Source: Paramacrobiotus metropolitanus
Lineage: Eukaryota > Tardigrada > Eutardigrada > Parachela > Macrobiotidae
Length of the DNA: 64,000 nt
Assembly (NCBI RefSeq): GCF_019649055.1
Contig: NW_026570222.1
Coordinates: 2,170,001-2,234,000, forward strand
Direction of reading: 5' to 3'
Below the pieces are notes generated by a model, which had not been told where the DNA came from, did no database searches, and saw only the letters and a program-made list of their open reading frames with translations. Below are positions 1 through 64,000 of this stretch, piece by piece (the first letter of the stretch is position 1; the number at the start of each line of letters is the position of its first letter). Made by a program: the position numbers and the translations under genes.

Positions 1-173
1 GCGTGGCCAAAGTATCATTGCTGGACATTGGCCGCGATAGGAGATCATTTTTTGGAACGTTTTTTGGATAGTCAAATTATTTTGCGCTTCGATGTCGCAC
101 TGTATGTTTTTTCGTCGCATAATATGCTGTAATAGTTACAGCCTGAATCGCAACCTTGAACTTCCTCGCTGGT

Positions 174-180
174 TATAAAT
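174..180 (+). promoter_or_regulatory. Possible TATA box of the SAM-domain gene
   Basis: A TATAAAT lies 175 nt upstream of the first ATG of the SAM-domain gene, in otherwise non-coding sequence. If it is used, transcription would start near position 205 and leave a 5' UTR of about 150 nt. Only the motif and its spacing support this. Confidence 0.35.
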
Positions 181-354
181 ACCCACGCGCCGTAGTCCGA
201 CCCATTTTGCTTCTGGCTCGACATTTGGAACTGCAATCTTCCCTCTCGATTCCGATTGTCGTCGCACCGTCATTTATGCGCTTGTATTAAAATAGTAGAG
301 AGTGGGGGGACATTCCATTCGTAACTGGTAGGCGCACAGCTGTTCCGTTTCACC

Positions 355-2673
355 ATGGGCGAACCGACCGCGGATGTCTCAATGGAAGACATCGAAGCGA
401 AACCTAACGTCTTTTCGCCACCTTCTTCTCTGGAAATCATGGGTGTTCTGCCCGCACTGGAAGCACCATTGAAAATACTGGTTCTGACCACTTCCCCCAA
501 TGGGCCACTGTTAATCGAGTCTCTCCAAAGACTACCTGTGAGTGAAGGCACCCAGAGTCCAGTTGGCGAGACGGATACAGATCCTGTACATTCCGCAACT
601 CCTGTTGTTCCCGAAGAATCGATTGTGTGAGTAAACGGCCGTAGCGGATAAGCATTGAAATAGTAACCCTCGCAAATTTCTAATACAGACCGCCTATATC
701 CAATGGGGATGCGACATACGAGATGCCCATTTCTTCGCATGATATCGACCATCCATACTGTGAGTCTCAGTTGTGCACACGGCACAGTAAAAGTATAGTT
801 AATACAACAGCTTAACACTAGTACTAAAATGTCTGTTTTAGCCTTTTACCGAATCAGCATCAAGCATTTAGTTGTAGTGCTTATCCTACAATATTTTTTT
901 GGATGAAACGATCTGTTTGCTAGCTTTTTACCGGTTTCTGCGCATTGTATTGTACACTATGAATGCAAATACCCAGTGCCCACTAATTTCTGTTCTGTGT
1001 AACAGGTGCAAAGCCCATTGAACTGAAGTCTGAAACTGCCGAATCTGAGAAGAACTCCATTCCGGAGGCTCAATCACCAGAAACGGAAAAAAGCTCCTCC
1101 TCCTCTTCCACAGCGCGGCCAGCAAGTGTCAAGACCGAACTGTCGGAATTAATAAAGGAAATCCACAGCAGTGTATTCGAAGAGCACAAAACGCATCCTT
1201 CTCCGGTGTGGGCAAAACGCAAACTGCGAAGCTGTTATGTGGACGACCGAAAAAGTGTTCCCACGTGGTCAGTGTGCAGCAGCTGAGCTAAAAGACTCAC
1301 TGGTTTTGTGTCGGTTTTTAAGACTGATCTTTGTCTTTTTAGCGCTGATTTACTGGATGCGTACGAGATTGATGCTTTTCTCATTCCGGAAATGTCGGTT
1401 CAGGATGTGGCTGCGCTGGTACTAAAGTTGTTTGGTCCGAAGCGGAAATATTTGTCCAAAATATTTGAAGACGAGGTGAGAAAAATTGAGAAATATTTAT
1501 TGTGTGCAGCAGTGTGCACTGCACACAATATGAGCGGTCAGAGTAACTATTGCAAACTATGCAGTAGTTATTCGCTGACCGCTCGGCGCTCATAGCCATT
1601 TTTCTGGTTTCATTGATTTGCATTATTAACTACGCATTATTATTATGCTACGCATTATTAACTACGCATTTTGCATTATTAAGTCATTATTAACTACGCA
1701 TTTAATAATTAAATAATTAGTAAATTTATTGTGTTCTGAAAAGGGGAAAAGTCACAAGCCCCTTTCCGCATACGACAAGATGACATTCGAGCACAACAGC
1801 AAACCCTAAAATAAATACAAACATCATTCCAGTGCTAGAAGTATGCGATTTGTAGACAAGACTAACATAAATGTCGATGAAAAGGAAGCCGAAACAGCAA
1901 GCTTACCATTAAGATAGAAGCGAGGTATTACAGTTTTTCCAAGGGATCATCTCATCTATATTCCGCGGGCAATCGAAGCTCGTACTTTGGTATCGAAAAC
2001 GTTGTATTCTCGTCAGAAAATAGAATAATTTCTTTTTAAGTGTTCTGGCACGGCATACTTATGGCGTTTCGGATAAGAGTTTTTCATAACTTGGAAGAAC
2101 TTGTTGTCATTTTGGACATTGATATTGTAACTGGGCCGTAAACTTGATAATTTTGTGTATTTACCAGACTTTAGTATTTTTTAATGGATATGATATTACG
2201 AGTGCAGTAAAAAATTTATAACCAAAATAGTTTTGCAAAAAAATTGGACATACGTTAATTTTATTATGTCTCTGGTTAAAAGCATTGCCCATAAAAACTG
2301 ATTTACCTTTAAACGAAAAATTTACCCAAAGACAAGCTTTCCTTTCGCATTATAAGATCGGACAGTATTTAAACTTTAGTGGCTTTATAGTAATTTTAAT
2401 AAAGAATTAATCCTAATGATATAAAGGTAGCGTACGTCCATAGATGATACTCCGACCGAGAAGGCTGTACAAGTTGCGAAAGCGGAAGCGAACCTTTCTC
2501 TAACATCGATGGTGCTTTTTTCTTCGCAGCAAATCGACGGAGCCGGGTTGATGCTGCTGAGTTTGAGCGGATATCTTGACCTTTTGAAAATTCCTATTGG
2601 GCCGGCAATCACTTTAGACGGAATTTGTAAACGAGCTCGGGAACTGCGACAGATTTCAGCTCCTGCCGATTGA
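355..2673 (+). CDS. SAM-domain protein, five exons
   Basis: Five exons join in phase: 355-626, 689-759, 1006-1267, 1343-1475 and 2530-2673, giving 293 residues. All junctions are GT-AG. The first ~210 residues are acidic, Ser/Pro/Glu rich and look disordered, with a run of six serines in exon 3. The last ~75 residues form a sterile alpha motif split by a 1.05 kb intron. Exon 4 carries MSVQDVAALVLKLFG and exon 5 carries QIDGAGLMLLSLSGYL, then IPIGPAITLDGICKRAREL. The IDG..LLLL and GPA signatures resemble SAM domains of the L3MBTL/polyhomeotic type. SAM domains usually mediate homo- or hetero-oligomerisation, so a scaffold or chromatin role is possible but only inferred. No other domain is seen. 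The start is the first ATG of the open frame. Confidence 0.75.
1498..1584. repeat. Two adjacent hairpins in intron 4 of the SAM gene
   Basis: Hairpin one has perfect 12-bp arms, 1498-1509 against 1519-1530. Hairpin two has perfect outer 10-bp arms, 1532-1541 against 1575-1584, with further imperfect pairing inside. They abut just after the splice donor at 1476. Nothing identifies their function. Confidence 0.7.
1621..1702. repeat. Tandem repeat, 32-bp period, three copies
   Basis: An 18-bp core, CATTATTAACTACGCATT, recurs without mismatch at 1621, 1653 and 1685, an exact 32-bp period. It lies in intron 4 of the SAM gene. The spacer between cores is degenerate. Confidence 0.85.
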
Positions 2674-4241
2674 CTCAAATTATGTTGTTTTGATTCAGTA
2701 TAGTGTTTGATTCGTATTGTGGTTTCTGTGTGTGCGTGATGTTTTTATTTTAATTTGTAGTTCAGTGAATAGTTCTCAGTATTTTGTTGTGCGCTTTTAC
2801 TTTATAACCGAATTCTCCAGCAGGTTAGTACAAGTCTGTGTTTTAACTTCTGATTTCATTTGAGTTTGCGATGGACGTTCGGAAGTTTTGATTGTCTTTT
2901 TGTGTTTTCATGATGTTCATTTGTAACCGCATGGAATTTAAAAATAGTTATGAGACCAAAAATATTAATGCGAGGTTACAGTGTTGTCGATTTATAAGGC
3001 AGGCCGCACTAAAGCTTTTTATATTTAAGGAAGTATTAGGAGAATGATAGCCGTATTAAGAGAATCGATCTGTTAGTTACAGTCTGCAGATACCGTACAT
3101 GTCATGATCGGCAGCCCAGTGAAACGTGGATAGAAAAAACGGCAAAACAAATTTAAAAAGTGATATCACCAATGAACTCAGCATTGCCCAAAAGGGTCGC
3201 ACATGGGTAGATTTTCAAAAATATCCGGCGCGAGAAAAACACACGGATGCCGGTACCGGTGCGGAATGAGTTCAAGGTGGCCTTGAAAACCTATTACAGA
3301 ATCACAGAGAAAGGTAATGCATTTATTACCACTATATATATTTGACAGAATGATTTGAGTGGAATCTAATTATTGTAATTTATTTATTTATACTGTAATT
3401 TACCTCGTCCAGAAAATAACCCATATTACAAAAGGAATATAAATTTTCTCTGGGGAGCCAGATCTTGGATTTTTGAGAAGAAAATTAGGAAAGTAAAATA
3501 CCTTTAAAGTTTAAACCATCTTTTTTGGCATGTTTTCAGTTTTGAATTTCCTATGAGTAATAAGTAATTCTAACCCTTGGTAAGGTCTAAGAGTTATCAA
3601 TGCACCGATTCCTTGAATTATGATATCAGGGTTGCTGAGTGAACGGAAGTGGCAGAAGATGCTACCATTGTTCAGTGATCAGGAGTTACGATTGGTTCGT
3701 GAAAGAAACCATCACCACTGTGACACTTTAAAGGATTTATGCCATTTATACCGCCATCTATGGGGTCCCATTTTACAGGATATGGGAGCATAAGACCACA
3801 AAGTGCAGAAAGGATTGACCACAAAAATACCAAAGTCGAAGCCGGAGGTTTTCCTTGTAGTAGTTACAGTTACCTACTGCGTGCATATTTTATTATACAG
3901 TACAACGAGTAACCTTTATATTATAAATACAGATTATGAGCCAATTTATGACAACATTTTAAAAAAACCTCCAGTTTTATAACTCGGACTTCCTTGCATT
4001 TCCACCATGACTCTTCCATTCTGTTATTTATAGAAAACATTCCCATTGGCACGTGCCATTGTTAATTAACACACGCCGCGCAATTGCTAAATAAGAACAA
4101 ATAAAATTCTACCGGAATAGTAAGAAGCGCAACCTCACGAATACATAATTCACAACTATCGCTACATACGTTACTAACGAGCAGTGAAGAAATCACAAAA
4201 CTCAAACCGGCATCACCGTAGTTAAATAACATTAAACGGTA
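2674..4241. other. Intergenic region, convergent 3' ends
   Basis: AT-rich sequence between the stop of the SAM gene and the stop of TBCK, which converge here. No frame with protein-like character and no tRNA-like fold was found. It presumably holds both 3' UTRs. Confidence 0.6.
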
Positions 4242-7200
4242 TCAGAAACTAGGAGGCACCGTAACAAAACCCGATGATTTCAGCTGTTCAATCCCTTGGT
4301 GAAGAGTGCAGACATGGGAAAATCCCAACCTTACAAGCTCCGAAGCAAACTACAGAGCATAAAAGTGGATCAGATTTTATTTCTACCGTTGAAACCATTG
4401 ACTGTACACCATACCTTATCATCGACTGTGCTGTACACCATACCTTATCAGCGTTTGTGCATCTTCCATCGAAAACAATCACCAATTTTCCGCGTCTATC
4501 AGAGAGTACTTGACTCTCTGGACTGGGTAAAAGGTCACCATCCGCCCCGAAAGCATTTAGAAAAGGAATGTTAATGCTGAGCGGCAAGGTTCCTTTATTG
4601 TAACTGCGGAAAGCAAAAAATAAATCAACTCTGTTAAATAAAAAAAACGTACTCTACAGTGATCTTTGATCGACAACGTATGCTTTCTTAAAAACGCCTA
4701 ACCTGTATGCACAACTTTACTAATATACCATCATCTGCGCCAAAATCGGAATCACAAAACATAAACTAAGTAAAGCGCGGTAAACTTTCCTGGGGACGAG
4801 ATACAACTGTACGCAAGGCATGCCTTGCAGCCGGTCGTAATCTATTACCTACAAGGTTACGAGATAACGTACTCATCAGAAGAACGGATATCAATGAGAA
4901 GAGGAGCCACGGATGTCTTTCCAGAATCCTTCTCAACACGAGACTGTATCCACTGCAATTCTTCCCACGTAATTCTTGGGCACACTTCCTGCTTACCATT
5001 TTCTAACTCCGCCGATTTCTAGCGATTCAAAAATATATTTTCACTCTCAGGCTTAAAAACAAGCATTCCTTGACTCACATTCAAAGAATCTGTCAAATCA
5101 CAGTCCGGGTAATCTCCATTCCGCATAGCAGAATTAGCGTGCACTCGGTAAGTCGCACTTTTGGGAGTATGGCGAAACATTTCTTTGGCAGTTTTCAAGC
5201 ACTGCTGTATGTTTAAATCTAAAAAATTCAACTGCCCTTGAGCAAAACCGAAGCAGACTAAACTAACTTAGCGCTTCAAAGAATTAGTTTAAATACCTGG
5301 AAAATCCGAAAAGAGTAGTATACATTCGTTAAAGCCAAATCCAAGGAGCTTATCTTTGAGTGAATGTAGTAAAGCCAATCCGATAAACAACGGGAAGGAA
5401 TCGTCGCCCAAAAGTAACTGATCCCAAAGTTGGAATATCTTGTGCAACGGAAAGACATCTACAATTTAAAGAAAGTTAAAACAAATTATCACTACATCAC
5501 CTCGAGGTAGATCCGTATCAAATTGGCTTACGTGTAAACATGGTCAAAAACCAAGGAATGGAATATAACTGTAAGGAAAACGGAAGTGAATTAAAACAAA
5601 ACGTCAGCCTCTCAATTGTACCTTCAGAAGTCAAATACACAAGTTCTACGAAGATACAATGTTACGTGCCTCCGGTAAGAATCCAATGCCAGTAAGATGA
5701 GTGTGAAGAACTGGTTCATGGAATGCCATGAGACGGGAGAAAACCGCTAAGTATTCTAATAACCAAGAACGCTACCAGTATGTTAAAAAATGACTAGCGG
5801 GGCGTAAATCAAAGCCATACCCTGAATGACTGGTGTGTTATCCTTAAGGAAAAATTTGTGGACATACTTCTCAACGAACCGAGAAAGGCACGCATACGCT
5901 AAACCTGAAGCCAGTCAACTTCAATAATGCAAAACCACGATAGGACGCAAGTGCATGAATGACCAAAGTACCGCCAAACCTACCTTCATCACTAAAGTTC
6001 AAGTAAATAAAAGGAGCGCACAAAGAATCCAGACCTTGCCAGTACACAAATTGTGGATGATCCGCAATCCATGCTTTCAGCATGCGCTTTAATTTTGTAT
6101 GCGCTTCCGACGATGCCATTAATAAATTGTACTGGTGACATCTAGGAATATCGACTTCGATCTACAACAAACGTTGCATGCAGCTTAAATTGTTCCAACA
6201 ATCGACTATGATTCCAACCTGGCGATCGGACGAACAAGATGAATCTTTGTCTATCATCCCGTATCGTTCAGCAACATCTCCCTGAAGCCATAATACTTGC
6301 ACATCAGCTTGTGTATATTCATAAGAAAATTCGGATAACGTATAAATATACTCTGATTTCCAGTAATGCCGCCCAAACACGAGCTCGGTACAAAGGCGGG
6401 ATATCCACCAAGCATTCCTTTCGGATTTGTGGAAGTGTAAATGGGTAACATGACAGCAAACGATGAAATAGTATTTGCCGATATAGCTGGAAGACAAAGA
6501 TAACATACGCATTACGAGTGGCCGTCTCGAATACTGCAAGCAGTGCTAAGTACGTAGTCAGCCATACTTGGTAAATAAGGTTGTTTTCCCTTATGGCCAA
6601 CCCCAGCCCTTGGGCTTCGTTTAAGAAATCTCCCATATGTTCCCAAGCATCCTTTCTATAAAACTTTGTCAGGTTACTGCAGAAAAAATGGCGCAATGTC
6701 TGAGTTTTCTTACTCCCGAAGAAGCAAAGGGAAATACATTTCCCGTGGAAACGTATCCAGTTTCTGCAATTATTCAATGTTATTAGCGTGCCACTCTCGA
6801 GACTTATTACAAAAAATTGCGGAGAGTACCTCTTTGAGCGCGACAATGTCCAGAAAAATAAAGTTGCGATCGGGATCGTGCTCCATGTGCAAATCGTTAC
6901 CCATTTGCAAAAATTCTCCCGAACTAACCCTACAAGGAAAAGTAAACCATGTAACCAGATGGTTGTCGCTTAATTGTCGTCCACAAAAGATCAGATTATA
7001 GGCAAAGTAAGAAAAGCGAAGTACTTATTTGAGGACAAGACATGACAAACAAATAGTGCCAACTGTCATACTTGGGTAGTGTCAATATTGGAGGTGGCTC
7101 TCTTGCATAACCCTTAAATTTCATTTCAGACAGCACATCGCCACCAGCAAGCTTCCATAAATTGTATATCTCATCCAAGCTGCGATTTAAAAGCGGATTT

Positions 7201-9455
7201 TCCAAAGCATCTTCTGCAATTTACTGTCATCAAGTTATCAACGCATTTGACTTCGACAAATAAAACAGTGCAATACCTCGGCATTTTTCTAGCTGCGATG
7301 AAACTAGGACGGTTTTACAGCGAAGGCTGACCGGCGGGAAAACACCGAGTAAAGGATCGTAAGCCGTGCACATATGCTTGATTAGACAAGAGAAACCAAT
7401 TAAAAATCAACAATAATCTGCAATTACAAATTTTTCGCTTTACCACAGTCTTTCCATTGCGCTCGGTCGAGGATGGACACGGACACTTTTCAACCGCTTG
7501 AGCCGGCGAAATGCGTTGCGAAGATGAAGGGAGAAGCATAAGCTCTAAAAGACTTTTCAAACTTTCTGGAATATCCTGCGCATACAAAAAGATAACATTT
7601 TACTTTTGTCAAGCATATTTTATTTTTATGAGGCACGGTAACGGTCACCGACACAGCTAGTATATTATTACGAGCTTCTTAACAGTATACGGAAGCGAAA
7701 TTAGTAAAGCATCTAACGAAGCGTCGGACTGTTACATCTCAAGTCGAAACTCGAAAGAATAAGGAAAGGAAAACAAAATCACATCTAACAGAAAACTGCT
7801 CACCAGTCAGCAGAGGACACACCTTTACAATAAACAGCTACAATTACCCGAAATTTTTCCAAATATCCGACTTTGTCTGCGAAACAATTGATCGCGGAAT
7901 CACTACGCTCGCCGGCACTGCACTCCAGAACAAGCTTTATCCAGTCTTTACAAGTCTGACTCGAAAGATCCACAATCTGCAAGAACGGAAACAACTATTA
8001 GACGGTACTGACGTATCATGGTATTCATCGTTTTTTTAAGATTTAAAAGCCTGCGAACAGCTTGGGCGCGTAGTGACGTATTTTCCATAAATTCACACTC
8101 GTGACGATGACAAGTAAAACGTGCATAACTTGTAAAATATCACAAAGCAAAACACCCAATGACCACATGTCGGTCGCCGGCCGAAGAGCTGCCCGTAAGT
8201 CACGCGACGAAGGATGCGGACCCAAAACGAGGACTTCCGGTGCTAGATACTTAACATCGCTGCAAAATACCAGTTTCGGTTAAATAAACAGAAAATACTG
8301 TACATTTCAGGAAGGTGGCCCAGGGAAGTCAGGTCAACCAAACAAAAATCAAAACTGCTAAAACTCAACAACGTCCTCACTGAAAATGAAGCGGCGCCAA
8401 GGATCCATAGTCAGCGACATGGGTTTTGCCGAAGTCGACTATTTTATAACAACCCGAAATTTCGTCAAAGGTAATCAATTCAGGAGCGAGACAGCCGTGC
8501 ACAAAGCCAAACTGATTAATGTATGCCAAACCGGAGCACACATCCAGCATCATATCGAACAGTTTTTCGGGTGCACCGCTATAAAATACAGCAAGACATA
8601 CAAGTGCAATATAACTCGGATGGACGGATAAGGAAAAACCAGTCGAAATTAAACCTAACTGACAGTGTAACATGAGAAGAAAACATACACATGAAAAATG
8701 TTCCCAACTGCAACCAAAATATGCCTTAATTAAAAAAATAATCTCAACACCCGATTCAAAAACGGTCGGAAGATAAAAGCGTCAGAATAATGTTGAGCTC
8801 TCATAGCAATTCAAACTGAACGCAACTTCAGCGGTTCAGCTATATCTCCGTCAGTACTATGCAACACTGCCGCCTCACCAAAGTTTTAAACAAAACGGCG
8901 AAAACTGAGAAGAGCATACATATCTGTACTCTATACCTTCTGATTGTCGAAATTAAGTCCCAATCTGTTAAGTTTCTTCTATAGTGCTCCGACACGATCA
9001 GCATTCTGTCTGTACAAAAGATAATCAGAACAAATTTTAAGAATGCACCCTCTCCGCCACAAAATCATGAAAAAACTAAAATTAATATTTAGTGACGTTT
9101 AGTCAACATTATCATCTTATGATTCTTATCCCTTACGGGGCTTACCATGCCTCGCTTTAACAATGTCGATGTACGCGCACAGATTGCGTTGTCGCAATGG
9201 CAGAAGGGCTCGAAATTTCCCCAGAACGTTCTGCAAACAGACATTTTTAACGCACTTGGAGCACTGATAACATTCTGCACAGGAAAACAACTAAATGCAA
9301 GAGAAATTCCAGAGATCAAATGCTCAGCTGCAGTATACCGATGTGGCCCAAGCAGAACTCCTTCCGCCGTCTGAATCGGATGCATCATGACCAACGTCAT
9401 CGTGCGTAAATCCCGAAAAGAAGTTGCTAACAGCAATATTGCCTTCTTCATGCAT
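4242..9455 (-). CDS. TBCK: TBCK: pseudokinase-TBC-rhodanese protein
   Basis: Many short exons on the minus strand match TBCK along its whole length. Checked in-phase exons include 9339-9455, 9146-9230, 8937-9009, 8381-8578, 8130-8259, 7848-7976, 7444-7575, 7277-7376, 7072-7210, 6830-6929 and the last exon 4242-4349. The N-terminal kinase-like domain has [13 protein letters not shown] where active kinases have HRD, so it is a pseudokinase, though a DFG (KIVDFGKTH) remains. The TBC domain keeps both Rab-GAP fingers: [11 protein letters not shown] (IxxDxxR) and [13 protein letters not shown] (YxQ). It continues through [11 protein letters not shown] and [13 protein letters not shown]. The C-terminal rhodanese part has SINIPF and ends GFVTVPPSF. 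In vertebrates TBCK belongs to the FERRY complex and affects mTOR signalling and endosomal mRNA transport. The start at 9455 sits in a GCC-ATG context and the downstream exons follow in phase. It is divergent from NOP2. Confidence 0.95.
4402..4450 (-). repeat. 20-bp direct duplication carrying a splice donor
   Basis: Two identical 20-bp copies, 4402-4421 and 4431-4450, lie at the end of the penultimate TBCK exon. Each contains the same minus-strand GATAAG|GTATGG donor. Only the donor next to 4444 joins the last exon in frame. Using the other adds 29 nt and shifts the frame. Confidence 0.85.
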
Positions 9456-10726
9456 GGCAAAATTCTGCTCAGGAAAATTTCAAAACCTTCGGAACAAAAC
9501 CAATACTCCTACTTTGTGGGAAACCAGTGTTAAGAAAAAAATTAAAAAACTAATCACATGTGAGCATTAAGCAGTACCAAGGCAGATCTCAATACAGGCA
9601 ACCCCACTGAGGGCGGGATTTGCAATGACGAAAGCGCTAGAGTAGCCCAAAATTGCCGAAGAACACCGTAAAAGCCAGAGTTTTTTAAGCTTTTCAAAGC
9701 GTATTTGTGTTTCTTTAGTCGTTTTCACTCTTTTATTGCAGTTGGGATTTTATTTCTAATATAAAATAAGCAATAGGAAGAGGTAACATGATTGAGTACT
9801 GTGCGGCGAGCTGCAAAGCGGCTGTTCGCAACTTGGTTTCTACCGGTATATGGCAAAATTATTACTGCACGAGTTGGTTTTGTTGATTTATTCCAATGAA
9901 ACTTTTCAAAATCTAAGAACAAAATGAAGCAGATACTGAACTGAACAATGTGCAAAATTAAAGAACTAATTGGGACTAATTTAATGGAGAATACCGAGAT
10001 ATAATCACGCATCGCCGGCATCGGTGATTTAATATGAACACTTGCACACAGTACCGCACACTGCATTCGTATGGGGAAATTATTAAAAAATAGTGGGAAA
10101 TTGATTTTAAATCATGCACGTTACACATTTAAAGGTTTTTTTATTCATAAAAATAGAAGAAGTTAATACGCATATTTTGCAGTTCGAATCCCATTCAACA
10201 GAAACAGAAAAAGGGGAGCAAATCGATTTTCCCCAGCATTTTACTATAGCCGCGCTAATATGCGAGCTACTCTAGTGATGACGTAACGAGTCAGTGGTAT
10301 TGCCTGTATTGAGACCTGCCCTGGCAGTACTGTAATAAGTTTGCTTGAAATTACCGAGCAGCTGGCAAGACAACTGAGCGATTCCTGGGTGACTGCTATA
10401 GCGACTACCAAATCACGTATGACCCTCTAGAGAAAGCGGCCACCAAAACCAAGGGGTTCCCATAGCCGGAAAACACTCGAAAGTCATAACCCATAAGTGG
10501 CAAATGTCATTTGAAATTGCTAATTATTTGTATCTTCTCTAGTTCCGGTTTTCGTGGTTCAAAAGTTTTGGAATATTTTTTGCTCCCTTAAAAATTAAAA
10601 ACCAGTTTTTAAAAGTATTTTTTCTTCAACCTTTTGTTGAGTGACTTTGCTGGGAGAAGTGGCTGGCTGCGATAAGCCGTGCTTTGTTTGCTAGCAAGTA
10701 GCTGCAAGTTATCTACGTAAGCGGCA
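9456..10726. other. Divergent TBCK/NOP2 intergenic region
   Basis: The two genes are transcribed away from each other from this 1.27 kb segment, so both promoters should lie here. Most of the space is taken by the inverted-repeat element at 9572-10332. No coding frame in it looks genuine. Confidence 0.6.
9572..10332. mobile_element. MITE-like element with long imperfect terminal inverted repeats
   Basis: The segment 9572-9646 is matched in inverted orientation by 10266-10332. Shared blocks include TCTCAATACAGGCAA, CCACTGA and CTAGAGTAGC, and both ends begin CAGTAC. The ~760-bp unit has no transposase frame, so it looks like a non-autonomous DNA element. A target-site duplication is not clear: the flanks are TTAAG on the left and TAATAAG on the right. 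Divergence between the arms suggests age. Confidence 0.6.
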
Positions 10727-14094
<3,368 letters not shown>

Positions 14095-14143
14095 ATTTAA
14101 AAACGACATAGTCCGGAGTTTTGTTATAACATATACAACACGG

Positions 14144-14149
14144 AATAAA
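14144..14149 (+). terminator. Polyadenylation signal of NOP2
   Basis: AATAAA 50 nt after the NOP2 stop codon, the canonical hexamer at a plausible distance. It leaves about 200 nt before the dyskerin stop on the other strand. Confidence 0.6.
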
Positions 14150-14355
14150 AAACCTGTTGCTGCTTGTGTGCACTGGCATGGATGTTTTGACGTAATTATT
14201 TCCGCATAGTAACTTTTTGTTGTACCAATTTTGGAACTGTTGCTTTTTTCCTTATACCCACAGAAAACAAATTTACATGAGCAGAAAAAAATGAAATACG
14301 CATATTTATGAATAACAAAATTATTTTATCCACAAGGGTGGAAACAATTCGGAAT

Positions 14356-15938
14356 TTACAGTAACAAAATAGGACCACTAAAACTACTCAACTTCTTCCG
14401 TGGGCTCTGATTTCGATTTTTCTTCTTCTTTTTCTTCTCTTGTGGATGTTCAGCACCACCTTCGGGATCGACTTTCTCTGCCGAGACACTCTGCCAGGCC
14501 GCGTTGTAGTCGGGAATGTCTATTTTCTCCTCCTTGACTTTCGCTCCATCTTCAGCTTTCAATGGATTATACTGATAATCCACGTACATTTTCTGCCAAT
14601 CAGTCGGTGTCTTCTCATTAGGTTTTCCGTGCTTATCCAAGATGCCACTCTTAATCATTAGTTTCTTTTTTGCCGCCACTGGGCCAAGACCCCATTTCCT
14701 CGGATAGGTATCGCGATCCATAATGACGCGCTTAATTTTAGCCACTACACCATGATCGCAGGTGGCCATGACAGCGGTGGTCATCAGTGCCACAGCCAAG
14801 GCAACCGCTTCACCCTTGGTGGTGATGACCACTATCTCCTGGTTCATTTCGATCCCGTCGTCAAACCGCAGCACGCCAGGCAAGAGAATCTTCGCGCCGT
14901 AGCATACGGCATTTACCGCACTATCCTTCATGATGATTCTCTTATGGGATTTCAGTAAGGCTTCCAGCGGCTGAATAACCCGTCGGAGGTACGATTCATC
15001 CTGCATGTGGTCATACATCCACTGCGCATCCATAACATCGTGCATGGTGACCAGATTGGCCTTCTCATTCTGAATACCCGATCGCACGCGGCGCAGTTCT
15101 TCCATGTGGCCGCCGACGCCTAAATACAATCCAAGATGGACGCATAGTGTCCGGACATAGGTTCCCGCTTCGCAGCTAACCCAGAATACTGCCAAGCTCT
15201 TCTCTTTATCGAATTCCAACAGTTTGCTCTCGTAGATGGTGCGAATGCGCAGCTGCCGTTTGACAGCGGCAACAAGTGGAGGACGCTGAAACAAGGCTCC
15301 GGTCAGATTCTCAATGGCCTGCAGTAATTTCTTTTCATCCTCCACGGGACTGTGGAATTTAGCGATGCCTACGTACTCTTTTCCGGCACTCTGCTGGCTT
15401 TTCACCAGACGGGTGGCGCGCTCCACGCAGACGATCAGACAACCCGTTACTTTGGGATCCAACGTACCGGAGTGGCCTGTTTTCTCCACGCGCAGAATAC
15501 GCTTAATCCAGGCTGCCACTTCGTGGCTGGAGGGATTGGATGGTTTATCCAGATTGATGAAACCGCTCCGCACGTACTCCTTAATATCCCGCTGCTGGGG
15601 AGAGCAGCCGTGGGGCAGCGGCGTGTAGTGATTGGTCCGCACGTTCATTTTGTCGAAGTTTTTCAGTAGAAGAGGCCATTTTGCCGCACGATATACAGCG
15701 GGCTCCTCTGAAGGTTGGATGAAAACCTGTGGAAAAAAATGATAATATGAAGAAAATATCAAAAGCTGCTGCAACAAAAATTTTCGACAATAAAGGCGCG
15801 AGCCATATCCCAGTTAAGGAAATTACCGGTACAACGGAAAATGGGGAACCCAGCACGAGTGCTCACCTGCTCGTTCGCGGGAACTTCAGCTTCCTGTCGG
15901 TGTTTCTTGGATTTTTTCTTTTCCGACGTTTCCATCAT
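14356..15938 (-). CDS. DKC1: Dyskerin, H/ACA pseudouridine synthase
   Basis: Two exons, 15867-15938 and 14356-15726, give 480 residues. Exon 1 encodes a lysine-rich leader, [20 protein letters not shown]. The track-length frame beginning within the intron is not the true start. The protein is near full-length dyskerin (Cbf5/NOP60B), the catalytic subunit of box H/ACA snoRNPs and telomerase. It has the DKCLD segment [15 protein letters not shown], the TruB catalytic loop [14 protein letters not shown] with the catalytic Asp, and [31 protein letters not shown] and a PUA domain around [18 protein letters not shown] follow. The C-terminus has a long lysine run, typical of the nucleolar localisation tail. 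It diverges from AAMP across 531 bp that should hold both promoters. Confidence 0.98.
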
Positions 15939-16469
15939 AAAAGCTTGAGAGATTTAGCAATACAATTAGAAAAGGATTAATTCATGGCAACACTTTTTCG
16001 CCAATATAAGCTAATGATTTTGTGTTAATTATCTGAGCTCGGCCAATTTTGATTTTGATTTGCACTTGGATAGCAATCATCTGGGCTTCAGGGATTGTCC
16101 GTAAATTACGTTTGCAGGTGGGTGGCAACTTAAAAAGGAATGCCGTCGAATTCCAGCCAATAATAGTTCTGTCCGACTCCAACCGTCCTGCGTCGAGGAC
16201 TACGTTAAAAGCTTTGGATTTCTGCAGCTGTTTATACAGACTACAAACCCCAAAAAGGTTTTTCAGAGTTTTGTTTTAAATGTTAACTTGTTAACTGTTA
16301 AGTATTTTTGAGTTCTGCAGTCTACGTAGCTTCTTTTAGCTCTGCGGAAATCGGATTGAATTTCATTTTTTTTTATCTTTTTTATTTTTAAACAGTTCAA
16401 GAAAGGCTATTGCAGAATTACCGATACTTCAAGTACGTGCGACAGTTGTTGTTATCGTGGGATACGGCG
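15939..16469. other. Divergent DKC1/AAMP promoter region
   Basis: A 531-bp spacer between the two start codons, transcribed in opposite directions. No TATA box stands out. There is a T-rich tract before the AAMP start. Confidence 0.5.
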
Positions 16470-19243
16470 ATGGCCGAGAACAGTGGAGTCAACACGCTAC
16501 CAGATGAGACAGAAAACCAAGACCTGGACGAACTCCACGAGGATGGAGAGTATTTGGAAGTAATCGATTTGGACGAGGCTCTTGGAGGTTTGGTACAACG
16601 CCGATACTTAGCCTTACTATTACATACTTATACGCCGATATACGCCGTAGCTCAAACTGCATTTATTGGGTGCCAATTTGGCACTGCTTGTCGATTCGGA
16701 GTGATAATTATAAACAAAATTTAATCAGTTACAAAATCATAAGATTATTAGTATTCTGAGTGCAGTATAGAAGTGTTTATCTTGTTATTAATATTATGGT
16801 ATGACTCCGTATGAAGTACATCGGCTGCATTTTGCACGATTTCATAAACGAATAATTACCTGTGGTCGAAATCAATTAAATGAGATTAATTTTAACCGCT
16901 TTTAAATAACGTTTGCACTTAATGACTTAAAACCGAAAGACTGGATGGATGGAAAACTGGATGTTTATCTGGGGCCTGATTAAAACCATAAGAACTTGTA
17001 AGGTGATGCATCTGTCGGTTGATTTAGTAAATTAACTCTGCAACTTTTCCCATTATGTAGACATTTATCGGTGTTTGTTTGCTTAATAAAAATTCGAATG
17101 CGAAAAAGGGTTTGAAAAATGTAAACGTGTCGATTTTTATTCCCTGAGAATCAGGCCCACCGCAGGATTAAAATCGTTATTTTATTAGTAATTACTGTGG
17201 CTTTACTTGCTGTATAGAAGACGAGCGAGAAGATCAGGATGAGACATGGATTTCGGACGAAGAGCTGGAAACGGATGAACCAGAGGAGGAAGTTATGAGG
17301 CCATCGTTCAACGGTATCGAAGGTGTACCCGTTGTGGCACCTGTACGCGTTTTTAAGGAACATCAAGGCACGTATATCAAAGTAAACTAAATAATACTCG
17401 CCCTTTAAGAAATATGCCCTTTAAGAATGCCCTTTAAGAAATGCCCGATTATGCCCTTTAAGAAATACTGTATATCAAATTTGGTTACGGTGTTTATCTT
17501 CGTGGTAAAACGTGTATCTGGCATCTAGGCTTTGCTCGTAGGTATCTTAGGTCATAACAGTTTCACGAGTGTCAAAATTTAAAAATGCTTAATTAAAATT
17601 TTCCTGCGCCGATGTCTAATATCTTGGAACAGCCTAACATTATTTAACTTTTACACCGGCACTTTGACTTTAAGTTTTAACTCCACGTTACAGCTGTATA
17701 CTCTTGTCAGTGCGGTAACGTATGAAGGAAATAGCTCTTGCGTCTCTGCTTAAAAAAGTCTCGTGATTCATGAATAGAGGTACAGTAAGTCGTCGAAAGT
17801 TTACCGCAGTTGTTTACCGAATCCTCACTGCAGGTTCTGTTTTCTGCCTCGCTGTGGACAGCTTGACAGGATCCACTGTTATTTCCGGTGGCGAAGATGA
17901 TAAAGCTTACATATGGAGTGCCGATTCTGGGCAGATCAAATCATGCAGCTCAGGTTCTGCTCGATTTCTGATAGTTATTTGTTTTGTTCCACTTGGTTTG
18001 TGATTAAGGAGATCTTTCTGCAGGTCATAAGGACTCGGTCGTGCAGGTGGGATTTTCACATGATTCCGTATTTGCGTTCTCGGCTGATATGAGCGGCTCT
18101 ATAAAAGTATGGCGTGTGGCAAATGGGGAAGAAACTTGGAGCACCGAAACATCTGATCTAAAGGTGTTGTAAAATTGTTCCATAGATTTGTTCATTGAGT
18201 TTTGCTCTCTTCGAAACACTGTTGTGCTTCTTTAAAGTTTGTGTCAGCAGTTTTGCATGCTGTATTGCAAAAGAAGCTGAGAGATTTTAGCAGCACATAA
18301 ATTTCCTGAGTATTTGTATTGTTGTGTGGTTGAAGGAGAATTTATACCATGGTAGTAAGATCGAAAATAAGGTTTTCGAAAGTTGTAATAAGGAGATTAC
18401 ATCTGTCACTGGGTGTGTATTTTAGTGGGCTAGATGGCATACAAAGACACATATTTTGTTTGCCGGAACAGAAGATGGGACGTTCTACATGTGGTTAGTG
18501 CCACATGGACAGTGCAAGGTGCAACAGGTTTCCGGAGCTATCACGGTTGCGGAATTGTTTCCCAACGGTAAACGATACCGTTTAGCAATCTTTGATGTAT
18601 CAGTTGTCTGTTTTACATTTACTGTGATTAGGTAAATGTGTTTGTGTTGGTCATGGAGAGGGCGCGCTGAGTGTGTTGGATTTGAAGGAATGGAGAATCA
18701 TGCATACTGTTCCAGGTACAACTATCACCGGAAAAGATCTGTGCTGATTTAGTAAATAAACTTGTAAATTGTGACTTTTACGCATCGCTGTTAGAAAGTA
18801 TGACACAATGCGTGCGTTCCAAAATTCAAGAGGAAGATTTGCCTGCTTATTGTGGTTGAGATTATATAATGTGAATAATTTCAGGATGACAGATTTGAAA
18901 ATCACCTTATTTCTATGGTCGCTTTCTGTTATGTTTTCTTATCTTTATTTTCCTACGTATTGCTTGGTGTTAGCAGTTTTTCGTTCATTGCTACAAGACA
19001 ATACTATTTTGCTAGGTCGAAGGGGAAACGAAGGGGAAATACTCTGTGCAGCTGTTAGCACGGATGGGAATTTAATTGCTTGTGGAAATTCTACCGGAAG
19101 TGCGCGCCTTATACAGTCCCAAACGGGAAGAGTACTGTATTGACACTGTTTATTAACGGTGGTGAAAGCATTCAAAAGATGGCTTGCGCTTATTTGTTGC
19201 CTCTAATGGTGGCTCTGTTTCAGTTTTCGATTATGCGAATTAA
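16470..19243 (+). CDS. AAMP: AAMP-like WD40 protein, apparently shortened
   Basis: Homologue of angio-associated migratory cell protein, a WD40 propeller protein that in yeast (Sqt1) chaperones ribosomal protein uL16. The start at 16470 is MAENSGVNTLPDE; an acidic N-terminus follows across two exons (LHEDGEYLEVIDLDEALGG, then DQDETWISDEELETDE). The WD repeats are clear: VISGGEDDKAYIWSADSG, DSVVQVGFSHDSVFAFSADM with SGSIKVWRV, ILFAGTEDGTFYMW, VCVGHGEGALSVLDLKEW and STDGNLIACGNSTGSARLIQ. A 37-nt intron (19132-19168) would join this to DGLRLFVASNGGSVSVFDYA and a stop at 19241-19243. That last piece aligns with the sixth repeat, so roughly the last 70-80 residues of the family are not found. Either the gene is truncated or the terminal exons were missed. 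Confidence 0.8.
17401..17465. repeat. Short tandem repeat in an AAMP intron
   Basis: The 11-mer CCCTTTAAGAA occurs at 17401, 17417, 17430 and 17454. Spacing is irregular, 13 to 24 bp. Each copy contains the palindrome TTTAAA or its core. It is intronic. Confidence 0.8.
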
Positions 19244-20294
19244 AGGGGTGTATAGTTTAGCAACGATTGATGCGAATGTATGTATGAAAAATCAAGATAT
19301 TATTCTTTCACCATTTTTTTGCCTCAGCGGCTGTCGCCTGCGATATTAGATTGATATACAATCTGTACCATAATATTACACTAAATACTGGATTTTACGT
19401 TAATTATATTTATATGACGTCGAGTGTCGACTGTATTTGTACATAAAGGATCCTGCGGTACCGTACTTATAATGAGTTGCATATTTAAAATTATCTGTTT
19501 GGGTTTGGAGCCAAAATTTAATAACACTAAAATTACCATAGTAAACATAAAAAAGGCGCAATAAACGCAAGATTTTTAAACGAATTCTGAAACTGAGCTT
19601 ATGCTTCTCCGAAAATCAGGCTAATTTTGTTCGGCGATCAGTACTCAAGATGTTGCGCGCCTAGGCCAGGCTGTACTTTTAACCGCGTAACCTTCTCTTT
19701 GACATTACCCGTCGCATTGGCCTGAAGTTTGGTAACGCACTAACTTTATGGAGTTTTGTTTTAAAAAACGTGTTTGTAATTAATTGCAGCTGGGTGAATT
19801 AGAACCCTGCAAAACAAAACCAATTTTATTTAGTCGTAAATTGAATCCAGCCCATCATTTCCCATTTTATTATTTGATTTGTGCTTGTAGTTACCAGTTA
19901 TGGAAGTTGATCGGGTTTTTGTGTTACGATAAAACCATAACGCCGTTAGAAGATCTTTTCTTCCGCTTGATTCAGGTTGAAACTGCCTGGCGCGTGGGTC
20001 CAAGCTTATCAGTTTTGAACTTCTTAATCTGTTGCCGTCTTTGCGCACACGAAAAGCTGTCGCGTTCTGAATGTGGTCTGGAACGAGTCTGTGTTGTCAC
20101 CAGAATAACGCACATGCTAAGGTACTCCGTGAACTAAAAGCATCAGGCTTTGTTGTAAAGTTTGTGCTCACGGAAAACCGCGGTTTGACTCAACCTGTTG
20201 CCTGCGCGAAATCCCCTTCTCTCGAGACACTGATGCGTAGTGTTTTATCTCAACCGCCAATTTTGTAGATTTCCAGACTACAACCCATTGATCC
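19244..20294. other. Spacer between AAMP and SMG1
   Basis: About 1.05 kb. An open frame at 20113-20268 follows a CACCAG acceptor-like site and reads partly protein-like (HAKVLRELKASGFVVKF). It ends 26 nt before the SMG1 start codon. It could be the last exon of an unrecognised small gene or chance; I could not connect it to an upstream exon. The SMG1 promoter and 5' UTR must overlap this region. Confidence 0.4.
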
Positions 20295-23200
20295 ATGAGT
20301 TCTAGAAGACCGGCAGCTGGTTGGCGCCGAGGATCTGGAACAAGCCGAAGCAGGAACTCGTACGCGTATCAAGACGAAGAATATGAAGGACCTGGAGGTC
20401 GCAGGTTTGTAATCTTGCCAGGGCTGTAGCAGTTTCGTTGCTAATCATCATCTGAGAAAAGCATGCAGGTGTGGTTCTGCTTGCAGAACGCCGTCGGGGC
20501 GGCCGGGGGCTGTCGCGGCTTCCGCAGTTCGGGGTGTGGTGTATGAGCACGACGAGGAAGAGTCTGCATACAGCAGCCGCAGGTAAGTAATATCATTACT
20601 GTAATAAACAGGTAACATGTCTTGATTTTGCCACGAAACCCGGTAATTATTTTTAGTTGGTATTAAAAATATTTTATGGGTTATGAATTTATTGAAAAAA
20701 TTCCTCTTTCCGGTTTGTATGTGATCAGGCACTTATTGTTTTAAATTTGAAAGATTTTTGTTTTATTCATAATAATTTTGGGAAGATCACATTTCGTGTT
20801 ATTGCATACCACAGATTGTCTTTAAAATCTAGGGAAACTAAATACCGACGCTTTGTCAATTAAAAATTCTAGCTTAAGTTATCACGTGGAAGCGTAATTT
20901 TTAACTGCAAATTGAGTGGCTTGGACCTCCTCCCAGTTGAAAAATTAGGTAGCCTTGCGCGCGCAATATTTTTAACATTGTTACGGCATGCGATTGAATT
21001 TTGTAGATCAAAAGGTTTTGACAGACCTGCTCGTTCAAGTATCCGCGGCAGTCGTGCTGCTGCCCGGGCTGCGCGCAGTGTTCGGGAGCCGTTTTTTGCT
21101 TCCGCTGGCGAGCGTCGCACCGCAGTGTCCACCGACGGAATTGGTAGTTCCTTAGTGCGGCACATCGCTGTTTATGATCGAGGTATGACTTTGTCGGCCG
21201 TGTTGTTGTCTTCAGTTGCAAGCCATTTATCTCTTTGAACTTGGCAGAAGCGGCAGCATGGCTTCGTACAGAAGAAGGATTATCGGTACACATTAACAGA
21301 ATCATTCGTGCTGTGGAGAGTTTGGAGGAGCGTTTACGCACCGAAAGCTACAATGGATATTCGGGCAATGTATGGGAGGCGGATGATCCCATAAGTAACG
21401 CTGTTAAGGAAAAATATCAGGAACTCCAATCCCGCTTGATGGAATTATTAAAAATTTTGGAAAAGCCTTCAGTTGCGGTCGTTGAGGAAATGTCGGACGG
21501 ATTTTATTTACTCCTCAGCGTCATGCATGTACTGCTCTTGAACAGGTATTACATGGCATACAAGTGCTACTTGTGTATTTTCCCGTTGCTCTACTGATAA
21601 TTCCTGAACTTCTTTTATCAGAGAGGTCCCAGAATTTTGCGAAGAAACAGTTGCCAATATTATGGCGGCGGGTGCTTTAATTGGAATGAATCATGGCGAT
21701 TCACAGTATGAAATTTTCAACTGAAATTAGCAATTCAGTAACGGCTTGAACATACTTTGTATTCTTTTACAGCATGGTTTTGACATGTACAACTGACCAT
21801 TTACGGGATTCTGAGACAGATTCGGTTTTGCTGGCATTTCAGTACGTCTTGTACAAGGTAAGTAATCCAGATCTAACTATGCGTTTTTCGGACAAGGATT
21901 TAACGTCCTCTGATTCTCTGATCAAATTAGGTATTAATTGTTAACTCTATTCTCCAGGTTATCGACGGTGACACAGATGGAACGAAGTTGTTTGGCACGG
22001 CTCATGTATATATTCGTTGTTTCATAAATATTTGAAGATACGAGCACGTTTAACATGCGCATTGTTTTCATCAGAAAGTTTTGGACGCTCAGATGGACAT
22101 TCTGGAGACAAGAGACGATGAAAATATTGCTGTTTCCGCTTTGAATATTATCGGGGCCATTTGTGTGCGCCATCCACAAGCCTTTAAGACGCGATTTTGG
22201 GTACGGCGTTAGGACTGGAACTTCTACCGAATCTTCAGTAAACATTGTTGCAGGATATTATGGATTTATTTTTCGGATGGTACGTGGATGCGATGCCTAC
22301 TGACCGCGTTTTTGAAGCTTGTGTCTTGGCTTTTGGACTGTTCAAGGAGAAGTTCAAGCAGGAAATTGATTGGGCTTTCAGCATGGCCAAACAGTTTACT
22401 GTGGACATGGAAGATGCGGTTGTTTCTGTATGTTTTGAAATATCAGTGCTGACTTATAACGAAATTTTCAGCGGTATGCATAAATCCCAACAATATTTTG
22501 CAGTACCAAAATGCCGGAAAGGATAAAACAGGCGCAACTCACCACCAAGCGGCTTTCTTGGCTTTGTTTCAGTAATTTGATCCAGTGATTTTTAAAATCA
22601 TCGATAAAGAATTTTGCTCATCGTTTACAGACTTTTCGCTCTGGTACATCACGCCGTGGCAGAGAGAATCCGGGGATCAGCTCGTATTCCTGTGGAAATC
22701 GAAACGCGACAAGCTGTCAAAGCTGTGAGCAATTCATTCGGAGTCGCTAACTTGGGCTGTTGCTTCATTTGTACTGTTTTCAGAATATGACCAGCATTTT
22801 CAAGGCTTTTAATCAGATTCTACAGGCTTCAAATCCGGGATTTGCTAAACTGGCAGAACGCGGTAAGGGATAGATCGGTCAGTGATATTTCAAAAGCTGC
22901 AGCGATGGAAATTTCTTGTAGTAAATCGCACTTTGATTGTGGTGATTACGGCGCTAGGAAGTGAGTGCACGACAATCAGCAGCTCCCTCATTTTGTATGC
23001 CCGGATGCTACAAACATCAACATTTCGTCTTCATTCTGCTTTGAAGATGCACGAGCCCTTGATCGATTCACTGTTCAGATTAGTGGCAACGGTATGTTGC
23101 GCAATGATTTTTTGAAAATCTTCCGGTGTGATCATTTTGGTGTGCACAGATTATTCGCTCCATTGGCGAACATTTTCCACGGGAAGCAGCAAAAGATCTT

Positions 23201-26200
23201 TTGGGTCCAGATTCGCTGCTGTTTGCTGCTGCACGATATCAGATTTTTGTGAGTAATTATTTTTTTAAAATTTTTTTGAAATATTTTTTTTTATTCATTA
23301 AAGTATCTGGAAAATAGCCCTTTAGTACGCGGAAACTAAGACGTTTTTGTTTTTAGGTTCCATCTTTACGAAGCGTGGTTGAAGCACTGATAACATACGC
23401 AGCCGCTCCTGTGAAAGATTTCGTTCTGCGGTAGACAATTTTGACGTTTCAAAAATATTTGGTATGGCGGGCATGCGGACAGTTTCTGATTAAATTTAGA
23501 TCTTTTGCTGCCGACTACCGCCGCACCATGATGATTCTTGTGGAAATTCACAAAGACCCAAACAGGATGGCCAGATTAAGGGCACCCATCAATGCATTGA
23601 CATCATTTCGAAAACCAGCCAGCGATAAGTTATTTGAACAAGATCGCAGTGTTTCTCCAACGGATCCATTAGCAAAAATGAAGAGCTTATGCGGAGAAAA
23701 CAAGGTTTTCTTCTCCCTGACGGGATGGAAGATGACGCTCCTCCAACGGATATTCCGGGCGTAACCAACATGGAAACAAGTGGACAAATTTATCGGGAGC
23801 GCGCAATGGTGCACTTGTTCCTAACTCAGTTATGTTTAGTTTTGGACCAACCGATTGATCAGGTTAGACAGGCTTTGATCCCATCTGTCGTAGTGCAAGC
23901 AGCATGCCCCTCTGCTCCAGTTTGTGCATAAGAAGAGGCGTTTCGTGTTTAGAGGCGTTTACTTGTGCTATATTGATGCCCGTGTCGCTCTGTTTTATTT
24001 TCACTCGCATTTTTCATCCTGAAACTTCACTGCCATTATGTAGGAATAATTCACGCTTACGCAAATTAATGTGCCTTGCATTTACAGGAATTTGTTGATG
24101 GATGTTACGCGGTTCTAATGAACGATATGGACGATAGTTGGATTGAAAGCTTTCCTGAAGTACTGATTGGACATATCCATGTCGCCAAAGCGTTGTGGCA
24201 GAAGTGAATATTTTGTGCGTCAGTGTAATATAGACAAGAGTGTATATGAGAATGTATTGCAGAAAATGTGCATCTCTGGTCGTTAAGGAATTGATGAAAA
24301 CCTCCCATACCCTGGTCAGCGTGTCGGCAGCGGATAAAGAATTTATTCGTGCTACTTTGCGTTTCTTGGACGGAATTATGGCAGGTGATCAAGCGGATAT
24401 CGTTTTGCCAATTATAATGGAATGGACGAACGATGCGTTGCGAACGCTTGTTGCCTTTAATGCTCCACTGAAAAGTTTGGAAATCGAAGTGGAGTACATC
24501 AAACTTGTTCACCATTTTATGCGTTTAAGTAAATATATACGGGTCTGATATATTTTATAAATTACAGACCTTTTCCGTATTATTGCAATCCTTTAGGCTG
24601 GGGTCCGTCTCCTCATGATAAGACTGCCGCAAAGTTTCTTTCGGATCTGTTCATAACTCACTGGGAGGTTCTGAAGTCTGTAATTCCTGACAGGTGAGAA
24701 ACGTTGTTTCGTGCCAAGTTCATTTTATGACATAATGTGTGCGTTGTGCATATCTTTCCATACAGCATGCTGGAAAAGATGTTCTTCATTTGTCAGCTGT
24801 CGTCAGTAGAAATGGCCAGTGTTGGAGAAACAATTCTCCAAAATTCATCGTTACAGAATGTTTTACGGTACAGACTTCTTTTTCTGTTGGTGAATTACCG
24901 AGCCTGTAGAATTTCATACTTTCGTATTTAATAAGGTGCACATATTTTCCTGCTGCTGAAAAATCCTCTGAAGAGATATTTCCGTCACGAAGTGATGTGA
25001 ATAAGTGGAAAAGTGTGATTTTTCAAAATACCAGTGTGGGAAACGCTGATCCAGTTCTTATTCGTGCACTCATGGAATTATTTATGGGATTGCGATTCGG
25101 AAAGCGGTACCTTCGTCTCATATTATGACTTGACTTAGATACAAAGCAGCACTACCTCTTTACAGAATGCATTCGGAAATACGCCAGTTAATCCCCGATA
25201 CATGGGAAGCCACTCTGTCGGAGGCGGTAAGTTATGGTTATCAGTATTTATCCTTTCAAAATGTTGCCGTCATCCATCTCTGTTTTTGGAAATATTTTCG
25301 TCGAACCGAAAACGATTTCGGATGTGCGAACTGTGTTTCCACAATTTTTTTCGGTCACACCGAAAAAATAGGAGGTTTAGTGTTTGATTTACTGCTGCGA
25401 CTATATTAGTAACTTATACATTTACACGCTAAAATTTGGACACATAAGCCGGAGAACTGCTGTCACGTACTGTGCACTGCTTTGTTTTTCGTCTTTTTTA
25501 CCTTTTGGCTCTTTTTGCAGGTTGCACACAGCGAAGATTTGGGGTATTATTACGTAATAAACCAAATTGCAAACAGTATATGTCATCAGAAAATGCCGGG
25601 AATCTTGTCCTCACTTGATAATGCCCTGAACTTCTTATCAGGTGAAAGAACAGACGCGTAAAACTTCGGATCTAGAGTTTGTGCCTTATTTTTGCGTATG
25701 TTTTGTTGTATGTAGTTCTGGCACAAGTGTATGCGCCAATAATTTTGGATCACAATAATTTTGTGCACAAATCGCTTTTGGAGCTGTATATCGGAATGAA
25801 AGACGTGGGACTCGATGTCGTGGATGAATGGGATGAGCTCAAACGAAATGCTGTAGAAAAGGCAGAAGATGGCAATGAAATCGACGTGCCCGTTCTTAAT
25901 ACTCAAAAGGCAGCAGAAAAGCGGCGAATTTATTCGAAGCTTGGCGGAATAACTGCTAATGATGTGACCGGTACTTCTATCTGGTGTCTGCCTTTACTCG
26001 ATTTTTTCATGCTTACATACCCTTGTACTCAGCTCCGAAATTATCGTGGTTGGACACACAAATTCAGCTGTACAACATTCTGCAGTTTGCGGAGGGTGTG
26101 GAAAAGAGCTTGGAACGGATGCTGTATGGCTCTGCACTTTTTGCCAGTGCTCTGAATGATGCAGACTGGACGGTAATATTGCATTTTTTTACTTGGTAAC

Positions 26201-29200
26201 TGCCAGGGACCAGAGGGTTATTTAAGTAGCTTTTTCCATTTATATGCCGCTACTTTATTGTATTGTTACTTATTGAACTCTGAGTGTGTTCGATTACAGA
26301 TACACATGAAGCTTGTCAAGGAACTGTATTCGTCAGAGAAGCACCTTGAACAGCATCAGACGACTTTAAAGACATTGCGAAACCATATGCTACGGATTTC
26401 CATGATTACTGAGGACGACTATTTGGTTGCTCGGTTAGGATATCCAGTTTTGGTTGCATGCATGCAGGATGGAATCGTCTCCGTAAGCACTGATTGTCGT
26501 TCGATAGTGTTTCCAGTCATCTTCTAAGCTAACCAGCAACATTCCAGGGGATTGATGTGGAGAAACTGGCGGTCACGCTCTTGTGGAGTTTATTGCGTTT
26601 GCAAAGCACGTATCTGGTGCGAAATCTGAGTGCCTTGAATGAAATGAGTGAAGTGGAAACTGGAGTGTCCCAGAAATGCTTTGATATAGCCAAATGCATG
26701 GTAGATCAAAGGTGAGCAGGGTTAGTGTGCGCGGAATAAGATGTTTTGTCTTTTGTTAGAGTCGTTTTAACTTTTTGCATTTCTAGTTTTGTACCGTCAT
26801 TTGATAATTAAGTTTGAAGAGTCATGTTTAGGCTTTTTTAAATTAAATTGGCAAAGGTCATAAATTCTTCAAAGGTATGATCATGCTCTCGCGGAGACTA
26901 ACGGAAAAGCGGTTGATGGATTAACGGATGACGCGTTTATTGATTTGGATTACTTGGAAAGCGAACTTCGAGCCGAATGTTTCGCAAAATTGAACAACTG
27001 GAAAGGCCTTTCAAACCTTGTGGATGAGTGTGATAGCATTGGTCCTCGAACCGAGCAGTGGAATTTGTTGTCCTCGTTAGTGCTAGCGCTCACTCGTTGT
27101 TCCCTTTCGCTTCTTTATTACGGTGCTCGTTTTGTTCTTGCAGGTTAAATAGTCCAGAATCATCTTTTACAGAAGAGACATTTAGCAACACCCTGGAGCA
27201 TATCAGACAGCTTTTAAACGGAGATAAGCTGTCCAGACTGAATGGATCGGAAATGGCTGCATATCTCGTTAGATCGGAGATACAGTATGAATATACGCTT
27301 TTTTAAAATTTTGTTGGAGAATTTCGTGTTATTTTGTTATTGAGAACTCATGATCGCTCTGTTTTCGCTGTTCTTTCAGAACCGATGTCACACAGGAGGC
27401 GCTTGACAGTTTGCGAGATTTGCAAAAATTGGAAATGATTCGGGGAATTCCAAAAATTTGTTCGCGAACTTCGATTCTTTTACATGCACTGGAAAGAACG
27501 AAAATGGTTTACGGGGCTGACGATTTGGTATGTCCGTTGAGCGCTTAAGATGGCAGTGGATGATTGGTTAAATTATGTGAAACCTTATCTTTAGGTTTCC
27601 AAATTTCCCCTGGCATCGAATCCTCCATTGGACATCAGAGGTCTGGATATATCCACTCAGCATACCGCTTGCCGTTGGCTGTGTGGCAGTCACCGGTTCG
27701 TTAAAAACTCCATGGAGATTGAAGCATGTATGTAAATTATGGAACCGTACAATTATGGAACTTACAATTACTTTTTTAAAGTAATTTTTTTACAATTACT
27801 TTTTTAAAGTAATTTTTTTATTAAAGTACCCATTCGGCTCGTTGCGCTCACAATCAGACGTACTGTAGCATCTGTCCTTTAGTCTGTATTTACTTGACTG
27901 AGAGAATAGACCACTCGTATTGTTCGTAGGTTGGGATCCGGAATTATTTCTCTCTGTGGTTAAATTTGGTCGGAAAACGGAAAACTCATCGTTGGTATAT
28001 GGATATTTGAAAGACTACTTTGGCACCAGTACCATTTCCGACGACGAAGACTCTTCCAGTGACAGCACACTCGACAAATTTGAAATGCTGAGTGTTACGT
28101 TAGCGAAACTACTTCTGAAAGCATCGGAGACAACCTCAAGCTTTCGGGACCTTAATCTCGTTCGAGAAGGCGTAAAGTTTCTGGTGGACTGCGGAGAATT
28201 CGGTGCTCGTAGCAGAGGAGTGGATGTGGCGCAGCACATCTGTCTGAGCGCTTTTCGCATCACCCAGGAGGCACCCGATACGGCGGGCCATTGTTTGGTA
28301 GAAGTTGCGAAGACTTTACAGGGCATTGGCGATCTTCATCGCTCCGCCATCGGATTTGCCGAAGATGAGGCGTACAGAGTGCAGAAATCAGTGGGAGATG
28401 CAACGGCAATTATTCGCTTTCATATGGATGCGATGTACACTGACGCCGGTTTTGCCCGTAAGGAGACTTTTGCTTTCCGGTTGTCTTTACCACTATCTGG
28501 AAAACATTGTTAATTTCGACTGTAGCGGGAATGTTCGTCGAAAACCCATCATTCAGCGGATTCATGACTCCCAGTGAAATTACTTCCGGTCTCTTGGCCG
28601 AATTGGCGTACATGGCCCATTGTATGGAAGGAATGTATACAAAGCCGGCCATTCTCTTCGGAAATTGGTGTTATCAGCAAGCTTACAGAATGCTCACCTC
28701 GCTGTCAAAGTGAGTACGAGTATTCTTACCGGTTTAATCATTCTTACATTCGAAATCGACTGCGTTAGACTTGGTGACTTTGTTTTCCAGGTTTCACCGA
28801 ATTTTCTCTTTTTCCTTGTTTAATTTAAATGGTTTGCTTTTTGTCTAGAATGCTTCCCGAAGACATTGTTACCTCTCTTAATGCTTCATTGCCAGATGTG
28901 GTAAGCTTCGCCTCTTGTTTTATCTGGTTTCGACACCAAAAATTTCTGTTTTAGGACTTGTCGCACTTGAGCCCCGGCATCATTTCCCACATTGTGCAGC
29001 GCTATATGGACAATCTCCCCTTGAGAGTTGGTCGTCAGACTATCAGGGCTGTGGTAGACGTACGTATCGTAACTTTCATTTGTAGGGTTATGGCTGATCA
29101 GATATATATCTTATGAAATATTTCGCTGCCCTTAAACAGATTTTGAAGGAAGTCCAGGAATCCGTTGAAGTAATGGCTGAACGGGTGGCTGCTGATGAGG

Positions 29201-32200
29201 GAGTGCCTCTGGACGGAGTTTCAGCGGTTTTGATTACTGTCGGCATCATTTTACCGAAGTGGTGGAGTTTTTTGTCCAGGCAACACATGTGTATTTTGTG
29301 TATTTACGAAGACCCAAAGGCAGCGATTATGCAGCCGTTGTTATAAATCGTTTAATGGAGATGTTGACAGCATTTCCTGATACTCTGCACAGCATCTGGA
29401 TGGAAGAACTACCCAAGCACGATGTTGTAATATGGAAAGGTACTAGTATTGTTAGTTCTCTCAGTTGTTTGTTATACTTTGACTTTGTATGAACATCTGT
29501 TGCCGCGGTCTTCTGTTAATTTAATTTTAATATTTCTAAACTGAGGCGCGCTTTTTTTCTGGTGTTTTAATGTTGCAAAATTGAAGCTCTTTAACTGTAT
29601 TTGCTCTCGTTTTAGAATTTGGGCCGCAGCTTTTGGGACGACTGCACCATCCGAATCATTTGGTGGGACAGTGTATGATGGCACTGATTTCAGCCCTGGT
29701 GGCACGTTTTCCGAATGATATGTTGTATTCCTTGACGGTTGGACGCATGATGGCCTTTGACGAGAATATTGGTGGTGGAGCGTGTACGTAATGGGCATAG
29801 TCGCGTTTAGCAAATATTCCAGAAAGGTTTTGTTATGTAGGTGTGCCTGGTTTAAATGCAGAGCAAATTGAAAGCCTGCAAAGGCATTACGGCGCTCTCA
29901 CAGATGGTGCGAAAGATGTCTTAGGTAACCTGGTGGAAGGCGGGACTGTGTTTGCGACCGAAATACAACGTATTAGCTTGTTGTCCGAAGAACGTTGGAT
30001 GCACTTCCTGCTTTCTCAACAGACAACTATAAAAAAGTACGAAAGTTTAAACGGTTGAATATGTGGCAGAATCAGAAATGACGTTTTTGCAGACAAATAA
30101 GAACAGCTATAAAAGAAGCGCTAGCATTCAGCAACGGTACCCGTGATGAAAGCATACAGGAAGATGATTCCATTACCGAAGATGTTCGAACTCCGTATTC
30201 CGATATGGATTTAAACTTCGACCAGAAATCCAGTAGCGTGTTCTCTGACGAATTTGCGGCTGTTAATCCTTTTTGCGATCTGAACGAACTGCGGAAAGAA
30301 AACGCTGAGTTGGTTATTCAGTCACGCGAAGGCACGCCGGACGAGAATGAGAATCAACGGGAGGACATCGAAGAAGAATGGAAAAAGCCAGGGAAGCACT
30401 ACATTCGGTTTCAGACATATGCCAGTCAGAGCTGGAAAACTGCTTTTCGGCTACCACTTTATCAAAAATCTATTGAGGCGGTAAGATCAGGAGCATTGTG
30501 ATAGAGACGTTTATGATTTTTTGAATTTTTTCGTTAAGTGTGTATAAGATACTTTAATTAAAACAACATTCTAGGCTTTTTTATCGTAGATATACCAGCA
30601 ACTCGTGTCACTACTGGAGCTCTCCATTGGGGAAGCAGTAACTCCTGCAGAAGCGGAATTCGTCGGCGTATTTCGAAATCGGCTCAGTGAAGCGATCCAA
30701 CTGCTGTACAACCCTCCCGCTCGAGTGGAATTCGACGAGGACTTTATTTGGGCTCCTTTCGGAGAAATTCTAACGATGCTGGAAGAGCGACATTCTGGAA
30801 AACGACGAGGAAGTCTAGCTGTTAACCATATTACCGTGCTTCCCGGTGTGCTTTCCCGCTGGACCAGCCTACCGATTCCGGGATTGGAGAGCAGTCTTGG
30901 CAATGTGGTTACTATTGCCGCTGTGGAAGCGTATGTGGATATTTTACCAACGAAAACCAAACCCAAAAAATTAGTATTCCGGGGAAATAATGGAAAACGG
31001 TACAATGTTTGAATGCTTCCCTTGCTTGCCGGACGGAATGTTATCCTTACTGTCCGTATTTCTGTTGCAGATATGCATTCCTGTGTAAAGGTTTGGAAGA
31101 TCTGTCACAGGATGCCAGGATCATGCAGTTCTTGAACGTATCGGATGCTTTTTTAAGACGCAGTTTGAAAGCCGAAAAAAGTGTTCCGCGCGTACGAACT
31201 TATTCAGTAATTCCGTTTGGTCCGCGAGCGGGTTTGATTCAGTGGGTGGGAGAGTCTACGTCGCTGCTGACATTATATCGAAGCCATTTAGAGCGCGAAT
31301 CGTTCTTGGGACGCCAGGTAATTAAATGTGGTGTACATGGTATGGAAGTGTTTAAATTGTGAAATTTAATTTTAGATCTTTGCTGTCAACGAAGACAATT
31401 TCGTGGATGTGCCGGTTTACGGGCAAATCAAAACAAAGAACGATGCCGCACAGCAAAACTTGACCTTCAGAGTTGCTGAAGAAGAACTGCAGGATCTGTA
31501 CGAAAACATCCAAGATATGAAAGCGGATGCAACATTGTCCGAAGACCGTAAATCCAGTGCGCGCTCGGATAAAGTGGAAGATAATACGGATTTTTTCGAC
31601 AAGTGGGTTGATTCGGAAGATGAATTTTCGCCTTTGGAATTTACGGAAGCATACTATGACACGGTAGTGCGCAAAACAAAAAAAGATTTGGAGAAACTGC
31701 AGCAAGGAGGCGATGATGTTTCTGTTCGTGTACACCCAAATTTGCACGAATTGTACATGTCATACTTGGTGAAAAGCTTGCGGAAAGATAGTTCGGTACG
31801 ATTTTACACGGGCATTAGCGCTATATTTATTCTGGTAATTCTGTATCTATCTTCGCTTTTCAGATTGCTTGGGATAAGTTTCGTTTGCACGAGCAGAATC
31901 GGACCAAAAATATCGATATTGTACATCTGCGAAATGCACTGGAAAGTCTTATGAGAATAACCCCTTCCGATTTGCTTGCACGGTAGGTAACAACGTAATA
32001 ATGGAATTGTAGTCGATCGAAAATTGGGTTGATTTATTTGGCGAAATATTAATTTTTTTAAAACTTCTAGAATTTGAACAATGTAGAACAATTTACGCTT
32101 GATTTAGGGAAATTTGGTTGGCATGCTCGTCTTCCGAAGAGCACTGGCGCGTAAGCCGTTCCTTTGCGCAGAGTCTAGCGATGACGTCAATCCTGGGCTA

Positions 32201-33000
32201 CATCATTGGGTTAGGAGACCGGCATCCCGATAACGTTCTGTTTGATTTCCATACGGGTGAGGTTATTCACGTGGATTATAATGTCTCCTTTGAGAAAGGA
32301 CTGCGCCTGAGTGTGCCCGAGCGTGTCCCTTACCGACTGACACCAAATCTGGTCACAGCCCTCGGTCACGAAAGGATTACCGTAAGTTGCCGAATTTCAT
32401 GCGGTAACTGATTTCAAATGATCCGTTGTATTGAAGGGAACGTTTCGGGATTTTGCTCTGAAGACTCTGGAGACACTGCGAAAAAACCAGTCGGTGTTAT
32501 CGCTTCTTGTCTCCAGTTATGTCACCGATCCATTGATTGACTGGACGACAGATAAAAACGAAGCGCTTGGCGTAGGACCAGTCAAACGACGGTCCAACTC
32601 TGACGATAGCGAAACAGGTACGTACAGTAACTACTTTAATGGCAGTTGTTGCTTGTCGATTCTTCAGGTTCTGTTAATGCACACAGACAGATGGGACAAT
32701 GAACTGCAGATACTGCATTAGTTAAAATTAAAAATAGTTAATTAAATTTTATAGATGAAAAAGCCGAACTGTTCAGTTTGAAAGTATGGACTCGTATCCG
32801 CGAGAAATTGCTGGGTTTAGATGGCATCGATGGTAACCGGTTGGACGTTTCGAGCCAGGTAAAATTCTGGATAAAAAGGTCTGTGGTAACGATGTAAGCA
32901 ATCACTAATAATTGTTTGGCAGGTCGATCGCACCATTACATTGGCGACAGATCCAAATAATTTGGCTCGGATGTTCGAAGGCTGGGTGGCATGGGTGTAG
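20295..33000 (+). CDS. SMG1: SMG1, PI3K-related kinase of nonsense-mediated decay
   Basis: A 12.7-kb gene with dozens of exons. SMG1 phosphorylates UPF1 in nonsense-mediated mRNA decay. The start (20295) is MSSRRPAAGWRRGSG; exon 1 ends at 20404 and the N-terminus is Arg/Ser/Gly rich, as in the family. Helical HEAT/FAT sequence follows. The kinase domain is unmistakable: VDILPTKTKPKKLVFRGNNG, then AFLCKGLEDL with the catalytic Lys, DARIMQFLN, RAGLIQWVGESTSLL and YIIGLGDRHPDNVLFDF, the catalytic loop. HVDYNVSFEKG replaces DFG, as is normal for SMG1, and DPLIDWT follows. The FATC domain ends the protein: ATDPNNLARMFEGWVAWV, stop 32998-33000. Two departures from human SMG1 stand out. The ~1,000-residue insertion between kinase and FATC is almost absent. 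An acidic insert of about 95 residues lies inside the kinase domain, encoded at about 31376-31720. Confidence 0.95.
27763..27818. repeat. Perfect 28-bp tandem duplication in an SMG1 intron
   Basis: Positions 27763-27790 and 27791-27818 are identical. Each unit can fold on itself through AATTACTTT and AAAGTAATT. It is intronic and AT-rich. Confidence 0.85.
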
Positions 33001-34255
33001 AAAAGCCGACGAAACAAATACTTACGTCATCAGACAGCTTTCTGGCTGTGTGGATCTGTGCTTGGGTCGACTGGGCGCCGGCGCGCACTTCTTTTTCCTG
33101 TCGCTCTGACAGCGAAGACGTCGGATAGAGTAGTCCTGTTGGTTCGGGCCATGGAATGGACAATGATACAACAAACTCCGGTCCGCAACAACTATTCGAG
33201 TCGCGTTTCAAATGAAGCCAGTCGTGCCCGGCACACGTTGTCTGTTTAACTGCACCGTCAGTCATCGTTCGTTTGCACTGTTCGATTTGTTCTGGTGTTT
33301 TGGTGGTGGTACTTTGGGGGCAGCACCCCCCGGTCCAGGAAGGGCCGGTGTGGTCTGTCGCTGTTGGTGTTATCCTCTAACCAGAGCTGGATGATTATTT
33401 CATTTGGAATGATGGTTTCGCTTTTATTAGGCATGGTCATCTTGTGCTTGTGTTCTTGTGCTTTTCTGTCGTCTGTTATTTGTACAGATTAATTAGCGGT
33501 TAAATATTATTTATCTCAGCTTGATGTAGTTTCGTTTTCACGTGCTTGACCTTGATAAGGTATTACTAATGATGTACGGTAGCTGAGCATGGGTTAGATT
33601 AAAATTAAAAGTATCGACTACCCTTTTTCGGTTGTTGTGTTCACTGTATGTCTATCTGTGTGGGCAAAAGTGTTGAAATACATCCAGATTCCAGAAGTAT
33701 TGAAATTCTCCATAAATAGAGATAAATTTGCTCGTTAGCTTTGCAGTATAATTTACAGTCGGCAGGTATTTATTATTGTGCATTGCCAGAATTTTTATTG
33801 CGCATTGCCAGAATTGTCATGTAATATCACAAAAATATATATAGTTATTCAATAAAAATATTAGTTGACAAAATTATCAACAGTTTTAGTTCCCTGCAAC
33901 GCAGAGTGTTGTAAAATCCTGCATCGCTAAATAAAAAGGCGAACTTTAACAAAAGCAGAAATAAAACGAGAATGTAGGACCGAAAACCAAACGGGTGCAG
34001 GTATGGGTACCCAGTGTGGCAGTGGCGGCCGGGTGCTATGTATGTGTTACCTTGGCCGCAGCAAATACTAGGCATCGGAAACGGACCGTTGGTTAGGGAT
34101 AAAGGCGAATTACAGAATTACAGGTATATTTTTATTTTTGGAGCGTCCATGTTTTTTTTAAATGTTGATCGGTTTATTTTTCATTACTTAGTATTGCTCC
34201 AATTTTTTGTCTTGTCAGGAAAATCCCACTGTCCGGCGGTGTTTAGGCCTTGCAG
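33001..34255. other. SMG1 3' region and spacer
   Basis: No convincing gene. The first part is probably the SMG1 3' UTR; an AATAAA occurs at about 33851. Frames near 33295-33490 are Trp/Leu/Cys rich and look like chance. Confidence 0.5.
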
Positions 34256-35198
34256 AAGAAAAGCATCACTGATGCATCCGGTTTAGTTGGTCACGGCGCA
34301 GAAGGTGGCGACGGATGGTTACAGATCTTCGGGCAACGGAAGGTTAGGATAACTTTCGAAAACTCTTTCACAGCATTCACAAGCAAATCGTTTCCGAGAA
34401 GAATCGTGAACGACTATTCTTCTGTATTAGCTTACAGAAACTTCGGGGAGGGAGTCTTAACTGAAAACGTTTTGGCAGTCCGTTTTTATGCATAAGATTT
34501 TGATCCGGATCCCACGTCATTCCCGTGATTGGCTTATCAATACGAGAGACGTGCGGAATCCAACGACCGGAAGGCAGGGAGGATTAGGCTAAAGGAGTCG
34601 CGCCGGACTGGTGGTCCGATCAGCAGTGACCGGATGCCAAGATTTCGGCAGCCTGCCGTGTGCCGTTGGCAAGGACAAAGGGCGTAGTCCTCTTTATTCT
34701 GTTCCATGTTTCATGAGCCGGTTGTTGAACGACGTCAGTATTCCACTTATCATCCTTCCACGCGCCAATATTGGCGCGTGGAAGGATGATAAGCTGGCCG
34801 AAATGATTAATCATTTCGGCCAGCTCCAGTCTTGCGGATAGTCTAGACAGACAGCGGTTGCCTTGGAAAAATGCCCCCAGCCGCTCAGTTTACAGCAGAG
34901 TCCGGACGAAAGCATAAAAACGATAGACTTTTGGACGGTGGGTTCCAGAATTCGAAATGCACGGCCACAGGATATTCCATTTAATTATGGTACAGTGACC
35001 ACTACAGTCACCTGTCACGAGTACGAGTACATGCTGCGGTTGAGTTTCGCCTGTCCGGCGTTACGGCTTCCGCCTGTGTTTACGCACTTGTACATCGTTT
35101 TGCAGAAAAATCAATCGAGCTGCTTTTACAGCTTGTACGGGATTTATCTGCCAGATCAGCCAGAAATTTTAGAATTTCGAAAAGTCCGTATTCGATAA
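34256..35198 (+). CDS. Unrecognised protein, two candidate exons (weak)
   Basis: Two candidate exons, 34256-34342 and 34896-35198, join in phase and follow plausible AG acceptors (TTGCAG and TTTACAG). The second encodes 100 residues rich in aromatic and beta-strand-like segments (YGTVTTTVTCHEYEYMLRL, then FTHLYIVLQKN) and ends at 35196-35198. The donor after exon one (GTTAGG) is weak and no start exon was found. I do not recognise the family. The intervening intron would contain the double palindrome. It lies 139 bp upstream of the selenoprotein start. Confidence 0.3.
34746..34823. repeat. Two abutting perfect palindromes, 48 bp and 30 bp
   Basis: 34746-34793 equals its own reverse complement over 48 bp, with its centre in CCAATATTGG. 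34794-34823 does the same over 30 bp, with its centre in GATTAATC. There is no spacer within either palindrome or between them. Each could extrude as a cruciform, or fold as a spacer-free hairpin in RNA. Confidence 0.95.
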
Positions 35199-35337
35199 CT
35201 TGAATCTGATGAATGATATTGATTAAACATTAAACTTTTTGCCTTCATTAATAACTTATACGTTAGAAATTTATCAAACTCAGTAAGTACAAGATTTCGT
35301 TTCAAGATTATCTGGGGATAGACTGGTGAAGTGCAAC

Positions 35338-36358
35338 ATGGCACATTCGGGAAACGATGGCGTCAAGGTGGAAGTGGAATACTGGTATGATGATTGCTTT
35401 CCTACATATACGATGCTTATTTAACCTTGTACTTGGAAGCTGCTGACACAAATAAAGTATGGTGTGCGCAGCTGCATGAGAATTATACACATCACAGGAT
35501 TACAACAGGAATGCGTATTGTCATTCCTGGCAGGAATGGAGCTGTTTATTGTGCTCGTATCGAATACGTAATTACAATGTGTTGTCTGTTTACTCCTGAA
35601 CAGCGGTGGATGAGGTTACGCCCCCCGTTATGGGGAACTGGAGAGAATAATTAAGGGAAAAGTTCCGAATGCCTATGTCACTGGGCGAGTGGGACGATCA
35701 AGTGAGTGGTCGGTGTGCATACTTTTTGGAACGTCATTGGATTGTTGGTTTTTAAGTGATTTTGAAATGGTTTGCGACTGAGGTCACATCTCTAACGTAT
35801 TCTTAGTGCCATTGACAATCCTGTATACGTTTTGCTGTCTGGGAAATGATTTGGAATGGTGGATGTACGTATTTTTGTTCATTTCTCACAGCATCCTTCG
35901 AAATTGTTGTTAACGGACAGTTGGTCTTCTCCAAATTGGAGCGTGGCGGATGGCCGGACTTTAATGAGGTAGATCGCCTTAAACAAAAATTCAATATCGT
36001 ACTAATAAAACATTAACTACTCGTCTTTGGTTTTTTATTTTGAATGTTTTCGTATAATATTTTGGATTTTCCGAAAAGGGAATTTTTTCCAAGTCCAGTT
36101 TTCACAGTCGTTTCTGATTATTTTGGAGAGTATTACTATAAGTGATTACGCAGATTGATATTTTATAAGTTTATAGTATAAATATAAATAAAAACATATG
36201 AATGTGTTAAATATTTTCATTTAGAGCTAGAGGTATCGTCAAGCAGAGCAGTGAACTGTAAATATTTTTTTAAGATTGCAGAGATCGTGCGCAATGTCAG
36301 CGCCGGAGGTAAGCCGACGCAGGCGGAGAAGTCGCACTCCAGCTGCACGATCCTGTAA
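35338..36358 (+). CDS. MIEN1: Selenocysteine-containing MIEN1/SelW-family (Rdx) protein
   Basis: Four exons join in phase: 35338-35384, 35604-35701, 35892-35968 and 36275-36358, 101 codons including one TGA read as Sec. The thioredoxin-like Rdx fold is clear: GVKVEVEY, then the redox motif C-G-G-U-G-Y with Sec at 35611-35613. It continues ELERIIKGKVPNAYVTGRVG, FEIVVNGQLVFSKLERGGWP and IAEIVRNVSAGGK. The FEI.VNGQLVFSKLE.GG block and the C-terminal CTIL CaaX box are MIEN1 features; human MIEN1 ends CVIL and is prenylated. Human MIEN1 has CxxC where this protein has CxxU, which matches SelW. Roles would be thiol redox control and, by analogy with MIEN1, membrane-attached signalling. A SECIS element follows 55 nt after the stop. 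Without Sec decoding the protein would stop after about 19 residues. Confidence 0.9.
35611..35613 (+). other. UGA selenocysteine codon
   Basis: In-frame TGA in exon 2, eight bases after its acceptor. The preceding Cys codon is split across intron 1 (TG|C). The resulting CGGUGY matches the CxxU redox box of selenoprotein W. Coding continues for 82 codons in the same frame across two further introns, so this is not a chance stop. Confidence 0.9.
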
Positions 36359-36412
36359 AGGAATGTTAGTAACATCGGTTTCACGATCGGATGCGTTGTT
36401 TGTGCTGTGAAA

Positions 36413-36485
36413 CGGTTTCGGAAGTTCCCAATGAAGCGCTTGTGAAAACCCGCAAAACGGATCATTAGCGTGGATGCTTGAACCG
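36413..36485 (+). promoter_or_regulatory. SECIS element, type II fold
   Basis: In the 3' UTR of the Sec gene. The 5' quartet strand is AUGA at 36431-36434 and the 3' strand GGAU at 36472-36475, fitting the K-turn-like SECIS core. Helix II pairs 36436-36445 with 36462-36471: nine of ten pairs, two G-U and one U-U mismatch. The unpaired AAA sits at 36446-36448, 11 nt after AUGA. A 3-bp mini-helix (CCG 36450-36452 with CGG 36458-36460) above it makes it type II. Below the core a UCCCA internal loop (36426-36430) leads to helix I: AAGU 36422-36425 with GCUU 36476-36479, and CGGUU 36413-36417 with AACCG 36481-36485. Confidence 0.8.
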
Positions 36486-37180
36486 ATGGAATGCAGTTCA
36501 CAGTGTGAATGCGCATTTGATTTTGCTTTTTTAGGTTTTGTTGCTTACATGCTTCCATTACTTTTACATACAGTTAGTTACAGTACTTTGCAATCAGATA
36601 CTGTAACAATTTGACGTCATTTAGCCGTGTCGCCCTTTGATTATTGGCACTCCCATTCTTTCTTCGCGCTTTTAGTGTGCAGTTTTTGTCGTTCCTTATG
36701 CCGTAGTACTTTTCATTAAACTTGCATGCAAATAAATTACGTTCAACTGATCCTTTTCCAATTAACATAAGATCCAAAAACAAATTTGCTCCGCATAAAT
36801 TATAAACAAACAAACAAGTTTGCGGTTTGCCACTTGAAGTGGAAAGATTTCCCGGTACCGAACACGAATCAAAATGCCAAATCAGTGTTGTTATATGAAA
36901 TATGTAACTCTGTATGCACCTGCAGCATGCTTCGGGTGTTCAACTATGTATAAACAATTGCCATCAAATCTCGAACGAAATTAAAGATTTAGAAAAAAAC
37001 AAAATCAGAAAGAACAAAAGAATTAAAATAAATAATCAGCTCCAACAGAACCGGAAATGTGCATCAAAGTTCACAATGAAAGTTCACAAAAAGCTAAAAT
37101 GAAAATTAATAAAGATAATTTTACGGGTCAAAAAAATCACCATAACTGGAATATAAACGCACAAACCGACAAGGCCACAG
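36486..37180. other. Convergent spacer, Sec gene to SNX6
   Basis: AT-rich sequence between convergent 3' ends. It contains no credible coding frame. It presumably holds the remainder of both 3' UTRs. Confidence 0.5.
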
Positions 37181-38909
37181 TTAAGCCGTTCCGTTGCGCC
37201 CAGACCGCAGCGCCTCCAGAGACGTTTGCAGCAGCTGAAAATGATTTTTGGCATGTTTCAGTTCCAGCTCGGCCAACTCAACTAGACCTTTTCGGAAGGC
37301 AATAACGCGACGCTGACGATAATCTTTTAGCTCGCTGCGCGCCAACTCTGTGATAGACTCGAAACGCTTCTGGCATTCTTCGCGATGTGTTTCGGCCGCA
37401 TGTACGTCCTTGTTCTTCATCTTGGCCTTTTCCAAATTCTTCGTAGCCTCCTCGAAATCATGCAGACAGCGGGCACGACGTAGGCACAGATCCTTGGCCG
37501 CTTGGGTTTCGCGCTGGTAGTACAGCAATGTATCGGTTAACTTTAAGTCATGATCGGCGGATTTTTTAAACTCCGTCTTGCGCGACTTTTCGAGTATCTC
37601 CGAACAATCTTCCAAGAATTTGGTAAGAGCCGGCTGCTCGGCAGCGGCCAGCTGCGACATGAACGAGGACATTTTGACGTGATCGGTGATGACTTCCTTA
37701 TGCTTCTCCACCACTGTATCGCTCTTTTTGGCTGCTTCTTTAACGTGCGTGTGATATTCGTTTAGGAAGGATTTTTGCTGTTCAAAGTATTCGTCCACGT
37801 CTTTCTGGCCGGAAAGCAACACATCGTCGGCTTGCTTGAAAACCGCTTTTTTAATGCTGTCAAACATTTCGCGCTTGTTTTTTCCTCGAATACCAATCTG
37901 TAAAACGAAAACAACTGAACCTTTTACCAAAAAATAACTCAAAATAAATGTATTAAAGGAGCATAGTGAAGCGTTATAGTTTCGCCAACTACGCATGTTC
38001 TTAATTTGTCCAGCTGCTGACACGATGAGCAACTAGCAAGCATGTTTAGCTTATAGCCTTATACTCTTGAGCGTGAGTGCATACCTCTTGTTCATATTCC
38101 AGAAAAACGCGGAAATTCATGTCGTCGCGCAACTTCGGATGAGTGGCAAGCCGAATCAGGAACGCCTCATGCATCGCAACGGTCTTCTTGAATAAGGCCA
38201 AATATTCCGCTTCTAAATCGGCTTTGAACTTGGCAAATTCCTCCTTCGTCATCAGACCTTCGGATTCTCCTAATTGCTGCAGCTTCCGTCGGGAGGCCTC
38301 AAAGTCGGGGAAAGGCGGCGACGGGGGAATCTGAAAGAAAATATTAATCAAAAACTACGCCAAATGATGTACGGACAAATCCTTAAAGTATGCACTGTAC
38401 CGCCAGAAATTTCACATCAGCAGTAGAATTAACTGGACCACATGACGGCAAGAAGACTATTTTACTAAGGAATTCCATTCAGTTTTTTTTTTTATTCTGA
38501 ACCCAGGAAATTAATGCCGAGCAAAATAATATGTGCACAACACTGTACTTCAGTGTATCATATGGGTTTTGTCCGCAAAATTAACAAGCGCATTTTTTTT
38601 GTTTAACAGGAACTTACGACAACGAACATCAACACAGTTACTCACGATATATCCAGCATAATCAGGATTCTCCAGGAATCGATCATGCAGCCAAACGAAT
38701 TCCTCGTGTTCGCGCACCACCGAGAATTCGGGTTTGCGGAAGGCAGGCAGTGTCGTGCGCGTGTGCACCGTGAATTTGACTTTGTCCCGTTCGCTGACGG
38801 CGTCAGAAATGTCAACAATCAGGGGCGATTCAGCCAAATCCACCGTCTCGGCCCGTTTCCGCTCCTTGTCGATGGGGATGTCATGTGTGGCGTCACTGTC
38901 CCCCAACAT
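37181..38909 (-). CDS. SNX6: Sorting nexin of the SNX5/SNX6/SNX32 group
   Basis: Three exons, 38646-38909, 38085-38330 and 37181-37897, give 408 residues, close to the 406 of human SNX6. The start [19 protein letters not shown] is chosen because the PX domain follows directly. The PX domain contains [19 protein letters not shown] and [18 protein letters not shown], then [15 protein letters not shown] across the first junction. The BAR domain, a long coiled coil, runs through [19 protein letters not shown] to the last ~30 residues, [23 protein letters not shown]5/6 pair with SNX1/2 in the endosomal ESCPE-1/retromer coat and recycle cargo from endosomes to the Golgi. The PX domains of this group bind cargo rather than PI3P. 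The paralogue (5, 6 or 32) cannot be assigned firmly; similarity looks closest to SNX6. Confidence 0.93.
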
Positions 38910-40020
38910 TTTCTTCGTAATCTTAAAATAACACCCAGTCAACACCGAATTCGACAACGCGAATTTCAACGATTAGAACCTCCAAAATCTAAGATCCCTG
39001 CTAAATGTGTACGAAACGAAAACCAAAGAAAGAAAACGACAACATTTCTCCAACACTCGTCTAGTCTTCTCGTGGACCAGTCGGCTTTAAAAAAATATTA
39101 TTTCCCGAACGGAAACAATTTGGGTTGACTACAATTATACAAACTCCATCGTAATCGGTAACACAAAAGATCACGCTAATCCGTAAAGAAACCTCCGTCC
39201 AATTGCAGCCACGTGGGCACGTAGATGAATCAAAAAGGCCCATCACCCATTTTGAGTAAGTACCTGTTCTAATTGCTGTTCAATCGCTAGTCGCTACTCC
39301 TGGCCGTGGAATCACAATTGTAAGGGATAAAGCGATTAAATAAGCTGGTCCCAGGAAAAAGACAGCGGCGGATACAATTTGCACCTGTCAAAGTGCAGAC
39401 TACTCTAGAGTAGGTAGATTACGGTCTCCTGAGATAAAAGTATCTGATTATTCACACAAACAGTCATGCATGCAATGGACATGGATATGGTCGCAAATTT
39501 GTAATGCACAAAACATAACACAATACCACATAGCATGACACTATACAATATTTTTACAATTTATATTTTACAGTTTCTATTTCACGTAATTAGGCAATAG
39601 TTTGTAGAAATATCTAAATCGTAAATATTTTTAGCCTGTGAAGTGAATCAGCAAAATATAATTAATTGTAAAAGACTTACAGTCTTACATACACAGCAAA
39701 ATGAAAATCCACATACTGTAGGTTTGGTTTGGGCTATACAACACTAATACATTTTTTTTCGGGAGAACCAAAGAAATTATTAAATACGCATTCTGCTGTA
39801 TATAGTTATTTTTACTTCCGGTAGATCTACTGCACCTAATTTTTCTGTATAAGTACTTACTAAACATATTGTGCTCGCTGCGCATGCATTTTTCCACATG
39901 TTATTATTTGAATTTTTAAAAACGATTTTGTTAGCAGCGCTTTCGTCCGCAGACGCCCTGAGAATCATATTTTATGTGCTGCTGTAACTTTATTTGCGGT
40001 TCCGGGAGCAGATAAAGCCT
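38910..40020. other. Divergent spacer upstream of SNX6
   Basis: 1.1 kb between two genes transcribed apart, so likely to hold both promoters. A 14-bp palindrome, CTACTCTAGAGTAG, lies at 39400-39413. No coding frame is supported. Confidence 0.5.
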
Positions 40021-42012
40021 ATGGCTGCCCGGAAGTCTCTTCAACGCTCCGCACAAACCAAGAAAAGCCAGTCCAAGTTAGCCCTGAATAAAAGTGGCAA
40101 TCCGGTAACAGACCGTGGAACTGCACCACTCTTTGCGCCGATTATTCCCAAGAAATCTTTACCGTCGTTTCTTGAAACCGATGACATCCTCAAAACTGTA
40201 GCATCAGCTAACCCACAGTATTTTGACTGTAAAACCGCGGGGAAAATATGCATAAAAGGGTCTGCCTTAAATTCCATGAGCGAAGGAGAACCTAAGCCAG
40301 GCATGAATTAATTATCCTCTCGAAGTCTTGCATGCATGTGACTGTGGCATCACATCATAACATAAAAATTTGAAAGAAAATTCTTACATTTCTTATTTAA
40401 CTTTATGAATAATTTCTACAGACACTCCAATATCTGCACCTATGGAGACGCATGTGGACCAGACCATACATCAGCGCAATCAGGCAAAACCTGCCGAAGC
40501 CGAGGTGATGAAAACCTGGAACGATTTCAAGGAACGTTTCCGTCAAGCATTTGAAGACGGTCAAGGACGAGACATGTGTTATGGTGAATGACGTACATAT
40601 AATACGAGCAGATCCTAACAGAATTTATTGTTTTATCTTATTACGGAAACAATGCAAAAAACTTGTGAAATATTTGCATGTGTGCGTTGTTGCACACTTT
40701 CGCGTAGCTATTCGCCAGATGGAAGACGACTGTGAGCACATCGAGCGCACCTTAGTCAATGCCCACAAGCGAAAGGTCATGCTGCTTTACCACACAAAAT
40801 ACCTAGCCCGAATGGTAAAACTAAATTCTACATTCTCTGTAGTTTGGGTAGTTTGGTAATTTTTTAGCTGCATATAATTCCGCATTTCTGTGTTTACAGT
40901 TGAGGAAGAATTCCGTTCAGATGAAACATGCGAACAAAATGGAAGAGTCAATTGTCGCTACCATTAAAGCTATGTCATTAGCGCAAAATTCGGTATGATA
41001 AATCTGAAGACAATAATATACAGTGATATACCGTCTGGACAGCGCAAAATAGTGCCTCGCTAATATCCTGACATTCGATTGTCGCTTTATTATTACTATT
41101 TTTTAGATAACTCACGAGACCAGCGTAATCAACATCGGCGTGCGTTCTCAGTTGCAACAAATGCAAAACCATTTTTGGCGGAAACTAGGGATCCCACAAT
41201 CGAAACCAAACGATACGAAACAATTCACCGATAAATCATTGGAAAATGCCAGCACGAAACGCGATATGCCGCAGATGGAAAAAGTCCGCATGTTGCTCGA
41301 TCCTGCAAATTTTGCTGCTATTGCGGATAAGTCCAATGGACTACTTTTAGCTCAACACTACGTAATTAATTATCTGAAACTCTGTTCGGAAAATCATCCT
41401 TGGATGCAGAATCTCCGAATAAATTTCCCGACGGAGAACGGTCTGAGCGAAACGATGCAGCTGAAAGATGTTCCCATGTTTACTGAAGACATGTCGGCCC
41501 TTTTTACCGGACTAAAGCCTAGTCTCGAGCCAATAAAACTACTGGAAGAACAGTTTCCAAATGGCGACCTCCGCCCAATCGGCGAAATAACCGAACTGGA
41601 ACCAATTGCCCCGTTTTTTGCATCCGAAATGTCTGATTCCCAGAAGCCACACCCTGCAAATCTTTTTCAGGCTATCCACCTGGATACACTTGCGAATCGT
41701 TTAAAGAAGACACGAGGCGAAAGCGATTTGTTGAGTTTTGATGAGTTTGCCGCGAAGAATTCGCATTTGTTTCAGTTTATCGAGCCGCCTCATGTGTCAC
41801 CCAATCGACGCAGCACGGTGCCTTGGGAAGGAAAGGGCAAGTTAATTACCAACAGTTCCAACTTTCACGGTCAGGCCGTATCCGGAAGTAATCTGCAAAT
41901 TGCTAAATCTGCTCAGGAGGAAACGTCGACAATGCATCCGAATGCTGCAGCGTCCAAATCGGGAACAGCGCTCTATACTAAGCCAACGTCGCCGGTTACC
42001 GATCACCAATAA
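40021..42012 (+). CDS. Unrecognised coiled-coil protein
   Basis: Multi-exon gene starting MAARKSLQRSAQTKKSQSKL, a basic, Ser-rich leader. The next exon, near 40433-40558, ends in FKERFRQAFED and is joined through a donor at 40559 to AIRQMEDDCEHIERTLVNAH. The junction is exactly in phase. LRKNSVQMKHANKMEESIV and a last exon from about 41107 to 42012 follow. The middle is probably alpha-helical coiled coil. The last exon encodes about 300 residues with MLLDPANFAAIADKSNGLLL and LQLKDVPMF-like segments, then a Ser/Thr-rich tail. The donor of exon 1 was not resolved. I do not recognise the family. A microtubule or centrosome component is conceivable from the layout (basic leader plus coiled coil), but that is speculation. 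The ATG at 40021 is the first in the frame. Confidence 0.7.
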
Positions 42013-45000
42013 AATCCTGGATAAACGGCACCTATGCGCTCATTCAGGCAGCTCACAAGATTATACGCTATCTCTTCCATCTGTGCACTGCCACTGTAAA
42101 ACATCGTATTACAGAATTAATGTTGTTTGGATTTTCTATAATAACTTTCTTCCTCATTTTGCAGGGATTTCAAATACTCAACATGCTATCGTAGTGAGTG
42201 GCTTGATGTGTTCTCCGGTTCTCCCTATAAACTGATTTTTGAAGGATACACTAGCCACAGTGTTAAACAGCTAAATGTATAGTATAGTATTTTTATTTTA
42301 TTACTTTGTGGAGTGCCTTTGAATCACTTTCACTACCTTTTTAAATATCGTGGCTACCAAAATGAACACTTCAAGCATGGTTCTGCATATATATGCACAG
42401 TATATACTATAATCATCTTTAGTTATTTTTGTTTAATTGCCTCCGTAGCGCAACTTTTATAATTATGACCTATGCTGTCTTTTCGCGCCACGCCATACAA
42501 GTAATGACAACTGTTAAGTACTCACATAAAGAGAAATTTTTCTGGATTAGCGAACGAATTAATTATGAAGTATTATGAAGTTCTTCTTTACAGTTAACGC
42601 CACTATTGCGTCATACATGTATATCAAGGTTTCCAGTTGCCGGGAGTCTTTACTTAAGAATGTTTAAAATTGTCGCGGTGTGTATTCTCGTTATTAATCA
42701 AACAGCAGCGTCGTATTTTCCGCTCATTTGTGCAATACTAATAATGATCGAAGACGAATTAAACGTCAATGGCTCGCATTTTGGTTGTACGGCCTTATCC
42801 CACGGTAATATGTGTGCAATAACCATGTGAACACTGCCTGCGTGTGAAATGCAAACAGCGGCTAGTTGCATTACAAACTGATCTGGCTGCGATTATATGA
42901 ATACCTTCAGTTTCCACCGGCTTCCGATTTCATTATGAGTAAGCTTACTCAGGGTTTTCAACTGTCGGTTTCTGAAAAATGGTGACTATTAAATCCGAGA
43001 TAAAAAAAGCGGGGATATAACCAGGAAACTGGTTTTTGTTTTATATTCATTACAGTGCAAGTAATTTATAATTACAATTAATGTACAATTTTATATCGAT
43101 TTATGGACACTGAGTGCCGGGTGGTAATATACTAATATCATTACTACATTTACGATCAGAGATTGTGCTGCCTCGCCAATAGTAAAGTTTGTACTTACAA
43201 GATACATATAAAATGGAAAAACAATGCTTTGAAAATGAAAAGACGCCTTAAAAATGCTTAAAATTAATGCATAAAGTACCCCTAAGAATAATTAGCATTC
43301 CATCAGTTGTTCAATAAGGCAATCGGGGGTAAAACGTTTTGCTCAGGATGGCTTAAAAATTACTTAAACTACATGCATATGGAACAAAAGAAGCGATAAC
43401 ACAAAAGTTTCGAGTATACGATAAATAATCTGTTAACCAGAATAAACAGTTGCAGATTGTATAGAAGACGCCTCACTCAAAACGATACTGTTACGTTGTT
43501 AACATGCTTGACCGCATTAGTAAAGAAACGATAATATCAGCAATCAAGCTGACAACGGACTGCCGGTAATGGTTGATTGCTTGCTTAAAAAACGTGACAA
43601 TGTGAAGTGATTTACTATTTGGTGGTAAGAAAATGCGTTCCCACGAGAACCGCCGCTTGAAAGATTGTAATGCCGGTATACATTACACTTTCCATAATAA
43701 AAGGTAGGCTATTGAGTAGGTAACGTTTTGGCTCAGCACGTCGTATTTGCTTTCGTTTGCATAGACGAACAATAGGTAAGATGAGCAAAGGAAACATATC
43801 ATCACTGGTCTTCATCATTCTCAACAAAATACAAAAAACTTGAACCAGTGTATTGTCGTGATTTGTTTAGTCGAGTCAACTGTAAATGAAAAATTGTGCT
43901 TGTTCACGCAGCACACATAGCCGTGTGTTTTCCTGTATAGCGCTCACTATGTGTAACGACAATTTAACAGACCGGCCCGTAAAAGAATGAACCGGTGACA
44001 GGGCCGTTAACTGACGGAACGTGCGGAAGATGTCTACCTTTACACAAACACACCATCGCATCAAAATCAACGTGGGAATATAACGGTTCTCATGACTGAA
44101 CATTTTTGCAGAAACTGGTATACTGCCTAGGCTGATGTGTGTTCGCAGCCTTGACTGCCAGTTCAGTGGAAGCTGCTGGGGCCCTCTCACTTCAACCACC
44201 GGCTCTTACTGATCTGGAACAATTGCTCGTGCTGGTCATTGCGCTTTTATTAATCGTGACCGGTATTACGATTGATTTGTTCTCATAATTACAAGGTGCT
44301 ACTGATATGAGGAGTTTTTTCCGCGCTAGCTGCATTATTTAATTCATTTGTATCTCATTTTCCCTCGGTTGAAAAGTTACCTGCCTAGGCCTTTCTGCGA
44401 CATGTATATAATACACGGGCGTAAATACAAGCTAAAAAACAACAGCTACTGTAAATCAGTCATGGTTTTCTCCACAATTGCAGGTTCATTTTTTTCTCAA
44501 CTTTGCCATAGATCTACCGATTTTCAACGAGAAATTCTCATGGTGTATCTGTGATTGTAACCGCTTATCAATGCCGTGTATACATTGCTATTTGCGTTAA
44601 AACACAGCCAACATGATTTGAGTAAACTGTAAACTGAACCAAGATACTTCTATATATCTTGACTGAACTAACCATGGTACGTAAACTCGAAACAATCATT
44701 ATAAACCATTTCAGTTCTACAACTATCTTCTTTATTCGGCAATATTGGCCACTTCACAGAATAAAATACCAGCGCAGATACACACTAAATACTGTAATAT
44801 TTACAACTTGATATGGTCGTAATTGGTCGTGTAACAATAATCGTCTAAGATTCATATTACTATTTAATAAAAGCAATATTATCGTAATAAACTAATAGTC
44901 GTAAGATGGAAAATTTTCGCAAACCTTAACAAGAAAATGTCACTGCAAGCACGAAATTTAATAGCGACACCAGCTGTAATGACAATTTTAAAAAAATTGT

Positions 45001-48000
45001 GGTTCGTTATCATTAGCCTTTAGACTTTTGAGTCATGCAGTGAATGATCTCAGTTACCCGTTTTCTTCCACAAACAAAGACAATTCAAATAAATTTTGAT
45101 AATATCGCATTGGATTCCTAATCTTCGTTAAACGGTCTCGTTTTTCCTGCAATTAATCGTTTCTTTAATTATCGTGGGATAAAGAAATACGTATATATAC
45201 ATGTTTTAAATACTGTAAAATACCAGTACAGCAGTACTTTCATTTAAGTTTCGTTCAGGCGGTTCAGCAACGTCCGCGCAAGTTATATTAAATTAGTTTA
45301 TTTCAATCATTTCAATCTCGTAATTTGTACCAACTTCCAAAAAAAAGCAAAACAGGAAGTTGCCACTGAATCTGTAAAACCAGAAACCGGCAGTAAAATT
45401 AATATCTTAACAGAGTGGCCAGAAAAAGTCGAACCAGTCGCCATGCACTACCTTCCCAACCAATAACATCCATGAGTAAATTAAGCAAACAAAACCAACA
45501 ACAACAGACAAGTTGCCAAAACGAAGTAAACAGCAAAATCACAACAACCGATTTATTCCACTGATCAAGTAATAATCTTCAGGTTATCATCCATCACATA
45601 GATCATTTACAGAATTACTTAACTACAACCCATTAATAACTGTCGTGACGGCTCTCATGGTCACTGTGGATCACACACCCCGGAAGTAGGTGACGCCGTC
45701 GAGAAGTTGAGCAAAAATATAAAGCCATGGCAGCTAAGACAATCACCAAGGATCTGCAATGCACAAAAATGCAAGTTATTCGTTGATTATTGTAGTACTT
45801 AATTTATTAAGCCATACAAATAATCGCATACTACATTTTTGAATTTAGTAATCTACTCAATTTCTGGGTTCGGTTCACATATACAGCTAGAAAAATTATC
45901 CTGATGTTTATATAAAGCGGCACTGTTATTTTGAGAACCAGTTGTCGGGCACCCACTGCGAATTGTGAAGAAATCTTTTCGAAAGATAATGAAATGTGAG
46001 TGTTTGTAGCTGACTGATTCACAGGGCATGAGATATGGGAACGGCGGAGACTGGTTACACGCTCTCTTGACCGCTGGCCACTGCATATCTGGCTTACCCA
46101 AGCGAACTGCTTTATCATGACCGTTTAGAACGTTCCCGACAATACGAGCAGGTGATCCACTGGAAAACGATAGCGAAATATCGTGCTGCATGTCAGTGTT
46201 GGGACAAGCAACAGGCGTCGCTTGGAAAATCGATTCCTGAGAGATTTTTGTCATGCACCTCAATAACTGATATACCACATCGAGCAAGCCTTTTTCTGTG
46301 GTGTTCCCTGCCTAAAGAAAAATATTACGCTGCTGGCCGACAGGGCAATTTGTTTCAAAATATTAAACGACACCTACAACCATGAGAACTTTGAAACGAA
46401 AAAGCGAAGACAAAGAAAGAATACGATATCCAGATGAAAAATCAGAAGCGCAGGAAATGTCGGCTAAAGTTTTGATGAGACTTTTATTATTCAATATTTG
46501 GGTAACTGCGGCAGACAGCATATAATTATATTTATGTTTTGATTGTTAAGAAATGCAACGCAAATTGCAGTTCTATTTGCGAAATGCTATATTTCATAAG
46601 CTAAATATATATCCTTAATGCGATTTGCGAAATGCTATTGACATGCTATATTTCTATCCATAATTTCTTACAATTTCTGCTTGTGTTATTCAAAAGATTG
46701 AAAGTTGGAACAGGCTCCGAACAGCTAACAAGGCATTGCGGTATCACTTATCACCTTGCGGGCGGTGTATAATTTGTTGCATTTCAAACAAACTTCCTAC
46801 GGCATTTACGTAAACTGACACTGACTGCGTTATACAGTCATCAAGCTGATCAGAGACCTAGTTTTACGTCTACTGACATGTGAGTGCTTACAGCCGGCAA
46901 AAAGCCGGCTTCTCAGCGCTTATTAATGTTCGTAATTCTACGAGAATGAAATTTTTTTCCTGCTGCACTAACAAGCAAAGCAAGAAGTATCTTCTTGCGA
47001 ACTATCTCACCAGAAAGCGCCGTGAGAAAATAATTTCCCAACTTTGTTAGTGATAGGTATAAATTTTCTTGCGCAGAAAGCATTATTAAAGCAGAAAGCA
47101 GTATTAAAATTATATGAATCTACAGCAGTGCTGTCGTGTCTGTGATCACTGTCTCTCTCGATATAATTTTTGTGTTGTTTGGGGAAAAATTTTATTAATT
47201 ACCGCTACCATATTGCACGAATCTCCCTGAATGGTCGCACTTGTCTGCTAGGGTATAGGTTCTCCGTAGTCCACAACCACATGATAATCAGTTTTCTTTA
47301 GGTGAGCTGGATTGATTCAGAAGCGAGAATGCAACAGGTTGCAGGTCTGCCTTGAAACTGAAATTCTACGGCACCCGTAGCTGTCCCCTTCTCTCTCACG
47401 GCCATAATTCACGAATTGTGTTCTCTCTTATCACAAAGAATCTAAAAGGGCGCCTATGGAGAGCATTGTGGCCAAAGAGAGACGCATGAAAATTCCACTT
47501 CGCTTCAGTGCACCCTCTGAACAGAACAATCCTCAAAGCAGACCAGCCCTAACCGAAATTATGATCGTAGCCTAGAATGACCGGTTCAGATATTGGACTC
47601 ACCATTCTGTATATCACGGAGAAAGCGTTGAAGGGCAGTGGCAGTTGCAATACTGGGCCAGAGAGAACAACGCGCAAGAAAAGGACGACGCCGGAGGAAA
47701 GATGATCGTCTCTCATGTGTCCATCTTGAATTCACACGCAGCCAGGACAGCGCTAAATCCTGCATTCTTCGTAGCCATAAAAATGAAAGACCAAGGCTAA
47801 ATCTTTTTTCCCACCACTTGCAAACATGCCCTTCCCGTCTGTGTGTCACGATATACCCTTGGAATTAGCTGACGAACCGGATGATAATAGAAATGTCGCA
47901 ATCTCTCGATGACCATTCCATGCCGCTGAAAAAAGCCAGTACGTCATAATCTTGAAAACATTTCACATTCCTCAATGCGGAGATTAAAGTGAATTTCAAG

Positions 48001-48424
48001 TAAATTGATTGTTATAGTTATATCAAATTCACGTATTAATCCGGCAATGCAAGCACATTCACAAGGGTTGGGCAATAAGCCAACAACACGAATACAGAAT
48101 GCACTGTGAGTGCGGAAATTCATTAAACGATTTCGACGCCGGCTTGCAAAATGGCATTGAAGAAGTGGTAATAAGTACAATTAGATTGCATTAGATTAAT
48201 CACTAAAACACTTTTGCAGCCCTAATTATAGCACAATTTTATGCAATTGCATTTGCTTGGGTAAAACGAGAAGTTTATATGCAGTTCCCGAGAGTAAATT
48301 ACTCAGTTAATGGTGTCAATGTTGAGTGTCAATTGAGTAAGTGTTTAAATCAGAGGTTATGTAGACTACGAACATCAGTAGCGTATCACAGGAAAAGAAA
48401 GACAATAATGTGCTTAGAGCATAC
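42013..48424. other. Gene-poor region
   Basis: 6.4 kb with no gene I can support. Short frames at 42660-42830 (a hydrophobic, signal-like N-terminus), 43876-44199 (-) and 45853-46287 (-) lack recognisable domains and splice partners. The sequence is AT-rich and shows no obvious transposon ORF. Regulatory DNA, long introns or non-coding RNA are all possible. Confidence 0.45.
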
Positions 48425-48755
48425 CCAAATGAAGAGCGTTCCATCCGCTTCTGGTTGTTAAGGTAATATCAGCACCCATCTTCACGAGGCTTTTGAGGCG
48501 TTCCAGATCCCCTTTTATGCAGCACCTATGCAAATCGGTCCAGCCGTCGGCATCGAAGACATTAACGTCCACATCAACAATTAGGTTATTTTCTCCGAAT
48601 GGTTGCAGTTGCCGTCCATTGGGCTTTTCTGATTTCTTCGATTCATTTCGATAATTTCCTTCTCGCAGAACGAGCCGCAGCTGGGTCATATCCGCGCTTT
48701 TTGTTGCTTGGCACAACGAGTCCTCCAATTCCGAAAAATCCCGTTGTACTACCAT
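48425..48755 (-). CDS. Ankyrin-repeat protein, first exon
   Basis: A single exon of 110 codons starting MVVQRDFSELEDSLCQATKS. It contains one clear ankyrin repeat, DGWTDLHRCCIKGDLERLKS with LVKMGADITL, and the start of a second, GWNALHLG. The exon ends at a GTATGC donor in the middle of the second repeat, so further exons are expected to the left. I could not pick them. One short option near 48141 would close the protein almost at once. It is probably a small ankyrin protein with a protein-interaction role. The N-terminal stretch resembles helical repeats lacking the consensus. Confidence 0.6.
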
Positions 48756-51395
48756 CGCAGTTTTTTTTAACAAATGCACACCTAATAATCCCGACGATGT
48801 CCAAAATAATGAATATTCACATCGCATGCATGCGTTTTAAACCATACAAATAAACTTTACAGTTGAAATGTTTGCGTAAGATAACTCGATCAGTGAGAAC
48901 TTTCCGGTCTGAACCGGTATCGCCGATCCATTTTTCAAACCATTTGGCATTTAAAAGCAAGCGTGCATCTATGTGGATGCGGTAATGTTGTTATGGCAAG
49001 TTTATGATCACTGAAAACGTAGATACCACTGCGAAATAAATGGGCTCGATGCGACCAAGATTCCAACGGCTCGGTATAGTGGCATTTCTTGCAATTTTCG
49101 TGCGGTTCTTCTGTGGTCAGTTAGGTGCACTATTTGATATGTACAGGAAATGCACTCCCACTTGCACATTTATAAAGCAGTGGATTGGCAGCTTTGAAAG
49201 TCTAAATTCCATTGGTCTGCAGTCAACACAAGTAGTACAGTACATACGTGTGTACATAGTGTCGCCGTTATTTTCCCAAGTATGCAAACGCTAACGTATC
49301 GTGGAAATTCGTGATCTGTAGTGGACGCATGCATCCCAAGTCTGGTGTGGCAAAAAGGTGTGAGAACGGCATAGATGCCTGATGCTTGAGAGCGCCAGCA
49401 AGCGCCATCCATCGTGTGGCGCATCAATATGTGTATTATCCCATCCTAGAATCTCAGGATCATTATCGTTCCCATGGATAGTCAATTGCGTACTTATGGC
49501 TCTTTCCTATCTCTAATGTGTTTGATGCTACCATTACTATTTCAACTCAGTTTTTTCAACTGATTGACATAAATATTGCCGGTGCTCTGTGATTGTAGCA
49601 AAAAACTGCAAACAATAGAAAAATACACAGTAGTGCCATAGCATACTAGTAAGTAGTGCGCTCGTACCATGGGTTGCCGGAGAAGAAAGCAGATATTTCG
49701 GTGTATTCTGTTCTGATTTTGCTAGCGTCCTCTGCTTATGGTATATATGGTGCGAATGCGACTAAGGTTTATTATAGGGTTTAAACTTTAAACTACATAA
49801 ATATTGCAAGAACCATTAATACTGTAATTAAATATCGAATTAATATGATAATTATTGTGTTATAAATCCAAAGGAGCATTTTGCGATGATATCACTAACT
49901 GGTAAATCTTTATTTTTTCTTCTTTACTTCTTCTGTCGATGACACTTTCTTCTTCTGTTCTTCTTATAACATACCAGTATTGTGCTCACCGGGTACTTAC
50001 TATTGTAGTGCTACAGTAAATCGTCATCCACTTTTTTGGTTTTGGCCTATTTTGTCGCGTTAAAAATGCGCGTTAATTTCCCTTAAATCATTAATTAAAT
50101 GAATGACTAATACTGTTATAAAGTAGCAAGCAGTTGATTTTGGGTAGCACAGAAGTAAAACTACGTAGATCACCTATTATGAGTACTATATTAAGCTTAA
50201 AGCGGACATACACATACATAACATAAACAGAAGTCACATTCTGTCTATCGTAATGTAATGAAAATACGCCGCATCCGCTGGGAATGAGGATTTTAAAATA
50301 ACGAGCACATCGACCGGAAAATTTAATTGTGAGACCACCGTGCAGTCACATAACCCCTTCCTTGGTTCACATCAATAGCCACATCGTGAAATATGGATCA
50401 GATTGCTGAATGAAGCGTTCATAGAGCATGCTTTTCGTACTGGTTATGCGATTTGCGCCATGCCGAATCATACTACGTAGCGGCTGTGGTAGAACAGTAG
50501 TGTGTATGCACGGCTGGGAACGGCACTACTCATATGGAACATATCTTTCGACTGAAATTCCGGTTTTCTCACCATCGGTTATTACTGGTTAATAGGAACT
50601 CAAAGAAATCTGCCGATATGGGATAGTACTGCATTTTACGAAGTATATTTGGTTTATTTAAAAATCATGGTATCAGGTAGTGAATTAATGACGTCAGTTA
50701 AAAAACCTTAGACAAAAAGCTGGACAACTTTTGACGGAAGTCCATAAGCGTATGTCCGCTAGAATCATCTTTAGTCACTTTCAGTGTAATTCGTGGGCAA
50801 TGAATGGTGTTGCGTTTGACATCACAGGGGGTTGTTCGAATCAGTTGGTAAATTACGGTAGATTTGCTTTTAATTCTACAATTTATTACACAAAACTTAC
50901 AGAACTACAGGTACGATGGCTGTATTATTAAGTACTTAACTAATTTGAGAGATAGCAAATCGTCAAGTACTAGACCGGTAAGTACTGTACTTCTGCCGAA
51001 GAAAGGAGCAGCCATATCGCGTGCAGTGCAGCCTAGAGTAGCAATTTCTGTGTACGTATGCTGAAGGTGTAACTGCTACTAGTCCGGTACTTTGAATTTA
51101 CGGTTACCAAAAAGATTATGTAAACTAAAATTTAATCTGAATTCGAACAGACGATCCCAATGAGAAAAATTATGGCAGTGGTTGGATTAGGGCCTAGGAT
51201 AAGCTGTAATGTACGTACTTACAATGTTTGTTGTACTAGCGTTACTGCAACAAATAGTTTTGTTACAACAAATATCATAATTAAATTACGAAAAGCCCCA
51301 AGCTTGCAACTGACACATCAAAAGCGTATTTACGAATTCATATGAAGGAAAGTACGTAGCATATCATGCTTCCCTTAAAATTTCTTTCATACGGA
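48756..51395. other. Gene-poor region
   Basis: 2.6 kb without a supported gene. Small frames at 49040-49294 and 50731-51064 have no recognisable content. It lies upstream of the ankyrin exon, so it should include that promoter. Confidence 0.45.
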
Positions 51396-52609
51396 TTAGG
51401 TGCCAGCACTGATTTGCAATTGCGCAAATTCCGGGGGAGGACGATACAGCGTATCGGTAATGGAGCTCATTCTATCCCGCGACAACCGCGGATGCCGCTG
51501 CATCACCACTTCCTTCATTTCTCGCGCATGAGTGTATCCGTATCGATAACGTGTACCTTCTTTATAGCCGGTATAGCCCGGTATGCCGTGAACAATTCTG
51601 TTTAGATCGTCGTCAGCTTCCGGTGCAAATGACTTTGCAATCGATGGCATTCTGGCTGAAGAAGTGCGAAAAACGTCCGCATCATGCCGGCACCGGTCAT
51701 TTTCTTCTAAACAGACTTTGGACAATTCTCCACGGGTCAAACCAACAAATTCTGTCGTGAACGGCAGCCAGCCGGTATAACCATAAGGAAATCTCTTCAG
51801 TGCATGCCCAGGTGGCAACCGATACGGTTTGGATAAAGCCTTCTCAACTTCCGGCACGTAGAAATCGCCAATGTCGTCCAGGCTGCGGACGTTGTTTAAA
51901 TACGCTCCGTAATCGTCATCCATTGTGGGATTTTTTATGGGCACCGGGGATTTTAATTCTAGATCAATGGGCATCTCGTTGCGACAGAAAAACGGGTTTG
52001 GATGATTCACGCATGTTTGGTCTTTTTCCTTTAGAATCTGCAGGGCTCCTTCACGTTCGCGAACGGGATTACGCTGGGCAAAGCGATGCTGTTGGTATGG
52101 GAAATAACCTTAACCAGAATACAGGCGCCGTCAGCCATCCTGTACCAGTTGAGAAAAGTTTCACAGCTATTTACTTCGTAAAAGGTCATATAATTAAAAC
52201 GTTATTTGGTACACACCGGAGTACTTCGGATCGATGTGCGTGGTCAGTTTCGGCTGACCCCCTTGGGCATGTTCGTGATGCTCTAGAACGAGATCATCCT
52301 TCCTTGTCTGTTCTTCAGCCACTTGGCGCTGGATATCGGCATCGTAGATCGATGGCATAAGGTTCTGAGTGGCGTTCTTGCCGCCGGCGTCCCATGCTCG
52401 GGTCAGATGATTGTGGGAATGTTCGCCTGTAGATACTCCGGTGACCAAATGGTAGCCCGGAAGGTAACCTGTGTAACTACGATCATATGGTTTGGTATAG
52501 TAATTAGAAGCCACACTTTAACCAAAAACAGCCGTTCGATTTTCACGTACCCTGGCACGAACGCGAATTCTCGTGTAATGCTCTTAAGGTCAACTGGTGG
52601 GGGAGGCAT
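51396..52609 (-). CDS. CIMIP2/FAM166-like ciliary microtubule inner protein
   Basis: Three exons, 52551-52609, 52217-52515 and 51396-52108, join in phase to 356 residues. Intron 1 is only 35 nt. The protein repeats the aromatic Gly-Tyr motif of the UPF0605/FAM166 family: RSYTGYLPGYHLVTG near residue 30, YSGYFPYQQ across the second junction, YGYTGWLPFTTEFVG, and GIPGYTGYKEGTRYRYGYTH near the end. The family (CIMIP2A-C) binds inside doublet microtubules of motile cilia and sperm flagella. The rest is polar and probably extended. The start MPPPPVDLKSITREF precedes the first junction directly. Length and motif spacing differ from the human members, so orthology within the family is open. It diverges from TSEN2. 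Confidence 0.65.
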
Positions 52610-53580
52610 GGTTTACGAAGGGGTCATCTCGTTAAAGATGAGAAATCAATTTTCTTACTACAACAAATTTTAAAGAGAAGCTACGGCACTGGTTAAAGAG
52701 AGGCACTGGTTCAAATGAGCCGGAAAATCCGCGAGAAAGATCTTAGCAACTTCTAGTTGAGCACTGATTGAGTAAAGTAAGTACCACCTCTATAAGTGCT
52801 AACGTACTCGTACTTTTTGTTTCAGCTCCTTTACACTTTACGAACGTCGTTATTAATTAGCGTGGTTGATTGCGCAATCTTCTCACTGCGTGTAATCAAG
52901 GTTGTTCGAAGTTGCTGTTCCTTCGAGTACGAATCGACTCAACTGAGCATTGCTGTAAGTGTAAACACTAGTGCAATATTTAATTCAGATTGGCGGCACA
53001 AAACAGTCACAAGTTTTCTATACAAGTAAAAGATTTTTACTACTAGTCTTATTTACACAGCCTTAGCCGACAACGCAACAGTTTGTTATTCGCTACTCAT
53101 TATTTAGTTATATTAGTTTCAGAAGGTGCTTATGGGTGACCAGATTATTTATATATATATATATTTTTTTATTATTTTTATTTAGTGTTTATTATTAGGG
53201 GCATCAATATTACCAATCACTTGCATTTTGAACTGTATGTTTCGGTGTATAACCATCTCATAACACGCACTACTTTAGTATGTACGAGTACTTGTTAAAA
53301 ACGAATCGGAAGTTGAAATTCGCAATTCATACGTCATCGCGGAATTTTACTTTGCCCTTAGCGCGAACGCTATAGGGTGGTTGCTGCAGCAGTTCAGCTA
53401 AACCGTGCGTTTATAAGCTGCAGAATTAACGACTTCGTAACTAGTGACTCTGTACTTCGCCAAAATTGCTTCGTGAGCGCATCGAAAACTTAGTTTTTCT
53501 TGCAAATAATGTTTAAAATTTCTTGCTGGCTATAATCGAGTTGTCATCCGCTGTAGTCAACATCTGAGGCATTTAAAGAT
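52610..53580. other. Divergent CIMIP2-like/TSEN2 spacer
   Basis: 971 bp between two genes transcribed apart; both promoters are expected here. A (TA)n tract occurs around 53150-53162. No coding frame is supported. Confidence 0.5.
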
Positions 53581-55337
53581 ATGTCGAATGCCAGTAAAGC
53601 GCAGTATCGTCTACCCACTGTAAAAGATGGTCGCCGTAATGTTACTCTGGCGAGTCGCGGAACGCTGGACCACAGATTCGACCATATACCTTTTCCATTG
53701 CCGAGTGACGGCTTATGTATGAAGGGATTGCTTGTGGATCGGCAGGTTCTTCTCTTTGACGAGGCGCAGTGCGCATTCCTCCGATTTAAACGGGTAAATT
53801 ACGGTTTCACTTGCAGAATAGGCGTGTGGTTTCGTTGTGTCTATCGCTCTCACAAAACTTAAACAACTTAAATTTTTTAATTACTACGATACTAGTAATA
53901 CTACATCATTATGCGCTTACGTAATATTCCAACAGTGTATTTCTAAATTTGCTGTGTGCGCTAAATAATCAGGTGACAGGTGTAGATAATTAAGGTGATA
54001 ACGGTACTTTAGGGGTTTTTCGGCAATTTTGTTAGCGGTGGTGCACAACAGTCGCACGCGGACAACAACAACTGCGTCAAAAAAAAGCCGATCCAGAATG
54101 ATTCTGAAATCACGTATTCATCCCAGACGGACCCGTTTCCACCGCCTTCTCAAACCAGTCCCGTTGCCAGCCTGAACCTTTACGAAGCGTATTTTCTATG
54201 TTATGCGTGCGGAGTTTTGGAAGTGTGGGATTATCGAAATCAGCAGAAAATCTTGCGGCAACATCTCATGCGCATTTTCACTGCGCTGGATCCTTTGTTT
54301 CCATACTTTTTTGCAGCATACTTTCATTTCCGTAGTAAGCTGTACGTTATTCAATCCGGACTGAGGTTCGCTAGTGATTTTGGTATGTTGGTCATCGTAA
54401 CATCTACTCTAGCGGCTTAACAGTTTTCTGTTTGTTTGACTGCTGCGTAACAGCTAATGTAGACATCAACATTCAACAGGCTAGCACCTATTAATTCTTG
54501 TACAATTACAGTTTTATATGAATACGGTCCATCCAAGACACATTCGCTTTATGCCGTATACATCGTTATCCCCGGGCTGAGAGATGGCGGACTGTCGGTG
54601 CTGGATACGATGCAACGAGCTGCCAATGCTGTTAAAAAAGATGTATTGATGGTCGAGGTGGCCAACGGGAACCGCTCGGCAGATCAGCTTTTGCAACCTG
54701 ATTGTTTCCAGTACTTTCAGATAACAGTAAGTACCAAAGCTGTTGAAACATCTACAATAGTTGGCCGCTACCCGTTAACGCATCCTAAAAAGTGAATTTG
54801 TGTTTAATACCTTCTAAAAAACAATTAAGTTTTGGTTTTCAACCGTATGAGTATGTAGTTATGAAATTGTTGGGTGGGCAATTCTGTAAATCCCTTTTTA
54901 ATCGGGATATTTGTTGTAAAAATTTTATGATGATCTTTTCTGACAGGAAGTTATTGTACGGCGACGTGAAACGATACTGAATCCTAAAGGCACTGCAGAG
55001 TGCAGAACCGACGGACATGGACTGAATACAATAGCCGAAAAGTCGGTATTGGAAAATGCCGATACCAGAAGTAGTGACGGTAAAGGAATGAGGTACATAA
55101 ACGTATAACTTCCGTTAAAAATGTGCAATTATACAGTATCTGGCCCTTAAATCTGATAACTACTACGGTAGTACTTACTACTGTAGCACGTGTACTTATT
55201 GTATTATACAGCTACAAGTCAGAATTTTTTTGTGCTTGCTTAGCCCTTTTTTTTGGAATAGGAATGGAAATGCATCCTTGAGTCGGAAACCTGGACTTCG
55301 TGGAATAAGATTTAGAGGAAAGGGTCGCAAACGGTAG
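53581..55337 (+). CDS. TSEN2: TSEN2, catalytic tRNA-splicing endonuclease subunit
   Basis: Exons: 53581-53793 (71 codons, MSNASKAQYRLPTVKDG), an exon starting at 54052, then two catalytic exons and two short C-terminal ones ending at 55335-55337. The N-terminal part contains SLNLYEAYFLCYACGVLEVW and YFFAAYFHFRSKLYVIQSGL, the usual TSEN2 interdomain and beta region. The endonuclease fold keeps all three catalytic residues: Tyr in FVLYEYGPSKTHSLY, His eight residues later, and Lys in ANAVKKDVLMVEV. The enzyme cleaves the 5' splice site of intron-containing pre-tRNAs in the nucleus, in a complex with TSEN34, TSEN15 and TSEN54. The C-terminus has a basic GIRFRGKGRKR tail not known to me from human TSEN2. 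A tRNA gene lies 670 bp downstream, probably by chance. Confidence 0.92.
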
Positions 55338-56007
55338 CTTTCATGAGCGATTTATAAAAGCGGTTTAGTTTTTAAATTAATTTTATGCTTGACTTTCTAG
55401 TGCCCACCATTTTTAAGATCGTTATGCCCTTTTCCTACGACATGGCGAGTCGGCGACAGAGACAATCCTTGGTCTTTCTAACTTGTAAATTAATGTTCGA
55501 ATTCCATTTTTCGTTTTTATTTTTTAATCGAAATCGGGCAGATGCTGGAAGTGCGGATATTGTCGCACCGGCTGCATTGTTGGATTATCTTTGGTTGGGT
55601 TGTTGTTATACGTGCTTACTTGAGGTTTTGGAAAGAAAAGTTTCTAACATTGCGGTACTTGCTACATCTGTTGATGCAGTGCTACAATAAGGAACGTACG
55701 TACTTACGGGATCTCGTAAACTAATGCTAAAACTCCTCTGTGATCCGATACAGCTACGTAGAAAGACAGTAGCAGTTATTGGACTACAACCACAGAAGTT
55801 TAATTATTCATGTGACCGAACCATGGAACATTTACCTATTCAAACGTCGAACCCAAAATAAGGTATACTATACCGGTGTCAAACAAGTTAACAACCATAA
55901 CAAGTTAACTTACTTAACAAGTTAACAACAATCAATAAAAAAAATAAGTGTATTTGTTCGAATCGAACATTCGACATGTAGTATCACTTTTTGGTACATA
56001 AAAAAAT
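55338..56007. other. Spacer downstream of TSEN2
   Basis: Contains a 17-bp-period tandem repeat: ACAAGTTAAC at 55883, 55900 and 55917, without mismatch. No gene is supported otherwise. Confidence 0.6.
56000..56006 (-). terminator. RNA polymerase III terminator of the tRNA gene
   Basis: Seven T residues on the minus strand begin one base beyond the tRNA 3' end, the standard Pol III stop signal. Confidence 0.8.
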
Positions 56008-56080
56008 CGACCACGATGGGAATTGAACCCACATACTTCTGATTCGAAGTCAGACGCCTTAACCATTAGGCCACGCGGCC
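56008..56080 (-). tRNA. tRNA-Arg (anticodon UCG)
   Basis: A 73-nt cloverleaf without intron. The acceptor stem GGCCGCG pairs with CGTGGTC, with two G-U wobbles. The anticodon arm CTGA-CTTCGAA-TCAG places UCG in the loop. The T arm is GTGGG-TTCAATT-CCCAT, and the discriminator base is G. Internal promoter boxes are present (B box GGTTCAATTCC). It reads CGA and related Arg codons. CCA is not encoded, as expected for a eukaryotic gene. Confidence 0.95.
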
Positions 56081-56636
56081 AACAGACTTGTAGTTACAAA
56101 AATATGAGGCTGCGAAGTAGTGCTATCCCATAATCGCATGTTGACTGTCCTTACGTCCATAGAAGTACTGCACATACTCTACAAGCCTGTGTCATCAAAA
56201 TAATTAATGTTTATTGTCCTTTGCACGGAGCAGTTGCTCCCTCTAGGCTACAGACAGCAGAAGTCTAACAACAAAATAATAAAAACATTGAAGCGTGTAG
56301 TCACAGTCAACAACATCAGCCAAAACAGTTAGCAGCAGTAACATTAGATGCATACAAGCGGAAGTAAACATTTTTATGTTGGTTGCGAACTTGCTATAAG
56401 TTGACGCTATGGTGGAAAACAAAATGGAAGGGAGACGATCGCGCTGGGGTCGATGCATAAAACCAAAACCCACGTGTAGTTAAATTTTTAAGTACTCAGA
56501 AAGATTTTCAAAAGAAATCGTGGGAAAAAAGGAAAGCAAGGACACTTGCGCACGTAATCGCCTTTCTGTACTTTTTCAACTAAATCGCAACCACATTAAA
56601 TAGCCTACTGACACTATCTACTGTAATCATGCCGGT

Positions 56637-59612
56637 TCATTCCTTGAGTAACTTGGTGTTACAAAAACGTTTAACAAAGGTCAGCTGGCTCCAGTTGACG
56701 GTATCGAGCGCAGTCGTGAACACGTTGAGCGTGGTATAACTTTTCTTGTCTAGAGCAATTTCATTCCATAATAGCGCCAGGCGACTCGAGAGGGAGTCCG
56801 GGGAGGGCGGTAGAGTTTTTCCACATAAAGTTGTTGGTGCCGCCACAATGGGGAACGGGTGTCCACATAGCCGCAACGCTGACCGTGTATTACCTGAAAC
56901 AGAGGACACAGCGACAGCAGTTTGCTCATACAGTAAAAAGAACCGTTCACCAAGTGGGATACGGTTGAACACAAGTTTATAAATTAAGACAAGGCTATGT
57001 TTCAACCTACGTAATTCAAAACAGTCCCAGTTTAGCTCCAGCAACCGCCCTTTAAGACTGGTATTACCAAGATAAAGTGAATCAAGGAAACGAGATAAAC
57101 AACGTTCTAATTTTTCCCGGCAAGTTTTATTAACAGGCGCAATAAAAGGGCAGCAATAATCAAACGCCGTGAACACCAAAGACTTGAACAACTGAATTCG
57201 AGCGGCAGAATCAGCTTTCCTGAACGCAATATTAATCCAGCGTATTTTTTTACGCAGTTTAGTTACCAAAATGTCGGTATTGTCTTTGAATTTCAAACTG
57301 CGGTCAAAAAGTATACCTAAATATTTAACACAGTCGCTTTTCTCGATCGCATTACCATTAAGATAATACCGTGAGTCAACGATCGGCACCCGTTTTTTCG
57401 AAAAGGAAATATGGTACGATTTCAGAACATTAAATAGAAGTTTATGGTTTTTAGCCCAACTTTCTACCGCAGTAAGATCAGACTGTAACGCAATTTCATC
57501 AGCTCTTGTTGAAACTGGTCGGTAAAGAGCTATATCATCGGCGAAAATAAGCAGCTCGCTGTTGTTGAGCAGCGCAGAGGGTAAAAAATTTAATACACAA
57601 AGGAAGAAACACGGCCCAACAACTGACCCTTGCGGCACACCGCTAGTAACATTAATAACTTCCGATACACAACCATTAACCATTACACACTGCTTCCTGC
57701 CTTTCAGGTAATCAGACACCAAGTGTACTACCTGACTATTAATTCCCACTTTAATCAAAGCTTCCACAATAACCTGATGATCACATTTGTCAAATGCTTT
57801 TGAACAGTCCAGAAATAAAGCATGAACTTCTACGCCATTTTCAATGAAATCTGTTGTAGACTTTACGAACCAAGAGATCTGTAGTTCGCATGACCGCTTC
57901 TCCCTGTAACCAAATTGGTGATCAGTTAATTTTTGATGAGTTTTTAAATAATCACGAATGTATTCGTCAATACAACGTTCAAAGATTTTGGAAACAGGGT
58001 TCAACAGAGAAATTGGCCGGTAATTGAGAGGGCATGTCTGATCTTTAGAACTTTTGGGAATAGGAGATATGTACGACAATTTCCAGCATGCCGGATAGCA
58101 ACCTTCATTGACCGCTGCAGTAAAAATTAATTTTAGAGGCTTTACAACTACATTAGCACATAATTTTAAAAGTTTATTCGTTATTGCAAACGGACCGCTA
58201 GACGACGAAGGCGAGCAGTTAGCAATGTGATAGAAAATCATTTCTTCAGTAATATTAAAAGGTTCAGCTACATTACTTGCACAGATATCGATATCAGAGC
58301 TACGACAGTGACGATCACATGGGCCTAGAGAATTTGCAAACATCTGGTTCAAAGCGGTTGCTTTTTCGGAATCTTTTGAAAGAACTGAACCGTCATCCAT
58401 TTTCAGTGGAGGAATTCCAATTCGGTCATCCGCTGACTTAACATAATGCCAAAATTTTCGCGGGTTGTTACGGGCTGCAGTTGCGGCTTCGGTAACCTGA
58501 TAGTTTTCAAAATTACGTATTAACTTCTCCGCATGCTTACACAGATTTTTCCAGTGAATTTTATAATTTTGAGCGAGAATAGAATTATTATTTTTTACTG
58601 AATTTCGATATTTTTCAAAAGCAGTATTCCTTCTTCTGATAGCTCTTTTTACGTTACTTGGATAAATGATAGTACCCTTACGTTTCGCTTGACCGTAAAC
58701 AAAATATCGCTTTGCAATGGACAAAAACAAAGATTCAAATATTTCTACACGTTTATTCGTATCAGCATTTCGAAACTGCTCATTCCAATTAACAGATCCC
58801 AAATCATTGACAAAAGCAGATACTTTGTCCGCAGCAATTTTCCAACTCGGCGGGCTGAAGATAGGTGATTTTTTGCGCTTAATAGATAACATAAGTTCGA
58901 AGGCTAAATGATCGTTTTTAACTGAGGGAGGGCTGATTGGTTGGATGCCCATTACCAAATTTTTAGGTGATAAAATGCAGAGGTCTAGACAATTTTTCAG
59001 ACGAGTAGGGAAATCAACAATTTGCCTTAACCCAAATTCCTTCATTGCAAAAATTAATTCTTCCCCAGTCCCAGAGTTTCCTTTACAACTGTTCCACTCT
59101 ATTTCAGGCAAGTTAAAATCACCTATTATTATTAGCTTAGACATTACTGTTAATGGGATGACAGATTCAAGATGAGTAACGAAAACTGGTAACGAGGACT
59201 GCACTTTAGATGGAGATAAATAAACACACACAATAATCCTGTCAATGGTTGGAATTTCGACGAATATCGCTTCGACACACGCAAGCTCATATTCAATACG
59301 CCTAAAACTTTTCATGTTTTTACGAACAATGACTGCTACCCCTCCACCATATCCGTATTCTCGCCGTTTACGAAAGACATTGAAAGAGCGTAAATCCGCA
59401 AACTTGTTATCCGTAATAGCTTCATTGTCCCAAGTTTCAGTTAGACCGGTTATATCCGCATCAGCACAAAAAAGTTTAACCTGACAACTTTTATTTCTCA
59501 CACTGTTCACGTTACAGCAGCGGATCTTAATTGTTTTAAGATTGCGGATATTGCTTCTTGCTGGAAGTTTGCACTTCGCCAAATTCACTGAACCAACTTT
59601 GTCAATTACCAT
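56637..59612 (-). CDS. LINE ORF2: endonuclease-reverse transcriptase
   Basis: A 991-residue uninterrupted ORF. The N-terminal APE-like endonuclease shows GLTETWDNEA, GGGVAVIVRK, IIGDFNLPEIEW and the SVKNDHLAFEL end motif. The reverse transcriptase follows, with PLNYRPISLLNPVSKIFERC (region of motif 2), ALFLDCSKAFDKCDHQ, TSGVPQGSVVGPCFF and the catalytic LIFADDIALYRP. LSFSKK-like and KYLGILFDRSLKFKDN segments complete the thumb side. Such enzymes nick genomic DNA and reverse-transcribe their own RNA at the target. The key acidic residues seem intact, so this copy may be young. There is no RNase H domain that I can see. The ATG at 59612 lies upstream of the endonuclease start. Confidence 0.95.
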   Translation of the reverse strand: MVIDKVGSVNLAKCKLPARSNIRNLKTIKIRCCNVNSVRNKSCQVKLFCADADITGLTETWDNEAITDNKFADLRSFNVFRKRREYGYGGGVAVIVRKNMKSFRRIEYELACVEAIFVEIPTIDRIIVCVYLSPSKVQSSLPVFVTHLESVIPLTVMSKLIIIGDFNLPEIEWNSCKGNSGTGEELIFAMKEFGLRQIVDFPTRLKNCLDLCILSPKNLVMGIQPISPPSVKNDHLAFELMLSIKRKKSPIFSPPSWKIAADKVSAFVNDLGSVNWNEQFRNADTNKRVEIFESLFLSIAKRYFVYGQAKRKGTIIYPSNVKRAIRRRNTAFEKYRNSVKNNNSILAQNYKIHWKNLCKHAEKLIRNFENYQVTEAATAARNNPRKFWHYVKSADDRIGIPPLKMDDGSVLSKDSEKATALNQMFANSLGPCDRHCRSSDIDICASNVAEPFNITEEMIFYHIANCSPSSSSGPFAITNKLLKLCANVVVKPLKLIFTAAVNEGCYPACWKLSYISPIPKSSKDQTCPLNYRPISLLNPVSKIFERCIDEYIRDYLKTHQKLTDHQFGYREKRSCELQISWFVKSTTDFIENGVEVHALFLDCSKAFDKCDHQVIVEALIKVGINSQVVHLVSDYLKGRKQCVMVNGCVSEVINVTSGVPQGSVVGPCFFLCVLNFLPSALLNNSELLIFADDIALYRPVSTRADEIALQSDLTAVESWAKNHKLLFNVLKSYHISFSKKRVPIVDSRYYLNGNAIEKSDCVKYLGILFDRSLKFKDNTDILVTKLRKKIRWINIAFRKADSAARIQLFKSLVFTAFDYCCPFIAPVNKTCREKLERCLSRFLDSLYLGNTSLKGRLLELNWDCFELRRLKHSLVLIYKLVFNRIPLGERFFLLYEQTAVAVSSVSGNTRSALRLCGHPFPIVAAPTTLCGKTLPPSPDSLSSRLALLWNEIALDKKSYTTLNVFTTALDTVNWSQLTFVKRFCNTKLLKE

Positions 59613-59683
59613 GAAATTATCGTTTAGGCAATTATCATTGGAATCAGCTGGATTAGAAGAAATATGACCTTTAAATTCAAAAC

Positions 59684-60610
59684 TCAGTAATTTTTGCGGT
59701 AAACCTGCACGTTTTTTACTGAGCTGTTATAAAACATCCTCGACTTGTATATATTTTGGTAAACACTGCAGTATTCAAAAGCGAAAGCCGCATGCGGATT
59801 ATTATTATTCAGTTTACCAGCCGTTTTGCAATTTACGCACTCGTATTTAAAAGATGGGTCGTTTTCAGGGCAGTCAGTTGAGAGGTGTTGTTTCGCACAG
59901 TATCCACACACTGCATCTTTCACGCACTTCGAAGCTACATGATAAAATTCACAACATTTTTTACACTGTGGCACATAAAAGTGATCAGTTACTGGACAAG
60001 AATACCAGCCTAGTAATACGGATTTCTTTGCAGCTAGAGCATCACGTGTTTTGATATCTACATCAATTACAGCAGCATAGGTCAACGGGTTAGGGCGGTT
60101 GCTGGTAAGCTTTTTCACTATTTTTACTTCGGTATCAGCGGATAAATTTCTCAGTTTTAACTCGGAAATGAAGTCTTCTTCAGGCATTGCAACTGGTATC
60201 CTACGTACGATCATACGCTGTTTACGAGCTTTTGGCTTTTCGACATTAACCCCAAGCTCATCACTGTATTTTTTGAATAAAGCTTCACCGTTAGTTGCGT
60301 CACCAGCAGTTCCAAACTCGATAACGACTGACTTACCAAATCCCGGACGGACTTTAGTGACATTTGCGCCGCTGGCTCCGGTTGGAATCGTAGCAGATAG
60401 CGTCTTGCAAAAATCTGTCATTTCCTGTGGTGTTTTGCGCGACTGAGTAGCCAAGGAGGAATCCTTTGGTTTTAGCACAAGCACATTCTTGTTGGGCATA
60501 CTCTTAGGATTCGGCGATGCGGAATGGGAAGTAACTGTGGCGTAGGTCGGTTTCGAAGGAACAGGATGATGTTGGAGAGATTCGATTTCCAACAGTGCGG
60601 TTTTGTGCAT
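59684..60610 (-). CDS. LINE ORF1: zinc-knuckle nucleic-acid-binding protein
   Basis: About 308 residues from the first in-frame ATG (60610); an upstream TAG in the same frame lies near 60674. The middle has an RRM-like stretch (RMIVRRIPVAMPEEDFISEL). Near the C-terminus are CCHC-type knuckles: CKKCCEFYHVASKC (CX2CX4HX4C), CGYCAKQHLSTDC and a looser CVNC. It probably binds the element's RNA as a particle protein. This ORF1 type is usual for jockey/CR1-like elements of arthropods and relatives. The N-terminus may be incomplete, because the ORF starts with a short Ser/Pro-rich tail rather than a recognisable domain. Confidence 0.85.
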   Translation of the reverse strand: MHKTALLEIESLQHHPVPSKPTYATVTSHSASPNPKSMPNKNVLVLKPKDSSLATQSRKTPQEMTDFCKTLSATIPTGASGANVTKVRPGFGKSVVIEFGTAGDATNGEALFKKYSDELGVNVEKPKARKQRMIVRRIPVAMPEEDFISELKLRNLSADTEVKIVKKLTSNRPNPLTYAAVIDVDIKTRDALAAKKSVLLGWYSCPVTDHFYVPQCKKCCEFYHVASKCVKDAVCGYCAKQHLSTDCPENDPSFKYECVNCKTAGKLNNNNPHAAFAFEYCSVYQNIYKSRMFYNSSVKNVQVYRKNY

Positions 60611-61044
60611 TTGCTGCAGGGATTCGGTCAACTCCAGAACGGCACGGCCATCAGTTGTCAGGGCATTAAATTCCAGCTAACTTCTTACATGTCAGAAAAT
60701 TCGTAACGAATCGGTTAATTTTGGCTATCGATTGAGAAAAATCCAACAGTGGGATTTCGCATGCAAGAATAGAACTATTACTGTTTTCCCCCATGATGGG
60801 GAAAACGAAAGGTCACGCGGTATTTCACACAGAAAGGTCAACCCGGATGTATTATTCTTCGCTAACAGAAAGTTAGATCCGCACTCGAGCTGCTCGATAA
60901 TGATATAATACAGATAAAAAACATGTCTCGGTCAAATTTGTTCTGCCGTACGCTATAAAATAATTGGAACAATCAGAAATCATGTATTACTATGAATGCT
61001 TAATTTTTAAAATGACCGCTTTTACGATTTACTTCTCTTGAGGG
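60611..61044. other. LINE 5' flank
   Basis: Contains a hairpin with 9-bp arms, GTTTTCCCC 60783-60791 and GGGGAAAAC 60798-60806. This may be LINE 5' UTR or host DNA. No gene is supported. Confidence 0.4.
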
Positions 61045-61302
61045 TCATCTATTTTGGCCATTGTTGACTAATGGGAAATTTCGGCTACGTACCGGTATGC
61101 CATCGTTTCCGTTTCGTCCAGCTGCTGGTCTCGTTGCTGGAACAAGTACATCTATATAATGCTGACAAGTTTCGCCTGCGCCGCTACCATGTTCTGTTCG
61201 CGATTTCGTGAAATGAATTTGCACGCGAGTATGCAGGCCCTCATCCCGAATGAGCTGTCGGATTGCATTCTGATACTGAATAGGGATGTCGCTGCACATA
61301 GC
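61045..61302 (-). CDS. Candidate last exon of the unrecognised minus-strand gene
   Basis: Follows a good acceptor (TTTTTAG at 61303) and opens with IAMCSDIPIQYQNAIRQLIR, then RVQIHFTKSRTEHGSGAGE. The frame runs to a stop at 61045. A donor-like GTACGT inside it (61089) could shorten it. Whether it joins the gene at 61627-62997 depends on a weak donor before that gene's apparent stop. I do not recognise the family. Confidence 0.4.
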   Translation of the reverse strand, partial: AMCSDIPIQYQNAIRQLIRDEGLHTRVQIHFTKSRTEHGSGAGETCQHYIDVLVPATRPAAGRNGNDGIPVRSRNFPLVNNGQNR

Positions 61303-61626
61303 GATCTAAAAATCGAAAAGACTGATCCTATCCAACTCATGGTAATTGCAAATACAGTAACCGAGAAACATAACCTTTACTCTATATTATAACTGGGTTT
61401 TCTGATGTCAGCGCATGTGGCACATTTTTGTTTTACACAGGTTTACGCAGAACAACTCGATTTTTTTTAAATTTTGGATCTTGTAAATCCATAGATTTAC
61501 AGGTGCGTTTCTGTGGTAATTGTGCGAACGTTCTTATGTGGAGAATGGCGGTGCCCGATGTTCGATGAGCAAGAAGGTAGCCTGTTGCGCTAATCATGGT
61601 CCTGGATCACCCGCCGGTACCGTCCA

Positions 61627-62997
61627 CTAATAGAAACTGCGGGCTTTGTTGACGCCCGTTCCGGACGCACCGCTCTTCCCTGGGGGATCTGCTGTATTTG
61701 GCTTAGCTCGTCGGACTTTTGCATGCGGAGGAGTTGAATAAACGTATCCAATGGTTATTGAGTCCACAGTTAGCCCATACTGGAGGTCATCGAATGCAAT
61801 TTCCGGTCGATAGGCATATAAATCTTTTACTGCCTTCAATCTGTAATCTGTAGTCTTCAATCTGTAAAACAGAAAGTCGTATGGCACTGTTGTACAATAA
61901 TTTGTATGTTCGTATATGCTCGATAACTGATAGTGTTTAGTTTCTTTATTCTGATAACACATTTGTTTTGTCTCTCTAACACATACAGTAAGTGCATTTT
62001 GGGTTTCTGAAAGTGTTTATGCTTATACGCGAACAGTCACGTATTGACACTTACTTACGAAATGATAATCTTGAATGCCGTTGACGGCCCAAGTCATCTC
62101 GATAACCGCCGGCCATTGAGCAATTTTTTGTCCATCCCGCGTTAGACGGTGCAGGGTATTGCCGCCTTTATTCCCCAGACACCGCAGCGGTAAAGTTACA
62201 TTGTGCAGGAACACGTTGTTCTTCAGCGCTGCAATAAGCATCAGTAAATCAACTAGATCTTCAGATTGTTCAAATCTGCGAACACCTGACGCAAAACGAC
62301 TACGCGCGATTAACAGGACAAGATTACAAAAATAATTCAGACAATCGACATCCGTATGCAATTATTATCACTTACCAGCTGCTAAACACTGCTGCAGGCA
62401 AATAAGCCGTTTGGGTTCAAGAATCCAAAATCTAACTACAGCATAGGGGACACAGTGTCGATCAAGAAACCGGGACAACGTCGTGCCGGTTTCATCCATA
62501 GCGACAGAGTCGTACTTTTTCAGTGCACGTAAAGGGCCATTGCACTCGAGCCGCCTGATTTTGGATAGCCAATCTTCGTATTCCGGAAGTGAAACTAGAT
62601 CGTGGAACATTGTGGCTAACTGACCAATAGTCACTGATTTGTCCACGAGATTCCTCAGGGTTTGCCGTGCTTTTTCGCGCCCATGTTCAGTCTGGACTTG
62701 TCGCACCGCAACCGCGATCCGCAGAAAGTCGGGCTACCATGTGCTATACAGCCGGGAATTCGGCAATGATGGATTGCCGCTGGCGGTCTCGATCGCGTTG
62801 TCAGCTTGCATTTTCTCTTCCTTGCCCTCCTTCTTGGACATGACCGCGCCATCTTTCTGGTGCTTTCTGGGAAGGTGTGGATTCTTAAGTGGCTCTTTCC
62901 TTGCCGCCGGCATGCCATTTGTCTTCCAATGCCGAGGTTTAGGGTTAGCCTGATCACACGCGATAAGCCTATCTGCTACAACATCTTCTTCATCCAT
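61627..62997 (-). CDS. Unrecognised protein, three or more exons
   Basis: The start MDEEDVVADRLIACDQANPK at 62997 heads a basic, disordered-looking region rich in Lys. A frame stop (TAG, 62734) interrupts it; the same frame reopens at once with VRQVQTEHGREKARQTLRNL. An 84-nt in-phase intron would remove the stop. The body then reads LVDKSVTIGQLATMFHDLVS and LSRFLDRHCVPYAVVRFWIL. A phase-1 intron (donor after CLAAG) joins to VRRFEQSEDLVDLLMLIAAL and WPAVIEMTWAVNGIQDYHF. The last exon has LYAYRPEIAFDDLQYGLTVD, then a Pro/Lys tail and a stop at 61627. No family was recognised. Splice phases and even amino-acid composition suggest a real gene. Confidence 0.5.
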
Positions 62998-63509
62998 AAA
63001 TATTGTGAGTTTTCTGAAAACCTCATACTTACAATTTACAAAACATTTTAAATTTTTAAGCGAAATAGGTCTTTGAAACATGCAGCGGAAATAGAGTTCT
63101 TCACTAGACACTGCAAACAGCACGCCAGCTTGACAGAGTGTGTATGCTAGCCGTGATGATGAAAGCAAGGCACACACCCTGGCATGACACTGTTCCCGGG
63201 TGGCAAGTCTTCTTTCATTCCGGCTTTAATTTTCATGTTTCATCGTGCTGACCGGTAAACGTTTGATACAGCATATGGTAGAATTAGTCCAACTGGCATT
63301 GGCAGGATTTGTTTGATTTAAGTAATTTTGTCTTTTGTTAAAGGTTTTCTCAAGTTGGAATGCATTGTTCCCGTGTTTCGTTATGCATTGTTTCCGTTTT
63401 CGTTGTGTGTTTCGTTTCGTAGTTATAGAACCTTTTTTATGCTAAAAACAATTTAAAACGTTCAGTTTGCTTTTGTTCACCAAACCAGCAAACCACAAGA
63501 CATCCTAAA
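62998..63509. other. Divergent spacer before the last gene
   Basis: Half a kilobase between two genes transcribed apart. No coding frame is supported; both promoters are expected here. CGTTTTCGTTGTGTGTTTCG-type pyrimidine-rich sequence precedes the plus-strand gene. Confidence 0.45.
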
Positions 63510-64000
63510 ATGTTGAGAGTTGCTGAGATTGACGTGGGTAATATTTGCATTTGTGAACGGTTCGCCTTCAGCTTGTCTTGGTCTTTCCATATACTATCGC
63601 TAGATAAATCAATGGATTTTGGTAATGGCTCGGAAGAATAGCATCCACCACCGCTTCCATCCACTGTACCAGAGCAAGCCGTTTCCCCAGCTCCGCCGAC
63701 TAAAGCGACTGACGTTACTCAACGACTGAAGCGAATAATCCAGCAAAGTATGCCCGATGACCATCACAACGTCAAGATGCGGGAAGAAATTCAAGGCTTG
63801 GAAATAGGTGAGTTGCAGTATTTGAAAGTCAGGTCGGCTCTCCGTATGGCTGTATTGCTGTTGTGCGACAATGCGTGCTAATTGTTTTGTCTAGGCATAG
63901 TGGAAATTGATTGGCGACGTTCTGTTCGACCGGAAATCACCGTCGAATGTTTTCAACCACTGGATGACGACTGGAGTGATGATACAAGCGTCGGCCTGAC
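63510..64000 (+). CDS. N-terminal part of an unrecognised protein, cut by the window end
   Basis: Exons 63510-63537, 63691-63807 and 63895 onward join in phase. The acceptor at 63690 (TTTCCCCAG) is strong. The product begins MLRVAEIDVAPPTKATDVTQ and continues LKRIIQQSMPDDHHNVKMRE, then IVEIDWRRSVRPEITVECFQ and an acidic LDDDWSDD. No domain is recognised. The alternative start at 63749 (MPDDHH) would drop the first exon. The gene continues beyond the window. Confidence 0.55.

Follow-up and report, generated by a model that had tools for sequence, protein, structure and literature searches.

Structure of the gene

We analysed a 64,000-nucleotide stretch of DNA from the tardigrade Paramacrobiotus metropolitanus, which we call the window. 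Its G+C content is 41.3%; a value of 43.46% is given for the genome of the species in PMC8277472. A gene of four coding exons lies on the + strand of the window, with an in-frame TGA in exon 2 and a SECIS-like element beyond the stop codon. The features of the locus are as follows (a slash marks the splice junction):

35338-35384, + strand: coding exon 1, MAHSGNDGVKVEVEY plus the first two bases of Cys; starts with ATG; donor CTG/GTATGA
35604-35701, + strand: coding exon 2, which carries the CGGUGY redox box; acceptor ..GAACAG/, donor CAA/GTGAGT
35611-35613, + strand: in-frame TGA, predicted selenocysteine (Sec), residue 19; in the alignment it stands opposite the second Cys in the CEPC box of MIEN1
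35892-35968, + strand: coding exon 3, SFEIVVNGQLVFSKLERGGWPDFNE; acceptor ..CTCACAG/, donor GAG/GTAGAT
36280-36283, + strand: tandem 3' splice site AG/AG of intron 3; the CaaX frame is kept by the second AG only
36284-36358, + strand: coding exon 4, with the CTIL CaaX box and the TAA stop codon (36356-36358); acceptor ..TTGCAGAG/
36413-36485, + strand: type II-like, SECIS-like element with its AUGA core at 36431-36434, an AAA at the apex and a GGAU in the 3' arm
36715-36736, + strand: candidate polyadenylation signals ATTAAA (36715) and AATAAA (36731), by consensus match only; 3' of the SECIS

The coding sequence of the four exons is 297 nt long, contains one in-frame TGA and ends with TAA. 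The three introns (219, 190 and 315 nt) are all of the GT...AG kind, and their phases are 2, 1 and 0. Upstream of the ATG of exon 1 there is an in-frame stop at 35284. The predicted protein consists of 98 amino acids: MAHSGNDGVKVEVEYCGGUGYAPRYGELERIIKGKVPNAYVTGRVGRSTSFEIVVNGQLVFSKLERGGWPDFNEIVRNVSAGGKPTQAEKSHSSCTIL. When the genome was searched with this protein, residues 1-16 mapped to exon 1, with E 0.37 alone. The initial annotation had joined the four exons in phase by reading through the TGA at 35611-35613, and the elements that it described all lie where it had put them.

Several other features were observed in the window. Two perfect palindromes, 48 and 30 nt long, adjoin each other at 34746-34823, 0.5 kb 5' of the gene. 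miRNA-like Rfam matches fall on the same positions, all of them under the gathering score, and probably only reflect the palindromes. On the 3' side, a gene for a Vps5/sorting-nexin-like protein (37181-38032, - strand) is convergent with the four-exon gene. Also on the - strand are a gene for Dyskerin with DKCLD, TruB and PUA domains (14356-15813), a LINE-type element (56637-59726) that encodes endonuclease and reverse transcriptase domains and, past the 3' end of this element, a tRNA gene (56008-56080).

The product as a member of the Rdx family

A Pfam search with the 98-aa protein gave Rdx (PF10262) alone, with 65.4 bits at a cut-off of 22.6; this family comprises SelW, SelT, SelH and MIEN1. 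Exon 3 by itself scored 24.5 bits with the Rdx profile, which is also above the cut-off. In NCBIfam, the first match was CXXU_selWTH (TIGR02174; 62.5 bits, cut-off 34.2). Five distinct sequences of the PDB matched the protein at E up to 10. The best of them was human MIEN1 (2ljk, E 4.8e-17), with an alignment that reaches the CaaX box, followed by mouse SelW (2npb, E 6.8e-6) and by three bacterial proteins with E from 0.09 to 1. The protein is identical to MIEN1 at 39 of 91 aligned residues, if Sec is counted as Cys, and to SelW at 23 of 72. The homology across the TGA (MIEN1, E 4.8e-17; Rdx, 65.4 bits) is far beyond chance. Compared with the two animal reference proteins, the product is nearer to MIEN1 than to SelW, which supports its predicted assignment to the SelW2/MIEN1 branch.

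It had been noted initially that the TGA falls in a CxxU redox box and that mammalian MIEN1 uses Cys there. Both statements agree with our alignment: the box reads C-G-G-U-G-Y, its TGA stands at the Sec/Cys site, and human MIEN1 has Cys at this position in its CEPC box. An alternative reading is a decaying pseudogene, with the TGA as a nonsense codon. However, no other in-frame stop interrupts the 98 codons, the GT-AG introns are intact, and the 79 residues past the TGA align with MIEN1 as far as the CaaX box. We therefore regard gene decay as extremely improbable.

With the 98-aa protein as query, five matches at E up to 10 were obtained in the genome. Four of them are the exons of the gene itself, and the fifth, a weak one, lies on another contig (C42:1043162-1043350). 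This stretch is intronless, 29% like the query protein (E 0.49), carries Cys at the Sec site and is flanked by stops; no SECIS-like place was reported in 2 kb around it. We took it for a chance match or, perhaps, a relic copy. A third Rdx match, on contig C23, remained under the cut-off (19.2 bits, E 0.21). The open frame of this match (1385826-1385945) resembles the second half of the Rdx domain, also under the cut-off (18.8 bits, E 0.0019), and may be one exon of a third gene of the Rdx family. Among viral and prokaryote contigs, the search for relatives gave 7 and 47 pattern stretches, respectively, and none was confirmed.

The SECIS-like element

The initial annotation had placed a type II SECIS at 36413-36485, 55 nt after the stop codon. 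A SECIS-like hairpin of a type II-like form does lie there; the spacing has to be corrected, as the span starts 54 nt past the stop. We scanned the whole window with a generic SECIS pattern (R-UGA, a helix of 9-13 bp, apical AA, GA and a lower helix). The + strand gave a single place (36431, score 29), and the - strand a single, weak one (score 17). Applied to four other loci, the scanner found the element of SPS2 (score 28) and missed that of SelT. In 400 Markov sequences with matched dinucleotide composition (51.2 Mb of strand), the scanner reported 1407 places, 55 of them with a score of at least 29. The expectation is 0.008 per 300 nt for any match and about 0.001 per kb for a score of at least 29.

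SPS2 and SelT are unlinked genes of this genome with an in-frame TGA, and each has a SECIS-like element on its 3' side. These two elements and the one in the window have a design in common, AUGA-A-10 paired positions-16 or 17 nt with AA-10-GGAUG, with pairing at 8 or more of the 10 positions. In the window, this design occurs once on the + strand and not at all on the - strand. In the other loci examined (some 115 kb of strand, overlaps included; a locus that is part of the window was left out), it occurs only at the SPS2 and SelT places, the former recurring in three overlapping loci. Random sequence contained 129 such places in 128 Mb, i.e., 0.0004 per 400 nt, a rate that is somewhat flattering, as the design was set after viewing the three elements.

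In an Rfam search of the window with RF00031 (E up to 10), the SECIS-like element of the gene was not listed. The same model lists the SelT SECIS with 24.3 bits and the SPS2 SECIS with 24.2 bits, both under the gathering score of 35. We also compared the stability of the hairpin with that of shuffled sequences. It showed no exceptional stability, with a z of -0.29 over 101 nt (63 of 200 shuffles were as good) and of -1.43 over 73 nt (43 of 500). Since the elements of SelT and SPS2 are no more stable (z -1.11 and -0.74, respectively), fold stability is uninformative as a test for SECIS. By our two scans, the predicted 3' UTR of the gene carries a SECIS-like element with the consensus core, the helices and the design common to SPS2 and SelT.

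This element also bears on the origin of the TGA. The codon could be a sequencing or assembly error for TGC or TGT in a Cys-containing MIEN1 gene: human MIEN1 carries Cys at the site, and the assembly was built from long Nanopore reads with short-read data, according to PMC8277472. However, the SECIS-like element 3' of the stop codon has the design seen in two other genes with an in-frame TGA. Because a sequencing error would put no SECIS there, this explanation is disfavoured, and we give it next to no credence.

Sec machinery and other selenoprotein genes in the genome

We searched the 169.8-Mb assembly (169,799,020 bases, 533 contigs) for the genes of the Sec machinery. With Rfam, 53 of 9093 candidates were scored and one matched tRNA-Sec, with 64.4 bits and above the cut-off; the same search gave matches in 14 of 14 control genomes, above the cut-off in five. 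ARAGORN did not report a tRNA-Sec, though Rfam found it. The gene (C6:354708-354811) has an insert in the anticodon loop, directly 3' of the anticodon, which measures 18 nt on the assumption of a 7-nt mature loop. The insert is probably an intron, placed as a pre-tRNA intron would be. An intron in tRNA-Sec is rare: a survey of 2017 presents Daphnia pulex as the first eukaryote with an intron-containing tRNA-Sec (PMC5330540).

Four stretches of SepSecS are located on contig C28, one of them with an internal TAG, perhaps in an intron, and two stretches of the eEFSec domain on contig C4. A PSTK-like gene is represented by one open frame of 394 aa (104.7 bits, under the curated cut-off of 382). 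Four SPS stretches lie on contig C5, each under the whole-protein cut-off; in the control genomes, this search gave matches in 14 of 14, above the cut-off in two. Upstream of these stretches there is an exon reading LTNFTDLKG*GCKVP, where human SPS1 has LKGTGCKVP, and its TGA (the asterisk) therefore makes the gene a Sec-type SPS2. The L7Ae domain was found in 11 stretches of the genome, five of which were examined, and the best PDB match of the one on contig C83 was SBP2 (7zjw, E 3e-5). A further gene, on contig C33, begins with CSYS*GYRKVYEQY and continues with a SelT-like body (TIGR02174, 74.6 bits; pieces joined by eye). We take it to be SelT from the human sequence, together with the family match.

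The initial annotation had predicted that the organism has working Sec machinery and had proposed a search for tRNA-Sec, SBP2, EFSec and SPS2 in the same genome. All four were found, SBP2 as a domain, and SepSecS and a PSTK-like gene are present as well.

Further observations concern gene families of this genome. Contig C5 also carries two DM-domain genes 28 kb apart (two of the five DM-domain matches in the genome); two DMRT paralogs are described on scaffold 5 of P. metropolitanus (PMC11191345). TPS was found at three loci (contigs C67, C84 and C208, seven stretches), and three TPS-TPP genes are reported for the species. Searches for the arthropod cuticle (PF00379) and nematode TTR-52 (PF01060) families had no match in this genome; as the control genomes had none either, this is no evidence of absence.

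Splicing of intron 3 and the C-terminal tail

The CTIL tail needs intron 3 to end at 36283 (..TTGCAGAG/ATC), at the second AG of CAGAG. If the intron is ended at the nearer CAG (36281), the frame shifts, and the protein is 116 aa long with a tail rich in arginine. Retention of intron 3 yields a short form with the tail NEVDRLKQKFNIVLIKH. The initial reading of a CTIL CaaX box as in MIEN1 thus holds given the second AG, and fails with the nearer CAG. With BLOSUM62, the score against the MIEN1 tail is 26 for the join after CAGAG and 3 for the nearer-AG frame. In an ungapped comparison of the 24-residue CTIL tail with the MIEN1 tail, 10 of 100000 shuffles were as good; without its last four residues the tail fits weakly, and 2409 of 100000 shuffles were as good.

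A Sec-containing SelW2 with another C-terminus would result if intron 3 were mostly retained or spliced at the nearer CAG, and such a protein would be unprenylated. CAG is in general a better acceptor than GAG and here precedes it, and the SECIS is 3' of the stop codon in all three tail forms. Nevertheless, a MIEN1-like tail comes from the join after CAGAG alone. We consider this other C-terminus unlikely. It is compatible with a functional SelW2 gene, and our estimate concerns the tail alone. One may also imagine that intron 3, through its tandem acceptor and its open start, acts as a switch between a CTIL-tethered, a 116-aa arginine-rich and a short untethered form, which would bring the Sec redox centre to different parts of the cell. 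In the same scenario, the tethered Sec form would be the ancestral animal state, and mammalian MIEN1 would have lost selenium. This is a speculative idea to which we assign a low probability.

Interpretation and comparison with known proteins

The nearest match of the protein is MIEN1, the TGA stands at the Sec/Cys site, a SECIS-like element follows the stop codon and the genome has Sec machinery; therefore, the Sec reading of the TGA is supported. We conclude, with a probability of about 0.92, that the locus is a functional SelW2 gene of P. metropolitanus, in which the MIEN1/Rdx12 branch within the Rdx family is present in its Sec form; the CTIL tail is less certain.

The gene anatomy, the homology and the Sec machinery genes were observed directly, and from them a course of splicing, Sec insertion, redox chemistry, prenylation and location may be proposed. 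The mRNA would be spliced from the four exons. By analogy with the protein families concerned, SBP2 bound at the SECIS of the 3' UTR would bring eEFSec with Sec-tRNA-Sec, and the UGA would be read as Sec in C-G-G-U. The product would be a small protein of the thioredoxin fold, in which the CxxU pair may cycle between selenol/thiol and selenenylsulfide. As in MIEN1, CTIL is presumably a geranylgeranyl-type CaaX box and would be geranylgeranylated. The prenylated end could tether the protein to the inner face of the plasma membrane.

The gene belongs to a kind that is known. According to PMC3316567, bony fishes, frog and elephant shark have SelW2 as a selenoprotein, and Rdx12 (MIEN1) is the Cys relative in tetrapods. 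SelW2 is reported in planarian, Schistosoma and Trichoplax, with Sec not spelled out for Trichoplax (PMC3828610), and is included in a table of the selenoproteins of Ciona (PMC2874816). The same three sources propose Rdx12/MIEN1 as a Cys-converted relative of SelW2. Since SelW2 selenoproteins have been described from 2010-2012 on, the surprise expressed in the initial annotation was overstated. Its phrase "ancestral Sec form" of the MIEN1 branch fits the literature, in which SelW2 with Sec is described from several lineages of animals. Tardigrade selenoproteins and SECIS matches were mentioned in 2009 (PMC2768748), and 20 selenoproteins with the full machinery are given for a centipede genome (PMC4244043). 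SelW2 may well be on record already in other panarthropods; our literature search brought up no tardigrade SelW2. With this gene, the known SelW2/MIEN1 kind, in its Sec form, extends to a tardigrade. If the CTIL tail is real, it points to an early origin of a prenylated Sec oxidoreductase in animals, and to mammalian MIEN1, a protein studied for its part in cancer migration, as the Cys descendant. Genes with an in-frame TGA in such genomes call for selenoprotein-aware annotation.

Among known proteins, human MIEN1 (C17orf37/Rdx12, 2ljk) is the highest match: the NGQLVFSKLE block is identical, and both proteins have GG(F/W)P and, if intron 3 is spliced at the second AG, a CxIL end. The C-terminus of MIEN1 is given as CVIL in PMC3527542. 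The two differ at the redox site, where MIEN1 carries Cys (CEPC) instead of Sec; in addition, the N-terminus of the tardigrade protein is shorter, and its part after GGWP lacks three residues relative to MIEN1. Mouse SelW (2npb) belongs to the same Rdx family and has the same redox site, but the match is weaker (E 6.8e-6) and stops at residue 81, short of the tail. The SelW2 proteins described in fish, frog, elephant shark, Ciona, planarian and Schistosoma, and named in Trichoplax, resemble the tardigrade protein, as far as these sources describe them, in being small Rdx proteins with Sec in the CxxU box and the Sec counterparts of Rdx12/MIEN1.
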